Assembly: GCF_003391055.1 (NCBI RefSeq) | Contig: NZ_QUAJ01000010.1 | Location: 1-64,000 of the forward strand | Source of the DNA: Psychrilyobacter piezotolerans | GTDB taxonomy: Bacteria > Fusobacteriota > Fusobacteriia > Fusobacteriales > Fusobacteriaceae | DNA length: 64,000 bases | Reading direction: 5' to 3' | Part shown: piece after piece, positions 1 through 64,000 of the stretch | Numbering within the stretch: position 1 is the first letter of the stretch | How the letters are laid out: each line of letters opens with the position of its first letter | Notes under the pieces: generated by a model | What the model saw: the letters and a program-made list of their open reading frames with translations, nothing else | Told to the model about the DNA's origin: nothing | Databases searched by the model: none | Made by a program: the position numbers and the translations under genes

Positions 1-147
1 TCATAATATTATTTCCTTTTAAATATGTCTTTATTTAATACTCTTTATTAGGTTAATCACAAATATTTTAACTCTTTTTTAGTTTTTTTACAATGCTTTT
101 AACTATTTCTTTACAGTTACCTGTATTGTTTCCATTTTTTGTATATA

Positions 148-176
148 AAAAAAGGCTGTATTTAACAGCCTTTTTT
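148..176. terminator. Intrinsic terminator overlapping the end of the WYL gene
   Basis: An AAGGCTGTA/TAACAGCCTT-type hairpin has an A-run on one side and a T-run on the other, so it could work on both strands. On the minus strand it contains the stop codon of the WYL regulator (162-164), so the last codons of that gene form the left arm of its own terminator. Confidence 0.8.
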
Positions 177-1016
177 CGAATATATATTATAAGCTTCTAA
201 AAATTCATTTTTCATCTCTTCCCGGAGCTCCAAAGGCTCCAAAATTTCAGCTTCCCCCAGGAACTGCCTGAAATAGAGTTTAGCGTTTTCAAATGATGTA
301 TAAAATATATAAATATTATCATTTTCTCTGAGTAATTTAGGCCGATAGTTGGTAAGACCCCTTAACATAATCTTTCCTTCATCGCTGAGTTTAACTTTTA
401 TTTCATTAAATTCACCTAGAAATGCATCGAAGTTTTTCCTGACACTATCTATATATTTTTTATCTTTTCCTTTAATTTTTGTTTCCAACACCTCTATAAT
501 CTCAAGTTCTTTCAATTTATAATTTATATATTTTTTCTTATCTTCATTGTAGCAGAATAAATAATTTTCGTCTCCCTGTTCCTCCCTTTTTATGAAAAAA
601 GGTTCAACATTCAGGATCTTTTTTTTATATTTAATCTTGATTTTTTGTTTATTTTTTATACCGTTCAATATGGATTTCACCCTATCTTCAAATATAAACA
701 ATTCTCTTATATATTTAAACTGTGAGGAGTATGTCTCAAAGAGTTCTCTGAAAAATTCAGCTTCAATTTCAACATTATTTTCCCGGAGAATATCGTAGTA
801 AATTTCTTTGTTAGCTACATTTAAATCAAATTGAATTATTCTTTTTATCGGACGGCCCTGGCTCTGCATTAATTTCCCAGTTTCAATTTCTTTTTTATAT
901 TTCAATTTATCCAATATATAATTACATAGTTTATTATTATTAATACCGAATTCCTCGATGTCTTTTTTTAGAAGACGCCATATATCTTCAGACACCGTTA
1001 CTCTTATTTTTTTCAT
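162..1016 (-). CDS. WYL-domain transcriptional regulator
   Basis: About 284 residues. The N-terminus (MKKIRVTVSEDIWRLLKKDI) resembles a short ribbon-helix-helix-like or Arc-like DNA-binding segment. The rest matches WYL-type ligand-sensing proteins: a beta-rich core with a KIKIKYKKK stretch near residue 130, and a C-terminal extension ending in the FRQFLGEAEILEP segment. The ATG at 1016 is chosen over an upstream in-frame ATG at 1064 because GGAGGGG sits just before it. The gene follows the ABC ATPase by 54 bp on the same strand and is probably its operon's last gene and local regulator. The ligand is unknown. The N-terminal domain call is weaker than the WYL call. Confidence 0.7.
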   Translation of the reverse strand: MKKIRVTVSEDIWRLLKKDIEEFGINNNKLCNYILDKLKYKKEIETGKLMQSQGRPIKRIIQFDLNVANKEIYYDILRENNVEIEAEFFRELFETYSSQFKYIRELFIFEDRVKSILNGIKNKQKIKIKYKKKILNVEPFFIKREEQGDENYLFCYNEDKKKYINYKLKELEIIEVLETKIKGKDKKYIDSVRKNFDAFLGEFNEIKVKLSDEGKIMLRGLTNYRPKLLRENDNIYIFYTSFENAKLYFRQFLGEAEILEPLELREEMKNEFLEAYNIYSKKGC

Positions 1017-1070
1017 TGCCCCTCCAAAAAAATACTTTTTACGATTATAACATGAAAGGAGCATGAAAGG

Positions 1071-1862
1071 CTATACTATAAAGACTTCATTATCTTTGAG
1101 TTTTAGATGTTTTTCATTAAATATCTTCAAGAGTTTTTCCACACTTAAACTCTTTTTTTCCTCTTCCTCAATATCCAGTATTATATTTCCTTCGTGTAAC
1201 ATAATAAGCCTGTTCCCATAGTCTATGGCATCCTGCAGATTATGAGTTATCATTATAGTTGCAATCTTTTCCTTTTTTACTATGTCACTGGTTTTATTCA
1301 TGATTATTTTAGAGGTCTTAGGATCAAGAGCCGCTGTATGCTCATCCAGCAGCAGCAATTTTGGTTTTTTTAAAGTAGCCATGATGAGGGCCAGACACTG
1401 TCTCTGCCCACCCGATAAAGATCCAACTTTGGTATCTAACTGTTCTTCTATTCCGAGATCTAACTCCGCTAAGGTTTCTTTATAGAAGTTTTTTCTTTTT
1501 TTATTCAATCCAAAAGTTAACCCAAAGACCTCTCCCTTATTATCTGCCATGGATAAATTTTCAAATACAGTCATAGATGGAGATGTTCCAAAAGACGGGT
1601 TTTGATATACTTTAGACATAAAACTATTTCTTTTATGTTTAGGAAAATTTGTTATATTTTTGTTGGAAATAATAACTTCCCCCTGATCCAGTTCCGTATT
1701 ACCCATAATCAGGTTAAAAAGAGTGGATTTTCCGGCTCCATTACTTCCGATTACAGAAACAAAATCTCCCTTTTTCATATGAAAATTAAGATCCGTAAAA
1801 ATATTTTTAGTCATTCCAAGATTATTTATAAAACTTTTATTTAAATTATTTAATTTAAGCAA
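1071..1862 (-). CDS. ABC transporter ATP-binding protein (amino-acid type, TTG start)
   Basis: Cytoplasmic ATPase of an ABC importer, about 263 residues. Walker A is GSNGAGKS, the signature is LSGGQRQ, Walker B is LLLLDE followed by HTAALDP, and the switch His lies in MITHN. The reading frame is open to an ATG at 1913, but that lies deep inside the permease gene. A strong AAAGGAGG just upstream of the TTG at 1862 gives a product starting LLKLNNLNKSF, which is where this family normally begins. The start overlaps the permease stop by 8 bp, so translation is probably coupled. With the permease and binding protein upstream it forms a three-gene import operon of the TrpXYZ-like (PF04392 binding-protein) type. 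Confidence 0.85.
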   Translation of the reverse strand: MLKLNNLNKSFINNLGMTKNIFTDLNFHMKKGDFVSVIGSNGAGKSTLFNLIMGNTELDQGEVIISNKNITNFPKHKRNSFMSKVYQNPSFGTSPSMTVFENLSMADNKGEVFGLTFGLNKKRKNFYKETLAELDLGIEEQLDTKVGSLSGGQRQCLALIMATLKKPKLLLLDEHTAALDPKTSKIIMNKTSDIVKKEKIATIMITHNLQDAIDYGNRLIMLHEGNIILDIEEEEKKSLSVEKLLKIFNEKHLKLKDNEVFIV

Positions 1863-2697
1863 GTTTAGCACCTCCTTTGAACTTCTTAATGTTTTTAGAC
1901 CCCATAATAGCAATTACGATTATAGAAGTAATAAGTTTAAGATCCCCGGGGTTCATCCCCATAGTCAGGGTGATTGAAATAATAAATTTATATATAACAC
2001 TTCCTAATATAACCAATAAGGTCATGTTGATAAACTTTGTTTCTTTAAATATACTTTCTCCTATGATTATAGATGCAAGTCCTGTAATAATCGTTCCGGT
2101 TCCCATTCCAATATCTGAAAATCCCTGGTATTGAGCCAGTATTCCGCCGGAAAACGCAACCAGGGAGTTAGCTAACATAAGACCTATTATCTTTATATTC
2201 TTTTCATTGATCCCTAACGAAATAAGAAGAACCTCATTGTCTCCCATAGCCCTCAATGCAAACCCAAACTTTGTTTTAAGTATAAAATCTAAAATCAGCT
2301 TAACAGCTATAAGCAGCACAATGATTTTTAAAAGGGAGTTTCCCGACGTGAACATAGTATTGGCATTAAATAGGGGTATATTCGATCTTCCCATAACCCT
2401 TAAATTAATACTATACAGCCCGCTCATAACGATAATTCCGGATAATAAATTGGTTATATTATACTTTACATGGATATATCCTGTAATAAACCCGGCTAAA
2501 CTCCCGGCGATACATGCCAGTATCATAGCAATTATTGGATCTATTCCATTAACTAATGAAACAGCAACAACACTTGCCCCCAGGGAAAAACTTCCATCTA
2601 CCGTTAAATCCGGGAAATCCAGTATCTTGTACGAAATATAAAGTCCCAATACCATAAATGCAAATATTAAACTCTGTTCCAACGTCCCTAGTATCAT
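1855..2697 (-). CDS. ABC transporter permease (branched-chain/TrpY-like)
   Basis: Inner-membrane permease of 280 residues with about eight hydrophobic segments. It begins MILGTLEQSLIFAFMVLGLY and carries the DFPDLTVDGSFSLGA segment typical of permeases that partner with PF04392 substrate-binding proteins. The start has AAGGAAGTG upstream. It sits 24 bp after the binding-protein gene and overlaps the ATPase start. It would form the transmembrane channel of the importer. Substrate is inferred only from the operon type (tryptophan/tyrosine or another small organic solute). Confidence 0.85.
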   Translation of the reverse strand: MILGTLEQSLIFAFMVLGLYISYKILDFPDLTVDGSFSLGASVVAVSLVNGIDPIIAMILACIAGSLAGFITGYIHVKYNITNLLSGIIVMSGLYSINLRVMGRSNIPLFNANTMFTSGNSLLKIIVLLIAVKLILDFILKTKFGFALRAMGDNEVLLISLGINEKNIKIIGLMLANSLVAFSGGILAQYQGFSDIGMGTGTIITGLASIIIGESIFKETKFINMTLLVILGSVIYKFIISITLTMGMNPGDLKLITSIIVIAIMGSKNIKKFKGGAKLA

Positions 2698-2721
2698 TTG
2701 AAATCACTTCCTTTTTTTTCG

Positions 2722-3648
2722 TTAAATTATTTTGACGTTTTTTAGTTTATCGATATTTTTCAGATCAACATTATATTTTTCGGCACTTTTCTTATTAATA
2801 ATTAAATCGGTATCTTTTAATGTTTCAACTTTAATATTTTTAATGTCTTCACCTTTTAATATTTTCACAGCCATCTCACCAGTCTGATATCCCAGTTTTT
2901 CATAGTCAATGGTCACGGTGACAAGGGCTCCCTGCTTTACCTGGTCCTCTATACATGCAATAACCGGGATATTGTGTTCATTGGATTTTTCCAATATTAG
3001 TGGTGTTGCAGAGACCACCAGATTATCTGTAGGTGTATACAATGCATCTACTTTGGTTAATATGGTATCAAGTGCCATGGACATATCATTTACAGAGCTT
3101 ATACCAACTTCTACAAGTTCTATCTGGAGCTCCTGGGCTATGAGACTAGCTTTTTTTATAAGTACAAGGGAATTTTGCTCACTGGTATTATATATAACTC
3201 CTATTTTTTTTAAATTGGGTAATAATTTTTTAGCAATTTGAAATTGTTCTCGTACAGGTGCCATATCACTGGTTCCTGTAATATTATCTCCTGTTAATCC
3301 TGCACTCTCAAGGTCTGTAACAGCTGTAACTAAAATCGGAATCTCTTTAGTGGCATTATAAACACTCTGTGCACTTGGTGTAGAAATACCTAAGATCAGA
3401 TCTTTTTTATCTTTCACAAAGGAATTAGCTATAAGTTGTGAATTAGCAAACTCCCCCTGGGCATTTTGAAATTCAATCTCAACGTCTAGTCCGCTGTCCA
3501 TAAGGGATTTTTCAAAACCTCTACGGGCACTGTCGAGAGCCTGATGTTCTACAATTTGTGAGATACCTATTTTTATTTTTTTATTTTCTTCCTTCTTACA
3601 CCCGGCCAATACCAATAAAATCATTAATAATAAAATACTTTTTTTCAT
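2722..3648 (-). CDS. ABC transporter substrate-binding lipoprotein (TrpX-like, PF04392)
   Basis: Periplasmic binding lipoprotein of 308 residues. The N-terminus has a short charged region, a hydrophobic core and an LAGC lipobox with Cys17, followed by KKEENKK. The mature part reads as a type I periplasmic-binding fold of the ABC_sub_bind family: IGISQIVEHQALDSARRGF, then ILGISTPSAQSVYNA, and ALYTPTDNLVVSA near residue 205. It is the first gene of the operon with the permease and ATPase. Members of this family include tryptophan and tyrosine binders, so an aromatic amino acid is a reasonable guess, not a demonstrated substrate. Confidence 0.85.
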   Translation of the reverse strand: MKKSILLLMILLVLAGCKKEENKKIKIGISQIVEHQALDSARRGFEKSLMDSGLDVEIEFQNAQGEFANSQLIANSFVKDKKDLILGISTPSAQSVYNATKEIPILVTAVTDLESAGLTGDNITGTSDMAPVREQFQIAKKLLPNLKKIGVIYNTSEQNSLVLIKKASLIAQELQIELVEVGISSVNDMSMALDTILTKVDALYTPTDNLVVSATPLILEKSNEHNIPVIACIEDQVKQGALVTVTIDYEKLGYQTGEMAVKILKGEDIKNIKVETLKDTDLIINKKSAEKYNVDLKNIDKLKNVKII

Positions 3649-4064
3649 AATTGATCACTCCTCTTTTTTCTTCATAATTGAAGTTTCACATGATTACCCT
3701 TAAAAAAAGTAATTTAACTGCTGTGAAACATTAATATATATTATGGTATCATTTATCAATAAACCCTTGTAGATAACAATAAAATTAAAATTCTGTTCGG
3801 TATAACATCTATTTTAACCTAGCTTTTTCTAGGAATTTCAACCTGTTTAAGGATAAACATTTGTTCGGTACTCTTTTAAACAACGACATATATTTGTTTG
3901 TTTATAATATTCTCTGTGTTTTAACCATAAAATAATAATATTTTTTAGCTGAATTTTAGTTATTTTTATTTAAATTTAGTTAAACGTAGTTTTTTTTAAT
4001 TTATACAATAACTATTTAAATGTTATCATAAAAGATAAGAAATAAATTTAACGGAGGTAAGATT
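3649..4064. other. Intergenic region between ABC operon and pilin; 5'-UTR inverted repeat
   Basis: Divergent promoter region of 416 bp. A GTTTCACA (3682-3689) and TGTGAAAC (3722-3729) inverted repeat, with a nested ATTAC/GTAAT pair inside, lies in the likely 5' leader of the minus-strand ABC operon. Two copies of TGTTCGGTA lie at 3794 and 3862. I see no convincing small gene. Confidence 0.4.
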
Positions 4065-5078
4065 ATGGATAACACCCATTCTTCAGATTCATATAAAAAA
4101 AATCGTGGTTTTACCATGATAGAATTATTGGTTGTCATAGGAATAATCGGCTTATTGTCCACAACCCTTGTACCTAAGCTCAGAAAAGAGCTGGCTAAGG
4201 GTAAGGTTGCAAAGGTGCAGCATAAATTAGGTTTAATCAGATCAAAACTCTCCATCGACAGCAACTTTTCCGAAGAATTCCCTGACTTAGTTAACGATGA
4301 TAATTTACGGAATAAATTTGACATACACTCTACCGAAGCATTTTCATCTGAAAATGGGTCTTATGGTGAGACCGATAGAGTTGTTGGAATCAGAGATAAT
4401 CAAGGGGGATGGTTTTATAATAGAACCAAGGGTGAGATCTATGCCAATCTTCCCAACGGGGCATATACCTATGATACAGTCTATGAAATCTGGAAAGGAG
4501 AAGGTTTTGTTACCCTGGAAGATCTTCAAAATCTGGAAGATGTAGGAAATACTGTAGCCATGGGAGTGGATGAGAATGGGAAATATATAAATAACCCAAG
4601 CTTTGAATCGCTGCCTAGGACAGTCAATACATGGAGTCTTTTTAATGAAGATGAGATTGAACATTGGCAGACTACTGCTACAGATGGTCAGATAGAAGTA
4701 TGGAATGATGGTTTCCAAGGGGTTAATGCTGTAGAAGGAGATTATTTTCTAGAACTCAATGCAAACCAGGTTGCTTCTCTATATCAGGACATTGTCACCA
4801 TCCCCGGAACCACTTTGGTGTGGTCTGTCAGTCACAGGGGAAGAACAGGGACCGATACTGCTGCTCTGAGTGTAGGAGGCTCTGGCGGTGATCTGGATTT
4901 ACAAGAAACCATGACAACCGGAAATGATGGCTGGGTAACCTATACCCAGGAATATGTGGTTCCTGAAGGACAGACTGTCACCAGGTTTTCTCTGGACTCT
5001 ATCGATTCAGCAAGCAGCAGCCTGTCGGTAGGAAATTTAATCGATAATTTTACAGTAAGTGTTAAACTCGATGAATAA
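4065..5078 (+). CDS. Type IV pilin-like protein with a large C-terminal beta-rich module
   Basis: 337 residues with a class III-style prepilin leader: 15 residues ending in Gly, then FTMIELLVVIGIIGLLSTT, with the conserved Phe+1 and Glu+5. A prepilin peptidase would cut after Gly15. The segment to about residue 170 is a modified pilin or pseudopilin core. From about residue 183 a second module begins (NPSFESLPRTVNTWSLF), continuing with GDYFLELNANQVASLYQDI and ending in a LIDNFTVSV strand. That pattern resembles jelly-roll carbohydrate-binding or DUF642-like domains. Upstream is a clear AACGGAGG. No pilus assembly genes are nearby, so it is an orphan. Role as a surface adhesin or minor pilin is inferred. 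Confidence 0.75.
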   Translation: MDNTHSSDSYKKNRGFTMIELLVVIGIIGLLSTTLVPKLRKELAKGKVAKVQHKLGLIRSKLSIDSNFSEEFPDLVNDDNLRNKFDIHSTEAFSSENGSYGETDRVVGIRDNQGGWFYNRTKGEIYANLPNGAYTYDTVYEIWKGEGFVTLEDLQNLEDVGNTVAMGVDENGKYINNPSFESLPRTVNTWSLFNEDEIEHWQTTATDGQIEVWNDGFQGVNAVEGDYFLELNANQVASLYQDIVTIPGTTLVWSVSHRGRTGTDTAALSVGGSGGDLDLQETMTTGNDGWVTYTQEYVVPEGQTVTRFSLDSIDSASSSLSVGNLIDNFTVSVKLDE

Positions 5079-5080
5079 TA

Positions 5081-5178
5081 AAGCAACGTGACGTTGCATC
5101 CAGATAGGCATAATCGAGGGTTTTACAATTTTTATCGCAAAATTCTGTGGTTACGGAGTAAACTAATAGCATTATGCC
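5081..5178. repeat. Palindromic repeat element (copy 1) after the pilin gene
   Basis: Starts 2 bp after the pilin stop with the near-palindrome GCAACGTGACGTTGC (5083-5097), followed by ATCCAGATAGGCATAAT. GGCATAAT (5107) pairs with ATTATGCC (5171), giving a larger stem. Related copies lie at 34976-35010, also just after a stop codon, and in inverted orientation at 36565-36590 in the thr leader. Confidence 0.6.
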
Positions 5179-5205
5179 CCTTACGGGTATAATTTCCTAG
5201 AAAAT

Positions 5206-5243
5206 AAAAAAATCATCATAGATATATCTATGATGATTTTTTT
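5206..5243. terminator. Bidirectional intrinsic terminator
   Basis: A long perfect stem AAAATCATCATAGA/TCTATGATGATTTT with a 3-4 nt loop is flanked by A- and T-runs. It lies between the convergent pilin and XRE-cupin genes and can serve both. Confidence 0.85.
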
Positions 5244-5249
5244 ATTTTT

Positions 5250-5861
5250 TTATTCTTTTATTTCCTTATTAGGGTTTTTATAAAACAACTCTCCGTCTGC
5301 ATCTATTAAAAAATTAGGAGTGTTCACAGTAATAAATTTAACTGTCTTATTGGTATTGTTAATCCAGTTATGGGGAGATGATGTTAAATAATGTGCAGTA
5401 TATTCTGGATATAAATCCGTTTTTACCCCATCCACTACAAGGGTAAGTATCCCTTCCAGCACATATATAAATTCCTCCCCCTCATGTTCATGTTCCTTTT
5501 CTAATGCTGCGTTTTTCTGTCCCGGTAAAAGTTCAATGAGTCTGGGAAGCAGCTGCTTGTCCTCTATTACTTTAGAAAGATAGTATTGGATAGAATTCCC
5601 TCTGGCAATTGGTGAAACTCTTCTTTCATATGATTTCATCACATAGCTCTTTTCATTTGCTGCATGAGTAAAAAAGAAGCTTATATCAACATCAAATATC
5701 TGTGATAATTTTTCAAGATCATCGATTGCAATACTGGTCATTCCTCTTTCTAATTGAGATAAAAACCCTACTGAAAGATCTGAAAGTAAACTTAAATCTT
5801 TTAATGTTATTTTTCTTTTAGTTCTTAATTTTTTTATACGATTCCCTACAGTTTTGTTCAT
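5250..5861 (-). CDS. XRE-family regulator with C-terminal cupin domain
   Basis: 203 residues. The N-terminal helix-turn-helix spans about residues 8-62 (NRIKKLRTKRKITLKDLS ... VGFLSQLERG). A cupin sensor domain covers about residues 110-190, with GQKNAALEKEHEHEGEEF as its first motif and SSPHNWINN as the second. Proteins of this build regulate amino-acid, polyamine or transport genes by sensing a small ligand in the cupin. It is divergent from proC, with 308 bp between the genes, so it may control that promoter region, but this is unproven. A second protein of the same build is at 26167-26721. Confidence 0.85.
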   Translation of the reverse strand: MNKTVGNRIKKLRTKRKITLKDLSLLSDLSVGFLSQLERGMTSIAIDDLEKLSQIFDVDISFFFTHAANEKSYVMKSYERRVSPIARGNSIQYYLSKVIEDKQLLPRLIELLPGQKNAALEKEHEHEGEEFIYVLEGILTLVVDGVKTDLYPEYTAHYLTSSPHNWINNTNKTVKFITVNTPNFLIDADGELFYKNPNKEIKE

Positions 5862-6169
5862 AGTAACTCCTTTTTTTTAATTTCCCTCTTTATATTTTAA
5901 CACACTATCAATATAAAACAAATACGATAAATAAAGAAAAACTTATTTCCTCCATAAAAAGTTTATAATTGCTTTAAGATGTAATATAATCAATAATAAA
6001 ACAAAAAATCGGCCCCTTTATATAGGTGAGGGAGAATTGATTTTAGGAGAAAAAGGAGAAAGACCGGCAGGAGCTCCTGCATACCCGGAATTATGCTGCC
6101 ATGATAACTTTGACGGATTATGGTATAATAAAAAAATTAAATATAAAATTTTACAGAGGAGATAATCAG
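5862..6169. promoter_or_regulatory. proC: Divergent XRE-cupin/proC intergenic region
   Basis: A TGGTATAAT extended -10 (6121-6129) lies about 40 bp before the proC ATG and is the best proC promoter. A second TATAAT is at 5985-5990. Between them is a comparatively GC-rich stretch with a 14-bp perfect palindrome, GCAGGAGCTCCTGC (6067-6080), flanked by CCGG on each side. Its role is unknown. It matches no riboswitch class that I recognise. Confidence 0.45.
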
Positions 6170-6973
6170 ATGAATAAGAAGATTGGATTTATAGGTTGTG
6201 GAAATATGGGAGAAGCGATGTTAAATGGGATTATAGATTCCTTCGATAATAGTGATAAGATCTATGTCTTTGAAAAAAATGAAGAGCGGCAAAATGAATT
6301 AAAGAAAAAATATGGGGTAAATATTTCATCTACTCCCCTTGAACTGGTGAATTCTAGTGAGATGATCCTGGTAGCTGTTAAGCCTGATATCTTTCCCCTG
6401 GTTATGGACGATATAAGGTCTGCCGTAGATGATACCAAGGTAATCATATCCATAGCTGCAGGAGTGACCATTGCCGCCATTGAGAAGGGATTGGGAGATA
6501 ACGCTAAAATCATTCGTACAATGCCAAATACACCTGCCTTCGTAGGTTCAGGGATGACCTCTATGAGTCCAAATAAAAATGTGACATCTGAAGAAGCTGC
6601 TATAGCTAAGCAGATTTTAGAGGGATTTGGAGAGGTGGAGGAGATTCCGGAAACTCTTATCCACAGTGTAATAGGTGTCAGCGGATCTGCTCCTGCCTAT
6701 GTATTTATGTTTATAGAGGCCATGGCAGATGCTGCTGTTTTAGCAGGGATGCCTAGAAATAAGGCATATAAATTTGCCTCTCAGGCAGTGATGGGATCTG
6801 CTAAGATGGTCTTAGAAACCGGGATGCATCCGGGAGCCTTAAAAGATATGGTATGTTCCCCTGGAGGAACAACTATTGAAGCTGTGGCAGAATTAGAAAA
6901 AACAGGATTTAGATCTTCTGTAATTTCTGGAATGAGAAAGTGTATGGAAAAATCTAAAGAGATGAGTAAATAA
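6170..6973 (+). CDS. proC: Pyrroline-5-carboxylate reductase
   Basis: Catalyses the last step of proline synthesis, reduction of 1-pyrroline-5-carboxylate to proline with NAD(P)H, in the cytoplasm. 267 residues, the usual family length. The Rossmann motif IGFIGCGNMGEAML opens the protein, IRTMPNTPAFVGSG lies in the middle, and the C-terminal dimerisation domain has the signature DMVCSPGGTTIEAV. The ATG at 6170 is preceded by GAGGAGA at a good distance. The longer frame from 6101 has no family similarity and runs through the promoter. It stands alone; no proA or proB is nearby. Confidence 0.95.
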   Translation: MNKKIGFIGCGNMGEAMLNGIIDSFDNSDKIYVFEKNEERQNELKKKYGVNISSTPLELVNSSEMILVAVKPDIFPLVMDDIRSAVDDTKVIISIAAGVTIAAIEKGLGDNAKIIRTMPNTPAFVGSGMTSMSPNKNVTSEEAAIAKQILEGFGEVEEIPETLIHSVIGVSGSAPAYVFMFIEAMADAAVLAGMPRNKAYKFASQAVMGSAKMVLETGMHPGALKDMVCSPGGTTIEAVAELEKTGFRSSVISGMRKCMEKSKEMSK

Positions 6974-6994
6974 AGTTTTTATTATAATCTACAG

Positions 6995-7027
6995 AAAAAA
7001 AGGAATAGGTCGCCCTATTCCTTTTTT
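6995..7027 (+). terminator. proC terminator
   Basis: AAAAGGAATAGG/CCTATTCCTTTT hairpin with a T-run, 20 bp after the proC stop. Confidence 0.85.
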
Positions 7028-7179
7028 AGCTTTTTAACTTTCTTCAATCACTTAGCCACCAATGAACACCAATTTTCACTAATAAAATTAGATACATTTA
7101 AATTTCTTTATTAAGTGATAGAGAAATTTAATATTCGTATATCGATTAGTGTAGATTAGTTGCAAAATGGTTAGAGGGT

Positions 7180-8760
7180 TTATATCTTTTGATATTCTAC
7201 CCTGTTTCTGCCGTTATTTTTAGCCTTATAGAGCAGGTTATCTACTCTTTCCAAGGTCAAATCCAGGGTATCTGCTTTCATATTTCTTATAACCCCCATA
7301 CTGGCTGTAACAACAACATCATTTTTCCATTTCATCTCTTCTATTTTTTTTCTCAAACGTTGGGCTATGATTATTCCTTCAGACAATACTGTATCGGGAA
7401 GTAAAATTAAAAATTCTTCCCCTCCATATCTTCCAAATTTATCCGTGTCTTTTATATTATATGATATTATTTTACAGACTTCCCTTAAAACTTCATCTCC
7501 AAACAAATGACCGAATTTATCATTTAATCTCTTAAATTTATCCAAGTCCAGCATTATCAGGGTATATTCTGATTTAAAGTTTTTTGATCTTTGAATTTCT
7601 ACCTCTATAAAACTTATGATCGCTCTTCTATTATATATCTTAGTCAGTGGATCTGTTTTAGATATGTATTTTAATTCTGTTTCCCTCTTCACTATCTCAT
7701 AGTTCATGTTTTTTATGGCATCTTTTATAATTTTTAATTCACTTTTTTCCCCTATCATCTCAGTCAATTTATCTATGTTTTTGGTATAATCCCCACTGGA
7801 AATACTGTTAACTATACAGGATAATCTATCCAGGGATCTATCAAAAAATTTACCGAAAATAAACAATATAGTGCTTATTATAAGTATAACTATCACTAAT
7901 ATCATAAACACCACATCTTTAAGTCGGTAGAGAGGTGCATTAAGATCTTTTTCAAAAACAACTCCTACTAAGACTGCATCTAGTTTTTTTAACTTATAGA
8001 TATGATATATTACCTTCCCCTCGGGGGTATTTTTTTTAAATTCATGGATATTTAAATCCATATCAGCTATATAACTAAGTTTTTCTTTATCCTTATCCGA
8101 GCCAATAAGCATCCTGTTATTTTTATCTAAAACAAAAAAACTTCCTTTTTCTCCAATTTTATATTCCGATAAGGTTTTTGAGATTACAGACAGGTCCAGC
8201 AGGGCTGTCAACACTCCCTCTACTCTGCCGTTTACTTCTATCTTTTTAGAGATTGTAACTACAGGCTCTTTTGTCCCGACATGTATAAAGATTTCAGACA
8301 GGTAATAATCCTCTGAATTTAACGCTCCTATATACCAAGTTCTTGTGGTAGGATCATAATCAGATGGCAGATTTTGATCTCCTGCGTTTTTATCAAAAAA
8401 TATTTGTTTTTCAGCTGTTCCGTAGGCTATAAATTTAACTGTATTTTCTAAGGTCGATAATTTCCCCATATGGTGGAGCATATGATCGGTTCTTTCTTTA
8501 TCGCTGCCCCCATTACGGATCGCCTCTAAATAATTGTCTTCATTTTTATAAACCTCTTCCAAATAAATGAGCATTTCAAGACTATTTGATATTTTTTCAT
8601 CTAGATATTTTTCTATAGTTCGGCTAATGAATTCAATTTTTTCCTCTTCCAGTTCCTCTAATTCTTCTGAAAAGATAAAATATGTAGCCATTGAAATTAT
8701 TAATATGGGGATAATTGCCGTAAAAAAATTAACTAAATATATATTTTTTTTTAAGTTCAT
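7180..8760 (-). CDS. Diguanylate cyclase with extracytoplasmic Cache sensor
   Basis: 526 residues, membrane bound. A transmembrane helix at about residues 9-28 precedes a periplasmic region to about 280 that reads as a double Cache domain (DPTTRTWYIGALN ... LTALLDLSVIS). A second membrane helix and a HAMP-like linker follow. The GGDEF domain starts near KTDPLTKIYNRRA, and its active site is GGEEF near residue 446. The product would be cyclic di-GMP, made in response to an extracellular small molecule. The usual RxxD inhibitory site before GGEEF reads KDTD, so product inhibition may be weak. No EAL domain. Monocistronic. Confidence 0.9.
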   Translation of the reverse strand: MNLKKNIYLVNFFTAIIPILIISMATYFIFSEELEELEEEKIEFISRTIEKYLDEKISNSLEMLIYLEEVYKNEDNYLEAIRNGGSDKERTDHMLHHMGKLSTLENTVKFIAYGTAEKQIFFDKNAGDQNLPSDYDPTTRTWYIGALNSEDYYLSEIFIHVGTKEPVVTISKKIEVNGRVEGVLTALLDLSVISKTLSEYKIGEKGSFFVLDKNNRMLIGSDKDKEKLSYIADMDLNIHEFKKNTPEGKVIYHIYKLKKLDAVLVGVVFEKDLNAPLYRLKDVVFMILVIVILIISTILFIFGKFFDRSLDRLSCIVNSISSGDYTKNIDKLTEMIGEKSELKIIKDAIKNMNYEIVKRETELKYISKTDPLTKIYNRRAIISFIEVEIQRSKNFKSEYTLIMLDLDKFKRLNDKFGHLFGDEVLREVCKIISYNIKDTDKFGRYGGEEFLILLPDTVLSEGIIIAQRLRKKIEEMKWKNDVVVTASMGVIRNMKADTLDLTLERVDNLLYKAKNNGRNRVEYQKI

Positions 8761-8911
8761 TTAATCACCTCGGTATAAATATACCTCATATGCTCGTCTT
8801 TCCTCCATTAAGCAGTATTTAAAATAATCTTGATAGGATTATAGTCTGAAAAGGAGTAGATATAGTGTAGTATCTAAAAGATTATTATAATTTAAATAAC
8901 GAGGTGGAAAT

Positions 8912-11041
8912 ATGGAAAAAAGATTTGGTACATTTAATGGAGTTTTTCTCCCTACCTTCCTTACAATAATTGGCGTAATTTTTTATTTGAGGTTTGGATG
9001 GATAGTGGGTAATGCAGGAATATTAGGAACCCTGGGGATTGTTGTATTGGCTCACATCATCACTATCTCTACTGCTTTTTCAATGGCCAGTATCACTACT
9101 AATATGGAAGTGAAGGGGGGAGGAGCTTACTTTCTTATCTCAAGAAGTCTTGGTTTAGAAATAGGAGGGAGTATCGGGATTCCTCTATATTTATCCCAGG
9201 TAATATCGGTATCCCTTTATATCCTGGGATTTATAGAATCCGTTAAGCTTATATTTCCAGATATAAATACACTTTTACTTTCTGTGGGAGTCACGGTAAT
9301 AATAGGGGTTATCTCCAGTATTGGAGCAGACCTTGCAGTAAAGATGCAATACGGTATATTCTGCCTTATCCTCCTTTCACTGGGTACAATTGTTAGTTCC
9401 GGCAGTTACGACTATGTCCCCAGGTCTTTCGGAACATATGTGGAAAGCGGTAATTTTTGGATGACATTTGCTGTTTTTTTCCCGGCAGTAACAGGTATCC
9501 TGGCAGGGGTCAGCATGTCCGGAGATCTCACCAATCCCAGAGAAAATATCCCCAAAGGTACATTTTATGCTATTGGAGTTACATTTTTAATCTACACACT
9601 CCAGATATTTTGGTTTGGATTCAACATTCCGGCAGAGGAGCTCATCAGCAATAAGCTGGTACTTATAAGTAAGGTTAATTTTCCTGTATTTATTATCGGC
9701 GGAATTTGGGCTGCGACCCTTTCTTCTGCTCTGGGAAGTATGATCGCGGCTCCGAGAACTATGCAGGCTCTGGCTAAAGATTCAGTTCTACCTTCAATTT
9801 TAGGCCGTGGAAGCGGTAAAGCTAACGAGCCTCGAATAGCTACTTTTATAAGTTTTATCATAGCGTTTATATTTATAATAATGGTCAACCTAAACTTTGT
9901 GGCTCCTGTTATCACCATGTTCTTTCTAAATACCTATGGGGCTATAAATATGGTTGTGACCCTGGAAAAATTAGTTGGCAACCCAAGTTTCAGACCGACT
10001 TTTAAAACTCATTGGGTAATATCTTTAATAGGAGCATTTGGATCTTATAGTGTGATGTTTTTAATCAATTTTACAGCTACGATTATATGTCTTGGTTTTA
10101 CTCTTATGATCTACCTTTATATCAGTAAAAAAAATATTACTCGTACGTGGGGAGATCTGAGAGATGGACTATTGGTATCTATTATCAGGATGTGTCTTTT
10201 AAGACTTCGATTCAATAAAAAGCAGGAGAAAAACTGGAAACCTGATATCATTGTTTTCTCTGGAAATCCAAAAAATAGAAGTAATTTAATTTATTTGGCT
10301 AATCATTTTTCCAAGGGACGCGGAATAATTACTCTTGTCAGATTTATTTTTGGACATATAGAGGAGATGCAGGACAAAATTAAAGAGGCCAGAGAAAACT
10401 TAGATTCTTATCTGAAGGAAAATAAAATTTTAGCCTTTTCTGAAGTAGTCGTAGGAGAAAATATGGCAGATACTTTCCTCGAAACTGTACAATCCAGTGG
10501 TATTGGGCTTCTCAAGCCAAATACCGTTCTCATGGGAATGTCAAGGGATAAAGAAAATATCAAACCTCTTGTAGAATTTATGAGGAAAATTAATTATTTG
10601 AACAAAAACACCTTAGTATTTTGTCAAAATGAAGATGTAAATTTTTTCGAAGAAAAAAATTCTATTGATATTTGGTGGAGAGGTCTGGAAAACAATGGTA
10701 ATCTTATGTTAACAATGGCCCACCTGATCGCCTTGAATGATGATTGGGAGGGTGCAAAAATAAGGCTTTTGAGTGTCGTGGATAATGAAGATAAAGTCGT
10801 CTATAGAAAAACTATTTTAGCTGAGATGCTTGTAACCTTAAGAGTTGATGCCCAAGTGGAGATTATAGTTTGCAAGGAAAATATCAACAAAACAATAAAA
10901 GAAAACTCCTCCGAGGCAAGTTTAGTTTTAATAGGCCTCAGCCTCCCTGAAAAAGATCATGAGATCTTATATTACAATAAACTTATGGATATGAGTGAAG
11001 GGCTCAACTCCGTTCTTTTTGTCAGAGGAAAATTAAATTAA
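8912..11041 (+). CDS. Cation-chloride-cotransporter-like (SLC12/APC superfamily) permease
   Basis: 709 residues. The first ~420 residues are highly hydrophobic with about twelve membrane helices. They open with FGTFNGVFLPTFLTIIGVIF and YLRFGWIVGNAG, the first-helix region shared by Na-K-Cl cotransporter relatives. The remaining ~280 residues are a soluble C-terminal domain (WKPDIIVFSGNPKNRSNLI, then a universal-stress-like fold region) as in bacterial SLC12 homologues. It probably moves K+/Na+/Cl- or an amino acid across the inner membrane. Substrate cannot be read from the sequence. The start has a GAGGTGG site, and TATAAT is found around 8887. Confidence 0.8.
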   Translation: MEKRFGTFNGVFLPTFLTIIGVIFYLRFGWIVGNAGILGTLGIVVLAHIITISTAFSMASITTNMEVKGGGAYFLISRSLGLEIGGSIGIPLYLSQVISVSLYILGFIESVKLIFPDINTLLLSVGVTVIIGVISSIGADLAVKMQYGIFCLILLSLGTIVSSGSYDYVPRSFGTYVESGNFWMTFAVFFPAVTGILAGVSMSGDLTNPRENIPKGTFYAIGVTFLIYTLQIFWFGFNIPAEELISNKLVLISKVNFPVFIIGGIWAATLSSALGSMIAAPRTMQALAKDSVLPSILGRGSGKANEPRIATFISFIIAFIFIIMVNLNFVAPVITMFFLNTYGAINMVVTLEKLVGNPSFRPTFKTHWVISLIGAFGSYSVMFLINFTATIICLGFTLMIYLYISKKNITRTWGDLRDGLLVSIIRMCLLRLRFNKKQEKNWKPDIIVFSGNPKNRSNLIYLANHFSKGRGIITLVRFIFGHIEEMQDKIKEARENLDSYLKENKILAFSEVVVGENMADTFLETVQSSGIGLLKPNTVLMGMSRDKENIKPLVEFMRKINYLNKNTLVFCQNEDVNFFEEKNSIDIWWRGLENNGNLMLTMAHLIALNDDWEGAKIRLLSVVDNEDKVVYRKTILAEMLVTLRVDAQVEIIVCKENINKTIKENSSEASLVLIGLSLPEKDHEILYYNKLMDMSEGLNSVLFVRGKLN

Positions 11042-11090
11042 AAAAAAGTAAAAACCAACTGACATAATTGTAGTTGGTTTTTACTTTTTT
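11042..11090 (+). terminator. Terminator after the SLC12-like gene
   Basis: Perfect long stem AAGTAAAAACCAACT/AGTTGGTTTTTACTT with T-run right after the stop codon. Confidence 0.9.
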
Positions 11091-11357
11091 AATTTTTATT
11101 CTATATTTTTTCAAAGAATAATTTATCTATTGGAGAGTTTACAGGAATATTTTTTTTTATTTGTCTCCTCTTAAAACTTTATAATTATTTTTTTACAACT
11201 ATAACTAAGTGTTCGGTAGCATCTCGCCTACTTTAATTTAATTACGGTAACAGTTGTTGTTTATGTGTTATAGAAGGAAATTATTATAAATTGAGTATAT
11301 TCTATAAAATTCTTAACTGTTTCAACTTATTTTTTTATTGATTAAAAGGAGGTCAAA
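11091..11357. other. AT-rich intergenic region
   Basis: No gene seen. It contains a third TGTTCGGTA (11210-11218), also present twice in the 3.8 kb region, and A/T-rich promoter-like sequence before the DoxX gene. Confidence 0.3.
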
Positions 11358-11765
11358 ATGGAGAAAAGTGATCATGGTCTTTTTGTGCTAAGGTTGGGGT
11401 TGGGTTTATTTTTCCTGGTATTTGGTATTCTAAAATTTGTTAGTCATGGACCAATGTTAAATATGGTGTACCCGATGTTCTACAAAGGTATGGCAGTCTC
11501 TAATTATATTTATTTTTTAGGCGGGGTACAGATCTTGCTGGGAATAATGGTTATAATTGGATGGAAAACTTGTCTGGCTTCAACTATTTTAGCATTGATG
11601 CAGCTTTCAACCATTATAGTTACAGTGCCGAAAATTATTGCACCATTTAAGTTTGCAGAAGGAATGCCGCCTAACTTTTTATTTTTTGGTGCTATTCCAA
11701 TTTTAGGGGCTTTAATTGCCCTGATGCTGATTGGACCTGGAAAAATGAGTTTAGATAAAAAATAA
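11358..11765 (+). CDS. DoxX-family membrane protein
   Basis: 135 residues with four hydrophobic segments. The opening GLFVLRLGLGLFFLVFGILKF is the DoxX first helix with its conserved Arg. The protein ends GPGKMSLDKK in the cytoplasm. Family members are small inner-membrane proteins linked to redox or thiol stress, but no reaction is known. A strong AAAGGAGG precedes the start. It is single-gene, with its own terminator. Confidence 0.8.
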   Translation: MEKSDHGLFVLRLGLGLFFLVFGILKFVSHGPMLNMVYPMFYKGMAVSNYIYFLGGVQILLGIMVIIGWKTCLASTILALMQLSTIIVTVPKIIAPFKFAEGMPPNFLFFGAIPILGALIALMLIGPGKMSLDKK

Positions 11766-11782
11766 ATTAATCCTGGACAAAG

Positions 11783-11816
11783 AAAAAAGATCCTAAAATT
11801 TTAGGATCTTTTTTTG
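11783..11816 (+). terminator. DoxX gene terminator
   Basis: AAAGATCCTAAAA/TTTTAGGATCTTT palindrome with T-run. Confidence 0.9.
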
Positions 11817-12408
11817 ATTTATTTTTATTCCCATTTAAATGTAAATATTTTGAATTTTGTACTTTAAAGATTCACCCAAAAACTATAAACTATTTCATGA
11901 ATAATTAAATTTTAATGAATAATCAAATAACTTCCCAAGATAAAGTGAAAAAAATAACTGTATAATTACAATAAGAAGAATATTACCTTCTGTAACCGTC
12001 GAAAGTATAAAAATTGATGAGGATAATAAAATTAAATGTCTCCAACAGGGAGATAGATCACCTTAATTTAGTAGATATAGTATTAGTTGAACTAATACTA
12101 ATTTACCCTTCTCACCTCCCCTCCCCCCAAGATGGGGGAGGAGGAGGTTATTTATTTGGAAAATTAGATTCTAAAAAGACATCTCGATCTTTTCAATTTT
12201 TAGGAGAGTTTTCTCTCCTTTTTTTATAAAATATTATAAAAAATACAGGTTTTCATGAAAAAATTAAAAACATTGTAAAAAACTTTAAAAAGAGTTAATA
12301 TACCTATGATTAATATGTAGTTTATTAAGGAAATCATTGAAAAAATATGACTTTTATTTGAATTAATACATTGGGATTTGCTTTATCGTATTTACAAGGA
12401 GGTAAGTT
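11817..12408. other. Gene-poor region with promoter repeat copy 1
   Basis: No supported gene. A 71-codon frame at 12014-12229 is crossed by a CCTCCCC/GGGGGAGG inverted repeat (12114-12145) and a terminator-like GGAGAG/CTCTCC hairpin (12202-12227), so it is more likely leader RNA or debris. The stretch 12224-12343 is copy 1 of a ~120-bp repeat. It carries a promoter TTGTAA (12273-12278), a 17-bp spacer and TAATAT (12296-12301), pointing at the WYL gene. Confidence 0.45.
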
Positions 12409-12720
12409 ATGTCTTTAAAAATTTTAAAAAAAGCGATTGAATTACAACAAAATATTTCATTTGACTATAATAATGAAGGAGAACGAACAGGTAATCCCCA
12501 TGCGGTTTATAATCATATAAATAAAAATAGAACAAAATCAGTGAAAGTTGATATCGAGCAGACTTCAGGTTTTAGTTCTGAACAAAAGCCGTTTTCTAGT
12601 TTTAGACAGTTTGATTTAGATAAAATATCAAATGTTAAATTAGAAGATGATGAGTTCAATGTATCGGGTAAATATAATTCTAAATCAAGTCGTTATAATG
12701 ATGCGATAATTAAGCTTTAG
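12409..12720 (+). CDS. Small stand-alone WYL-domain-like protein
   Basis: 103 residues. The order of motifs follows a WYL domain: AIELQQNISFDYN, then a GNPHAVYNHINKN strand, VKVDIEQTSGFSSE, and FRQFDLDKISNVKLEDDEFNV at the end. It lacks any DNA-binding domain, so it may bind a ligand or modulate a partner. AAGGAGG lies before the ATG, and promoter repeat copy 1 lies ~110 bp upstream. It is flanked on both sides by copies of that repeat. No partner gene adjoins it. Confidence 0.65.
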   Translation: MSLKILKKAIELQQNISFDYNNEGERTGNPHAVYNHINKNRTKSVKVDIEQTSGFSSEQKPFSSFRQFDLDKISNVKLEDDEFNVSGKYNSKSSRYNDAIIKL

Positions 12721-13263
12721 GTATAAAAGTAAATAATGATTATAAATATCATCTAATCCAATAGCCCTCTGGAGTTATGGAAGAGGTAAGAATAATAAAA
12801 CTACCTTCAGTAGCAGCTGATCAAAGAGTTTACATCCTATAGTATATGTGACTAAGCTTGTAGGAAATATTAAAAAAAGATAGTGAAAACTGTCTTTTTT
12901 TTTACAAAATATTATAAATAATACAGATTATTATAAAAAAAGAGTTAAAAATATTGTAAAAAAACTGAAAAAGAGTTAAGATATTGTTATTAACCTGTTA
13001 TTCAGTAAGGAAACTCTGGAACTTCCCCCTGGCCCCGTCTTTTTTTCTAGCTGTATCCTCTGTCTTTAAGTCGCATTTAAAATGAATGATTGTGTATCAT
13101 TTATTTTAAAAATCGCGCCATTGGAAGAAAATAAGGAGAAAGTTCAGAGGTCTAGGGTTTATATTCTAGAGAAGTAAGATAAAGCCACTGAAAGTAAAGT
13201 TATAAAGTTAATTTCTGAAAAAATACTGTAGTTATATTTAGTAAAAGCAATCAGGGAGGAAAT
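12721..13263. other. Gene-poor region with promoter repeat copy 2
   Basis: Contains an AGATAGTGAAAACTGTCT hairpin with T-run (12881-12906), a likely terminator of an unidentified transcript. Next is repeat copy 2 (12898-13022) with TTGTAA (12954-12959), a 17-bp spacer and TAAGAT (12977-12982). A 31-codon frame at 13081-13176 has no ribosome site and I do not call it. Confidence 0.4.
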
Positions 13264-13572
13264 ATGGGACTAAACTGGAATGATCGGCAAAAAATTATTG
13301 AAGATATTCAATATGAAATACTTAATTTAGAAGAATATGAAGGATATCGAGGAAATGATAAACAGAAAGAATTTATTGATGAAGTATCTAATCCAGTCAT
13401 CAGTATAACAAAAGATCTTTTCTTTTATAATTTACATGAATATTCTAAAAATCTTGAAGAAGAATACCAAATTCGTGAAATAGACATTGTAAAAAAAGAA
13501 ATAAAAAGAGAGTTACTTTTATTTATAAAACGAAAAAAATGGATAAACAAAGACCGAATAAAGAGGTTATAA
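13264..13572 (+). CDS. Hypothetical protein
   Basis: 102 residues, charged and helical, with no signal peptide or membrane segment. I do not recognise a family. The ATG has CAGGGAGG upstream, so it is likely translated. It ends at a TAA immediately before, and in the same frame as, a decayed acetyltransferase tail (13576-13765). It may be an unrelated small protein or the 5' end of a gene damaged by recombination. Confidence 0.5.
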   Translation: MGLNWNDRQKIIEDIQYEILNLEEYEGYRGNDKQKEFIDEVSNPVISITKDLFFYNLHEYSKNLEEEYQIREIDIVKKEIKRELLLFIKRKKWINKDRIKRL

Positions 13573-13575
13573 AAA

Positions 13576-13765
13576 GTAGAAGAAATTTTAAAAGATAAAG
13601 GCTATAAATTTTTAACGGTCAAAACAATAAGTGAATCATTAGACAATATAGCATATGCTAAAACAAGGCTTTTTTATGAAAAAAATTGGGTTTCTACCCT
13701 TAGAAGAAATCGTTGAAATACGGGGAGAAGAAAGCCCATGTTTAATAATGATTAAAACACTGTAA
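13576..13765 (+). pseudogene. C-terminal remnant of a GNAT acetyltransferase, frameshifted
   Basis: Reads VEEILKDKGYKFLTVKT, then NIAYAKTRLFYEK in one frame. After a seven-A run (13680-13686) it continues in another frame as GFLPLEEIVEIRGEESPCLI followed by MIKTL and a stop. Together these make the usual C-terminus of GNAT enzymes (TRLFYEKxGF ... PCLIMIK). One extra A explains the shift. The N-terminal acetyl-CoA-binding part is missing. Confidence 0.7.
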
Positions 13766-14091
13766 AAAAATATACTTTGTTCTCTCTAAAATAATAATAT
13801 GATTTGGATTCATAGAAATCTCCTCTAATGTTTGGTGGTACAGGCATTGGCAGGATTTTTCTATGGGCCTTTTTTTTTTATTTAATTATCAATTTTGTAT
13901 AAAACAGTATTTTATAAGATTCCCTCTAAAAAATTAGTAGATTACAAAAAAATTACTGCTGACCTATTGTAAAAAAACTAATCTTACTATTAAATTAGAG
14001 GATTTTTAATTTTTTCCTTTAATATTAAAGAAACTGATTTTATAAATCATCGATCTAGTTCAGACAAAAATAAAAAAAGGGGAGAAGTCTA
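13766..14091. other. Intergenic region with promoter repeat copy 3
   Basis: A possible AGGC/GCCT hairpin with a T-run lies around 13842-13879. A more diverged promoter repeat, TTGTAA (13967-13972), 17-bp spacer and TTAAAT, precedes the amidohydrolase gene. No gene seen. Confidence 0.35.
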
Positions 14092-15057
14092 ATGGAGAAA
14101 AATAATCTTTTTATTAAAAATGCCAAAGCAGTGATTACCTGTGATGCTAAAGATCAACTCTTAGAAGGTGTAAATATTTATATAGAAGACGGGGGTCTTC
14201 CCCCCGATACTGTGGTCCAAAGTGTAGAAGAAATTTTAGCTGATTCCGAAAGACTCATAAGGAAATATCACGATCCAAAACCATTTTCCATGAGACAGGT
14301 TGTCTTAGCTCCATGCTCCCCATTCAGCGTTACAGGAGAACTCATGAAAAAATCTGCTGAATTAGCCAGGAGGTACGGAGTGAGGCTTCATACCCACCTG
14401 GCTGAGACTATGGATGAAGAAAAATTTACCCTTAAAAAATTTGGAATGAGACCTCTTGAATACATGGAAAGCTTGGGATGGATAGGAGAAGACGTCTGGT
14501 ATGCTCACGGAATTCATTTTACCCGTGAGGAGTTAAAAAGATTGGCTGAAACCAAAACAGGAGTGGCTCACTGCCCTATTTCGAATATGAAACTTTCATC
14601 TGGTATTGCAAAAATATCCGAAATGATTAAACTGGGAGTACCTGTAGGCCTTGGTGTTGATGGGAGTGCCAGCAATGATGGGTCAAATCTTTTGGAAGAA
14701 ATAAGAGTGGCCTTCCTTCTGCAGAGATTAAAATACAGCAATGATGCTCTCAGTGGATATGATATTCTTAAACTAGCTACAAACGGCGGAGCTAAACTCC
14801 TTGGAAGGGATGATCTCGGAGAAATTTCCATAGGAAAAGCGGGAGATCTTTTTATGATTGATTCCACTAAATTGGAGCTGGTAGGTTCCCAGTATGACTA
14901 TGGGTCTATGCTTGGAACCATTGGGGTAAAGGGAGCTGTAGACTATACCATAGTAAATGGAAATATAGTTGTAAAACATGGAAAATTGGTAAATATAGAT
15001 GAAAAAGAAGTAGCCCGAAAAGCCAACTCCTTAATTGAAACTTTAAATTCTAAATAA
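14092..15057 (+). pseudogene. 8-oxoguanine deaminase-like amidohydrolase with internal deletion
   Basis: 321 residues; relatives in the SsnA/TrzN/8-oxoguanine deaminase group have about 450. The first 34 residues (NNLFIKNAKAVITCDAKDQL ... VNIYIEDG) match the usual N-terminal beta-sandwich. The sequence then jumps straight to GLPPDTVVQSVEEILADSER, which normally starts about 130 residues later. The missing part holds the HxH motif that binds the catalytic metal. Later residues are intact: RLHTHLAET, WYAHGIHF and GLGVDGSASND. The frame is preserved, so a protein is probably made, but it should lack normal deaminase activity. A GGGGAG site precedes the ATG. Confidence 0.8.
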
Positions 15058-15149
15058 TTATTTAATCTCTGTTGCAACAATTTAAATGTGATAAAATATC
15101 CTAAAAAATTAGGAGGAGATCATGGAATTAAAAAAATTGGGGGGAAATA

Positions 15150-16055
15150 ATGAAAAAAATATTATTAACTTTAATGAGTTATAGAAAATCAATTAATAAA
15201 GATCAGTTACATAATAAAAAAGGAATCTATTATAAAAAAAATGAAGAAACTCCATACACAGGAAAAACTATTGGCTATTACGAAACTGGAGAAATCAAAT
15301 GTAAAGAAAATTATAAAGATGGATTAAAAAACGGTAAAGTGATTGGCTATTATGAAGATGGAAAAATCAAATATAAAGAAAATTATAAAGATGGGGAAAA
15401 AAATGGGGAATGGATCAGCTATCACAAAAATGGAAAAATCGAAACTAAAGGAAATTGTAAAGACGGGGAAAAAAATGGGAGATGGATTACCTATTATGAA
15501 ACTGGAGAAATCAAATATAAAGAACATTATAAAGACGGGGAAAAAAATAGGGAATGGGTCAGCTATCACAAAAATGGAAAAATCGAAATTAAAGCAAATT
15601 ATAAAGATGGGGAAAAAAATGGGAAATGGATTACCTATTACGAAACTGGAGAAATCAAATATAAAGAACATTATAAGGATGGGAAAAAAAATGGGGGATG
15701 GACCAGCTATCATAAAAACGGAAAAATCGAAAATAGAGTAAATTATAGAGAGGGGGAAAAAAATGGGAAAGTAATTGGTTATTATGGAAATGGAGAAATC
15801 AAATATAAACAAAATTTTAAAGATGGATTAAGAGATGGTGAATGGACTACCTATTACGAAAATGGAGAAGTCAAATATAAAGCAAATTATAAAGATGGGG
15901 AAAGAAATGGTGAATGGACTAGCTATCACAAAAATGGAGAAATTGAAATTAAAGCAAATTATAAAGATGGATTAAAAAATGGGGAATGGATTTCGTATTA
16001 CAAAAATGGAAAAATCAAAGGTAAACAAAATTTTAAAGATGGAATTATGTATTAG
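15150..16055 (+). CDS. MORN-type (YwqK-like) repeat protein, signal peptide shortened
   Basis: 301 residues made of about eleven 24-residue repeats of the form GYYxNGxIKxKxNYKDGxKNGxW. Repeats 3-7 alternate between a YHKNGKIE and a YYETGEIK version, so they were copied as pairs (144 bp). Its start, MKKILLTLMSYRKSI, aligns with the paralogue at 48424 except that some twelve hydrophobic residues are gone, so it probably stays in the cytoplasm while the paralogue is exported. Such proteins are annotated as YwqK-family antitoxins in databases, but their function is not established. Three relatives are in this window (45547, 48424, 58362). Confidence 0.75.
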   Translation: MKKILLTLMSYRKSINKDQLHNKKGIYYKKNEETPYTGKTIGYYETGEIKCKENYKDGLKNGKVIGYYEDGKIKYKENYKDGEKNGEWISYHKNGKIETKGNCKDGEKNGRWITYYETGEIKYKEHYKDGEKNREWVSYHKNGKIEIKANYKDGEKNGKWITYYETGEIKYKEHYKDGKKNGGWTSYHKNGKIENRVNYREGEKNGKVIGYYGNGEIKYKQNFKDGLRDGEWTTYYENGEVKYKANYKDGERNGEWTSYHKNGEIEIKANYKDGLKNGEWISYYKNGKIKGKQNFKDGIMY

Positions 16056-16250
16056 TTTATTTGAACACTGTATTTTGTTAACCTCTTAAAATTTCCAAAA
16101 TAAGCATTCTTAGATCATTATTTAATTACAAAGGATGTTGTTATAGATAAACTCTTTGATGATGATATAGTCACTCAAAAGGCAGGCGGTAGAGATATAG
16201 ATCCTTTCTTTTGACGACGAATGTGATACAGACAAATAAAAATCAACCTT

Positions 16251-16284
16251 AAAAGGACACTATTCTAGTGTCCTTTTTATTTTG
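16251..16284. terminator. Terminator between convergent genes
   Basis: AAAAGGACACTA/TAGTGTCCTTTT hairpin with T-run on the plus strand and A-run on the left. It lies downstream of the minus-strand gene at 16302. Confidence 0.8.
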
Positions 16285-16301
16285 TCTTTTTTAAAATCAT
16301 C

Positions 16302-16805
16302 TCAAATAAATGAAATTATAAGTATTGATGCAAATATAAGTACAACTGTAAGGATTAATGCTGCTGCTATTACCGTAATCCTGGAGATCATATCCCCCTT
16401 ATCAGTAACATCATAGATATCTATCCAGGTATCCATTAGCGGTGAAACAACGTTTTTCGTTATCCAACCACTTTCCTTATAGATTTTATTCAGTTTTATT
16501 TCCCCCAGTTTTATCTCTGCCTGGGCTTGGCTATATCTGTTATCCAAGGAATTTAATTCTTCCCCTGTAAGGGCGGTACTTCTTAATTTATCTATCTTGT
16601 TCATTTTATCTCTGTGAAACTCCAGATTCTTTTTTAATTGGTATTCTTCTTTAAATGTACTTATAAAATTTAAATTATCTTTTATATTATGATAATATGT
16701 TTCAAATTTACGATTCCAATGTTCATCATTTTTATCAGCTGCGTTACTATTAGATAAGCTTGAAATTAATATTATAAACAATAAAGCTATTATTATTTTT
16801 TTCAT
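16302..16805 (-). CDS. Hypothetical exported protein with C-terminal membrane anchor
   Basis: About 167 residues. The ATG at 16805 is preceded by GGGAGGAG, so the in-frame ATG 33 bp upstream is not used here. An N-terminal signal peptide (KKIIIALLFIILISSLSNSNA) is followed by a charged, probably coiled-coil region (residues 30-110). The end is strongly hydrophobic (ITVIAAALILTVVLIFASIL), giving a C-terminal transmembrane anchor. No family recognised. It stands alone between two gene groups. Confidence 0.6.
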   Translation of the reverse strand: MKKIIIALLFIILISSLSNSNAADKNDEHWNRKFETYYHNIKDNLNFISTFKEEYQLKKNLEFHRDKMNKIDKLRSTALTGEELNSLDNRYSQAQAEIKLGEIKLNKIYKESGWITKNVVSPLMDTWIDIYDVTDKGDMISRITVIAAALILTVVLIFASILIISFI

Positions 16806-17020
16806 TTTATCTCCTCCCTTCTTAAAAAATAACCTCAATATTTAATATTTCTATTTTTTTATTTATTTCCTGCTGGTTTATAAAATGAAATGCAATTTTT
16901 TCTGAAAGCTTCAAATTATATATATTTCATAACTTCAGCTTTTTTTTAGTATTTTTAATTGTTGCATAGTATACTTAAAGTAGATGTTTGGATTCAAAAA
17001 AATTTTAAAAGGGAGATTTT

Positions 17021-18640
17021 ATGATATATCTATACAAAAAAATTGCTTCAATCACTATATTTATCTATTTTTTAATTTGTATAACTTCAAAAGGAGAGGA
17101 TTCAATAAATGTGTTGTTTATTTCCTCTTTTGAAAAAAATATTCCCGCTACTGTTTCCCTTGAGAAAGGTCTTTCTAAGGCATTTAAAACAAGTTCACAG
17201 AAAGAGAATCTTTTTTTTGAGTATATGAATTCTCAGAAATTACAAAAAAAATCTTATTATTTTTATAGTGATTACCTGAAAGCAAAGTATTCAAATATTG
17301 AGTTTGACTATATTATCTGCTGGGGGTTTAATGCCATAGAGCTGCTTACTTCATCTAGAGATATTTTCCCAAATGCCAAAAGGGTCTTGCTTGAAGGATC
17401 AAAAAAAATTGTTAAAAAAGAACTTTTACTTGAAAGTGATCTGATAATTAAAAGCATACCAGATTATTCTTCCACAATGGAAGAAATTTTTAGAATAAAA
17501 GAAATAAAAAAAATTATTGTTATGGGGACCTCTGATAAACTAGGTCAAAATCGGGTTAATATACTAAAAAAAATTATATCCAACTTTGAGAAAAATATAG
17601 ACGTTGAATATTTACTGGATAAAAATATTAATGAGATAACTAAAAAACTTAGAATCCCAGATGATTACACAATTGCTTTTTACCTCTTAATGCATTCCGA
17701 TGGTTTCGGGAAAAAAATGACTCCCTATGAAGTTTCTGAAATAATATGCAGAGACTCAAATATTCCAGTATTTAGTTTTTGGGATCCTTTATTTGAAAGT
17801 GGTATTGTAGGAGGAGATTTAATTAATTTTGAAGTCATAGGAGAAAAAACAGGAAAACTTATTTTTTCAGAAGACAACAAAAATTACAAAGAGATATCCC
17901 CCATGAAGACTGTCTATGACTACAATTCATTGAAGAAATGGGAGATCGATGAGGATAAAATACCACCTTCTGCCACAATAGTCAATAAGCCACCGGATTT
18001 TTTTGTTAGATATAAAATGCAGATATTTATCTTTATACTGACTGTAATTTTTATCGTAATAATTACTTTTTTAATCTACAGACAGTATTTAATGAGAAAA
18101 ACAAATAAAAAATGTTTGGAATTATATGAGGAAATCCAAAAGAAAAACCAACAGCTAAATATAATTTCAGAACTTGATCCCCTTACCGGCTTAAAAAACA
18201 GAAGGGCTATTGATAAGATTATAAAAAATGAATTAGACAGAAACTCCAGATATGGTAACTTTATGAGTATTTTACTCATAGATGTGGATCATTTTAAAAA
18301 AATAAATGATATCTATGGTCATAATATAGGAGATAAAGTTTTATCTGAAATTTCCAAACTGTTAAAAGAAAATGTAAGATCAACAGACAGTATATCAAGG
18401 TGGGGGGGAGAAGAATTTTTGATTGTGGCTGCAAATACCAATCTTCAAGAGACTATGAAATTTAGCGAAAAAATAAGAAAAAAAATTGAAGAATTTGATT
18501 TTACTAAGGCTGAAAAGATAACTGTTAGTATTGGAATCGCTGAATACAGGACAGGGGAAACATTTAATAAATTATACGAAAGAGCTGATAAAGCTTTATA
18601 TTCTGCAAAAGGTAAAGGAAGAAACAGGATTGAATTTTAA
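17021..18640 (+). CDS. Diguanylate cyclase with periplasmic binding-protein-like sensor
   Basis: 539 residues. A signal-anchor at the N-terminus leads to a periplasmic segment (about 28-320). Motifs INVLFISSFEKNIPATVSLE, DYIICWGFNAIELL, and IPVFSFWDPLFESGIVGGDL resemble the ABC substrate-binding (PF04392-like) sensor found in some signalling proteins. One membrane helix (about 333-355) precedes a coiled coil and the GGDEF domain. The active site is GGEEF at about 462 and the RxxD inhibitory site is intact (RSTD, about 453). It should make cyclic di-GMP in response to a periplasmic ligand. The ligand is unknown. Confidence 0.85.
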   Translation: MIYLYKKIASITIFIYFLICITSKGEDSINVLFISSFEKNIPATVSLEKGLSKAFKTSSQKENLFFEYMNSQKLQKKSYYFYSDYLKAKYSNIEFDYIICWGFNAIELLTSSRDIFPNAKRVLLEGSKKIVKKELLLESDLIIKSIPDYSSTMEEIFRIKEIKKIIVMGTSDKLGQNRVNILKKIISNFEKNIDVEYLLDKNINEITKKLRIPDDYTIAFYLLMHSDGFGKKMTPYEVSEIICRDSNIPVFSFWDPLFESGIVGGDLINFEVIGEKTGKLIFSEDNKNYKEISPMKTVYDYNSLKKWEIDEDKIPPSATIVNKPPDFFVRYKMQIFIFILTVIFIVIITFLIYRQYLMRKTNKKCLELYEEIQKKNQQLNIISELDPLTGLKNRRAIDKIIKNELDRNSRYGNFMSILLIDVDHFKKINDIYGHNIGDKVLSEISKLLKENVRSTDSISRWGGEEFLIVAANTNLQETMKFSEKIRKKIEEFDFTKAEKITVSIGIAEYRTGETFNKLYERADKALYSAKGKGRNRIEF

Positions 18641-18680
18641 GAATTTATATTTTCTTTTGTCCTTGTGGAGGATCGGAGTT

Positions 18681-18719
18681 AAAAAAAAGACCAAATTATA
18701 AAATTTGGTCTTTTTTTTA
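18681..18719 (+). terminator. Terminator after the second diguanylate cyclase
   Basis: AAAGACCAAATT/AATTTGGTCTTT hairpin with long A- and T-runs. Confidence 0.9.
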
Positions 18720-18862
18720 TTTGTGTTGTAAAAAACACATCGATGTAGGAATAAAAAGAGATAGATGAATTGAAGTTATTGGCAATAAAAAAATTATATG
18801 TGGACTATAAAAAGGATAATTGTGCTTATAAATGAATATAGAGGTATCTAAGAGGTGATTTT

Positions 18863-21451
18863 ATGTTGATAAAGCTGGGAAGGTTCGTCAAAAGATTTCA
18901 TAGGACGATACTAATAGTATCCCTTGTTACAACAATAATAATGGGAGTATTTATGAGCAGGCTGCAGCTAAATATGCAGTTCATGGATATTTTGCCCAAG
19001 ACAGAAAGAACGGTTATAGCTTATAAAAATGCCCTGGAAAACTTCGATACCCTGGATTCCATTGTTGTGGCTGTGAATGGCAATGAAAGGGATATAAAAA
19101 AGTTTATAAAGGGTAGTGCTGAAGGAATCAAAGATATAGAAGGGATCAGAGGTGTCACTTATGAAAATCAGGTGGAATTCCTGGAGGGTAACGGTCTGCT
19201 TCTTACCAAAGAAAGGGACCTGAACAATATAAGGAGAGCTCTGACGGCCTCCAGTCTAAAAGATTTTTTTGGCGGTGTAAATGATAACTTTGAACAAAGC
19301 TATCTAGAGGAGTCCGACAGTGAAAAAGTGGATAAAGACAGGATGAAGCTTCTTAATTCTTTAAACCTACTGGAAGAGATCCTGGTTAAGATAAAGGAGG
19401 GTGACACCACCCCTGAGGATGCAAGAAGGTTTGTAAGGGGTGACAGGTACATGATTTCTCCAGATAAAAGCATGGGAATCCTACTTGTTAAATCTGGGGT
19501 GAGTATAGATGACTTTGAAAATGTAATCGGAGTGGTAAACCGTCTTGAAAACTATCTGGAGGAGAAGGCAAAAAAATACAATGTGGAAGTTGGGGTGACG
19601 GGGCTTCAGGTGTTGTCCAGGGATGAGATGGTAGTTTCTCAGAGAGATATGGAAGTTTCAAGTACGGCTTCCCTCATACTTATCCTGGTAATATTTATAA
19701 TGAGCTTCAAAATGATAAGGTACTCGGTCCTTGCCCTTGTTCCCTTAATATCTGGAATAATCTGGGCTATGGGGCTTACATACCTGATAATAGGGACCCT
19801 GAATATGATGACAGCCATGATGGGAGCCATCCTCATAGGATTGGGGATAGACTACTCCATCCATATAATCTCTTTGTTTCTTGAAGAGAGAGGAAGGGGA
19901 AAAGGTGTAGAGGAAGCTGTTTTGGCAATCTATTCCAAAATAATGAAGGGGGTCACAACAGGAGCAGCAACAACAGCAATAGGTTTTTTAATGTTTGCTT
20001 TCAGTGATTTTCCAGGGTTCAGTGAGTTCGGACTGGTGCTCAGCATGGGGATTATATGCACCCTTGTATCGGCAGTTTTGATTTTGCCCTCTCTTCTCCT
20101 GGTGTTTGGAGGGAAAACCAGGATAAAAAAAACAGAGAAAAGGGGATTTTTTTATAAGATGGAGGATCAGGTTATAAAAAAGAAGTGGAGTTCATTGGTG
20201 ACTGTGATCCTTCTTTTACTGCTGTTAGCAGTTAAAGCTGGGAGGGTTGAGTTTGAAAATGATATGCTCAAAATAGAACCTAAAAACCTGGAAAGTGTGG
20301 TGCTTAACAGAGAGATTATCGATAAATTTGATTTCAGTTCCGATAATACCATAGTGGTGTCCAAAACCCTGGAGGAGGCTCAGGAAGTTTTTGACAGGGC
20401 AGATGAACTGAAAACTATAGGGGTAATATCTTCGATTATAGATTATCTGCCCTCCAAAGAAAAACAGATGAAGAGGATGAAAGTCGCGAAAAAATTAAAA
20501 AAAGAAATTAAAGAGATTCCCGACAGAGAGATATATCCGGAAGGTATCACCCAGGAGCTTCTGAGACTGGAAGATAACCTTATAGAACTGGCAGACCTGG
20601 CATATATAGGGGGAGAAGAGGATCTCAGGATAAGATGTGACGAGATAGTGGACTCGGGTATCATCGGTAAGCTGGTATCTGGGGTAAATTTATACAGAGA
20701 GAATTTTGAAAGTTCCCAGGAAATATTCATAGGGGAACTCCAGAATATAATGAGAACCAGCAACAGCTCAAAAATTATAAATATTCAAGATCTTCCCGAT
20801 AAAGTGAAGGAAGATTATGTAGGGATGGACGGAACATATATAACAACATTTTATCCGAAACAGGATATCTGGAGAGCTGATTTTCAAAAGATACATATGA
20901 AGGAGATCGATAGTCTGAAAGAGGATGTAACAGGAAGTGTGAAGATATTTTTGAAAGTGATTGAAAAATCTGCAGAGGAGGGGAAAAAAGTACTGTTGTT
21001 GACAGTGTTTGCAATATATATGGTGCTGATTCTGGATTTTAAAAGTCTGAAATATGCAACTATAGCTATAATTCCTATGCTTTTTTCAGTTTTGGCTACC
21101 CTGGGAGTAATGGGATGGACTGGATTTAAATTTGATATGGTGAATATAATAGGTGTTCCTCTCATCATAGGTATAGGTGTAGATGACGGGGTTCATATTA
21201 TCCACAGATATCTGAGAGAAAAGGATATTTTTACAGCAGTAAGAAGCAGCGGAAAGGCGGTTACCCTGACTACCATGACAACAATAGCTGCTTTCGGTAC
21301 CCTTATGTTTGCAAGGTACAGGGGGTTTGTGCACTTTGGTATTCTGCTGATTATGGGAGTGGGGTTTGCCTATATATTAACGATAACCTTCCTTGTGAGT
21401 TTAGTTTCTGTAGTGGACAAGATAGAAGATAAAGGTGGTGATGATCTATGA
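18863..21451 (+). CDS. RND/MMPL-family transporter
   Basis: 862 residues in the standard RND two-half plan. An N-terminal helix and periplasmic loop are followed by a helix bundle (about 265-425) with GAILIGLGIDYSIHIISLFL. A second periplasmic domain precedes the last bundle (about 710-855) with GVPLIIGIGVDDGVHIIHRY. The GxGxDYxIH and GxGVDDGVHI motifs carry the proton-relay acids. It overlaps the next gene by 4 bp and forms an operon with a LolA-like periplasmic protein and an outer-membrane barrel. Together these suggest transport of a lipid or hydrophobic molecule across the envelope. The cargo is not known. Confidence 0.85.
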   Translation: MLIKLGRFVKRFHRTILIVSLVTTIIMGVFMSRLQLNMQFMDILPKTERTVIAYKNALENFDTLDSIVVAVNGNERDIKKFIKGSAEGIKDIEGIRGVTYENQVEFLEGNGLLLTKERDLNNIRRALTASSLKDFFGGVNDNFEQSYLEESDSEKVDKDRMKLLNSLNLLEEILVKIKEGDTTPEDARRFVRGDRYMISPDKSMGILLVKSGVSIDDFENVIGVVNRLENYLEEKAKKYNVEVGVTGLQVLSRDEMVVSQRDMEVSSTASLILILVIFIMSFKMIRYSVLALVPLISGIIWAMGLTYLIIGTLNMMTAMMGAILIGLGIDYSIHIISLFLEERGRGKGVEEAVLAIYSKIMKGVTTGAATTAIGFLMFAFSDFPGFSEFGLVLSMGIICTLVSAVLILPSLLLVFGGKTRIKKTEKRGFFYKMEDQVIKKKWSSLVTVILLLLLLAVKAGRVEFENDMLKIEPKNLESVVLNREIIDKFDFSSDNTIVVSKTLEEAQEVFDRADELKTIGVISSIIDYLPSKEKQMKRMKVAKKLKKEIKEIPDREIYPEGITQELLRLEDNLIELADLAYIGGEEDLRIRCDEIVDSGIIGKLVSGVNLYRENFESSQEIFIGELQNIMRTSNSSKIINIQDLPDKVKEDYVGMDGTYITTFYPKQDIWRADFQKIHMKEIDSLKEDVTGSVKIFLKVIEKSAEEGKKVLLLTVFAIYMVLILDFKSLKYATIAIIPMLFSVLATLGVMGWTGFKFDMVNIIGVPLIIGIGVDDGVHIIHRYLREKDIFTAVRSSGKAVTLTTMTTIAAFGTLMFARYRGFVHFGILLIMGVGFAYILTITFLVSLVSVVDKIEDKGGDDL

Positions 21452-22170
21452 ATAGAGTGGTGATGTTTTTTCTGGCTACCATAAGTATATCGGTTTTTGC
21501 AGGAGACGCATCTGAAATACTTCAAAATATGAAAGATGCCCAGGATTATAAAACCTCAAGGGCGGCATATGCGATGATTATAGAAAACAAGGGTAAAACA
21601 ACTACCATGGAATTTGAAGGGTACCACAAAAAAGGGGAAAAGGATCTGCAACTTATGAGATTTACCTCTCCACCCAGGATCGAGGATACGGCAATCCTCA
21701 TAAAGGGGGAAAAAATCTGGTATTACAATAAGAGGAGCAACAGGGTCAGACTCCTGTCAAAGAGCGCAAAAAAGGGAAGTATGATGGGATCGACCTTCAG
21801 CTACAATGATCTTAATATTGATTATGTGGAGGATTTTACCGGAGAGATCTTAGAGGATGAAAAAGATCACTATATACTTAAGATCTACCCGGTGGACAGG
21901 GAAAGAAACTATAGATATATAGTTGCCAGAGTCAATAAAGAAAATTTTATTGAAGAAAGGTTGGAATATTATGACAAAAATGAAGTAAGGTACAAGGTAA
22001 TGGTCACTGAAAACGTTAAACAGGTGAAGGATCGGTGGACTGCCATTAGAGTGATTATGACGGATTTAATAAGTGGCAAAATAACACGGATAGAAACTCA
22101 TGAGAAAAGCCTGGATTTTGATTTTGAGATGGAGGATTCGGAATTTTCTGAAAAAAATCTAAAGAAATAG
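21448..22170 (+). CDS. LolA-like outer-membrane lipoprotein-sorting family protein
   Basis: 240 residues with a signal peptide (MNRVVMFFLATISISVFAGD). The mature sequence matches the family annotated as 'outer membrane lipoprotein-sorting protein': MKDAQDYKTSRAAYAMIIEN, then DLQLMRFTSPPRIEDTAILI, and IWYYNKRSNRVRLLSKSAKK. The expected fold is an open beta-barrel that carries acyl chains. It starts inside the RND gene's last codons (ATGA overlap) and precedes the beta-barrel gene by 12 bp, so the three proteins probably work as one envelope system. This is not the housekeeping LolA. Confidence 0.85.
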   Translation: MNRVVMFFLATISISVFAGDASEILQNMKDAQDYKTSRAAYAMIIENKGKTTTMEFEGYHKKGEKDLQLMRFTSPPRIEDTAILIKGEKIWYYNKRSNRVRLLSKSAKKGSMMGSTFSYNDLNIDYVEDFTGEILEDEKDHYILKIYPVDRERNYRYIVARVNKENFIEERLEYYDKNEVRYKVMVTENVKQVKDRWTAIRVIMTDLISGKITRIETHEKSLDFDFEMEDSEFSEKNLKK

Positions 22171-22182
22171 GAGGAGATTACC

Positions 22183-23223
22183 ATGAAAATTGCTGCTCCT
22201 GTCATCTTGTTTTTAGCTGTTACAATCTCAATATTTTCTCTGGATTTGAATACAGAATTAAAATATCAGGGGTTTGACAGCCAAAGATACCCTTTTGAAG
22301 ACGAGGCAGTTGGTAGAATTGTGTTAAAAGATGATAAACAAGAACATTATTCCTTTTTTCTGGAGTATAGGTTTGGGGATGGTGTGGACAGAGTTGATGC
22401 TGCTCAGTTAAAATTCATGACAGCTAAAACCGATTTGGAGATCGGTAGAAATAGAATAGGATGGGGAACCGGATACAACTTCAACCCGACAGATATATTC
22501 AACGATCTCCCCCTGGGAGCGGCATATGATCCGACCTATGTAAAAAGAGGAAGGGACAGCATAATATTGACTAGATATATCAAAGACAGTGCCCTGCAGG
22601 GGATATACGCAGCAAAAGACGGCTCGGACAGGGATGAGGAATACGGGATAAAATACAAGACCACCATTTCAGAATACGATATAGATCTTTTATATATTCA
22701 TAAGGGGAAAAGAGCAGCAGAATGGGGGGAACTTGAAGACAAGGACGATATAATAGGAGGAGATCTCAGTTTCAGCATACCTTACCTGGATTACGGAATC
22801 TGGCTGGAGGGAGCCTACTACCTTCAGAAAGAAGAGTTAGTCTACATTACCGGTATAGACAACTACTTTAGAGAGAAATACCGTGTGGTGGTGGAGTATC
22901 TTTATCACGGGCTGGGTGAAGGTGAAAAAGAAAATTACAATATCAACAGGATACTTGCAGGACAGCTGGCGGGTAGAAATTACCTAATGCCTTCTCTTAC
23001 CTATGAATATTCCGAAAAACTTATACTCACAGGATATTCTTTCGTGAATATGGATGATTACAGCTATTCATTGGGAGCAACTATCACTTATTTCTACAAT
23101 AATAATATAGACATTAATCTTATTCCTTTTTATATAGGAGGGAAGACCGGAAGTGAATATGGTATTCTTGCAGAAGAGATTGGGAACTTTGGGATAACAG
23201 CTGTAGTGAGGGTGATGTTTTAA
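22183..23223 (+). CDS. Outer-membrane beta-barrel protein of the RND operon
   Basis: 346 residues. A signal peptide (MKIAAPVILFLAVTISIFS) is followed by alternating amphipathic strands and many aromatic residues. The protein ends in RVMF, with the terminal Phe usual for outer-membrane barrels. The segment IGRNRIGWGTGYNFNPTDIF resembles DUF1302-type porin-like proteins found beside RND/LolA-like pairs. GGAGGAG precedes the start. It is likely the outer-membrane part of the three-gene transporter or lipid-handling system. The exact family is uncertain. Confidence 0.75.
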   Translation: MKIAAPVILFLAVTISIFSLDLNTELKYQGFDSQRYPFEDEAVGRIVLKDDKQEHYSFFLEYRFGDGVDRVDAAQLKFMTAKTDLEIGRNRIGWGTGYNFNPTDIFNDLPLGAAYDPTYVKRGRDSIILTRYIKDSALQGIYAAKDGSDRDEEYGIKYKTTISEYDIDLLYIHKGKRAAEWGELEDKDDIIGGDLSFSIPYLDYGIWLEGAYYLQKEELVYITGIDNYFREKYRVVVEYLYHGLGEGEKENYNINRILAGQLAGRNYLMPSLTYEYSEKLILTGYSFVNMDDYSYSLGATITYFYNNNIDINLIPFYIGGKTGSEYGILAEEIGNFGITAVVRVMF

Positions 23224-23327
23224 AAGTATCTTACTAATAATCTATAGTAGTAATTATTAAAATTTAAGAAAATTCAGAAGAGGATCCTTTATTTATTTCG
23301 GTGAAATTTAAACAAAAAATATGTATA

Positions 23328-23370
23328 TAAAAAGCCACTATCTAGGAAGACTCCCAACATAGTGGCTGTA
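23328..23370 (-). terminator. Desulfoferrodoxin gene terminator
   Basis: AGCCACTAT/ATAGTGGCT hairpin followed on the minus strand by a T-run. Confidence 0.8.
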
Positions 23371-23404
23371 AAATATTTATTTATAGATGACCAGGTTTTT
23401 AATG

Positions 23405-23791
23405 TTAAAATCCTGCCTTCCAATACCCGTGTAAATTACAATATGCTTTAGCTTCTACTTTTTCTCCTGAACATGTTTTGAAAATAACTTTAGGCTCGTC
23501 TCCAGGTTTTAAAAATGCAGTAGTTACCCAACAATCATCAACAATTAATTCAATCCATTCAATGTAGTGATCTTCTGTCATAGGATGAAGAGTTTCACCA
23601 ACTTGAACTTCAAATCCACCCTCTATCTTAGTTATAACCGGGACATGCTTTTCAACTGCAGCATCTGTTGTGTTTTCCACCTGACGCACCATCTCCTGAT
23701 CACAACAACTTAAAGTACCTCCCGCTTCGTGGTATACCTTGGTAATGATTCCACAGACTTTACATTTATAAACCTCAAATAATTTTGCCAT
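23405..23791 (-). CDS. dfx: Desulfoferrodoxin (superoxide reductase, 2Fe type)
   Basis: Reduces superoxide to hydrogen peroxide without making oxygen, which suits an anaerobe. 128 residues, the usual length. The rubredoxin-like centre I ligands are Cys10, Cys13, Cys29 and Cys30. The catalytic centre II ligands are His49, His69, His75, Cys118 and His121, with the Glu47-Lys48 pair in front of His49. All are present, so the enzyme should be active. Start has GGGAGG. It is a single-gene unit; electrons would come from a rubredoxin encoded elsewhere. Confidence 0.95.
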   Translation of the reverse strand: MAKLFEVYKCKVCGIITKVYHEAGGTLSCCDQEMVRQVENTTDAAVEKHVPVITKIEGGFEVQVGETLHPMTEDHYIEWIELIVDDCWVTTAFLKPGDEPKVIFKTCSGEKVEAKAYCNLHGYWKAGF

Positions 23792-23977
23792 ATTTACCTC
23801 CCTGTTTAAATTATGATAAATATTTATACTGGCAAAATCATAAAACTCCTTTTTTTTTATCTCTCATTGTGAGGTTTTTTCGAAAAATCAAAAGATTTAC
23901 TTGTATTAAAAGAAAGGAGATTTTGATTTAACCCATCAAAATCCCCTTTTATAATTGTTGCACTATGCTCTATGACA

Positions 23978-24328
23978 TCATAGTTTAACTCCGTAGTGAT
24001 TTAGAACAATGATCATCAGCCAGTAGCATAAAAGAGTAACGCCAATGGAAATTACCATACTGAGGTAAAAATGCAACCCTTGTTTCAACAGCAGTGGCAA
24101 CACCACAAAAAAAGCCATGGAAGGTAAAACGAGCCAAAAAATACCTGATGACAAGGCGCTGACCTTCATGATGTCCTTGGTGTCTATATAGACCCACAAC
24201 ATTGCCAGTATTGAGAGTAATGGAATAGATGCCAGTAAAGCTCCAATAAGAGAACTTCTTTTGGCACTTTCGGAGATTACTACAATTAAAAATGATGTAA
24301 CAGCAATTTTAACCAGATAGTAAGCCAA
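23978..24328 (-). CDS. DUF3147-family membrane protein (TTG start)
   Basis: 116 residues with four hydrophobic segments: YYLVKIAVTSFLIVVISESA, SSLIGALLASIPLLSILAML and two more. The SAKRSS segment after helix 1 and the length match DUF3147 proteins, whose function is not known. The start is TTG at 24328, one base after the stop of a 25-codon ORF, with AGGAGG inside the end of that ORF. This suggests translational coupling. A gap of 150 bp separates it from DUF503 upstream on the same strand. Confidence 0.7.
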   Translation of the reverse strand: MAYYLVKIAVTSFLIVVISESAKRSSLIGALLASIPLLSILAMLWVYIDTKDIMKVSALSSGIFWLVLPSMAFFVVLPLLLKQGLHFYLSMVISIGVTLLCYWLMIIVLNHYGVKL

Positions 24329-24406
24329 TTAGCACCTCCTAACTTTGGTTTCTTTATTTAAATGAGACTCCCAAAGTTTTTTTAACGATTCTTCTGTATT
24401 TTTCAT
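24329..24406 (-). CDS. 25-residue ORF coupled to the DUF3147 gene
   Basis: Encodes MKNTEESLKKLWESHLNKET plus five residues. It has an ATG with TAGGAG 8 bp upstream. Its last codons (AGG AGG TGC TAA) form the ribosome site of the following TTG-started gene. It is a hydrophilic helix with no known family. It could be a true small protein or a device that loads ribosomes onto the next gene. Confidence 0.5.
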   Translation of the reverse strand: MKNTEESLKKLWESHLNKETKVRRC

Positions 24407-24479
24407 AAAACAACTCCTATCAAATTCTCGATATAATCACACTAAGTGTATACCCCAAAATTTGACAGAAAGCAATTTA

Positions 24480-24767
24480 CTAATACTTATCGAGATATCG
24501 AGATATCTCTACTATCTCCTCCGGACAGTTCTCCAGAAAAAAATCTATCATCTTTCCCTGGATATCCAGAGCAGATTTCTGGCTGGCCGATACAAGGACA
24601 AAGGCAACCATTCCCCTGTTCTTTACATCCTGAAGTCCCACTTCGGTCAGCTGGATCTTAAATCTTTTTAAAAATTTATCCTTAAGACTTCTCATGACCA
24701 TTCTTTTGTCCTTGAGAGATTTGGCCCAGGGAACTCTTATTTCTATCTGTACAGCTGCAACATACAT
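24480..24767 (-). CDS. DUF503-family protein (YlxP-like)
   Basis: 95 residues. The beginning MYVAAVQIEIRVPWAKSLKD and the following KRMVMRSLKDKF are the family hallmark, with a ferredoxin-like fold expected. Relatives are small cytoplasmic proteins often near translation or ribosome-assembly genes. Function is not defined. AAGGAA precedes the ATG. It is on the same strand as the DUF3147 unit downstream. Confidence 0.85.
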   Translation of the reverse strand: MYVAAVQIEIRVPWAKSLKDKRMVMRSLKDKFLKRFKIQLTEVGLQDVKNRGMVAFVLVSASQKSALDIQGKMIDFFLENCPEEIVEISRYLDKY

Positions 24768-24831
24768 AGCATCATTTCCTTTTTATAGAACCTTCATAAT
24801 AAACCACAGATCTCCTAAAGTCCAATTTCGG

Positions 24832-25107
24832 TTAGCTGTAGCTTAGAATCTCTTTACATCTTATATCCAGATCAAAGGTATTTTTTTGATCATCAAAAAG
24901 ATTGTTAAAATTTTCTATGGCTCTTATAAGTTTTTTAAATCTATCACTTGTATGATCTGTGGAATTAACCGCTAAATAAAGCTCATACATATTATTGTCA
25001 AAACTTTCTAAAATTGCATTATCAAATTCTGTGTCCTGCATAGTATAAATGTGACCTTCATATTCATAATCCAGTGTTTCTTTCCAATGCTGTTCTTTAT
25101 TATTCAT
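24832..25107 (-). CDS. Hypothetical acidic protein
   Basis: 91 residues, acidic, no signal or membrane segment. It contains LDYEYEGHIYTMQDTEFDNA. I do not recognise a family. The start has a clear CGGAGG, and the codon use is like its neighbours, so it is probably a real gene. It sits 64 bp before DUF503 on the same strand and may be co-transcribed. Confidence 0.55.
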   Translation of the reverse strand: MNNKEQHWKETLDYEYEGHIYTMQDTEFDNAILESFDNNMYELYLAVNSTDHTSDRFKKLIRAIENFNNLFDDQKNTFDLDIRCKEILSYS

Positions 25108-25309
25108 CTTATTACCTCCGTTTTATTATTTTGAAGTTCAAGTATCTCCTATTTTCTTACGTGATCTTATTTTCTTTAAAACTGCAAAAATTCCTTTTTT
25201 TAAAGTTTAAATTATAAAAAAATTATTTTGTTTATTAATCTCCGTGGATCCTTTTACAGCAATTACTTTTCATTTAATCATAATATGAATATACTATTCA
25301 TATAGCAGA

Positions 25310-25352
25310 AAAGAGGTTTATTGAGTGCTCTACAGCACTTAATAAACCTCTT
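25310..25352. terminator. Terminator after yczE-like gene 1
   Basis: Perfect ~19-bp stem AAGAGGTTTATTGAGTGCT with CTAC loop. The T-run is weak but present on the minus strand. Confidence 0.75.
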
Positions 25353-25383
25353 ATAAGAATATCTAAACAGTCCTTGTTCTTTT

Positions 25384-26040
25384 TTACTTATCTGCTAGGT
25401 ATCTTTTCAATGAAATAACTTCACTTTTTATATCCCGGTGAACTACCGATTTCACATCAAATTTAAAGAGTTTAAAAACTCCCTGAATAAAACTCCCTGT
25501 GAAGAGGGCAGTGATAACAGTTCCTACTCCTGCATATCCTCCCATAAGATAACCTGCACCCAAGACGCTGATTTCAATTATATTTCTCACAGTTCCTACT
25601 GGAAGCTTGGTTTTTTTAGTGAGAGCAACCATAAGTGCATCTCTGGGACCACATCCGAGACCGGTAGAGATATAGAGGTAGCATCCTACACTGAGTATAA
25701 AAATCCCCAAAAACATCATAAAAATTCCTACGGTTATACCGGTGCCTTGAGGAACTATGTCCAGGTAGAGGATCAGGTCCATAAAGGTCCCCAAAAAAAT
25801 AATATTCAATATACTTCCGCTGCCTATTCTCTCTCCCAGAAAAAAATCCAGAGTTATAACTATAAGTCCGACAAAGATACTGGCCTGGCCTATTGTAATG
25901 CTGCTAACCTTGGATATCCCCTGATGAAGTACATCCCACGGAGAAAATCCCAGATCAGATTTAATAATAATTATTATCCCTAAGGAACAAACAAATAAAC
26001 CTAAAAATAATTTTAAGTATTTTAACACCTCTTTTTTCAT
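25384..26040 (-). CDS. YczE/YitT-type membrane protein, copy 1
   Basis: 218 residues with about five membrane helices. The opening KYLKLFLGLFVCSLGIIIII and the SDLGFSPWDVLHQGIS motif mark the YczE/YyaS/YitT family. STGLGCGPRDALMVALTKKT is a second conserved block. These are inner-membrane proteins of unknown substrate, often next to XRE regulators. The ATG at 26040 has GGAGG upstream and matches the paralogue's start; the longer frame is not used. It is divergent from the XRE-cupin gene across a palindromic operator. It is very close in sequence to copy 2 (27006-27662). Confidence 0.85.
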   Translation of the reverse strand: MKKEVLKYLKLFLGLFVCSLGIIIIIKSDLGFSPWDVLHQGISKVSSITIGQASIFVGLIVITLDFFLGERIGSGSILNIIFLGTFMDLILYLDIVPQGTGITVGIFMMFLGIFILSVGCYLYISTGLGCGPRDALMVALTKKTKLPVGTVRNIIEISVLGAGYLMGGYAGVGTVITALFTGSFIQGVFKLFKFDVKSVVHRDIKSEVISLKRYLADK

Positions 26041-26056
26041 GATTCTACCTCCTGGT

Positions 26057-26166
26057 TTTACACTAAAACATATTTTTGTATTATATAGTGTCCTTTTTGC
26101 AAGTATAGCATACAAAAATATTTTGTGCTATACTAAATTATATAAAAATTTAAGGAGTAAGTTATT
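26057..26166. promoter_or_regulatory. Divergent promoter/operator of yczE copy 1 and XRE-cupin gene
   Basis: Contains TATAGCATACAAAA and TTTTGTGCTATA arms (26104-26132), an imperfect palindrome that also holds a likely -10 (TATACT). The region aligns over about 75 bp with the upstream region of yczE copy 2 (27675-27760), so the regulator may bind both. Confidence 0.6.
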
Positions 26167-26721
26167 ATGAAAGAATTAAATATATTAATCGGACAAAATT
26201 TAAAGTCCATAAGAAAAAGCCAAAATTTAAGTTTGGATGAAGCTGCTGCTGCTACAGGAGTAAGTAAACCTATGTTGGGACAGATCGAGAGGGGAAAATC
26301 GAATCCTACAGTAACAACCCTTTGGAAGATTGCCACAGGTCTTAAAGTCCCTTTTTCAGAATTTATGAAGGAACCTGAATTGGATTATCAATTTGTCTCC
26401 CCTATAGATTTAGAGCCCGTAATGGAATGCGGTGAAAATATGAAAATTTACACAATGTTTCCCTATAACGATAATTTTGAAATACTGTATGTAGATTTAG
26501 AACCAGGATGCGTTCATCCTTCCCCAAAGCATCCAAATGAAGTAGAAGAATATATATTTGTTATTGAAGGGATCCTCAGGGTGAAAATAGGCAGGGAATC
26601 TATGGTTTTAAAAAAAGGAGAAGCCTTAAGATTTAGAGCAAATGTAGATCATGAATATTCAAATTTAGAGAGTGTCAAATGCAGGTTCCAAAATATCAAT
26701 GTTTATCATAAAAAACTTTAA
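26167..26721 (+). CDS. XRE-family regulator with cupin domain
   Basis: 184 residues. The helix-turn-helix spans about residues 8-62 (SIRKSQNLSLDEAAAATGVS ... LGQIERGKSNPTVTTLWKIA). The cupin domain runs from about 105 to 180 with HPSPKHPNEVEEYIFVIEG as its core. Related proteins regulate neighbouring transporters or membrane proteins. It is divergent from yczE copy 1 with an operator-like palindrome between them. Copy 2 has a related upstream region, which argues that both copies belong to its regulon. Confidence 0.85.
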   Translation: MKELNILIGQNLKSIRKSQNLSLDEAAAATGVSKPMLGQIERGKSNPTVTTLWKIATGLKVPFSEFMKEPELDYQFVSPIDLEPVMECGENMKIYTMFPYNDNFEILYVDLEPGCVHPSPKHPNEVEEYIFVIEGILRVKIGRESMVLKKGEALRFRANVDHEYSNLESVKCRFQNINVYHKKL

Positions 26722-26834
26722 TTACTTAGAAAGGATTTTTCTATGATGAAATCCCTTATTTGAGGTTAAGTGGCTGAATTTTTCTATTGAAAAAATTAAC
26801 TAACTTATGATTTATATCTATGATACAGTACTTT

Positions 26835-26863
26835 AAAAGGGTGAGCATCCCCCCTTTTTTTTA
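26835..26863 (+). terminator. Terminator after XRE-cupin gene
   Basis: AAAAGGG/CCCCTTTT hairpin with T-run, about 115 bp after the stop codon. Confidence 0.6.
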
Positions 26864-26893
26864 TAATTTTTTTGATTTAGATCTTTTTAAAAG

Positions 26894-26935
26894 CTATACT
26901 TAAATTGGCAGGGAAGGAGGTTATTTTATGATTTC
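26894..26935 (+). repeat. Relic leader repeat downstream of yczE copy 2
   Basis: Begins CTATACTTAAATTGGCAGG and runs into AAGGAGG plus an ATG with only a four-codon frame. It is ~85% identical to 27746-27782 on the other side of yczE copy 2, and resembles the start of the XRE-cupin gene. It looks like the dead 5' end of a lost regulator copy. Confidence 0.45.
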
Positions 26936-27005
26936 AAGCTAATTTATAAAATTAAATTTTTATTGTTTCTATCCCTGCCCGGTCATAAACCTTATGTTTT
27001 TTTAT

Positions 27006-27662
27006 TTATCTCTTAACTATGTATCTTTTTAATGAAATAACTTCACTTTTTATATCCCGATGGACTACAGATTTCACATCAAATTTAAAGAGTTTAAAAA
27101 CTCCCTGGATAAAACTTCCTGTGAAAAGAGCGGTGATAACCGTTCCCACTCCTGCATATCCTCCCAGAAGGTATCCTGTACCTAAAACAGTGATCTCAAT
27201 AATATTTCTAACTGCTCTTACTGAAAACTTTGTTTTTTTAGTGAGAGCAACCATAAGAGCGTCTCTAGGACCGCATCCAAGGCCGGTAGACATATAGAAA
27301 TAACATCCTAGACTGAGTACAAATAATCCCAAGAACATCATAAAAATTCCCATGGTTATACCTGTGCCTAGAGGAATTATGTTTAGGGAGAGAATTAAAT
27401 CCATAAAGATCCCTCCTAAAATAATGTTTAATATACTTCCGCTTCCTATTCGCTCTCCCAGAAAAAAATCCAGACTTATAACTATGAGTCCAACAAAAAT
27501 ACTGGCCTGACCTATTGTGATGTGAATGACCTTTGATACTCCTTGGTGCAATACATCCCATGGAGAAAATCCAAGATTAGATTTAATAATAATAATGACT
27601 CCTAAGGAACAAATAAACAAACCTAAAAATAATTTTAAATATCTTAGAATCTCTTTTTTCAT
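27006..27662 (-). CDS. YczE/YitT-type membrane protein, copy 2
   Basis: 218 residues, nearly the same as copy 1 throughout, including SNLGFSPWDVLHQGVS and STGLGCGPRDALMVALTKKT. The start has GGAGG. The duplicated segment includes the upstream operator-like region. No intact regulator lies beside this copy, only relic leader sequences on both sides (26894 and 27746), so it was probably duplicated together with a regulator that was later lost. Function unknown, as for copy 1. Confidence 0.85.
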   Translation of the reverse strand: MKKEILRYLKLFLGLFICSLGVIIIIKSNLGFSPWDVLHQGVSKVIHITIGQASIFVGLIVISLDFFLGERIGSGSILNIILGGIFMDLILSLNIIPLGTGITMGIFMMFLGLFVLSLGCYFYMSTGLGCGPRDALMVALTKKTKFSVRAVRNIIEITVLGTGYLLGGYAGVGTVITALFTGSFIQGVFKLFKFDVKSVVHRDIKSEVISLKRYIVKR

Positions 27663-27674
27663 GGTTTTCCTCCA

Positions 27675-27782
27675 TATTTCATTAAAATATATTTTGTGTT
27701 ATACATCATATTTCTAAGAAGTATATCATACAATTTTTTTTTATACTATATCTAATTTAGCAGGTAAGGAAGTTATTTTATA
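27675..27782. promoter_or_regulatory. Upstream region of yczE copy 2 with relic leader
   Basis: Aligns with the copy 1 operator region (TTTTGTGTTATACATCAT, then GTATATCATACAA), including shared spacing. 27746-27782 repeats the relic leader of 26894-26935. Here the former start codon reads ATA. Confidence 0.5.
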
Positions 27783-27909
27783 ACTAGAGAACAGGTTACT
27801 TTCATGTCATAATATCTTTGGGAAAAACACAATTACAATCGTATATTTATTGGATTTATAGTATGATTATCTTATTGAGATAACGCTTATTCAAAAGATA
27901 GAGGAGGGG

Positions 27910-28710
27910 ATGAAAATAAGATACAGTATAGGAGAAGTCAGTAAACTTTTTAATATACCCATAACCACATTGAGGCACTATCACAATAAAGGGATATTTA
28001 AAGCCGGGTATATAGACAAAGATACAGGATACCGATATTATTTTTCAGATCAATTTGAACTGTTAAATAATATTTTAAATTTAAGATACAGCAGGCTTTC
28101 CTTGGATAAGATAAAGGAACATACGGAAAATGGAGATATATCCCTCCTGAAAACAATTTTTTTAGATCAGAAAGAAGAGCTGGAGAAAACCATAAAGGAG
28201 CTGGAATGTGCGAAAAAAAGTGTGGAGGAGAGACTGGAGTATATGGAAAAAATAAAAAAAATTCCTGAGTTTGGAAGAGTATTGATTCAACATATGGATG
28301 AAAATAAGATCTTTACTGTGGATAAAGCATTTTATAAAGAGAGTGATTTGGAACTTTTAGTGAGAGAGTTAGGGGAAAAAACGGATTTTTCCCATTCATT
28401 GACCCTGGGAAATGTAGGGCTTTTGATGAAACAGGATTCTGAGTATAGAGAATATGCCGGTGTTTATCTAATCGATAAAGACTTTAAAGATCTTTTAAAT
28501 TTTTCTCTAAAGCCGGCAGGAGAATATTTAACGATATATTTTAAAGGAAAAAGAGAAAATTCACCTAAATATTATAAAATTCTGGAAAAATATATAAAAG
28601 ATAATGAGATAGAGACAGAGGGATTATTTTATGAGATGGCCCTGGTAATCACCTCCATATCATCTACCGAAAAACAATATATCAGAAGGATAGAAATAAA
28701 GAAAAAATAA
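27910..28710 (+). CDS. MerR-family regulator with GyrI-like effector domain
   Basis: 266 residues. An N-terminal MerR winged helix (YSIGEVSKLFNIPITTLRHY, then GYRYYFSDQFELLN) is followed by a coiled coil (about 85-120) and a C-terminal effector-binding domain of the GyrI/BmrR type. Such proteins bind hydrophobic ligands and activate transporter genes. The nearest gene downstream is a DUF554 protein 76 bp away on the same strand. AGGAGG precedes the ATG. A TTATCT/AGATAA inverted repeat lies about 35 bp upstream and may be an operator. Confidence 0.85.
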   Translation: MKIRYSIGEVSKLFNIPITTLRHYHNKGIFKAGYIDKDTGYRYYFSDQFELLNNILNLRYSRLSLDKIKEHTENGDISLLKTIFLDQKEELEKTIKELECAKKSVEERLEYMEKIKKIPEFGRVLIQHMDENKIFTVDKAFYKESDLELLVRELGEKTDFSHSLTLGNVGLLMKQDSEYREYAGVYLIDKDFKDLLNFSLKPAGEYLTIYFKGKRENSPKYYKILEKYIKDNEIETEGLFYEMALVITSISSTEKQYIRRIEIKKK

Positions 28711-28786
28711 TTTAGTATAGACTCTCTACCAGGTGAAGACTGTATACTTCAAATTGTATAAAGAATCTAAATGGGAGGGATGAAAA

Positions 28787-29464
28787 ATGCTGGGAACCAT
28801 AGTAAATACAGCGACCATAGTAGCAGGAGCAGCCGTAGGAAGTTTTCTTAATAAGGGCATTGAAGAACGGTATAAAGAAAGGACTATACAGGGAATGGGC
28901 TTTGTCGCCATGGCCATAGGGATATCCAATATATCCAAGGGGATGACCCTTATAGATAATCCGCTGATATTTATATTAAGTATAGGGATAGGAGCCGTTT
29001 TAGGAGAATGGATCAATTTGGATAAAAAGATAGATCTCATAAGCAAAAAATATGAGGGTAGCAAGAATCCTGTGCAGGGGATAGTTATCGGAGTTGTATT
29101 GTTTTGTGTAGGAGCTCTATCCATAGTAGGGCCTATAGAAAGCGCCATCAGGGGAGATAATACCATGCTTTATGCCAATGCTGTATTGGACGGGATAACC
29201 TCTGTAATTCTTTCAATTAATTATGGGATATCCATAGCATTGGTAGGGCTTATACTTTTTCTCTGGCAGGGAAGTATATACCTTGGAGCCAGTGCAATGC
29301 AGGACCTGGTTACTCCGGAGCTCTTGAATCAACTGACTATACTGGGAGGGATCTTTATCTTGGCAACGGGAATAAATATTCTGGGAATAACTAAAATAAA
29401 GATTTTGAATTTTCTGCCAGCTCTTTTAATTCCCTTTACAGCAAAATTTTTTGGAATTATTTAG
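28787..29464 (+). CDS. DUF554-family membrane protein
   Basis: 225 residues, six or seven hydrophobic segments, no signal peptide. MLGTIVNTATIVAGAAVGSF at the start and GVVLFCVGALSIVGPIESAI in the middle are the conserved DUF554 (YqgA/YdfK-like) motifs. These are inner-membrane proteins with no assigned substrate. It may be co-transcribed with the MerR gene and could be its target. GGGAGG precedes the ATG. Confidence 0.85.
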   Translation: MLGTIVNTATIVAGAAVGSFLNKGIEERYKERTIQGMGFVAMAIGISNISKGMTLIDNPLIFILSIGIGAVLGEWINLDKKIDLISKKYEGSKNPVQGIVIGVVLFCVGALSIVGPIESAIRGDNTMLYANAVLDGITSVILSINYGISIALVGLILFLWQGSIYLGASAMQDLVTPELLNQLTILGGIFILATGINILGITKIKILNFLPALLIPFTAKFFGII

Positions 29465-29506
29465 GGTGAAAATAAAGATTCCGGTGCAATAATTTTGATA
29501 TAATAA

Positions 29507-29546
29507 GAAAAAGGCAGGTCGATGGATTAGATCGAAATGCCCTTTT
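29507..29546 (+). terminator. Terminator after DUF554 gene
   Basis: AAAAGGCA/TGCCCTTTT outer stem with an inner GTCGAT/ATCGA pairing; short T-run. Confidence 0.6.
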
Positions 29547-29661
29547 AGAATGTAAATTTATAAATGAATTATTTGGAATTGCAGATTAAATAAAAAATCT
29601 TATGGAGATTTTAAATTTTTTCATAATTGTTGCAACAGAACCATTTTATAATTATATTGCT

Positions 29662-30207
29662 TCATTTACAATTAAATTTACGTTCATAAATAACTACATT
29701 GTCTAAAGTAGTTGGAGAAAAACCGCATTTCTCCAACACTTTAATAGAGCCTACGTTATTAATTGTAACACCTCCAGAAATTGATTTGATATTTCCTTCT
29801 CTTTCACACCATTGGGCTAAACCTTTCACTAATTCAGTTCCCAAACCTTTACCCCATATAGTTTCTGATAGAAGGTATCCAAATCGCAAATCATAATAAT
29901 TATCTTGCGAACCTGACTTATAGAGGAATATAAATCCTACTAGTTCATTGGTTTTAATAAGTTCAACAGTTAAAAAACAACTTTCTTCTAATCTTTCTTT
30001 TATCCATACCTGTGCGTCTTCTACGTTATTAATTTTCTGCCATCCATCAGGTAAAAATTTTGTAACCTGAGGAGTTAATATGCTTAAAACCTTTTCGGTA
30101 AAATATTGTTCAGTTGTTAAATCCTCATTCTGATGAATCCAACTTTTTACTGAGAGTTGTCTTGTTTTAAAATTACACCTTTGCTCTATAGATTTAAAGT
30201 CTTTCAT
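29662..30207 (-). CDS. GNAT acetyltransferase (RimJ/RimL-like)
   Basis: 181 residues. The acetyl-CoA-binding loop region reads FGYLLSETIWGKGLGTELVK, followed by a C-terminal segment NNVGSIKVLEKCGF typical of ribosomal-protein or antibiotic N-acetyltransferases. It would transfer acetyl groups to an unknown amine. AGGAGGAG precedes the ATG. It is followed upstream by the MerR/MATE pair on the same strand with 126 bp between, so it might be a separate unit. Confidence 0.85.
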   Translation of the reverse strand: MKDFKSIEQRCNFKTRQLSVKSWIHQNEDLTTEQYFTEKVLSILTPQVTKFLPDGWQKINNVEDAQVWIKERLEESCFLTVELIKTNELVGFIFLYKSGSQDNYYDLRFGYLLSETIWGKGLGTELVKGLAQWCEREGNIKSISGGVTINNVGSIKVLEKCGFSPTTLDNVVIYERKFNCK

Positions 30208-30333
30208 ATCTCCTCCTATTGATGCGCTATAAGTATATATACAAAATTAACGCCATTTTATTAGTTATATGTGATAAATAAGTTCAAGTCGTAATTTATT
30301 ATACTAGGTATAGTATCGATGATCTCTCTAGGC

Positions 30334-31125
30334 CTACACAATCGGCACCTGAATTGAAAGCATTCTTCTTGAATCAGCAAAATTTAAATTCAAATTATCT
30401 TTATTTAGAAATAGAATTTTTTCATCTCTTGTCTCAAATGAATTCTCGAAAAGAAACCTTTTTAGTTTGTCGGCTATGGCTTTCCAATTCTCTGAGTTAT
30501 TATTTTCAAAAGTAATATCAAAACATGCAAACTTGCCTTTTGGAATTAGCATAAACTCCTTATTTCTATCCTCCTTAACCTCAATGCATTCTATAAAATC
30601 AACATTACTTTCATTCAGAAATACGTTTGCATCAGTTATATTAATAAACCAATCTTCTAAACTCACGGTATTCGTTTGAAAAAAATCTTCATTCTCTTTA
30701 TAAAAGCCATCCAGGTGTTCATTCTGTAATTTAATTTTGTAAAGGTATCTATTTGGAAATTTCAGAATCTGATAATTAATAGACTCACTTTTTGAACTAT
30801 TATATTGTAAAATTTCTTCAATTTTTTTCACATTATTTTTATAGAACTTAATCAAATCATTAAGTTCTCTCTTCTTTTGGACTAATATTTCAAATGAATC
30901 ATCGGATTTATCATGTAATATTCGACCTATAGTATCAATATCTAAATTAATGGTCCTGAGAAAACTAATCTGACTGAGCAGTTTTAATTCTTTAATTCCA
31001 TACCCTCTGTAGTTATTATCATCAATTGGAGGTTTTATTAAACCTACTTGTTCATAATATCTGATGGTTGATCGACTCATTCCTAAAATCTTAGATACTT
31101 CATTCTTCTTCAGCGTGTCACTCAT
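30334..31125 (-). CDS. MerR-family regulator paired with MATE pump
   Basis: 263 residues. The MerR helix-turn-helix is KNEVSKILGMSRSTIRYYEQ then GLIKPPIDDNNYRGYGI. A coiled coil at about 80-115 leads to a C-terminal ligand-binding region. It lies 29 bp after the MATE gene on the same strand, and the promoter in front of the MATE gene has the 19-bp spacer and central palindrome expected of a MerR-type target. So it likely senses a compound exported by that pump and activates the operon, including itself. Confidence 0.85.
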   Translation of the reverse strand: MSDTLKKNEVSKILGMSRSTIRYYEQVGLIKPPIDDNNYRGYGIKELKLLSQISFLRTINLDIDTIGRILHDKSDDSFEILVQKKRELNDLIKFYKNNVKKIEEILQYNSSKSESINYQILKFPNRYLYKIKLQNEHLDGFYKENEDFFQTNTVSLEDWFINITDANVFLNESNVDFIECIEVKEDRNKEFMLIPKGKFACFDITFENNNSENWKAIADKLKRFLFENSFETRDEKILFLNKDNLNLNFADSRRMLSIQVPIV

Positions 31126-31154
31126 GCTTTCCCCCTCAAGTCTTTCGAAAACTA

Positions 31155-32480
31155 TTATTCAACAATTTGTATTTTTTCAATTGCAAGTGGCTTAAGATAT
31201 TTGTATGATGCTAGTATCATGATACATTCAGCAGACAATGTACCAATCATTAATCCCGATTGACCAAACATATAGATGCTTAAATAAGTCAGCACTGGTA
31301 GTAAAAATATGGTTCTTGATACTGAAAATATAATAGATTCTAATGGTCTATTAATCGCAGTAAAAAACATAATTGCAGCATTAGGAAGGTTTTCAAATAG
31401 TGTTGCTAAACCATATGTCAAGTAGATATAAAAGCCAATCTTTACTGTTTCGGGATCGCTCAAGAAGAACCCTAAAAGAACCTTCATAAAAGGAAGGGCT
31501 GCTAGAAATACAGCAAGTGCAATGAAATTACTTTGCTTTACAGAGTATTTTAGAAGTGGTTTAAGTCTTTCAAACTTCTTCGCACCCATCATTTTTGAAA
31601 AGATTGGTTGCAAACCTTGAGCGATTCCATAAAATATGCTGGATATAAAAATTATGATAAACATAGAAACGACAGAATATGCTTCCATATGTTTTGGCGT
31701 TAAAAAAGCAATAATTGCTATATTAATTATATATCTTTTAAACCCTTCACTAAACATACCAATAAAATCGCTTGACCCATTGTAAAGGATTCTTAAGAGA
31801 ACTTCAATATTTATTCTAGGAGTGACAAATTTTATTGTTTTGCATTTAAAAGCAAAATAGTAACTAGAGATAATTAGATGCACTATGTTACTTAGAGTTG
31901 TCGCTATTACTAAACCAAAAATTCCCCAATTTAGAAATGCTACAAAAACTAAATTAAGCATCAAGTTAAGTACAGTTGAAAACACATTAACTTTCATAAT
32001 AAAGCTCGGACTTCCGTCATTCATAATTAATACATCCAGAGCAGCAGCTAAAACCATTGCCATAAATCCCCAACTAACATAGAACAAATATTTGGTAGTA
32101 ATCTCTAAAATTTCTCCTCTTGCTCCAACAAAATATGAAATACTCTCTGAAAATAACATCACAACTATCGTTATGAATCCCATGGTCCCTGCCAATACAA
32201 AAAGTGTCATACTAGATGCTTGATTGGCTTTATCTACATCTTTTCGTCCCAATAGAAATCCTGCATACGAACCCAAGCCACTCATAAACAATGTTGATAT
32301 GGCATATATCATCAATTGCATTGGTCCAATTAGATTAATGGCCACCAAAGTGTTTACACCTATAAACATAGTACCAATAATTTTATCTGCGGCCATCATT
32401 AACCCCATAACAACATTTTGAAATATAAGTCTTAATGAATACTCCTTAAAATAACTCTTATCTGATTTGAAATCGATCAT
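31155..32480 (-). CDS. MATE-family efflux protein
   Basis: 441 residues, about twelve membrane helices in two related halves. The early GTMFIGVNTLVAINLIGPMQ and later AQGLQPIFSKMMGAKKFERL are MATE signatures. It would export drugs or cations by Na+ or H+ antiport through the inner membrane. AAGGAGG precedes the ATG. It is first gene of an operon with MerR 30334. Not a close copy of the second MATE at 32721. Confidence 0.9.
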   Translation of the reverse strand: MIDFKSDKSYFKEYSLRLIFQNVVMGLMMAADKIIGTMFIGVNTLVAINLIGPMQLMIYAISTLFMSGLGSYAGFLLGRKDVDKANQASSMTLFVLAGTMGFITIVVMLFSESISYFVGARGEILEITTKYLFYVSWGFMAMVLAAALDVLIMNDGSPSFIMKVNVFSTVLNLMLNLVFVAFLNWGIFGLVIATTLSNIVHLIISSYYFAFKCKTIKFVTPRINIEVLLRILYNGSSDFIGMFSEGFKRYIINIAIIAFLTPKHMEAYSVVSMFIIIFISSIFYGIAQGLQPIFSKMMGAKKFERLKPLLKYSVKQSNFIALAVFLAALPFMKVLLGFFLSDPETVKIGFYIYLTYGLATLFENLPNAAIMFFTAINRPLESIIFSVSRTIFLLPVLTYLSIYMFGQSGLMIGTLSAECIMILASYKYLKPLAIEKIQIVE

Positions 32481-32534
32481 TTTTTTCCTCCTTTTAATAA
32501 CTCCAATGAGTTATCATACCTTGTTTATAAATCA

Positions 32535-32565
32535 ATAGTAAACTATGAAGCAGCTTCATAGTCAA
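32535..32565 (-). promoter_or_regulatory. MerR-type promoter with 19-bp spacer for the MATE-MerR operon
   Basis: On the minus strand, TTGACT (-35, 32560-32565) and TACTAT (-10, 32535-32540) are 19 bp apart. A palindrome with arms ACTATGAAG and CTTCATAGT (32543-32563) fills the spacer. Long spacers centred on a dyad are the hallmark of MerR-activated promoters. Confidence 0.75.
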
Positions 32566-32644
32566 GGCACTTTTTTTATTAGTAATAATTATCGGAGAGA
32601 TAGACATTACACTTAGACCTTGGTTATAATGTAACTTTGTAAAA

Positions 32645-32680
32645 AAAAATCAAAAAGGACACTCAATTAGAAGTGTCCAG
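32645..32680 (-). terminator. Terminator after second MATE gene
   Basis: GGACACT/AGTGTCC hairpin followed on the minus strand by a long T-rich run. Confidence 0.8.
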
Positions 32681-32720
32681 TTTTATGGTTATAATTTACG
32701 AAAGCAGCCTTTTTAAATCA

Positions 32721-34073
32721 CTAATTTATTGGAGCTAGTCTCATCCTGTCTTCTATTACTCTAAAAGATCTCATCATCATAGATATACTTATAATCAGGC
32801 AGGTAACTTCTGCCATGGGGATAGCCATCCATATTCCCCGGGGTCCAAAAATAGATGGGAGGGTAAAAAGGAATATTGCTACAAAAATAAGGGATCTGAG
32901 ACATGCTATACTGGCAGATTCCAGGGGTTTTTCTATGGCCGTATGGAATGAACTGGATATTATATTTATAAAAGAAAATATATAAGCAAATACAAAGTAT
33001 GCTATGGCTTCATTGGTTAGAAGGGTCAGTTGGGTATTTCCATTGGTAAAGATATTTACTATGGGAGCACTGTAAAATTTCATCAGGATAAAAAATACAA
33101 TACCTATACTTCCTCCGGTTGTGAGAGCAATTTTTAATACATCATAAATTTTTTCTATTCTTTTTGCTCCTAAATTATATGAAATTATAGGCTGTAATGC
33201 CTGAGCCAACCCGTAGAGGGAGATGTTTACAATGGTATTCACATAAAATACTATTGTAAGAGCTGAAACTCCTAATTCTCCCAATTCTCTCATGATTATT
33301 CTGTTAAATAGAAAAGCCGCTACCGACGTAGACACCACTGTCAGCATCTCGGAACTCCCGTTATAGAGGATGTTTTTTAAAAGTTTAAAGTCACCTCGAA
33401 ATTTAGAAAACTGTATCTGAGATCTTCCCTTAAAAAAATAACCAAAGAGTGCCAGCCCGCCCAGAAGGTTAGCTATTGCTGTGGCATAGGCTGCTCCAGA
33501 CATTCCCCAGCCGAATCTTACAATAAACAGGTAGTCCAAGACTACATTACTGAGGCAGCAAACAAAACCACTTAAAAACACAGAGTTGGGTTTTTCCCCG
33601 ACCCTGGCAAATGTTTCGGTATATATTGGAAGATTCCAAACCGTGCACAATAACAGTAAAGGCTTCATATAAGCCTTTACCAGAGGCAATAATCCCCTGT
33701 CTGCTCCTAAAAACAATATTATTTTATCCAAAATAAACAAACTGCCTATGGATATTACTCCCACTATTACTAAATACGATACCAGAGTAAAGGTTGCTAT
33801 CTCCCCTGCTCTTTGTTTTTGGTTTTTTCCCAAAGAGATGGAGGCCAACACAGCACCTCCGGCTGAGATCATCATGACTATACTCATAATGGTACTCATA
33901 TACGGCATGGCTAAGTTAACCGATGCAAGACCTCTGGGCCCCACGATCTTCCCTATAAACATCCCATCTATCATTATCTGCATGGACACAATTAATAATC
34001 CTACTATACTGGGAATTGCAAACTTAAAAAATACTTTTTTTACACATCCGTTTTCTAAACTTAAATTTTTCAT
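32721..34073 (-). CDS. MATE-family efflux protein
   Basis: About 450 residues and twelve membrane helices. IMIDGMFIGKIVGPRGLASV and AQALQPIISYNLGAKRIEKI are the two half-family motifs. The ATG at 34073 is used because AAGGAGG lies right before it; the frame extends nine codons further without a site. It is divergent from the MerR gene at 34151 across a perfect palindrome. It probably exports cationic or aromatic compounds, with expression set by that MerR protein. Confidence 0.9.
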   Translation of the reverse strand: MKNLSLENGCVKKVFFKFAIPSIVGLLIVSMQIMIDGMFIGKIVGPRGLASVNLAMPYMSTIMSIVMMISAGGAVLASISLGKNQKQRAGEIATFTLVSYLVIVGVISIGSLFILDKIILFLGADRGLLPLVKAYMKPLLLLCTVWNLPIYTETFARVGEKPNSVFLSGFVCCLSNVVLDYLFIVRFGWGMSGAAYATAIANLLGGLALFGYFFKGRSQIQFSKFRGDFKLLKNILYNGSSEMLTVVSTSVAAFLFNRIIMRELGELGVSALTIVFYVNTIVNISLYGLAQALQPIISYNLGAKRIEKIYDVLKIALTTGGSIGIVFFILMKFYSAPIVNIFTNGNTQLTLLTNEAIAYFVFAYIFSFINIISSSFHTAIEKPLESASIACLRSLIFVAIFLFTLPSIFGPRGIWMAIPMAEVTCLIISISMMMRSFRVIEDRMRLAPIN

Positions 34074-34098
34074 GAGTAACCTCCTTGTTTCTATATAC

Positions 34099-34130
34099 AT
34101 TATAAACTATATAGTATACTATATAGTCAA
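34099..34130 (-). promoter_or_regulatory. MerR-type promoter with 20-bp spacer for MATE gene
   Basis: On the minus strand, TTGACT (34125-34130) and TATAAT (34099-34104) are 20 bp apart. A perfect 22-bp palindrome (34106-34127, arms ACTATATAGTA and TACTATATAGT) lies over the spacer. TATACT on the plus strand inside it may drive the divergent MerR gene. Confidence 0.8.
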
Positions 34131-34150
34131 GAGTATTTTTAGGAGGTTCT

Positions 34151-34972
34151 ATGAAAAAAAAATATAAGATCAATGAAATAGCCGGTTTTTTTAAGATTTC
34201 CCGGCAGACCCTTATCTATTACGATGAGATTGGGTTATTTAAACCAAAATTTGTGGATACCGAGACCTCCTACAGGTACTACGGAGAGGATCAATTTTCT
34301 AACCTGAGATTTATCCTCATACTCAAGGAGGCCGGGTTTTCATTGAAGGAGATAAGGGAGTATACTAAAAGCCGTTCCCCTGAGGAGAGTTTGGAGTATT
34401 TAGAGGAGAAGAAAAGATTGGTGGATCTAAAGATAAAAAAGATGATTGAATCGAAGCTTATCATAGATAAAAAAATATCCGAGATAAAAAACATGATGAA
34501 AAAGGATGACATCGAGCCACAGATCATATACCTTGAATCTATGGAAGCCGTTGCTATCCAAATAGAAAAACCCTGTGATTATTTAAAGTATGATAAAACA
34601 TTTTCTGATTTAATGGAGATAAGGGAGGAACTGGATATTAAAGGAGATGATTATTTTGTGAGGATATCAAAGGAGGATATCATTCTGGGAAACACAATGG
34701 AAGTAAAGACTATTGGTTTTTTTACTCCTACTTCCTGTAACCATAAAAACAGCCTAAAAATAGAAGGAGGATGGTTTGCCTCTATAATACATAAGGATAC
34801 ATGGGATACCATAGAAGAAAGTTACAAAAAGCTTCTGAAATATATAAAAGACAATGGATACGAGGTTATTGGAGATTCAATGGAATTTTTCAATGAGGTT
34901 ATAGTTCATTTAGGGAAGGGAGAGGGGTCGACTATCCAGATAACTTTTCCTGTCAAATACCGCGGGAGATAA
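34151..34972 (+). CDS. MerR-family regulator divergent from MATE pump
   Basis: 273 residues. The helix-turn-helix is YKINEIAGFFKISRQTLIYY and TSYRYYGEDQFSNLRFI. A coiled coil at about 78-115 and a GyrI-like effector domain (residues 120-273, ending IQITFPVKYRGR) follow. It likely binds the substrate of the neighbouring MATE pump and activates that promoter by twisting the long-spacer DNA. TTAGGAGG precedes the ATG. Confidence 0.85.
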   Translation: MKKKYKINEIAGFFKISRQTLIYYDEIGLFKPKFVDTETSYRYYGEDQFSNLRFILILKEAGFSLKEIREYTKSRSPEESLEYLEEKKRLVDLKIKKMIESKLIIDKKISEIKNMMKKDDIEPQIIYLESMEAVAIQIEKPCDYLKYDKTFSDLMEIREELDIKGDDYFVRISKEDIILGNTMEVKTIGFFTPTSCNHKNSLKIEGGWFASIIHKDTWDTIEESYKKLLKYIKDNGYEVIGDSMEFFNEVIVHLGKGEGSTIQITFPVKYRGR

Positions 34973-35428
34973 AAGAGCAACATGACGTTGAATCCAGACA
35001 GGCACAATTTAGATTTTTATCCAGGATCTTTTTGAAAAAAAAAGAAGATGGGGTATACTTAAAAAAGACATTTAAACAATAAATTTTTATAGATAGAATA
35101 AAAAACCTAAGGATTCCATCCTTAAACTGGGTTCATTTCTTTTGGTGAGCAAAAGAAACGAACCAAAGAAAAACTCACTTTTTTTAAATGATGTTATTTA
35201 AGTAAGTCAAAGGTAATGTAAGTCTTTTTATAGCAACAGTCCTCGTTACACTGCGGAACTTATTCTGTTGAACGACTTAGTAGAATATTTACTGAGAAGC
35301 TAGGGAACATCTAAAAAATGATCTCTTAGCGAATCCCTTTATCTCATTTCTTTGTGATGAAGAATTAAATATCTTATGAGGTGGCAACTTGGGTTAAATA
35401 AAGTTATTAAAATTTACAGGGGGGAAGG
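34973..35428. repeat. Non-coding region with palindromic repeat (copy 2) and two-hairpin element (copy A)
   Basis: Three bases after the MerR stop is a copy of the GCAAC...GTTG element (34977-35010) with the shared tail ATCCAGACAGGCACAAT. From about 35105 to 35370 lies a second kind of repeat. Hairpin 1 is AAGGA-TTCCA-TCCTT (35109-35123). Hairpin 2 has arms GGTTCATTTCTTTTG and CAAAAGAAACGAACC (35130-35164). AACGACT and CATTTCTTTGTGATGAAG follow. The same order of elements recurs at 63000-63350. No convincing gene. Confidence 0.6.
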
Positions 35429-36061
35429 ATGAAAATAATAGATTTAACACATGTTATAGATGAAAAAATGCCTGTTTTTCCAGGGACAGAACCGCCTAAA
35501 ATCATTCAAAAAAATACAATAAAAAAAGATGGATTTGCTGAAAAACTACTGACCATGTATTCTCATACAGGAACCCATATAGATGCTCCTGCCCATATGA
35601 TAGAGGGTGGGAATTCATTGTGTGATTTTTCTGTTGAAAAATTTATAGGCAGGGGAATTGTAATTCCTTTAGAGTCAGATGATTCCATAGAATTAAAATA
35701 TCTAAAGAAATTTGAAACTGAGATAAGAAAAGCTTCTTTTGTGTTATTTTATTCTGGTTGGGATGAGTTTTGGGAGAGGGAAGAATATTTTAATGGATTT
35801 CCATCCCTAAGTGTAGAAGCAGCCAGATATCTTGTGGGATTTGATTTGAAAGGCATAGGTATAGATGCTGTATCTATAGATCCTATGGAGAGTGTAAATT
35901 TTGAGATCCATCATATCCTGTTAAAAAAAGACCTGATCATCATAGAAAATCTAAAAAATTTAAAATATCTGATCAATAAAAAATTTGAGCTGTATATTGC
36001 TCCGCTAAAGATAAAAGGTCTGGATGGATCTCCAGTAAGAGCCCTTGCAAGGATACTGTGA
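35429..36061 (+). CDS. Cyclase-family metal hydrolase (kynurenine formamidase-like)
   Basis: 210 residues. SHTGTHIDAPAHMIEGG carries the HxGTHxDxPxH metal-binding signature of the cyclase family (PF04199), and IDLTHVIDEKMPVFPGTEPP at the start is usual for the fold. Members hydrolyse formamides or cyclic amides, including N-formylkynurenine, but substrates vary and none can be assigned here. A GGGGGAAGG site precedes the ATG. The gene stands alone ahead of the thr leader. Single-domain, full length. Confidence 0.85.
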   Translation: MKIIDLTHVIDEKMPVFPGTEPPKIIQKNTIKKDGFAEKLLTMYSHTGTHIDAPAHMIEGGNSLCDFSVEKFIGRGIVIPLESDDSIELKYLKKFETEIRKASFVLFYSGWDEFWEREEYFNGFPSLSVEAARYLVGFDLKGIGIDAVSIDPMESVNFEIHHILLKKDLIIIENLKNLKYLINKKFELYIAPLKIKGLDGSPVRALARIL

Positions 36062-36255
36062 AACTCTCCTAATAATTGTTGATTTTTATGATCCTTTTTT
36101 GTTATATTTTTTTAATATAAATATGAGTTTTACATTCTAAATATTTAACTTTTCACATCAGTATTCAAGTAGTTCTTAGGGATTATACCAGGATTTTAAG
36201 ATGACCCAATGACTGCAAAATATTAATTATAATACAAAAATTAAAAAAAATTAAT

Positions 36256-36284
36256 TTGACTTTTTTTTGGAATCTTTATATGAT
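36256..36284 (+). promoter_or_regulatory. thr operon promoter
   Basis: TTGACT (36256-36261), 17-bp spacer, TATGAT (36279-36284). Transcription would begin near 36291, about 50 bases before the leader peptide. It agrees closely with the sigma-70 consensus. Confidence 0.75.
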
Positions 36285-36342
36285 ATTCTAAATCCACCGG
36301 GAGTGGACAAGAGTTCAAAAAAACGAACAAGGAGAAAAAACT

Positions 36343-36387
36343 ATGTATATAAAAAATATGATGACAACCATAATAACCCTGACCTAA
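36343..36387 (+). CDS. thr operon leader peptide
   Basis: A 14-codon ORF reading MYIKNMMTTIITLT with AAGGAG 8 bp before the ATG. Six of its last seven codons are Thr or Ile (T-T-I-I-T-L-T), the signal expected of a leader that stalls ribosomes when charged tRNA-Thr or tRNA-Ile is scarce. It lies between a good promoter and a strong terminator, in front of the threonine genes. This follows the logic of the enterobacterial thrL leader but is an independent sequence. Confidence 0.85.
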   Translation: MYIKNMMTTIITLT

Positions 36388-36500
36388 GTTTGCTTTCGAA
36401 AAACAGAAGCAAACCTCTTTTAGTTATCCAAAACAAGAGATGCTTCTAATATAGGGTTTTTATAAGTCTATTTAGAATTTCTATCTAAATAGACTTTTTT
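36388..36500 (+). promoter_or_regulatory. thr attenuator: alternative hairpins and terminator
   Basis: GTTTGCTT/AAGCAAAC (36388-36414) forms a first hairpin right after the leader stop. AGAAGCA (36405-36411) in its right arm can instead pair with TGCTTCT (36441-36447). The terminator is AGTCTATTTAGA/TCTAAATAGACT (36465-36495) with a T-run to 36500. The switch between these forms is inferred; the terminator itself is clear. Confidence 0.7.
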
Positions 36501-36564
36501 ATTTATCTGGGGAATTATGAAATTTCTTAATAAATTTAAATTTGTAAAAATTTTGATTATAATT

Positions 36565-36590
36565 AATTGGATGCAACATCACGTTGCTTT
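36565..36590 (+). repeat. Palindromic repeat (copy 3) between thr attenuator and asd
   Basis: GGATGCAACATCACGTTGC followed by TTTTTATTA. It is the reverse of the elements at 5083 and 34977. In this orientation it reads as a small stem with T-run and might act as a second terminator. Confidence 0.55.
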
Positions 36591-36614
36591 TTATTACAAT
36601 TTGGAGGAATGATC

Positions 36615-37619
36615 ATGAAAAAATATAATGTCGCAATTGCAGGAGCTACAGGATTGGTGGGACAGACTTTTTTACAGGTACTGGAGGAAAGAAAGTTTCC
36701 CATTAAAAATTTATACCTGATGGCATCATCTAGAAGTGCAGGGGAAATAATAAACTATAGGGGGAAAAATATAATAGTTGAGGAATTGAATGAAAATTCT
36801 TTTGATAAAGAGATCGACATTGCACTTTTTTCAGCAGGAGGAGAAGTATCAAAAAAGTTTTCACCTATAGCAGCCTCCAAAGGTGTAGTGGTCGTAGATA
36901 ACAGCAGTGCTTTCAGGATGGTTGAAGGAGTTCCACTCATTGTTCCGGAAGTTAACCCGGAAGAGGTATGGAGTCACAATGGGATTATAGCAAACCCCAA
37001 CTGTTCAACCATACAGTCTGTGGTACCCCTTAAAGTTTTAGATGAAAAATATAAGATTAAAAGAATTGTATATTCTACCTATCAGGCAGTATCGGGTTCC
37101 GGATTTGCAGGGATTAAAGACTTAGAAAATGGATTAAAAGGAAAGGCTCCTGAGAATTATCCCCACCCCATAGCGGGCAACTGTCTGCCTCATATAGATG
37201 TATTTCTGGAAAACGGCAATACAAAAGAGGAACAAAAGATGATAGATGAAACCAAAAAAATATTATCTAAAGATATCAGGGTGACGGCTACCTGTGTCAG
37301 AGTGCCTGTCTTGCACTCCCACAGTGTATCGATGAATCTTGAATTTGAAAAACAATTTGATATAGAACAGGTAAGGAAAGATCTGGCTGGTGTGAAAGGG
37401 CTGATTGTAGAAGATGATATAAAGGAAAATATCTATCCTATGGCAGTCAACTCAAAGGGAAAAGATGAGGTGTTTGTAGGAAGGGTTCGGAGAGATGAGA
37501 GTGTAGAAAATGGGTTAAACTTATGGGTAGTTGCCGATAATATAAGAAAGGGTGCAGCTACAAATACAGTTCAAATTGCGGAATTATTAGTTGCTGGAAA
37601 TAAAGGAGGAAATTTATGA
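36615..37619 (+). CDS. asd: Aspartate-semialdehyde dehydrogenase
   Basis: Reduces aspartyl phosphate to aspartate semialdehyde with NADPH, the branch step to threonine, methionine and lysine. 334 residues. The NADP loop is AIAGATGLVG, the active-site Cys lies in ANPNCSTIQ and the active-site His in RVPVLHSHS. The ATG at 36615 has TTGGAGGA in front; the longer frame begins within the palindromic repeat. It is the first structural gene of the operon and overlaps hom by 4 bp. Confidence 0.95.
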   Translation: MKKYNVAIAGATGLVGQTFLQVLEERKFPIKNLYLMASSRSAGEIINYRGKNIIVEELNENSFDKEIDIALFSAGGEVSKKFSPIAASKGVVVVDNSSAFRMVEGVPLIVPEVNPEEVWSHNGIIANPNCSTIQSVVPLKVLDEKYKIKRIVYSTYQAVSGSGFAGIKDLENGLKGKAPENYPHPIAGNCLPHIDVFLENGNTKEEQKMIDETKKILSKDIRVTATCVRVPVLHSHSVSMNLEFEKQFDIEQVRKDLAGVKGLIVEDDIKENIYPMAVNSKGKDEVFVGRVRRDESVENGLNLWVVADNIRKGAATNTVQIAELLVAGNKGGNL

Positions 37620-38551
37620 AATTAGGAATCATTGGTCTTGGAACGGTTGGAATAAATGTTTTAAAGATCTTATCAGGTGAAAAAGACAGGAAAAATAAAG
37701 AGATCGGGGATATAGAGATCCTTAAAATTTGTGATCTTCAAAACATTGATCTCAGTGGATATGATTTTACAGATGATTATAGAGAGGTCCTGAATGACCC
37801 CAGGATCGATACGGTGGTTGAACTGATAGGAGGAGTAGGAGCAGCATATGAGATTTCTAAAAGCACTCTGAATTCAAAAAAGAACCTGGTCACTGCAAAT
37901 AAACATCTTCTGGCTGTTCACGGAAAGGAATTATTTTCCCTGGCTGAAAAAAATCAGGTGAAACTCCAATATGAAGCTTCTGTAGGGGGAGGAATCCCGG
38001 TTATCTCACCTATAAAAGAAAATTTATTTGTGAATAATTTTAAAAATATCCGTGGGATTTTAAATGGGACATGCAACTATATGTTGATGAAGATGGAGGA
38101 GGGACTGACTTATTCAGAGGCTTTGGAAGATGCCAAACTTAAAGGATATGCTGAAGCCGATCCGACATTTGATATAAAGGGAATCGATACAGCCCACAAG
38201 ATCAGTATCTTAGCACATCTGGCCTGGGGAGAATTAAAGGAATTTTCTGAAATTTCCATTGTCGGGATAGATAAACTGACTAAAGATGATGTTGAAGCAG
38301 CCAAATCCCAGGGACTCAGATATAAATTACTGGGAGAAGCAAACTTTGACGGAAAAGAATTAAATATAAGGGTGGCTCCTGTGGCGGTCAAAAAAGATGA
38401 GCTGTTATACAATGTAAACGGGGTATACAATGCCGTGGAATTAGATGGAAACTATACAGGGAAAACTATCTTCTATGGTGAAGGTGCCGGGGGAGATGCC
38501 ACAGCTGCAGCAGTAATTTCAGACATTTATAAGATCAAACTGGGAGGATAG
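37616..38551 (+). CDS. hom: Homoserine dehydrogenase (short form, no ACT domain)
   Basis: Reduces aspartate semialdehyde to homoserine. 311 residues: Rossmann domain (LGIIGLGTVGINVLKIL) and catalytic domain with GGGIPVISPIKENL, ILNGTCNYMLMKMEEG and GYAEADPTFDIKGIDTAHK. Many homologues carry a C-terminal ACT domain for threonine inhibition; this one stops before it. Feedback control may therefore rest on the attenuator and on the aspartate kinase. Starts within the asd stop (ATGA-type overlap). Confidence 0.95.
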   Translation: MKLGIIGLGTVGINVLKILSGEKDRKNKEIGDIEILKICDLQNIDLSGYDFTDDYREVLNDPRIDTVVELIGGVGAAYEISKSTLNSKKNLVTANKHLLAVHGKELFSLAEKNQVKLQYEASVGGGIPVISPIKENLFVNNFKNIRGILNGTCNYMLMKMEEGLTYSEALEDAKLKGYAEADPTFDIKGIDTAHKISILAHLAWGELKEFSEISIVGIDKLTKDDVEAAKSQGLRYKLLGEANFDGKELNIRVAPVAVKKDELLYNVNGVYNAVELDGNYTGKTIFYGEGAGGDATAAAVISDIYKIKLGG

Positions 38552-38553
38552 AT

Positions 38554-39711
38554 ATGATAGTCGTTCAGAAATTTGGCGGAACAAGCCTAAAGGGCAGTGA
38601 GAGACTTCGTGAAGTGGCCAAATGGGTAGTTAAAAATAAAAATGAAGGCAATAAGATGGTAGTTATTGTATCAGCTCCCGGCGGAATGACCGACTCCCTT
38701 ATAAATGAAGCCAAAGAGATGAATACCAATCCAAAGGGGAGGGAGCTGGATATGCTCCTTTCAGTGGGGGAACAAATTTCCGCAGCACTGCTTGCCATGG
38801 GAATCGAGGAATTAGGAGAAAAAGCCGTTTCATTCAATGCGTCACAGCTCCAGTTAAAAACAAACGGTGAACATAATAATGCTAAGATTTTGAATATTTC
38901 TCCCGAAAAAATCCTGGAAAATTTAAACAACGACTATATAGTTATTGTGACTGGATTTCAAGGGGTAGATGATGAAGGAAATATAACTACCCTGGGTAGG
39001 GGAGGAAGCGACACCAGTGCTGTGGCTATTGGAGCAGCGGTTAATGCCAATAAGATTGAGATCTATACAGATGTAGATGGGGTCTATACCTCGGACCCGA
39101 GAATTATAAAAAATGCTAAAAAAATTAAAAATATTTCTTTTGATGAAATGATTGAGATGGCCGATAAGGGATCCAAAGTTTTACACTGCAGGAGTGTAGA
39201 ATTAGCATCTAAATATGAAATCCCCATCCACCTGCGTTCAGCCTTTTCATGGAGAGAAGGAACTTGGATTAAAAAGGAGAAAACTATGGAAAATTCAGTT
39301 GTGAGAGGAATCTCAAATATAAATAATCTGGCAAATCTAAAAATAAATTTTAAAAATATGGATGAACTTGTGGATCGTCTGGAAGAAAATAATATCAATG
39401 TAAAATTGTTTCAGCAGTTGGAGAATTCTAAATTTTCAATTTTGACTGAAAAAGAAGATGCTCTGAGATTTTATAAGGTTTTAAAAAAAGATGGGTATTC
39501 TCTGGAAATAAATGATGATCTGGGTATGATCTCTGTCATCGGGCTGGGGATTGCATCCAATAATATCCCCAGAAAATTAACTAAAATTTTAAATTCAAAT
39601 GAGATAAATATCGATTCGATTTCTTCAAATCAAACAAGTGTATCCTATGTCATATCTCAGAATAATTTAAATAATGCCAATGCTATTTTTCATCGTGAAT
39701 TATTTGAATAG
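38554..39711 (+). CDS. lysC: Aspartate kinase
   Basis: Phosphorylates aspartate, the first step of the pathway. 385 residues. The N-terminal kinase domain has VVQKFGGTSLKGSERL and the central LGRGGSDTSAVAIGAAVNAN motif, with ITTL before it. The last ~125 residues form two ACT-like domains (ISVIGLGIASNNIPRK in the second), the expected site of amino-acid inhibition. It starts 2 bp after hom. Because it sits in a threonine operon it is probably the threonine-responsive isoenzyme, which is an inference. Confidence 0.95.
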   Translation: MIVVQKFGGTSLKGSERLREVAKWVVKNKNEGNKMVVIVSAPGGMTDSLINEAKEMNTNPKGRELDMLLSVGEQISAALLAMGIEELGEKAVSFNASQLQLKTNGEHNNAKILNISPEKILENLNNDYIVIVTGFQGVDDEGNITTLGRGGSDTSAVAIGAAVNANKIEIYTDVDGVYTSDPRIIKNAKKIKNISFDEMIEMADKGSKVLHCRSVELASKYEIPIHLRSAFSWREGTWIKKEKTMENSVVRGISNINNLANLKINFKNMDELVDRLEENNINVKLFQQLENSKFSILTEKEDALRFYKVLKKDGYSLEINDDLGMISVIGLGIASNNIPRKLTKILNSNEINIDSISSNQTSVSYVISQNNLNNANAIFHRELFE

Positions 39712-39719
39712 GAGATCTT

Positions 39720-40658
39720 ATGGCTGTATATACTAACTTAACTAATGAACACAAAGAAGATATCAGAACTCTTTATAACCTGGGAAAAGATGCGGATTTC
39801 ATTGAAATTCCAGAGGGAATACTCAACACAAATTATCTGATTAAAGACAGGGATAAAAAATATGTTTTCAGACTCTTAGAGGGGAGACGAAATATAGATG
39901 AGGAATTAAAAGAATTGGAATTTTTAAACTTTTTAAATAAAAATGATATTTCATGTCCCCGGGTATCTGTAAATAATCTGGGTAAAAACCATATCTTTAT
40001 CCAGGAAAAAATGGGATGTTTATTTGATTTTATTCACGGCAAGAAAGTAAATAAGATCGATAGTGAGGTCTTAAGAAAAATTGGTTCTACTCTGGGAAGG
40101 CTGCACAATTTATCCCAGGGGAGGTCTATTGAAAGAACCAGAAAAATAGACTTGGATTTTTTTTATGATAAGATCTCAAAAATCGATCTGAAAACTGTTT
40201 TAAAAAAAGACCATGATTTGATCATGGAAAGGTATAAAGAGATAAAAGAAGTAGATTTCTCCAGCCTTCCAAAGGGGATTGTTCACAACGATATATTTCC
40301 GGACAATGTATTTATGGGAGAAAAACTTTCATTGATTGATTTCAATGACTGTATGAATGCTCCATTTATTATAGATTTAGCTATTGTAATAAATTTTTGG
40401 ATCAAAATAAAAGAATTTTCTAAAGATAAAGAAAAGAAGTTTATAAAAATATTTTTAGAGGCATATGAAGGGGAACGAAAATTATTGCCTGAAGAAAAAA
40501 AACTATTGAAAAAAATGGTTTTAAAGATGGCTCTTACCTTTATTTTTTTAAGGATAAATAAATCTTATGTAGAAGATAACAGGGGTAAAAATATGGAAGT
40601 TAAAACTTACAAAGAGCTTTTGTTCTTACTTGAGGAGGAAACAGATGAAATATATTAG
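39720..40658 (+). CDS. thrB: Homoserine kinase, APH-fold type (ThrB2-like)
   Basis: Phosphorylates homoserine to O-phosphohomoserine. 312 residues of the aminoglycoside-phosphotransferase fold rather than the GHMP fold. The catalytic loop reads IVHNDIFPDNVF, the Mg-binding segment is LIDFNDCMNAPFIIDLA, and NTNYLIKDRDKKYVFRLLEG lies near the N-terminus. Its place between lysC and thrC supports this substrate over choline or other sugars. It overlaps thrC by 14 bp. Confidence 0.9.
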   Translation: MAVYTNLTNEHKEDIRTLYNLGKDADFIEIPEGILNTNYLIKDRDKKYVFRLLEGRRNIDEELKELEFLNFLNKNDISCPRVSVNNLGKNHIFIQEKMGCLFDFIHGKKVNKIDSEVLRKIGSTLGRLHNLSQGRSIERTRKIDLDFFYDKISKIDLKTVLKKDHDLIMERYKEIKEVDFSSLPKGIVHNDIFPDNVFMGEKLSLIDFNDCMNAPFIIDLAIVINFWIKIKEFSKDKEKKFIKIFLEAYEGERKLLPEEKKLLKKMVLKMALTFIFLRINKSYVEDNRGKNMEVKTYKELLFLLEEETDEIY

Positions 40659-42093
40659 TACTCGTGGAAATCATGAAAATTGTACAGCCTCCCAGGCCAT
40701 TGAAAAAGGGATCTGCAGTGACCGGGGCCTTTTTGTTCCTAAAAAATTTCCTCATGTTTCCCTGGAGGAAATTGAAAAGATGAAAGAGATGAACTATAAG
40801 GAGGTGGCTTTAAATATACTGAAAAGATACCTTACAGACTACAGCGAGGAAGAATTAAAAGAGTGTATAGGGGTCTATGATGAAACTTTTTCCCATCCGG
40901 AAAAAACCCCGGTAGTGAAATTAAAAGACGGGGTCTATGTATTGGAACTCTGGCATGGACCGACTCTTGCATTTAAAGATATGGCCCTTCAGATTATGCC
41001 CCGTCTCTTTACCCAGGCAAGGAAAAAAAATAATGCTGAAAAAGAAAGTTTAATCCTGGTTGCCACATCCGGCGACACAGGAAAGGCTGCACTGGAAGGA
41101 TTTAAAGATCTGAAAGGTGTAAGGGTAGTTGTATTTTATCCGGCTCATGGAGTGAGTGATGTACAGAGGCTTCAGATGCTGACATCTGAAGGTGAAAATG
41201 TAGAGGTAGTAGGGGTTGTTGGGAATTTTGATGACTGCCAGACTGCCGTAAAAAATATATTTTTAGATGAAGAATTAAATCTATCCTTGGATAAATTTAA
41301 ACTTTCTTCTGCTAATTCAATTAATCTTGGGAGACTCCTCCCCCAGATAATCTATTATTTTAAAGCCTATCTTCAATTGTTGAGAGACAATGAAATTACT
41401 TTGGGAGAAACGATAGATTTTTCCGTGCCCACTGGAAACTTCGGGGATATATTGGCCGGATATTATGCCAAACAAATGGGCCTTCCTGTGGGGAAATTGA
41501 TCTGTGCCTCCAATAAAAACAATGTATTATATGATTTTTTAAAAACAGGGATCTATAATAAACAGAGGGATTTTTTCAAAACTATGAGCCCGTCCATGGA
41601 TATTTTAGTCTCTTCCAATTTAGAAAGACTTATATATCATATTTTAGAAGATGGTAAAGTTTTAAACAGACTCTACAATGAATTTGAAGAAACAGGAATA
41701 TTAGAGTTAGATACAGCATCTCTAAAAAAGATCCAGGAAACTATAGCTGCGGACTATAGTACCGAAGATGAGTGCTTAGAAACTATCTATGATACATTTG
41801 ATAAAAATAATTATATGATAGATCCCCATACTGCAGTTGCCATGAATGGAGGTTTAAAAAATAAATCACGTAAAACAGTTGTTCTTTCCACTGCCAATAT
41901 CTATAAATTTTCTTCCAGCATTTTAAAAGCATTTGATTTAGAAAAAAATAATGAATTTGAAAATATTGAGGCCCTGGAAAAACTATCTAAAGAAGATGTT
42001 CCGTTAAATATAAAAAAATTAAAATCTCTCAAGATATTGCATACTAAAGTAGTTGAGAAAGACAAACTGGGAGATGTTTTGAGAAGTTTATAA
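40645..42093 (+). CDS. thrC: Threonine synthase
   Basis: Converts O-phosphohomoserine to threonine with pyridoxal phosphate. About 482 residues. The PLP lysine is in LAFKDMALQIMP, the phosphate loop in ATSGDTGKAALEGF, and the fungal/bacterial long-form N-terminus MKYISTRGNHENCTASQAIE is complete. GAGGAGG lies before the ATG at 40645, so the upstream ATG at 40630 is not preferred. Last gene of the operon; 40 bases or fewer separate its stop from the glycine-riboswitch promoter. Confidence 0.95.
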   Translation: MKYISTRGNHENCTASQAIEKGICSDRGLFVPKKFPHVSLEEIEKMKEMNYKEVALNILKRYLTDYSEEELKECIGVYDETFSHPEKTPVVKLKDGVYVLELWHGPTLAFKDMALQIMPRLFTQARKKNNAEKESLILVATSGDTGKAALEGFKDLKGVRVVVFYPAHGVSDVQRLQMLTSEGENVEVVGVVGNFDDCQTAVKNIFLDEELNLSLDKFKLSSANSINLGRLLPQIIYYFKAYLQLLRDNEITLGETIDFSVPTGNFGDILAGYYAKQMGLPVGKLICASNKNNVLYDFLKTGIYNKQRDFFKTMSPSMDILVSSNLERLIYHILEDGKVLNRLYNEFEETGILELDTASLKKIQETIAADYSTEDECLETIYDTFDKNNYMIDPHTAVAMNGGLKNKSRKTVVLSTANIYKFSSSILKAFDLEKNNEFENIEALEKLSKEDVPLNIKKLKSLKILHTKVVEKDKLGDVLRSL

Positions 42094-42098
42094 GATTG

Positions 42099-42127
42099 TT
42101 GACATAATTAAAAAAAATTGTTATAAT
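42099..42127 (+). promoter_or_regulatory. Promoter of the glycine riboswitch-ltaE unit
   Basis: Perfect consensus TTGACA (42099-42104), 17-bp spacer, TATAAT (42122-42127), directly after the thrC stop. Confidence 0.9.
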
Positions 42128-42143
42128 CCTAACTAAAAATAAA

Positions 42144-42336
42144 ATCGGACGAAGGTATGGGGAGAGAGCTTAGAATATAAGCCACCGAAGAAGTAAAACT
42201 TTCAGGTATTCTGCAAAGCAGATAAGGACCCTTACTGGACGAGCCTCTGGAGAGACCCAAAATAACGGGCACCGAAGGAGCAAAACCGGTCTATGGACTG
42301 GACAAATCTCTCAGGTAAAAAGGACAGAGGAAGGAA
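42144..42336 (+). ncRNA. Tandem glycine riboswitch
   Basis: Two aptamers with a short linker. Aptamer 1 shows GGGGAGAGAGC, then CCACCGAAG, CTTTCAGGT and AAGGACC. Aptamer 2 shows CTGGAGAGACCC, GGCACCGAAGGAGCAAAACC, CTCTCAGGTAAAAAGGACAG. These are the conserved blocks of the glycine riboswitch in the right order, and the tandem layout is its usual form. It lies downstream of a consensus promoter and upstream of a terminator and the threonine aldolase gene. Confidence 0.95.
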
Positions 42337-42402
42337 AACATATGCATATATGCATGTGTTTTATTTGCCTTCTAAAAAATTCTTATGGATTATTTCCTAC
42401 TT

Positions 42403-42446
42403 CAGAGGTTATGACTGCAGACTGCAGTCATAACCTCTTTTATTTT
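42403..42446 (+). terminator. Riboswitch expression-platform terminator
   Basis: AGAGGTTATGACTGCAG (42404-42420) pairs with CTGCAGTCATAACCTCT (42422-42438), followed by TTTTATTTTT. The CAGAGG at its left edge repeats the CAGAGG that closes aptamer 2 (42325-42330); both can pair with CCTCTG at 42244-42249. Confidence 0.85.
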
Positions 42447-42483
42447 TGCTTTAAAAAATTTATTATGAATCACAGGAGGAAAA

Positions 42484-43539
42484 ATGGAGAAAAAAAGTTT
42501 TGCAAGTGATAATTACAGCGGAGTACACCCAAAAATAATGGAGGCGCTTATAGAGTGCAATGTAGGTCACGCAAAAGCATACGGAGAGGATAGATACACA
42601 AAAAAAGCCATAGAGAAATTTAAACAGATATTTGGTCAGGAGATCTATGTTGATTTTTTATATAACGGTACCGGAGCCAACACGGTGGCTTTAGATGCCA
42701 TGACTGAATCATTTCAGTCTGTAATCTGTCCGGAGCAGGCACATATAAACACATACGAAGTAGGAGCCCCTACAAAATTTACCGGATGTCCCATGATAGG
42801 AATAAAGGCTTCTGATACAGGAGGTAAGCTGAAAGTTGAAAGGGTAAGGGACTACCTAAAAATTTCCACGGGGAGTATGCATCATTCCCAGCCGAGAGTC
42901 ATCTCTATAACCCAGCCCACAGAGGTAGGGAGTGTCTATACACTGAAAGAAATAGAAGAAATAGCAGACTTTGCCCATGAAAACGGGCTCCTCCTCCACA
43001 TGGACGGGGCAAGGATATTCAATGCGGCTGAGAGTCTGGGTGTGGGGTTAAAAGAGATGACAAAGGATCTCGGAGTGGATGTACTGTCATTCGGAGGGAC
43101 AAAAAACGGGATGATGTTTGGAGAAGCTGTGGTATTTTTCAATACAAAGCTGGCTGAAAATTTTACCCATAGAAAAAAACAATGCACACAGTTAAATTCT
43201 AAGATGCGTTATATAACGGCACAGTTTACAGCCCTTTTAGAAGATGGACTGGGATTTAAAAATGCAAAACAGTCCAATAATATGGCAAAACTTTTGGCAG
43301 AGAGTGTATCGGATATCCCAGGTGTGGAGATGACAAATGAAGTGGAAGCAAATACTGTATATGCCATCCTTCCAAAAGAAATAATACCGGATCTGCAGGA
43401 AAAATACTTCTTTTATGTCTGGGATATAGTACGTTCAGAGGTCAGATGGGTCACATCTTTTGATATAACAGAGGAAGATGTGATGGATTTTGCAGAACAA
43501 ATAAGGTCTACCCTGGAAAAAATTAAAAAAGCAGCCTAA
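42484..43539 (+). CDS. ltaE: Low-specificity L-threonine aldolase
   Basis: PLP enzyme that splits threonine to glycine and acetaldehyde. 351 residues. FASDNYSGVHPKIMEAL at the start, the HMDGARIFNAA motif and VLSFGGTKNGMMFGEAVVFF with the PLP lysine in TKNG are all present. CAGGAGG precedes the ATG. A tandem glycine riboswitch and terminator precede the gene, so it is made according to glycine level. The gene directly upstream (thrC) supplies its substrate. Confidence 0.95.
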   Translation: MEKKSFASDNYSGVHPKIMEALIECNVGHAKAYGEDRYTKKAIEKFKQIFGQEIYVDFLYNGTGANTVALDAMTESFQSVICPEQAHINTYEVGAPTKFTGCPMIGIKASDTGGKLKVERVRDYLKISTGSMHHSQPRVISITQPTEVGSVYTLKEIEEIADFAHENGLLLHMDGARIFNAAESLGVGLKEMTKDLGVDVLSFGGTKNGMMFGEAVVFFNTKLAENFTHRKKQCTQLNSKMRYITAQFTALLEDGLGFKNAKQSNNMAKLLAESVSDIPGVEMTNEVEANTVYAILPKEIIPDLQEKYFFYVWDIVRSEVRWVTSFDITEEDVMDFAEQIRSTLEKIKKAA

Positions 43540-43673
43540 AAACTTCAGAAAATAGTTTTCAAAGAGGATTTTTTTAAACTGCTGGTATAAAGATAATAAG
43601 CCGCAGAGAGATTTAATAAAAGCTGGGCAGGATGGAAGAGACAAAAAAAATAAGGTGAAAGGAGATAAATATT

Positions 43674-44132
43674 ATGGAAAGAGAAGAATTAGAGAAAATA
43701 ATTTTTAATATTGTTCCTCAACTTTCATTTTTTGGCGGGACGTCTCCAGAGGAGATACATAATATAATAGATTATATCCACGAAGAAGAAGTAGAGGCCG
43801 GCAACTATGTGTACAGAGAGGGAGATTCTCCAGAAAGTCTTTATATTTTATTGGAAGGAGAGATGGATTTTTTTATACTGGACGAAAAAATAGCCCATGG
43901 AGAGACAGGCTTATTGTTTGGGACGTCGGCTACCATCGGCATTCAAAAACAATTGGTATCTGCAATGGCTATAACAGATATTAAACTGGCTGTAATTTCT
44001 AAAAGTTTTTTTATAGAGATGAGCAAAAAAGATCCAAAGCTTTTTGTAAAGATAATATTAAATGTGGCAAGGGATCTGGCCAGAGACTTGAAATTTTTAA
44101 GGGATTATGTAGAAAAACAAAAATCTAAGTAG
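43674..44132 (+). CDS. Cyclic-nucleotide-binding domain protein without DNA-binding domain
   Basis: 152 residues, a single cNMP-binding fold: FGGTSPEEIHNIIDYIHEEE, then AGNYVYREGDSPESLYILLE and GEMDFFIL. The usual Crp-type C-terminal helix-turn-helix is absent, so it is not a transcription factor by itself. The phosphate-binding cassette (around GETGLLFGTSATIGIQ) is not a good match to cAMP-binding forms. GAAAGGAG precedes the ATG. Partner or role unknown; the next gene is a lipoprotein. Confidence 0.75.
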   Translation: MEREELEKIIFNIVPQLSFFGGTSPEEIHNIIDYIHEEEVEAGNYVYREGDSPESLYILLEGEMDFFILDEKIAHGETGLLFGTSATIGIQKQLVSAMAITDIKLAVISKSFFIEMSKKDPKLFVKIILNVARDLARDLKFLRDYVEKQKSK

Positions 44133-44190
44133 GGCGTATATTATTTTGTATAGAGTAAAAAAAAACAAATGGGTAAAGGAAGGTTTTAAT

Positions 44191-45045
44191 ATGAAAATAA
44201 AAATGATTACTGCACTGACTTTTATCATCTTATTATCTGCCTGCGGGGGCATAAAAAAGACAAGTGAGACCGACCTTAAAATTTCAGGTCTTAAGGGCAG
44301 GGTTAAATCAGTTAAATATTCCACCTATGATACAGAGTTAAAATTTGGAGAAATTAAAAAGGGTACCAGGAGTAGTTCTGGACAGGATAACAGATACTAC
44401 TATTTCAATGAGAAAGAAGTTAAAATTGAGGAGGGAGAACGTGACTCCTATGATCGGATTCAAAGGAAAACGTTATATAAATATAACGATGAAGGAAAGT
44501 TAATCCAAACAAGTGACTTCGATTCCAGGGTTGAATTTGCAGGTAAAACAATATATACAAGAGATGATAAAGGAAACTTAATTGAAGCAAGTGATTTTAA
44601 TTCCAAGGGTGAGTTCATCGGTAAAATAATATATACAAGGGACAGCAAAGGAAATGCTGTTGAAACAAATAGTTATAATTCCATGGGCAGCTTGAACTCT
44701 AAATTCAAATTTGAATATGATAAAAAAGGAAGAGTGCTTGAATCTATATATTATGGATCTGATGGAGAGCTCCGTGACAAAACATATTTTAAATATGACG
44801 GTAAAGGAAGGGTGATCGAAGTAAAGTTGATAACAGAGGATTCTATCTTTATCAAAAATTTTAAATATGAGAATAAAGAAAAAGATGATGTGACTTTAAT
44901 GATTCAATACGAGGGTTATTTAACTATGTCAAAAACAAGATATATGTATAAGTACGATGAGAATGGTAACTGGATTCAAAAGATCAGCATTGAGGACGAG
45001 AAACCTAAAGTAATAGAGGAAAGAGAAATTGAGTATTATATGTAG
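44191..45045 (+). CDS. Lipoprotein with YD-type repeats
   Basis: 284 residues. The lipobox ends LLSAC with Cys18 after a hydrophobic signal. The mature part has about six repeats of the form YKYNDEGKLIQTSDFDS or YTRDDKGNLIEASDFNS, like RHS/YD-type extracellular repeats but short. The ATG at 44191 follows AAAGGAAGG; the frame is open further upstream without a site. It is probably anchored in the periplasm or outer membrane. Function unknown. Confidence 0.75.
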   Translation: MKIKMITALTFIILLSACGGIKKTSETDLKISGLKGRVKSVKYSTYDTELKFGEIKKGTRSSSGQDNRYYYFNEKEVKIEEGERDSYDRIQRKTLYKYNDEGKLIQTSDFDSRVEFAGKTIYTRDDKGNLIEASDFNSKGEFIGKIIYTRDSKGNAVETNSYNSMGSLNSKFKFEYDKKGRVLESIYYGSDGELRDKTYFKYDGKGRVIEVKLITEDSIFIKNFKYENKEKDDVTLMIQYEGYLTMSKTRYMYKYDENGNWIQKISIEDEKPKVIEEREIEYYM

Positions 45046-45056
45046 GATATAAGGTT

Positions 45057-45090
45057 AAAAGGGAGATCGGTTTAATCGATCTCCCTTTTG
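45057..45090 (+). terminator. Terminator after YD-repeat lipoprotein gene
   Basis: AAAAGGGAGATCG/CGATCTCCCTTTT hairpin. Confidence 0.85.
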
Positions 45091-45162
45091 TATATAACTA
45101 AGATAATCTACTGTAAGTTGATTAACAACCTGTCCTATTACTTATTAGTGATTCGAAAAAAA

Positions 45163-45408
45163 TCAATACATTATTCTCAGCACAAGGTATGGTACGATAT
45201 TAAGCATTATTATGGCGATCTTATATTGTCCCAATAATTGGAAATATCCACGGGATAAATCATTCTCATCTAAATTAAAAATTTTGGAATGAATACGTAA
45301 AACCGGACCCCGTAGGGAGGTTATAAAAATCATTGAAAACAGACCTAATCCAATATTGATTACAGAACACCAGCCAAGAAATTCTCTTATTACTTCGATT
45401 TTATTCAT
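45163..45408 (-). CDS. DUF6868-like small membrane protein
   Basis: 81 residues with two membrane helices. The start IEVIREFLGWCSVINIGLGL and the later Arg-rich loop before FQLLGQYKIAIIMLNIVPYL match a small inner-membrane family with an FLGWC motif. Function is not known. GAGGAGG precedes the ATG. Its promoter region shares about 35 bp with that of the nitroreductase remnant at 57107. Confidence 0.65.
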   Translation of the reverse strand: MNKIEVIREFLGWCSVINIGLGLFSMIFITSLRGPVLRIHSKIFNLDENDLSRGYFQLLGQYKIAIIMLNIVPYLVLRIMY

Positions 45409-45448
45409 ATCGATCCTCCTCTGTTATTTTGATTTAAGGATACACTTT

Positions 45449-45484
45449 ATAATATATATTTCATTATAAATTTAAGGTTGTCAA
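45449..45484 (-). promoter_or_regulatory. Shared promoter/operator motif, copy 1
   Basis: On the minus strand it reads TTGACAACC, then AATTTATAATGAAATATAT and ATTAT. The same arrangement is at 57170-57206, upstream of the nitroreductase remnant. It includes a good -35 and several possible -10 sequences. Confidence 0.5.
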
Positions 45485-45506
45485 TTTTTTTTGGATTTCA
45501 ACATAA

Positions 45507-45532
45507 AAAGGACTCTAATTTAGAGTCCTTTG
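45507..45532. terminator. Terminator after MORN lipoprotein gene
   Basis: AAAGGACTCTAA/TTAGAGTCCTTT palindrome 14 bp past the stop of the minus-strand gene. Confidence 0.75.
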
Positions 45533-45546
45533 AAATGTCGTAGGAG

Positions 45547-46035
45547 TTACCATTCTTGCCAATTTATTTCATCTTTAATCTGCCCATTTTCATAATATGA
45601 AATCATTTTCCCATCCAATTGGTTTTGCTTGAAATCAAGTTTCATTTCAACCTGTCCATTTTTATAATAGGAAAAGTTCTCTCCATCCTGCTTCCCCTGC
45701 TTAAAATTAAATCTGGCTTCAACCTGCCCATTTTTATAATAAGAAATCATTTCTCCATCTAACTGATCATGCTCAAAATTAAATTTTTCTTTAATCTGCC
45801 CATCTTCATAATAAGAAATATTTTCCCCATGGTACTTACCCTGCTCAAAATTAAGTTTCTCTTTAATCTGCCCATTTTTATAATATTTAAGTAAAATTCC
45901 TGTATATGGTTTTTTTTCATTTGTTATATAAATAAGACCATTTCTTTTTTGTGTTTTAGAAAATAATTCTTCCCTTTTATCACAACTTATTAAAATTAAA
46001 CATAAAATAAATACAACTAATAATCTTTTTTTCAC
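45547..46035 (-). CDS. MORN-type (YwqK-like) repeat lipoprotein
   Basis: About 162 residues. The GTG at 46035 follows GGAAGTGG and gives a proper lipoprotein signal (KKRLLVVFILCLILISC, Cys18). The ATG frame further upstream would place that signal in the middle. The mature part has five to six repeats of about 23 residues, ISYYKNGQVEARFNFKQGKQ. The ending INWQEW is short. One of four MORN-type proteins in the window, and the only one with a lipobox. Function unknown. Confidence 0.75.
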   Translation of the reverse strand: MKKRLLVVFILCLILISCDKREELFSKTQKRNGLIYITNEKKPYTGILLKYYKNGQIKEKLNFEQGKYHGENISYYEDGQIKEKFNFEHDQLDGEMISYYKNGQVEARFNFKQGKQDGENFSYYKNGQVEMKLDFKQNQLDGKMISYYENGQIKDEINWQEW

Positions 46036-46217
46036 TCTGCCACTTCCTTTATAATCTTCTTCTATTAAGATAATATATCTTAATATTAGATAAGTCAAGA
46101 TTAAGTTAAAATTAATTTTTCTCATCTTAATATAAGGAAAATTTGAAATAGCAAAATAACTCGATACTGTTCTGATAGACACCTTTCTTTCTCACATGAA
46201 ATAGATCTTAAATTGAT

Positions 46218-46853
46218 CTATATACTCTTCAATATTTCAATAAACTCCTCAGGTTCAGCTCTCTCAGTATGGTTGGCATTGGCATAAACATATCGAATTA
46301 CTAAGTTTTCATCGGTAATTATTGTTGCAGGCATAGGCAGTTCTCTCCTTTTATCTCCATTTGAATCTTCCAAATTTATTCCAAACTCCAGATAAAGATT
46401 GTTTAATTCTTCAGAAAGAACAAAAACTAATCCTAATTTCTTAGCAAAATTATTTTCTATGTCACTTGTGATCAGGCTTTTGGCGTCTTTCACTTCTTTA
46501 GTTTTATGTTTATCAGGTTTTTCAGGAGATATTGATATTAATTTACCTCCTAATTCTTCGATTTCATCCTGCATCTCTTCTAGAACTCCCAGTTCTAAGT
46601 TGCAGTATGGTCACCAGGAGCCTCTAAAAAAATTTAAGACCAATTTCTTATTCTTAAAACTGTCCTTGCTGTATTTATTTCCCTGGGTGTCTATTAAATT
46701 AAAATCAGGGAGTTTTTCTCCTACCTTTATTGTTTTCTCCTCAATATGAGTTGCTTTTAGTTCTCTTAAAGCTTTTTCCATGGTGGCTATTACTTCATGA
46801 GGCATATCAGCTTCTGCATTGGTACTATATTCTTTTAATTTTTCTCTTAACAT
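46218..46853 (-). CDS. Peroxiredoxin-like (AhpC/TSA) protein with in-frame TGA at the active-site Cys: probable selenoprotein
   Basis: Read through the TGA at 46611-46613, the frame encodes 211 residues of the peroxiredoxin-like AhpC/TSA family. The N-terminal half ends LVLNFFRGSW. The TGA falls exactly where relatives have the peroxidatic Cys (RGxWCPYC), and the frame continues PYCNLELGVLEEMQDEIEEL. It later has LGLVFVLSEELNNLYLEFGI and LPMPATIITDENLVIRYVYA. This would be a UxxC active site with Sec at 81 and Cys at 84. A hairpin of the bacterial SECIS type follows (46569-46605). GGAGGG precedes the ATG. The alternative is a simple nonsense mutation. No sel gene is in the window. Confidence 0.75.
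46569..46605 (-). promoter_or_regulatory. Bacterial SECIS-like hairpin
   Basis: Six bases after the TGA, CTGCA (46605-46601) can pair with TGCAG (46573-46569). Inside, TAGAACT-GGG-AGTTCTA forms a perfect 7-bp stem with a GGG apical loop. The loop starts 21 bases after the TGA, inside the range known for bacterial SECIS elements, and begins with G as expected. Confidence 0.65.
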
Positions 46854-46977
46854 TTTTTCCCTCCTTCATTGTTATGATTTAAATGTTATTACTTTGATTA
46901 TATATACCCTTTACAGATTTATCCTCTATTTACTCAATTTTCTATTAAAATTGAGACTAAATTTATCTACATATTAT

Positions 46978-47046
46978 TAAGGGAATATTGATTTTATTTA
47001 GGGTTTGTAGTATAAAGTATGGAAGAATACTTTTAAATTTAATTAA
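46978..47046 (+). repeat. Duplicated promoter-like segment, copy 1
   Basis: Carries GGAATATTGATTTTATTTAG and then TAGTATAAAGTATGGAAG. It is about 80% identical to 48340-48400 and lies upstream of a GNAT gene, as the other lies upstream of a MORN gene. TTGATT and TATAGT/TATAAA-type boxes are placed as in a promoter. Confidence 0.55.
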
Positions 47047-47178
47047 ATTATCCAGTAATAACTTGATTTTTGGTATAACTGATAATAGTGCAATAAAAGT
47101 AACTTCAACTTTAGAGTTTTTTGGTGATGTCTACTTATTAGACAGAGGAAAAATATTAAAATTAAAAGGGGAAAGAAT

Positions 47179-47670
47179 ATGAATATATATTTAAAAAAAT
47201 TGGAATTAAAAGAACCTGTTGAAATTTTTAATTTACTCCAAGAAACCGTTGAAGAAAATTGGGGTTTAATGGATTCTATGACTCATGAGAAATTTCCCAA
47301 ATATTTAAAAGAGAAATATGATGAAGATTTAGGAATCAACCTAAAGAAGGGACGAGTCCCGCAAACTACTTATTGGCTCTATGCAAATGAAATCCCCTGT
47401 GGAATGATTGTAGTCAGGAGGGGAATAAACGAGCCTCTTCTTAAAAGAGGAGGACATATCGGGTATTATATTAAAAAAAATTATAGAAGAAAAGGCTACG
47501 GGGAAAAAATGCTTTCTCTATGCCTGGATCTTCTGCGAAAAGAAGGACAGAATAAAGTTTTAATTACATGTAACGAGGATAATATCGGTTCTCAAAGGGT
47601 AATTGAAAATAATATGGGCATCCTTGAAAATATAGTAGATGGAAGCAGGAGGTACTGGATAAATTTATAG
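47179..47670 (+). CDS. GNAT acetyltransferase
   Basis: 163 residues. GGHIGYYIKKNYRRKGYGEK holds the conserved beta4 strand and the R/Q-x-x-G-x-G/A acetyl-CoA loop (RRKGYG), followed by NEDNIGSQRVIENN. It is similar to proteins annotated as GNAT family, type 3. GGGGAAAG precedes the ATG. A 64-codon frame overlapping its start lacks support. Substrate unknown. Confidence 0.85.
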   Translation: MNIYLKKLELKEPVEIFNLLQETVEENWGLMDSMTHEKFPKYLKEKYDEDLGINLKKGRVPQTTYWLYANEIPCGMIVVRRGINEPLLKRGGHIGYYIKKNYRRKGYGEKMLSLCLDLLRKEGQNKVLITCNEDNIGSQRVIENNMGILENIVDGSRRYWINL

Positions 47671-47773
47671 TCTAGAATCCAAATTATTTTTAAAAGATAT
47701 TTGGAATTTTATTTTATAGGGAAACTTTTAAAATTCAGTTAATAGAAAATTACTTAGATAAAGGAGATAAAAG

Positions 47774-48340
47774 ATGGAAAAAATAGTGGATGAAAATATA
47801 AAAATTGTATCACTGGATTTAGATGATATGGGATCTGTCGATCAGCTGTGTAATGAATGCGAGGATTATTTTTTAATGGTTAACGGAACTGTTCACACAA
47901 AAGAAGACGCAGAAGAAATACTGACTGCTCTGCCGCCAGAGAAAGAATTCAAAGATAAGTTTGCATTAGGAGTACTTTACAAGGAGGAGCTCATAGGGGT
48001 AATAGATCTTATAAAGGATTACCCTGTAATAGATCAATGGATCATCGGATTATTTCTTTTGAAGAAAAAAGACAGGAATAAAGGAATCGGAAAACAGGTT
48101 CACAGTGCTCTGATTGAAATGGTTTTAAAGGACAGTGGAAAGTCACTCATAGTGGGTGTTGTCAAAGAGAACATCAAGGGATTCAAATTTTGGGAAAATC
48201 TGGGTTATAAAACAATAAAAGAAACAGAAGTAACATTGGGGGATAAAGTCAAGAAAGCATATGTAATGGTGTTGGAATTGAATTTCTTAAATAAAAATAC
48301 TCCTTTAAAAGCAGAGGTTGATTTACCTGCAAGTTATTAA
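47774..48340 (+). CDS. GNAT acetyltransferase
   Basis: 188 residues. FALGVLYKEELIGVIDLIKD then WIIGLFLLKKKDRNKGIGKQ give the core strand and acetyl-CoA loop (DRNKGIGKQ). NIKGFKFWENLGYKTIKETE is the usual C-terminal segment. AAAGGAG precedes the ATG. It follows the other GNAT gene by 103 bp on the same strand. Substrate unknown; the two are not close copies. Confidence 0.85.
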   Translation: MEKIVDENIKIVSLDLDDMGSVDQLCNECEDYFLMVNGTVHTKEDAEEILTALPPEKEFKDKFALGVLYKEELIGVIDLIKDYPVIDQWIIGLFLLKKKDRNKGIGKQVHSALIEMVLKDSGKSLIVGVVKENIKGFKFWENLGYKTIKETEVTLGDKVKKAYVMVLELNFLNKNTPLKAEVDLPASY

Positions 48341-48400
48341 TGGAATATTGATTTTATTTAGACTTTATAGTGTAAAGTCTGTAAGGAACTTTTAAATTTA
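48340..48400 (+). repeat. Duplicated promoter-like segment, copy 2
   Basis: Carries GGAATATTGATTTTATTTAG and TATAGTGTAAAGTCTGTAAGG, matching 46978-47046. It starts at the stop codon of the GNAT gene and precedes the short MORN gene. Confidence 0.55.
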
Positions 48401-48423
48401 CTATCAATAAAGAGGTGTAAACT

Positions 48424-48777
48424 ATGAAGAAAATACTTTTACTACTACTATTAATATTAGCATTTAACATAAGCTCAATTAGTTATAGAAAATCAATTGA
48501 TCAAAGGCAATTATATAACCGAAATATCAAACCTCAAAGACATTTTAAAAATAAATTAACAAATGCGAAAGTTATTGGCTACTGTGAAAACGGAAAGGTT
48601 ATATTTAAAGGGAATTTTAAAAATGGTAAAAAAGATGGAGAATGGCTTACTTACTATGAAAATGGGAAAATCCAAGCTAAAGGAAATTATAAAGGTGGGG
48701 AAAAAGACGGAGAATGGCTTACCTATTATAAAAATGGAAAAGTTAAATTGAAAATAAATTATAAAGAGGGAAATTAA
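48424..48777 (+). CDS. Short exported MORN-type repeat protein
   Basis: 117 residues with a full signal peptide (MKKILLLLLLILAFNISSIS). SYRKSIDQRQLYNRN follows, then three repeats: VIGYCENGKVIFKGNFKNGK, WLTYYENGKIQAKGNYKGGE and WLTYYKNGKVKLKINYKEGN. It is the nearest relative of 15150-16055 at the N-terminus but much shorter and with the signal core intact. AGAGGTG precedes the ATG. Function unknown. Confidence 0.7.
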   Translation: MKKILLLLLLILAFNISSISYRKSIDQRQLYNRNIKPQRHFKNKLTNAKVIGYCENGKVIFKGNFKNGKKDGEWLTYYENGKIQAKGNYKGGEKDGEWLTYYKNGKVKLKINYKEGN

Positions 48778-48981
48778 TCCCTATTTTTTTATTCACTCAA
48801 TTTTCCATGAAACTCCGAGATTTTGCAGCCTATCTTAAAATAGACCTCCTCCACAATGTACTTCAACTCTGAGATTAGATCTTCTAATCTGTTAAACTCC
48901 CTCCCCCATATTTCCATGAAAATCCTAAAATATTTATTTAGTATCGTTATTATTTTGTTCCCGATTATTAAATATGAAGAA

Positions 48982-49011
48982 AGGCTTTCAGAATATTTAT
49001 TCTAAAAGCCT
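48982..49011 (-). terminator. AGCS symporter gene terminator
   Basis: AGGCTTT-AGAATA/TATTCT-AAAGCCT hairpin followed on the minus strand by a T-rich run. Confidence 0.7.
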
Positions 49012-49044
49012 CAGAAATTTTTTAAAATTAAAATTTTGCGTCTA

Positions 49045-50469
49045 TTATACTATCTCTTCTTCACCTTCATCAAACTCTGTTTCAGACGACTTCTCCTTCT
49101 TTATATCCTTCAGATAGTACTTACCAGGTGTTGTAAAAAATTCCTTGGTAAGAGCCACAACTTCACCACTAAGACGAGTTATCGTATAAATATTAGGTAT
49201 GATGATCAGTGCCAACAGAAGATCAAGGAAATGCCATAACATTCTTGCTCCTCCTATAGTTCCTACAATGATAGACCCAAGGTATACATATCTCATAATT
49301 TTTGAGAATTTAAGGCCAAAAAGAAATTCCGCCTGCTTCTCTCCGTAGAATATAATAACTATTACTGTTGAAAGTACAAAGAATAACAGTGATATTGTGA
49401 CCATGAATCCTCCCGCAGCTCCAAAGTAATGGGTAAAAGCCGCAGCTGGAAGTCCTGAGGGATTGTCAAGTGCGCCAGGAGCATTCCATAGACCAGATGA
49501 AAGAATTACAAAAGCGGTAGCACTACAGATTACTAAAGTATCGATAATTATTTCAAAAATTGTCCACAGTCCCTGTCTTACAGGATGATCGTTTACTGCT
49601 GCTGCATGGGCTATTGGTGCTGTCCCCATACCAGCTTCATTGGAATATACCCCCCTGGCTACTCCCCAACGTACTGTAGCAGCTATAGCTGAACCGGCAA
49701 ATCCACCAACTGCTGCCATAGGTGTAAATGCATAGGTAAATATTAGAGATAATACTCCAGGGATCTTATCTATATTCATTAATATAATAATTACAGATGC
49801 TAGGATATAAACCCCTGCCATAAGAGGTACCAGCTTTTCTGTTACTTTTCCTATCCTTTTAATTCCTCCAATAACAACAACGGCAACCAGGATAAAGAGT
49901 GCTGCTCCCGTTATTGTAGGAGAAATGTTGAAAGATTCCTTGGCTGAAGCTGTGATAGAGTTGGACTGTACCATTACACTTGGTATAATTTCAAGCATAA
50001 GGAAGAATGAGAATAAAGTTCCCAGCCACTTCATATTCAGACCTTTTGTCATATAATACATAGGTCCCCCTACATACTCCCCCTCGGAATTCTTTTCTCT
50101 GTATTTATATCCCAAAACTACTTCGGCAAACTTTGCAGCCATTCCAAGGACCGCCATAACCCACATCCAGAATATAGCACCAGGTCCTCCAAAGCAAATC
50201 GCTGCAGGAACACCTATAATATTAGAAGCTCCAACCGTAGATGCTAGAGCTGCTGTAACTGCCTGGAAGGGAGATACCGTCCCCTCTCCACCCTCTGGCT
50301 TGCTTAGCACCTTTCCAAATGTCTGCTTTATAATATACGGTGCATACCTGATTTGAAAAAATCCCAGTCTGATTGACAGATATATTCCTCCAAAACTTAA
50401 CAACATTAACATGGGAAGTCCCCAAATCCAACCTGATATGCCACTTATAATCGCTAAAAAACTATCCAT
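49045..50469 (-). CDS. AGCS-family sodium:alanine/glycine/glutamine symporter
   Basis: 474 residues, about eleven membrane helices. The family motifs are clear: FQAVTAALASTVGASNIIGV, GPGAIFWMWVMAVLGMAAKF, and RGVYSNEAGMGTAPIAHAAA. It imports a small neutral amino acid with Na+. AGGAGG precedes the ATG. It is 56 bp after the M20 peptidase gene on the same strand. In Bacillus subtilis the GlnK-GlnL pair controls a member of this family (GlnT), and a related pair is encoded just upstream here, so glutamine is a plausible substrate. Confidence 0.9.
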   Translation of the reverse strand: MDSFLAIISGISGWIWGLPMLMLLSFGGIYLSIRLGFFQIRYAPYIIKQTFGKVLSKPEGGEGTVSPFQAVTAALASTVGASNIIGVPAAICFGGPGAIFWMWVMAVLGMAAKFAEVVLGYKYREKNSEGEYVGGPMYYMTKGLNMKWLGTLFSFFLMLEIIPSVMVQSNSITASAKESFNISPTITGAALFILVAVVVIGGIKRIGKVTEKLVPLMAGVYILASVIIILMNIDKIPGVLSLIFTYAFTPMAAVGGFAGSAIAATVRWGVARGVYSNEAGMGTAPIAHAAAVNDHPVRQGLWTIFEIIIDTLVICSATAFVILSSGLWNAPGALDNPSGLPAAAFTHYFGAAGGFMVTISLLFFVLSTVIVIIFYGEKQAEFLFGLKFSKIMRYVYLGSIIVGTIGGARMLWHFLDLLLALIIIPNIYTITRLSGEVVALTKEFFTTPGKYYLKDIKKEKSSETEFDEGEEEIV

Positions 50470-50525
50470 AAATTACATCAACCTCCTAATAAAAAACGAT
50501 ATCATACACCAAAACTTCAATTTTA

Positions 50526-52241
50526 TTATTTAAGAAGATTTTTAAGAGTTTCATAAACAAACTTTGGTGCCACATCAAAGGAATATTTCCTTTCGATTCT
50601 TTCTGTGTACTGGTGAGCATCTTTACCAAATGGCCCTATATTTACTACCGGCAGATTTAATTTTTGCATATCCTTTATAGGAAGGTTGTACTTACTTCCA
50701 AAGGCAGGCATATTAAGAGTCAGCGTGTCTAAGATTTTTTCATCTTGAGGTGCTGAAACAAAACTCAGATCTGAAATATAAGGATAAAACTTTTTATTTA
50801 TAACGTTGTAACCGTGATCATGGCTTTCTACTGCTTTAGAAACAGACTCTAAAAGTGCTATTTCCTTATCGTTTGACCCGTTTACATAGATATGTGGGTA
50901 GTATGGCGGCGAATAGTATAAGATTACTACCGGGTCCTTATCCGACCATAAAGATTGCACCTTTTCAATGATTTTTAGACCAAAATCTCTTTCGTCTATC
51001 TCTTCTTTACCTAGAAGTTCGTTCTTATACTTTTCTATAATCACTTCCAGTTTCTCTCCCATTTCTGCGTGAACCAACTGATAAAGTTCATCATAGGTTA
51101 ACACCCTTGGAACCCACGGAAGTTTTGTGTGAGGGAACTTACTTGAAGCACAGAAATCTATGTATCTGTCATTAAGAAGATCCACTACACCTTCAAATGC
51201 TCCCTGAGCAGCTGTCTTCATCTTCTGAAGCACCATATCGGGCGTACTTATGTGAGTAGCATAGTTAAAGTAAAGATTAGCTGTCTTTGGAATCTGTACC
51301 GAATACTCCTCTTTTAAATCTCTGTTTCTAAGAGTAATCGGCGGCAGGGATACCTCTTTGTCCACTACATCTGAATACTCTATATTTTTATCTACCTCAG
51401 TTATGATCGCACTGGTAATTAAGTTTGGATCCAGACCTTTATATGGCTGACCAACATGTGTTTCTTTTCCTACTACATAGAAAGAAGGCATCAGTTTCCC
51501 CACTGTTCCTACATATATATATTTTTGCTCATCATTTTCATAACGGGGAGCCATATAGTCAGTATCTACTACTGCCTGATATTCAAATCCATGTTTCTCC
51601 TGAAGTCTTACAAGCTCTGGAACAAATGCCAACATTCCTCCTGAACTTCCTTCCTCATCTCCAACTGCTGCAAAGACAAGATTTCCTTCAAACTCAGAAA
51701 TATTCTTTGTAATATCTTCCATTATTGTCATAATAGTGGCAACTCCGCACTTCATGTCAAAGATTCCTCTACCAAAAAGCCAGTTTCCTGAATCTAGGTC
51801 CTCTTTTGCATCCGCTGGAAGCTTTAACTCCTTAAGCTTTTCCGCAAGTTCATATGGTTTTGTGGCATACTCTTCAAAACCACTATAGTCACTAATTCCA
51901 ACAGTATCTGAATGTCCGATTAAAACTATTGTTTTGTCACTAGGAGCTTTTTCTCCCTTAACTATAGCAACTACATTTTTTCTATTTACCAGATCATCTT
52001 CGAAATCTAGAAAACTTAAAAGTTCTGGATGTTCCTTGTAGTATGGCATACCAGCAAAAACTTCATATATCTTGTTACTGGCATCTATCTCTCCGCTTGT
52101 TCCTACAACACTAAGTATATTTGTTAAATCGACTGTTAAATTCTCAATTTTTTTCGATAACGTTAAATCCCCGTTTGTTCCTAAAACACTAAGTACATTT
52201 GTTGAATCGACCGTTAAATTCTCAATTTTTTTCGATAACAT
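50526..52241 (-). CDS. M20-family peptidase (RocB-like) with duplicated N-terminus
   Basis: 571 residues. Zinc-peptidase motifs: VLIGHSDTVG, LFGRGIFDMKCGVA, AAVGDEEGSSGG, with the C-terminal half including PYYPHIYVNGSNDKEIALLE and GPFGKDAHQYTERI. The length and the middle insert fit proteins related to arginine-utilisation RocB. The first 52 residues are two copies of about 26 residues: LSKKIENLTVDSTNVLSV then LSKKIENLTVDLTNILSV, a recent 78-bp tandem duplication. AAAGGAGG precedes the ATG. It precedes the AGCS gene, suggesting peptide or amino-acid breakdown linked to uptake. Confidence 0.85.
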   Translation of the reverse strand: MLSKKIENLTVDSTNVLSVLGTNGDLTLSKKIENLTVDLTNILSVVGTSGEIDASNKIYEVFAGMPYYKEHPELLSFLDFEDDLVNRKNVVAIVKGEKAPSDKTIVLIGHSDTVGISDYSGFEEYATKPYELAEKLKELKLPADAKEDLDSGNWLFGRGIFDMKCGVATIMTIMEDITKNISEFEGNLVFAAVGDEEGSSGGMLAFVPELVRLQEKHGFEYQAVVDTDYMAPRYENDEQKYIYVGTVGKLMPSFYVVGKETHVGQPYKGLDPNLITSAIITEVDKNIEYSDVVDKEVSLPPITLRNRDLKEEYSVQIPKTANLYFNYATHISTPDMVLQKMKTAAQGAFEGVVDLLNDRYIDFCASSKFPHTKLPWVPRVLTYDELYQLVHAEMGEKLEVIIEKYKNELLGKEEIDERDFGLKIIEKVQSLWSDKDPVVILYYSPPYYPHIYVNGSNDKEIALLESVSKAVESHDHGYNVINKKFYPYISDLSFVSAPQDEKILDTLTLNMPAFGSKYNLPIKDMQKLNLPVVNIGPFGKDAHQYTERIERKYSFDVAPKFVYETLKNLLK

Positions 52242-52316
52242 TTAATTACCTCCTTTAAATTTTAGATCCAAAGATAACCTTTCTATGGATAACTGATAAA
52301 AAATAACCATAATAAA

Positions 52317-52348
52317 AGTCCTCTTACTATAAGTATAGTAAGGGGACT
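52317..52348 (-). terminator. Hairpin between the two-component genes and M20 peptidase gene
   Basis: AGTCC-CTTACTATA/TATAGTAAG-GGACT stem with a short loop, then TTTTATT on the minus strand. It ends the regulator operon or acts as a control site for the peptidase/symporter operon. Confidence 0.7.
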
Positions 52349-52393
52349 CATTGAGCTTCATAAAACTTCAAAAGGAATTGAAATTAATTTTAA

Positions 52394-53218
52394 TTAATCT
52401 TTTCGGCACTGAACAAGAAGGTTTTCAAAAAATTTAGTCAAACTTACTCTACCTCCCGTAGAAGAATATCCTCTTAGTTTTTCCATTTCCAGGCGGACTT
52501 CTTGAAAATCAAAAAGAGTATTAGAATATTTTATAAAAATTTCACTTAAATTATCTTCAATACCAACATGAGAAATATTTTTTAAACCTACAATTATTGC
52601 TCTTCGGATCCGTTGCTTTAAAACCTTGTTTTTAGAATTTAGAACTTTTGAAAGAGTTTCCCAAGGTTCACTGCTCTTAATTTTTATACATTCATTACAG
52701 ATATCTAAAATATCATGTCCTCCCTTCTCTCCTAAGATCCCCAAATTACTAAGAGTAAGCTGAATCTGCTCCGTATAATTAAAAATAGGAGGGTTTTGTA
52801 TTTTCTGTGGAGTTCCAAAAATTTTCTGAACCATAGAGATTTGTTTTTTTAGATTTATTTTTTCAGTCACTGATTTTATTATATTTATCACCTCTATTAT
52901 ATTAATTGGTTTGTGAATAAAAAATTCTATTCCTGCCGTATATGTTTGTGCCACCATCTGAGGGTTGGAAACCTGTGAAATCATGATACAAGATATATCG
53001 GAGTTATCTTTCAAAATATTTTTGACCAAAGCAGCACCATCCATCCCCGGCATTAAATAATCCACCAGTATAATATCCGGGCAATATAATTTTATTTTTT
53101 CCAGGGCCATAGCACCATCAAGGGAAGATCCAACCACTTCTCCCAACTTATTATTCATAACAATATCTTTTAAAATCCTAATGATACTAGGATCATCATC
53201 AACAATAAAAATTTTCAC
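52394..53218 (-). CDS. Response regulator, GlnL/YcbB-like
   Basis: 274 residues from a GTG start preceded by GGAGGAG. The receiver domain has the acidic pocket DDD at 7-9, phospho-acceptor Asp53 in ILVDYLMPGMDGAA, and Lys in FIHKPINIIEV. After a linker the C-terminal half (RRAIIVGLKNISHVGIEDNL ... FEVRLEMEKLRG-type segment) resembles the YcbB DNA-binding domain of B. subtilis GlnL. It overlaps the kinase gene by 20 bp. Likely target: the M20/AGCS operon downstream. Confidence 0.8.
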   Translation of the reverse strand: MKIFIVDDDPSIIRILKDIVMNNKLGEVVGSSLDGAMALEKIKLYCPDIILVDYLMPGMDGAALVKNILKDNSDISCIMISQVSNPQMVAQTYTAGIEFFIHKPINIIEVINIIKSVTEKINLKKQISMVQKIFGTPQKIQNPPIFNYTEQIQLTLSNLGILGEKGGHDILDICNECIKIKSSEPWETLSKVLNSKNKVLKQRIRRAIIVGLKNISHVGIEDNLSEIFIKYSNTLFDFQEVRLEMEKLRGYSSTGGRVSLTKFFENLLVQCRKD

Positions 53219-54482
53219 AAGACTCCTCCTCTAAATTTTTTTTGGGTAGTTTAATAGAAAATATCGTTCCTATTTTGTATTCGGTATCTACTGATATAGT
53301 ACCTCCAAATTTTTCATCAATAAGGTCCTTAACAAGGGTTAACCCTATTCCTCTATTAATATTTCCTGTTTCAGGGTCAAATTTAGTTGAAAAACCAGGA
53401 CTAAAAATATGTTTTAAGTGTTCCGGTGCAACTCCTCCCCCAGTATCTTTTACTGTAATTAATATAAAATCTTCCTTTGCAGAAATATTTAAAATAACTG
53501 TGGGATTAAGTGCACTTTCTGAAGCTTCAATTGCGTTTTGAACCAAATTTGAAAGAATAGACATGAAATAATAATGGTTTTTTACAAGGGCATTTCCCGA
53601 AAGAATACATTTAAACATTACCTTTTTCTTTTCTTTTAGCTGTTCCTCTATATTTAAAGTAAGAAGACTGGTTATGGTTTTCAGATCTAAATCCGATAGT
53701 TCCATAAGTTCTGGAAATGTTTTTTTTATGCCCTGTATTACCATGATATAACTTTTTTTTATCTCATGAACCTCTTTAGTGAGGTTCAAAAGGGTTTCTT
53801 GAAGCTCAGATGAAACTTTTTGTAGTTCTCCCATTTTATAGGCTTGAAAGGAATTTTTCATAACTTCTTCAATATGTCCCATATTCTTTTTCATAAAATA
53901 AATTTCACTTTTAAATGTTGATGTAAGATTCAGCAAATAACGGTATCGTATTTCATGCTCCTGATTTATCAAAAATGATTTATAATGTTTCATAGAAACT
54001 ATTAAGAAAAGCAGAAGTCCGCTTCTTAAAAGTGCTATAAGCAAAAGTCCTTTTAAAATGTTTAAATTCATACCCTCAATACCCACTCTAAAAAGCATCT
54101 CCACAATGTTTGACCCGTAGTCGCAAATAATAGTGGTAACTACAAAGCTGCTAACCGTTTTATGTTCCTTCCGTTCATAGCAAAGGTGAAAGATAAATCC
54201 ATAGGTCAGGTAAAAAGACACTTCCGGCAGAGTCATCTCTAAGGCTACATCAGGTTTATGTTGAAACAAAAGAGTCATATAGCGTATAAAAGGAGATACA
54301 ACTGCAGTCACTGCGCAGATGCTTTGCGCCTTCATGTTTTCATTTATGTAGATAAAAAAAGGAAGAAAAACAATAGATATAGTGACAATAAAGCCCTCCT
54401 TAAAAATCGAAAGATTAAAGCAGGCAAGAATTGCTATTGTAAAGGATATGATGAATAACTGATAAAATTTTGATCTGATCAT
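53199..54482 (-). CDS. Sensor histidine kinase, GlnK-like
   Basis: 427 residues. Six or so membrane helices fill the first ~165 residues. A dimerisation helix follows with the variant H-box EVHEIKKSYIMVIQGIKKTF. The ATPase domain has NLVQNAIEAS (N box), VKDTGGGVAPEHL (G1) and GIGLTLVKDLIDEKFGG (G2). The HEIKK box and membrane layout fit the GlnK/YcbA type, which senses glutamine. AAGGAG precedes the ATG. It is the first gene of the pair with the overlapping response regulator. Confidence 0.85.
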   Translation of the reverse strand: MIRSKFYQLFIISFTIAILACFNLSIFKEGFIVTISIVFLPFFIYINENMKAQSICAVTAVVSPFIRYMTLLFQHKPDVALEMTLPEVSFYLTYGFIFHLCYERKEHKTVSSFVVTTIICDYGSNIVEMLFRVGIEGMNLNILKGLLLIALLRSGLLLFLIVSMKHYKSFLINQEHEIRYRYLLNLTSTFKSEIYFMKKNMGHIEEVMKNSFQAYKMGELQKVSSELQETLLNLTKEVHEIKKSYIMVIQGIKKTFPELMELSDLDLKTITSLLTLNIEEQLKEKKKVMFKCILSGNALVKNHYYFMSILSNLVQNAIEASESALNPTVILNISAKEDFILITVKDTGGGVAPEHLKHIFSPGFSTKFDPETGNINRGIGLTLVKDLIDEKFGGTISVDTEYKIGTIFSIKLPKKNLEEESCENFYC

Positions 54483-54886
54483 GGATTGTGCTCCTTTTTC
54501 TAAATTTAATAGTATTTATTTTTTGAATTTTATTATTCACTATCATATATTTAAACAATAGAGTATACCACCAATTATTGGCAAATTAAAATTAAAAAAA
54601 AGCTACCATATGACAGCTTAAAAATGTTTGCTTAGGAGGGACTTTTTTTAGAAGATACTGTTAAATTAATGCCTAGAAAAGGTAAGGTTAAAAAAATAGA
54701 ATCAAGGAAAAAAGAGTATCATACCGATAAAAAAAGGATAGAAGAGGGATGCAAGAAACAAATAATAGAATTGAAATAGGACATTACTAGAGCATAAAAA
54801 AAAATAGACCAATAGAGTTCTCCCTATAATACTTCATGGGGAGAACCCACTGTTGCATTCAATGACATTCTAGGGAATTTTAGGTA
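54483..54886. other. Gene-poor region with hairpin
   Basis: A 36-codon frame from an ATG at 54669 (MPRKGKVKKIESRKKE...) has no suitable ribosome site and is not called. GTTCTCCC/GGGGAGAAC (54817-54848) is a strong hairpin with a T-run on the minus strand and may end the 54887 transcript. Confidence 0.4.
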
Positions 54887-55168
54887 CTATCCCCATAATT
54901 TTTTATTGTTTCTATAAAAAAAATTACGTAATTTAATTTTAGCTCTATTACCTTCCTGAAATAGAATGTTTGTAGTTAAACTGTTAACTGAAAGTTTTGT
55001 ACGGTAAACAAAATCACCTTCTAGATTTTTATTATTAAAAATGGCCCTATTGTTAATATTCACAAGTAAGGTGCTTTGAAGATTTTTTTTAAGAATTATT
55101 TTATATCCTTTTTCCTTTGAATTTTTCATTTCTTCATAAATTTTATTATAAAAATCTTGGGTTGTCAT
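54887..55168 (-). CDS. Hypothetical protein
   Basis: 93 residues, basic, no signal or membrane segment. The sequence (KIILKKNLQSTLLVNINNRA, then FVYRTKLSVNSLTTNILFQE) suggests a small alpha/beta protein but no family is evident. GGAGG precedes the ATG at a good distance, and a repeat of the promoter-side sequence (AATCAGTTA...CC-TTTTAATATAT) occurs twice upstream at 55170-55240. Its role is unknown. Confidence 0.5.
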   Translation of the reverse strand: MTTQDFYNKIYEEMKNSKEKGYKIILKKNLQSTLLVNINNRAIFNNKNLEGDFVYRTKLSVNSLTTNILFQEGNRAKIKLRNFFYRNNKKLWG

Positions 55169-55383
55169 AATCAGTTACCTCCATACCGTTTTTTAATATA
55201 TGTATATAATCAGTTATCTCGATTCCATTGTTTTAATATATACATATACAACCATATAAATCCTTTTATTATTTATTTTTAAGAAAAGGTAGCTTCTAAT
55301 ACTTCAAAAAATAATAGGAGTATAAGCATTAAAGGAGTATAAATTATAGATAGATATAAAAAATAGAATATAGAGGGGTAAGG

Positions 55384-55704
55384 ATGAGTACAGAAAAAAT
55401 TAAAGGTATGGAGACAAAGGGAGAGGGATTTATAGTATCATGGACAAATTTAAAAAAATGTGGGTACATCAAATGTAATGGGAGGAAATTTTTAATAAAT
55501 GACAAAAACTTTGGATATGATGAAATCGAAAAAATAGAATTATTAGAGGCTTTAAAAGGTAAAAATAGATATCTCAAAGTTGAATTTATTATAGTCACCA
55601 TTACTAAAAGAAATACTTTTTTAAAAAAAATAAGATTAAAAAAAATAAAAAGTAAGGATGATTTATATTTTGAGGAGATATTTTTAGGAGAAAAATCATC
55701 TTAA
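55384..55704 (+). CDS. Small basic protein, possibly cold-shock/OB-fold-like
   Basis: 106 residues. GEGFIVSWTNLKKCGYIKCN then GRKFLINDKNF has the strand pattern of a cold-shock domain (KGxGxIxSWxxxKGxGFI), but the RNA-binding aromatic set is not conserved, so the match is weak. The second half is rich in Lys (FLKKIRLKKIKSKDD). GGGGTAAGG precedes the ATG. Could be an RNA-binding protein or an unrelated small fold. Confidence 0.45.
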   Translation: MSTEKIKGMETKGEGFIVSWTNLKKCGYIKCNGRKFLINDKNFGYDEIEKIELLEALKGKNRYLKVEFIIVTITKRNTFLKKIRLKKIKSKDDLYFEEIFLGEKSS

Positions 55705-55796
55705 ATAAAAAACCTGGAAAAAAAAATAAGTTTTAAGCAAAAAAGTGGTAATATCATATTGTTTTTTAATAAAATTTTTACAAAGGAGAAAAAATT

Positions 55797-56171
55797 ATGT
55801 TATGTAGTACTTTTATCGATTTAATAAATGTGATTGATCCAAATTTATTTAGTTCTTTGGAAGTCTTAGAACTTAAAATTAATTCTTTAGGTTTTGAAGT
55901 AGAACAACAGATTAATCCAGGGATAAGAAATAATTTGAAAATTAAGAAAGAAGATATGTTTTTTCACCTTATTTATGGAAATTTAAAAAATAAAATTAAG
56001 AGTTTAATTTTTCATCTTGGTTTTTCAAAAGGAAAATTTTATAGGATGAGTAAAGAAGAACTAAAGAAAAATAAAGAGGAATTATTGATTCGCTTCCCAA
56101 TTTTAAACGATAATTCTAAATATGAAGTAAAATTAGAAGTTAATTATATAGCTATAAATTTTTTAAAATAA
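55797..56171 (+). CDS. Hypothetical protein
   Basis: 124 residues, no signal peptide or membrane segment. DMFFHLIYGNLKNKIKSLIF and KFYRMSKEELKKNKEELLIR stand out but belong to no family I know. AAAGGAG precedes the ATG and a terminator follows, so it is probably a real one-gene unit. Confidence 0.5.
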   Translation: MLCSTFIDLINVIDPNLFSSLEVLELKINSLGFEVEQQINPGIRNNLKIKKEDMFFHLIYGNLKNKIKSLIFHLGFSKGKFYRMSKEELKKNKEELLIRFPILNDNSKYEVKLEVNYIAINFLK

Positions 56172-56179
56172 TTTTATGT

Positions 56180-56210
56180 AAAAGGAGAGCTGTTGAAACG
56201 GCTCTCCTTT
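56180..56210 (+). terminator. Terminator after 55797 gene
   Basis: AAAGGAGAGC/GCTCTCCTTT hairpin. Confidence 0.8.
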
Positions 56211-56305
56211 AGCAGTTATAAATTGAATGTACACGTAATTTGGATAGACCAAAAATGGTCCTACCTTAAAATCCTTTAACTTTCAGTTTTGAGCATCTGT
56301 TAAGT

Positions 56306-56740
56306 CTATCTGCTGTACAATCCCACCAACTGAGCCTCTTCAATTATATGACCCTCCATAGCTTTCTCTAGCTCCTTCTTGGAGGAACCCTCCCTTAAAT
56401 TTAACAGCTTATCCAGAGCATAGAGCTTAAAATAATAACGATGTGTTCCCCCAGGGGGACAGGGCCCTCCATAGTTTAATTTTCCAAAATCATTTTTCCC
56501 TTTTTCAGCCTTTATCTGTTCTCCCTCGGAGATTCCATTTATAGAAGCTTCCATGTTCCAAACCACCCAATGGACCCAGGTACCCATGGGGGCGTCGGGA
56601 TCATCTACTATAAGGGCCAGACTCTTGGTATCTTCAGAAACATTTTTAAATTTGAGGGGGGGTGAAAGGTCCATTCCATCACATGTATATTTCTTTGGAA
56701 TAGCTTCTCCATTTTTAAAAACCGAGCTAATTATTTCCAT
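56306..56740 (-). CDS. YbhB/YbcL-family (PEBP, Raf-kinase-inhibitor-like) protein
   Basis: 144 residues, the normal length. The opening ISSVFKNGEAIPKKYTCDGM, DDPDAPMGTWVHWVVWNME and the FGKLNYGGPCPPGGTHRYYF block form the phosphatidylethanolamine-binding-protein anion pocket. Bacterial members have no settled function. AGGAGGAAG precedes the ATG. It is a single gene. Confidence 0.9.
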   Translation of the reverse strand: MEIISSVFKNGEAIPKKYTCDGMDLSPPLKFKNVSEDTKSLALIVDDPDAPMGTWVHWVVWNMEASINGISEGEQIKAEKGKNDFGKLNYGGPCPPGGTHRYYFKLYALDKLLNLREGSSKKELEKAMEGHIIEEAQLVGLYSR

Positions 56741-56839
56741 AAACTTCCTCCTAATAGGTTTATTATGATTACATCATATAATTTTCTGTTACAATAAGCT
56801 ATACAGCACGATAATCTATTAAAAATTCAAAAAAAACCT

Positions 56840-57107
56840 TTACCCCCACCGAACAACTTCTGTAATCGACTTACAGGGTCTTGCATTTGGACTTTCATCA
56901 GGATATCCAAGCGATACCGCAGCCACCATCTGACCTTTCATTTCGTTTATCCCCCCTCACAATGACGAAGTTCCACGGTTGTCGATTTTTTCCTGAAGGA
57001 GCTTGGGTTGCCGCCGTTAATATTGTATGAAGAGATCCTTCCGGTAAAGGAGTGTTCTTGAACTTGCAAATGCTTCTTCTTGTCGTAATTGCCTCTAATG
57101 TATTCAT
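56840..57107 (-). pseudogene. Nitroreductase gene with large internal deletion
   Basis: The 5' part encodes MNTLEAITTRRSICKFKNTP, then LPEGSLHTILTAATQAPSGK and NRQPWNFVIVRG, the normal FMN-binding N-terminus of a small nitroreductase. After DKRNE the frame is lost. The next frame (56840-56941) gives MKGQMVAAVSLGYPDESPNA and RPCKSITEVVRWG, the normal C-terminus. About 80-100 middle residues are gone and the halves are out of frame. AGGAGG and a promoter-like region remain intact upstream. Confidence 0.85.
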
Positions 57108-57587
57108 ATTATATATAACCTCCTGTTTGTGTTATTGGAATATGAGCTGCAGGTATTTTCAAATATACTCATAATATATATTTCATTATAAATTCAGCCT
57201 TGTCAAGTAAATAACATTTATATAGAATTGAATTCATTCATCTAGATATAATAATTGAGAAAATTCCAGGCATAATGAGTCATGCCGGTTAATTGTATAA
57301 CTATTGAGAATCTGTTTTTTCAAAAAAAAAATTGTTCTGGTTAAAATTGTAATTTTTTATATTTTGCTCCTTACTCAAATGAGATTTTTTTGAATTTTAG
57401 CCCTTGCATATTCATCTATTAATTAAGGCTTGTCCGGTAAAAAACAAGCTTTTTATGAATTACATACTAACTTAAAAAAAATAAAAAATAAAAAAATACT
57501 GTATCTTATAAATAGGAAGGTTTTATGCCCATGAAGTCGAGAGCGGGCAATTATAACTAGAACTACTTCAAAAAAGGAGGTAGAGAG
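57108..57587. other. Intergenic region with shared operator motif, copy 2
   Basis: 57170-57206 repeats the TTGACA plus AATTTATAATGAAATATAT arrangement found at 45449-45484, reading toward the nitroreductase remnant. The rest is AT-rich, with no supported gene, and leads to the pilin gene's AAAAGGAGG site. Confidence 0.45.
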
Positions 57588-58066
57588 ATGAAGATATTAA
57601 AAAAGGATTTACGCTGATCGAGTTACTGGTGATAATAGCAATAATAGGTATACTATCAACGACATTGGCTCCAAAATTAAGGAGAAGTTTGGCCAAGGCC
57701 AAGGATGCTAAGGCGGTGGCAGTATTAGGAGCAGCTAGAATAGCAGGAAGTGTAGCTGTTACAGATAGGATGGTTAAAAATGACAGCGGGACTCTAACTA
57801 TTACCTTTGAAGACATAACTTCCGGGCTAGATACTAAAACGAATGAGCTCATAGATGACACGAACGATAATAAAATCCCGGTGGGAGGAATAGAAAAAGA
57901 TGATGGAACATTTAAATACGGGGGAGCCGTTATGCTAAACGACGGAACTCAAAATTTAACTGAAAGTACTACCTCCATAACCGTAACAGATGATTTACAA
58001 TTGATTTTAACAACAGGAATAGAAGGAGATAAAAGTACCGAGGGTAAATTATGGACTTCATATTAA
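57588..58066 (+). pseudogene. Type IV pilin-like gene, frameshifted in a poly-A run
   Basis: AAAGGAGG leads to ATG at 57588, which reads MKILKKDLR and stops. One more A in the six-A run at 57599-57604 would give MKILKKGFTLIELLVIIAII, a textbook class III prepilin leader (Gly-Phe+1, Glu+5). The rest of the frame is intact to 58066: GILSTTLAPKLRRSLAKAKD and about 110 further residues. It is homologous to the pilin at 4065 at its N-terminus but lacks the extra C-terminal module. Either a slippage-controlled gene, a recent loss, or a sequencing error. Confidence 0.75.
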
Positions 58067-58094
58067 AAGGGTTTGAGATTTCAAATCCTTTTTT
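58065..58094 (+). terminator. Terminator after pilin-like gene
   Basis: AAAGGGTTTGA/TCAAATCCTTT hairpin with T-run. Confidence 0.8.
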
Positions 58095-58361
58095 ATTATT
58101 TTCATTCTTGTATACAATTGATATATTGATTTGAAATTTTGTTTAAGGCGTGGGGGATCATAGCAAATAAAAATTTGTTTTTATTAAGAACATCAAAAAT
58201 TGCGGACAAAATTCACAGAAAATCAAGGACAAAGTAATAAAAAGATACTAAATTTATAATACCACTTCAAGGTAATTTTATTAGCCTTCAAATGAAAGTT
58301 ACGAAAAAATTAAAGCGCAACTTTCATTCAAGAGGTTAGTAAAATATCGTATCTAAATAAA

Positions 58362-58997
58362 TTAGTATCTAATCCCATCTTTATAATTTTCTTTAAGTTT
58401 AATTTGTCCATTTTCATAATAGTCAATCCATTTCCCATTTCGTCTGCCATCTTTATATTCTCCTTTAAGCTTGATTTTCCCATTTTCATAATAATAACTC
58501 CATTTCCCATTTTTTCTTCCATTTTTACGATTTCCTTTACCTTGGATTTGTCCATTCTCGTAATAGGCAATAAATTCCCCATTTTTTTCCCCATTTTTAT
58601 AATTTTCTTTATCTTGGATTTGTCCATTCTCATAATAGAAAATCTTTTCCCCATTTTTCCCTCCTTTTTTATAATTTTCTTTAAATTTGATCTGTCCATT
58701 TTTATAATAGCCAATCCTTTCCCCATTTTCTAATCCATTTTTATAATTTTCTTTAAGTTTGATTTGTCCATTTTCATAATAGAAAATAAATTCTCCGTTT
58801 CGTCTTCCCTCTTTAAAATTTCCTTTAACTGCGATTTTCCCGTTTTCATAATGGGTAATACCTTTTCCTGTGTATGGAATTTCTTTGTTTATTTCATAAC
58901 CTATCCCGTTTCTGTATCTCAATTGTGATTCTCCATAACTCATTAAACTTACACTAATTATTAAACTTACACTAATCATCAATAATATTTTTTTCAT
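58362..58997 (-). CDS. Exported MORN-type (YwqK-like) repeat protein
   Basis: 211 residues. The signal peptide MKKILLMISVSLIISVSLMS is followed by YGESQLRYRNGIGYEINKEI and a PYTGKGI segment shared with relatives. Seven repeats of about 23 residues follow, HYENGKIAVKGNFKEGRRNG and so on, ending KENYKDGIRY. AGGAGGTG precedes the ATG. Together with 15150, 45547 and 48424 it makes a four-member family in the window. Function unknown. Confidence 0.75.
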   Translation of the reverse strand: MKKILLMISVSLIISVSLMSYGESQLRYRNGIGYEINKEIPYTGKGITHYENGKIAVKGNFKEGRRNGEFIFYYENGQIKLKENYKNGLENGERIGYYKNGQIKFKENYKKGGKNGEKIFYYENGQIQDKENYKNGEKNGEFIAYYENGQIQGKGNRKNGRKNGKWSYYYENGKIKLKGEYKDGRRNGKWIDYYENGQIKLKENYKDGIRY

Positions 58998-59522
58998 GAC
59001 TACACCTCCTTTCTATTATTTTTTCTAGTATGTCAAAAAATCCAAGATTTCCTTTCTTTATCTAGAATTAGTACCTTATAAAAACTCTATATTTTATTAT
59101 GCTTTTTTTGAGATTTGATTTTTTTTTTAAGTTAGTAAATTTTTCATAAAAACGCCACCTACCACCAGATATGTTATAGTTGATGACTGAATATTGAAAG
59201 TGCAAAATTCAAAATTAATTCATTTTCATAATCAAAATAAAATAGTACAACAATTTAAATCTGATAGGATATTTTCAATTATTTTTGACACACTTTAGAG
59301 TTAGGTTAAAAATAACACGTTTATATAGAATAAAAATAGATCCCTAGACATCTATTACTCCTGATCTTAAAACGCCGACAGTGACATTATGTAATACAAA
59401 ATAATTTTTATATATAAAATTTGCTACTAGAACTATCAATGGAAATGTTATATATCACAACACTCTTGTGAAAAAAATGTTTTTGAACATTTGATAGAAA
59501 AAAAGAGCCCTAAGGCTCTTCT
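58998..59522. other. AT-rich intergenic region
   Basis: No gene found in 525 bp. It holds short direct repeats and promoter-like AT-rich stretches only. A GAGCC/GGCTC hairpin at 59501-59520 is the terminator of the gene at 59523. Confidence 0.35.
59501..59520 (-). terminator. Terminator after 59523 gene
   Basis: AAGAGCC-TTAG-GGCTCTT hairpin followed on the minus strand by TTTTTTTC. Confidence 0.8.
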
Positions 59523-59708
59523 TTACATAGATTTCAATTTCTCTTCAGCTTCTTCTAAAACATCATAGTAGAGATTAAGGTCGTAATCATTGTATGATCC
59601 ACACTTTCCAAAGATTGTTTCCATGATACAATATAGATTTTTACCATCATTATCCTTGATGCATTTGAGATAATACTCTAAGTTTCCGCTTACAATCTTA
59701 TTCATCAT
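59523..59708 (-). CDS. Small hypothetical protein
   Basis: 61 residues, acidic, with three Cys (YYLKCIKDNDGKNLYCIMET, then FGKCGSYNDYDLNLYYDVLE). The spacing is not a standard zinc ribbon. GGGAGGG precedes the ATG and a terminator follows, so it is probably expressed. No family recognised. Confidence 0.55.
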   Translation of the reverse strand: MMNKIVSGNLEYYLKCIKDNDGKNLYCIMETIFGKCGSYNDYDLNLYYDVLEEAEEKLKSM

Positions 59709-59914
59709 TTTAATCCCTCCCTGTGTTCTTGTTATTTTTTTAACTATACCGCTTAAAATAAAAAATTCCTTTAATGAAGTAAAAAAAAATTATTTTATGT
59801 TAACATCCAATTTACAATGAATTTATTTATTAACTTAAAAGGTAAAACTCTGAAGAACAAAAACAAATCTTTTCAATATATTTGTCGTTATCTTTATTTA
59901 ATTACTTAAAGAAT

Positions 59915-59949
59915 AAAAAAAAGAGAGCCAAGATTTCCCTTAACTCTCT
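59915..59949 (-). terminator. Possible terminator after nitrilase-family gene
   Basis: AGAGAG/CTCTCT stem with a long loop; followed on the minus strand by a T-run. Confidence 0.5.
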
Positions 59950-59995
59950 ACTACTTGAAATTAAATATAATTCTCCATTAATTTCTGATTTTTTA

Positions 59996-60745
59996 TTATA
60001 TCTCTATACTCTTTCCTATCCATCTCCTCTCAATTTCTTCTGCAATGACTAATGAATTTTTGTTGTTTGTCATCACTACATCTCCAATTGGACTCCAAAT
60101 AGAACTTTTCCCAATAGGTTCCCATCCACCAGTTGGTGCATTGTGATTTGCCATACCAACTAATATTTTATGATTTAAAGCATAATCTTTTAATTTCTTA
60201 GTATCAGCTTGATATCCATTCTCAGTTATAAGAACCCCTGCCAAATATATATCAGCACCTTCATTAACACATTTTTTTACATGTTCTGGATTATTAGTGT
60301 CAGCACAAATAGCAATAGCTATCTTTTTATTTTCTATCTCTAAAAATACATGGGATTTACCTGAAGAAAAATATGCATTCTCTCCAGAGTGAAGATTCAT
60401 TTTAGAATAAGTAGAAACTTCCCCTTTGGGTGAAATAATAATAGCACCGATTTGTAATAATTCATCTTTTTTTATAGGAGCTCCTACTACTAGATACATA
60501 TTATTATCTTTAGCTGCTTCAATCAGCGGCAATAATCGAATATCATCAATTTTAAATGCCAGATATTCTGCTATTTCAGGCTCATAGCCAGTTAATGATA
60601 ATTCAGGAAATACAATAATTGATATATCTTCAGTCTTTGCTTTTTTTATAGCTTTTAAATGAAGATTTATATTAACTGAAACATCACCTTTAATAGATGA
60701 TATTTGAGCAACTGCTATTTTCAGGTTTTTATTAAAATTATTCAT
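59996..60745 (-). CDS. Carbon-nitrogen hydrolase (nitrilase superfamily)
   Basis: 249 residues. The Glu-Lys-Cys triad is visible: Glu in IIVFPELSLTGYEPE, Lys in VSTYSKMNLHSGE, and Cys in IAIAICADTNNPEH. It cleaves an amide or nitrile in the cytoplasm. The substrate is not evident; omega-amidase or carbamoyl hydrolases have this build. AAGGAGG before the ATG lies inside the end of a short ORF (60738-60854) that looks like the front of an amidohydrolase. Confidence 0.9.
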   Translation of the reverse strand: MNNFNKNLKIAVAQISSIKGDVSVNINLHLKAIKKAKTEDISIIVFPELSLTGYEPEIAEYLAFKIDDIRLLPLIEAAKDNNMYLVVGAPIKKDELLQIGAIIISPKGEVSTYSKMNLHSGENAYFSSGKSHVFLEIENKKIAIAICADTNNPEHVKKCVNEGADIYLAGVLITENGYQADTKKLKDYALNHKILVGMANHNAPTGGWEPIGKSSIWSPIGDVVMTNNKNSLVIAEEIERRWIGKSIEI

Positions 60746-60854
60746 ACATCCTCCTTGTACCTATAGCTTTAAAAATACCTTTTTCTACATAAAAAGCTTC
60801 ACAAAGCTTATCACCATCTAAAGTTATTATGTTTCCGTTAATAAATACGGTCAT
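60738..60854 (-). pseudogene. N-terminal amidohydrolase remnant
   Basis: 38 codons, MTVFINGNIITLDGDKLCEA then FYVEKGIFKAIGT, the usual first 35 residues of an amidohydrolase of the YtcJ type (GxIxTLDxxxxxAxAVxVxxGxIxAIG). It stops within the nitrilase start region. AAGGAG precedes the ATG. The rest of the gene is gone. It may remain translated and coupled to the nitrilase gene by the 8-bp overlap. Confidence 0.55.
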
Positions 60855-61016
60855 TTTTAACATCTCCTTAGAATAATTTATGATTGTCTATTATTATGCC
60901 CTAGTATATCATAAATAATATATAATTAGATATTATGATTCTCCAAATAACCCTTTTATAAATTTACATTATTTCAATAATTCCCGCCCCACTTTCGATT
61001 TTCTCTTTTTACAGTT

Positions 61017-61358
61017 TTAATCTATTTTTTCTCCCTCTGTTTCAAGAATATTTCTTCCCCATTTTTCCATAAGATCCAGTATCTCTCCAAGACCTCTCCC
61101 TTTAGGTGTTATTTTATACTCTACTCTAGGAGGAACTTCCGGATAGACTTTCCTTTCTATAAACCCATTTTTTTCTAATTCCTTTAGGTGTTCAGATAAT
61201 ACTTTTTTACTTATGCCGGGAACTATCTTTTGCACTTCACTAAATCTTAAGACCTCTTTATTAAGATGCCATACAATAAGTGATCTCCATTTCCCTCCTA
61301 ATACATCTATTGTAGTTTCTATAGGGCACTTATATTCCTTATTGTTCCATCTATACAT
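61017..61358 (-). CDS. HxlR-family transcriptional regulator
   Basis: 113 residues, a single winged helix. KCPIETTIDVLGGKWRSLIV has the conserved Cys near the N-terminus that acts as a redox switch in some members. LRFSEVQKIVPGISKKVLSE and GFIERKVYPEVPPRVEYKIT are family core motifs. AGGAGG precedes the ATG. It is divergent from the VOC gene at 61618 with 259 bp between, so that gene is a likely target. Confidence 0.9.
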   Translation of the reverse strand: MYRWNNKEYKCPIETTIDVLGGKWRSLIVWHLNKEVLRFSEVQKIVPGISKKVLSEHLKELEKNGFIERKVYPEVPPRVEYKITPKGRGLGEILDLMEKWGRNILETEGEKID

Positions 61359-61617
61359 AACTTTCCTCCTGATCTTTTATTATTTATCTCTATTCTATCA
61401 TGATATAATAACTTTTCCTGTATTTATTCAATTTCGTTAATTTTTTCAAAAAAACTTTTTTTCTTCTAAGAGAGTCTTTCTCACAAAAGGAACCTTTAGG
61501 TAACCTGACTACTAAAAAGTGCCTTCTTCATAAACTTTTTTATCTATGTTATTCTTATCTTGTCTCAAAAGACATAAAAAAATTTATTAATATTTAGATA
61601 TAATTTAGGAGGTAACA

Positions 61618-62133
61618 ATGAGGTATCCAAGAGCATTTTCACATATTGGAATTACAGTGTCAGATTTAGATAAAGCCGTTAAGTTTTATGAAGAGGTTAT
61701 GGGGTGGTATATTATTATGAAACCCAGTGAAGTAGTAGAAGAAAAGGTAACAGCAATAGGTCAGATGTGCATAGATGTCTTTGGTGAAGGATGGGGTACA
61801 TTTAGAATAGCCCATCTTTCTACTGCAGATGGTATAGGAATTGAGTTATTCGAATTTCCTAATAACAACAATCAACCTCAAGCTGAGTTTAAGCCTTTCC
61901 AAACTGGTGTATTCCACTTCTCGGTAAAAGATCCAGATGTAGAAGGTTTAGCAGCTAAAATCGTAGAATGTGGCGGAAAACAACGAATGCCAATAAGAGA
62001 ATACTACCCAGAAGATAAGCCATACAGAATGGTTTATATGGAAGATCCTTTTGGAAATATTATAGAAATTTATTCTCATTCATATGAACTTCACTATGGT
62101 GCCGGTGCATACCAACATGAACTACATAATTAA
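61618..62133 (+). CDS. VOC-superfamily protein (glyoxalase/dioxygenase fold)
   Basis: 171 residues. AFSHIGITVSDLDKAVKFYE with the metal-binding His, then GTFRIAHLSTADGIGIELFE, TGVFHFSVKDPDVEGLAAKI, and a metal Glu in YMEDPFGNIIEIYSHSYELH. It is a metal-dependent lyase, isomerase or dioxygenase; the exact reaction is not clear. AGGAGG precedes the ATG. It stands next to HxlR in divergent orientation. Confidence 0.85.
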   Translation: MRYPRAFSHIGITVSDLDKAVKFYEEVMGWYIIMKPSEVVEEKVTAIGQMCIDVFGEGWGTFRIAHLSTADGIGIELFEFPNNNNQPQAEFKPFQTGVFHFSVKDPDVEGLAAKIVECGGKQRMPIREYYPEDKPYRMVYMEDPFGNIIEIYSHSYELHYGAGAYQHELHN

Positions 62134-63717
62134 AATAAAGCTGCAATAATAATAACCTTAAGCAAAAATAGTCTATAGAGAAGTTATTTATATAATTTCC
62201 GTGGTTTAGTTTTATGTGTGTTTTTCCTTTAATAAAAGCCTTGCCTTGCGAAGTAGGGCTTTTGTTATATCTTAAACATTATTGTTAAAATATTTTATTA
62301 TCTATAGAAATTAAATTTGACTTTTTATAATTTATAATGAAGACTTTAAATAAGAAGACCTGTTGATCTTCATATTATCAACCTTTTAAAAGCCTTGACT
62401 TGCGAAGTTAGGGCTTTTATTATGTATACAATAAATCGGCAGTGTAGTTTCTCTGTTTTCACTTTATAGAATTCCCTTGCAGGAGTCTCATATTTTCCTT
62501 TCTTCTATTTTTTCCCCATTGTTTCCTCCTATTTTAAATTTTTTGTACATTTTTTTGACTTTTTGTATTTTTTAGAGTAATAATAATATTGTGTTAATGT
62601 TTATTCCACTAGATATTAATACCACATCTTTAGTAAGAAGCTCTCGTCGACTTTACGAAAGCTTCTTACTTTTTTTATAGAAAACCATCCTCATCTAGAT
62701 AATCAACTCAATCTCCTAAAATTATTGACTTTTGTATCAAATTTTGCACAATGATGTCGTGATGAAATAAAAGAGTTTTTCTTAGACGTTATTCTCTCCC
62801 AAGCTATTTCATTGTATCTGGAGCTCTTAATAAGAGCTCCTTTATATAGTTTCACAAGACCCTCATCTTCCTATGTTGCTCCCTCGTAGGGAGTAAAACA
62901 GTTAGAATAAAAGGAATCTCTTTCTCCCTTTAGACATTTATAAATTACTTTTTATCTATAAGAAATTTCTAATACTTGTCGCCTCAAGAGAGAGAGTAAA
63001 TAGATTCTAAAGATTCCATCTTTAATACGGGTCTGTTTCTTGTCTTGACACAAGAAATAGACGAAAGAAGGTAGACTCCTCCTTCTTATGGTTTCCCGAT
63101 TGACGAGTACGAAATTTTCTTATAGTTATAAGAAAATTACGATGTCAAAGAGAAACCGAAGCTATAATCATCTTGTCTTTGTGAGTAAGTCACAATTGTC
63201 ATTGTAGAAACACTACTGCTGAAGCTCAACGACTATAAACTTCAAAAGATAAAATTTGAAAATAAAGTCAGTGTCAAAAGAAGGTTTTAACCAATAAAAA
63301 CCTTTGTGTATCTCTTCATCTCTTTTCTTAGTGCTGAAGCATCTCTGAGAATCTCAGTATGTTTTGAGTTACAGGAATGCTGATATTGTAATTCGTGACA
63401 AAAAAAATTAATTTATTTACCCCTGCTGGGTAATTGAGTTCCCGCCGACTTAATATTTAAATAGTTTCCCGCTTAACTATTTCCCTTTAAATAAAAAAAA
63501 AGGAACATAAAAACAGATTAACCACGGCTAGACCAGACTCAGCTCTATTCTTAGATCAGGTAAGGGTAGGAACCTTTAAAGAATAGATGAGGCAGATGAC
63601 CTGGATGAAGAAGTGAGAGCATGGCTCCTAAAGTATGCTGTAAGCTGCAGAGAAAAGGTGAAGATAGAAAATTCCAATATTGAGAAAAAAAAGAGAGAGA
63701 AAAGTAAAAAAGATGGA
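62134..63717. repeat. Long gene-poor region rich in hairpins, with two-hairpin element (copy B)
   Basis: About 1.6 kb with no supported gene. It holds two near-copies of an AAAAGCC...GGGCTTTT hairpin (62238-62274 and 62388-62424), a terminator-like AGTAAGAAGCT/AGCTTCTTACT stem with T-run (62637-62678), and GGAGCTCTT/AAGAGCTCC (62818-62846). The two-hairpin element copy B is at 63000-63350: AAAGA-TTCCA-TCTTT at 63009-63023 and GTCTGTTTCTTGT/ACAAGAAATAGAC at 63031-63062. AATTTTCTTATA/TATAAGAAAATT is at 63112-63138. A 66-codon minus-strand frame at 63576 lacks coding character. Confidence 0.55.
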
Positions 63718-63858
63718 TTAATCCACCTTTTTATAGATTCCTGCCTTACAATCTGGACATTCTGGTAATTCTTCATTGTCGCTTTCGATTATCAGTTCCA
63801 AATAACACATCACACACATATAAGTTCCTACATCTGGTTTTTCACCTGCTACATACAT
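63718..63858 (-). CDS. Small zinc-ribbon/rubredoxin-like protein
   Basis: 46 residues, MYVAGEKPDVGTYMCVMCYL, then ELIIESDNEELPECPDCKAG and IYKKVD. The CxxC pairs (Cys15/Cys18 and Cys34/Cys37) form a zinc or iron knuckle, and the N-terminus YxAGExPxxGTYxCxxC matches small zinc-ribbon proteins common in anaerobes. AGGAGGTG precedes the ATG. It is a single, very small gene. Confidence 0.8.
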   Translation of the reverse strand: MYVAGEKPDVGTYMCVMCYLELIIESDNEELPECPDCKAGIYKKVD

Positions 63859-64000
63859 AGAATCTCACCTCCTAAAAAAAATCATAAAGATTTTAAAATA
63901 TATTATCTGTTAGAAGTATACCTCCAAAACTTAAAAAATGACTAAAAAAAAATATAATAAAGGAGAAGTTTTTATGAATTAAAAAAATAGGAGTAGAGAT

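Follow-up and report, generated by a model that had tools for sequence, protein, structure and literature searches.

An in-frame TGA probably read as selenocysteine in a peroxiredoxin-like gene of Psychrilyobacter piezotolerans

The window, by which we mean the whole 64,000-nucleotide stretch of Psychrilyobacter piezotolerans DNA analyzed here, carries on its minus strand two open reading frames (46611-46853 and 46218-46574) that had been proposed in a preliminary description to be one frame interrupted by a single TGA. Translation of this TGA (46613-46611, codon 81) as selenocysteine (Sec) confirmed the proposal, yielding a 211-aa protein, MLREKLKEY...FFRGSW-U-PYCNLEL...LKSI, that ends at a TAG stop (Table 1). 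Pfam matches extended across the TGA (AhpC-TSA, 7.1e-23; Redoxin, 2.9e-20), with PF00578 scoring 81.3 bits against a gathering cut-off of 26, and the DNA pattern F[YF]RGxW-TGA-x[YF]C matched this gene and no other part of the window. ORFs containing YY-x-NGQ/NGK repeat units, MORN_2-like by look, flank the gene at 45547-46182 (-) and 48424-48777 (+). No conserved operon was seen, as the gene neighbours differed among the window and the three other Fusobacteriota genomes carrying TGA forms (G054, G050, and G049). Elsewhere in the window, a glycine riboswitch (RF00504, 59.2 bits) was detected at 42237-42337 (+), just 5' of an ORF (42484-43539) that reads as a low-specificity threonine aldolase; genes for GrdA and GrdB (glycine reductase) also occur in the genome.

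Table 1. Coordinates of the features at the candidate selenoprotein locus (window positions).
Feature	Position	Strand	Basis
Predicted CDS, peroxiredoxin-like selenoprotein, Sec at codon 81	46218..46853	-	Single frame with TGA as Sec; Pfam; full-length relative, 67-68% identical, with the same TGA
In-frame TGA, U81 of RGSWUPYC	46611..46613	-	TGA in 4 other Fusobacterial genes, TGT/TGC in 10; Sec machinery in the genome
Codon of C84, UxxC partner Cys, aligned with the peroxiredoxin peroxidatic Cys	46602..46604	-	Profile alignments (2ywn, 2cx3, ResA 4nmu); invariant column
Apical SECIS element (candidate) TAGAACTGGGAGTTCTA, stem and GGG loop	46581..46597	-	Agrees with the bSECIS model; near-copy in own selD; raised synonymous conservation, codons 84-96
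Full SECIS-like hairpin with lower stem (CA..CUGCA / UGCAG..UG)	46565..46609	-	Post-TGA fold of -14.8 kcal/mol; synonymous-codon null, P = 0.008
Putative ribosome-binding sequence, GGAGG within AAGGAGGG, 5' of the ATG	46859..46865	-	Direct sequence reading

Profile alignment to solved peroxiredoxins (2ywn, 2cx3) set FFRGSW-U81-PY-C84 on FYPxxF-T-xx-C, pairing U81 with the peroxiredoxin Thr and C84 with the peroxidatic Cys, so that the earlier placement of the TGA at the peroxidatic Cys was not supported. Alignment to ResA (4nmu) put U81 on W-C-xx-C, at what is the first Cys of the thioredoxin motif. The Sec thus occupies the thioredoxin-like N-terminal position, which it also has in published UxxC peroxiredoxin-like selenoproteins, in contrast to the TxxU of true Sec-peroxiredoxins. 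The canonical PxxxTxxC peroxidatic motif is altered, with R77 in place of the Pro, U81 in place of the Thr, and the Cys retained as C84. In the AF2 model (pLDDT 91.6), U81 lies just before the N-terminus of a helix spanning residues 82-92, and comparison of this model with the PDB returned peroxiredoxins first (Bcp4 3hjp, Z 19.9; AhpE, Z 19.0). The product would be a thiol/selenol oxidoreductase that combines a peroxiredoxin fold with a UxxC site of the thioredoxin type (RGSW-U81-PY-C84). Most likely, the U81 selenolate would attack an oxidised substrate (peroxide or disulfide), C84 would resolve the resulting selenenic acid or mixed bond into an internal Se-S bridge, and regeneration of the enzyme would fall to a thioredoxin-type reductant. 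The reverse order, with a genuine Sec form in which C84 is the peroxidatic nucleophile and U81 the resolving residue, would make the protein a peroxidase in the strict peroxiredoxin sense. We consider this doubtful: C84 occupies an invariant column over the peroxidatic Cys of 2ywn and 2cx3 and the fold is closest to peroxiredoxins, but the motif that activates the peroxidatic Cys has become RxxxUxxC, and the position of U81 relative to helix 82-92 is that of the attacking Cys in thioredoxins. Moreover, where an enzyme contains Sec, it is usually the attacking residue. Attack by U81 followed by resolution by C84 is the order that we favour.

Judged by its gene content, the host should be able to read UGA as Sec. 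The genome encodes a tRNA-Sec with a UCA anticodon (65.8 bits against a cut-off of 47, with ARAGORN in agreement), together with SelA (592.8 bits), SelB (370.2 bits), and SelD (385.2 bits), each above its curated cut-off; selD, selA, and selB are consecutive in a cluster on contig C5. All the components that the preliminary description had named for a search were therefore recovered. In-frame TGA codons were found in conserved contexts in selD itself (CSGGG-U), in two GrdA genes (inside the family match), and in three GrdB genes (T-S-T-TGA-G-T-C, by eye from the translation), which indicates that this genome uses Sec. Fused MsrA-MsrB-like genes were noticed just upstream of selD in the host genome (L033, 320-1333) and near the Sec peroxiredoxin-like gene of G050 (L178, 1704-2714).

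The SECIS-like hairpin described earlier was recovered downstream of the TGA, with its GGG loop beginning 21 nt past the TGA (20 nt between) and 7-8 uninterrupted base pairs in its apical stem. Its minimum free energy was -14.8 kcal/mol for stretches of 61-64 nt and about -14 kcal/mol when assessed against the bSECIS limits. The 64-nt stretch gave z = -3.2 relative to dinucleotide shuffles, whereas z fell to about -1.3 once upstream sequence was included, and a 91-nt stretch favoured another pairing; owing to these lower z values and the competing pairing in longer stretches, fold energy alone is not decisive, and the comparative evidence is. Against 2000 synonymous-codon resamplings that kept the protein, the window hairpin was unusual (P = 0.008), the corresponding hairpin of the closest relative, in G054, was deeper (-19.6 kcal/mol; P = 0.002), and the Cys genes showed nothing unusual. 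In L019, L021, and L023, the remaining Fusobacterial Sec genes, the SECIS candidates were weaker and in a different register, with folds at best marginal against the same null. The bSECIS rules, as given in a recent review, call for a loop of 3-9 nt, an upper stem of 4-16 bp, a G in the first two loop positions, a distance of 16-37 nt from the UGA, and an MFE of at most -7.5 kcal/mol (PMC13188914). The window element, which the preliminary description had put forward for such a comparison, lies within all these limits (loop GGG, spacing 20, stem 8 in a constrained scan), as do 112 of the 118 distinct Sec sequences among the matches listed; L023, at -7.0 kcal/mol, falls just beyond the energy limit. 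None of the 10 Fusobacterial Cys genes passed, compared with 3 of 7 other Cys genes. As these three GC-rich, non-Fusobacterial genes pass, the rules alone are permissive.

The host's own selD carries nearly the same SECIS apex (TAGRACNGGGNGTTCTA): the apical element of the window, TAGAACTGGGAGTTCTA, nearly recurs 3' of the Sec codon in selD (TAGGACCGGGTGTTCTA), with 14 of 17 positions identical. Such a match was reached by 15 of 200,000 shuffles of the selD stretch and by no other of the 2177 TGA-following stretches of the window. The joint window/selD apex pattern occurs exactly at just two places in the 3.36 Mb genome, a count that serves as a uniqueness check and not as an independent test, because the pattern was derived from those two places. 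A third copy with one mismatch, on contig C6, was dismissed as chance: the 744-aa ORF around it has no interruption, and the 40 nt preceding the copy contain no TGA. Between the window gene and its relative in G054, synonymous identity was 10/12 over codons 84-96 versus 51/126 elsewhere (Fisher P = 0.005).

Members of the family were found in 14 of 98 Fusobacteriota genomes (E below 1e-15), and the orthologue was absent from most genomes of the same genus. The homologue alignment recommended in the preliminary description divided the genes clearly: five contained exactly one stop, a TGA at the same codon (the window gene, two genes in G054, and those of G049 and G050), and ten were free of stops, with TGT or TGC at that codon. 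SelA scored above its cut-off in all four genomes with TGA forms, the host included, as against 52 of 98 Fusobacteriota genomes overall, and tRNA-Sec did so in three of the four, the exception being the 85%-complete G050, where none was detected. The nearest relative (L010 of G054), from another genus, is 67-68% identical over 211 residues, shares the TGA, and is otherwise intact. The frame is maintained, with identity to this relative at 94/130 residues after the TGA versus 48/80 before. The changes between the two genes, judged by codon-position counts, fell mostly on third positions. This Sec relative adjoins a SelU/MnmH-like gene (tRNA 2-selenouridine synthase; L176, G054:C11, 8096-9163, -). 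In two other Fusobacterial genomes of a single genus, selA is seemingly broken by stops and frame changes (G019:C8:413482-414815 and G028:C1:615186-616513), which suggests that the Sec trait may have been lost there.

A recent nonsense mutation, from TGC or TGT to TGA, that turned a Cys peroxiredoxin-like gene into a pseudogene would need only a one-base change, and the ten Fusobacterial relatives with TGT or TGC at this codon agree with it. It is nevertheless very improbable, because conservation is higher downstream of the TGA than upstream and substitutions fall mainly on third positions, and because the frame is kept and the TGA shared in a diverged relative of another genus. The TGA also recurs in three further Fusobacterial genes and in more than 100 from other phyla, synonymous sites in the hairpin are conserved, and the genome holds the Sec machinery. 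Decoding of the TGA in some other way, by Trp or Cys reassignment or near-cognate readthrough, has a precedent in the TGA reassignment of some bacteria but is extremely improbable here, since the remaining TGA-split frames of the window resemble chance on inspection, the position is an active-site residue exchanged between Cys and Sec, and the genome combines tRNA-Sec (UCA), SelA, SelB, and SelD with a SECIS-like element common to selD 3' of the TGA.

In all likelihood, to judge by these sequence comparisons, the gene is an intact selenoprotein gene whose TGA is read as Sec. The central claim of the preliminary description, a Sec peroxiredoxin-like protein with a SECIS element, is strongly supported by the machinery, the TGA of relatives, the selD-like hairpin, and constraint before as well as after the TGA, and only its peroxidatic-Cys assignment has been given up. 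We are highly confident that the locus is best explained by a peroxiredoxin-fold UxxC selenol oxidoreductase with SelB/SECIS-directed Sec insertion, in which U81 would attack and C84 would resolve. SelB and Sec-tRNA(UCA) would bind the hairpin just past the UGA, such that Sec would be inserted in place of termination.

Proteins of this kind have been described before. UxxC peroxiredoxin-like selenoproteins were reported in a Sargasso Sea survey and also in Geobacter, Desulfotalea, and Syntrophus (PMC1088965, PMC1794560), and by frequency the family belongs to the top 20 bacterial selenoprotein families (PMC5029168). Four papers characterize the peroxiredoxin-like thiol:disulfide oxidoreductases as distant peroxiredoxin homologues within PF00578, with UXXC in place of TXXU and Sec/Cys exchange (PMC1088965, PMC1794560, PMC2398784, PMC13188914). 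The window gene is like them in its PF00578 domain, in having UxxC where peroxiredoxins have TxxC or TxxU, and in Sec/Cys exchange. It very likely adds a member to this known kind, from the bacterial family that includes Ilyobacter and Cetobacterium, and its assignment to that exact thiol:disulfide oxidoreductase subfamily, judged by domain, motif, and host range, is probable. The literature passages searched contained no report of the UxxC family in Fusobacteriota, and a full-text search for the motif strings WUPYC and WUPFC returned unrelated papers only. PrxU (NF040737) has a peroxiredoxin fold and a Sec near the peroxidatic site as well, but its Sec is at the peroxidatic position (TxxU), three residues later than that of the window protein, which scored 34.9 bits against the PrxU cut-off of 270. 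The SelL-related redox proteins (NF040769) are likewise peroxiredoxin/thioredoxin-fold selenoprotein relatives, and that match spans most of the domain at 31.7 bits against a cut-off of 120; across NCBIfam, the window protein fell far below every curated cut-off. Homologues on plasmids, including those of Cetobacterium and Ilyobacter, bear the NCBI name 'peroxiredoxin-like family protein' and carry Cys where the window gene has Sec, and a family match was also found in Ilyobacter polytropus NC_014633. The Sec form catalogued under cd02970 is given as UxxS and not UxxC (PMC13188914).

Scanning GTDB species genomes with the pattern F[YF]RGxW-TGA-x[YF]C revealed at least 118 stretches in many phyla. 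Among the matches listed were Poribacteria, Acidobacteriota, Deltaproteobacteria-type lineages, Myxococcota, Chloroflexota, Planctomycetota, Gemmatimonadota, Pseudomonadota (Reyranella), Bacillota, and more, and in nearly all of those listed the frame stayed open over a long distance to either side of the TGA. Geobacter (L041) and Desulfobulbaceae were matched too. One match on a viral contig (L154) was attributed to chance, as no more than 7 codons precede its TGA and 14 follow it, and a single-sequence protein search of viral contigs and genome contigs gave no match. In a quick tree of 74 rows, whose deep branches are weak and which says nothing on the direction of Sec/Cys change, the window gene and the first copy of G054 formed a clade adjoining the Fusobacterial Cys clade (SH-aLRT 90), whereas the second copy of G054 and the genes of G049 and G050 lay among Bacillota-type Sec genes (97). 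The tree requires at least six Sec/Cys changes, with the family alternating between Sec and Cys across close relatives. The grouping of this second Fusobacterial lineage with Bacillota Sec genes is the pattern that transfer would give. Another hairpin (CUUGG..CCAAG around GGUU/AGUU), at a different position, is common to the Fusobacterial genes L019, L021, and L023 and the Bacillota genes L096, L103, and L151, its closing pair being A-U in some genes and U-A in others; its presence in both phyla would be in line with transfer between their Sec genes. Because no NCBIfam model recognises the window protein and the motif occurs in about a dozen phyla or more and in two Fusobacterial lineages, we tentatively raise the possibility, itself rather unlikely, that the F[YF]RGxWUPYC group forms a subfamily of its own, rich in Sec and separate from the UxxC peroxiredoxin-like selenoproteins already catalogued. 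If so, many such genes may be recorded in databases as truncated or as pseudogenes.

A pipeline unaware of the family would annotate the present gene as two fragments or a pseudogene, when it is a selenoenzyme candidate. The SECIS apex common to selD and the peroxiredoxin-like gene readily suggests what SelB may recognise in the host organism, and the occurrence of Sec and Cys forms within one bacterial family offers a convenient natural experiment for asking why a UxxC redox site should use selenium.
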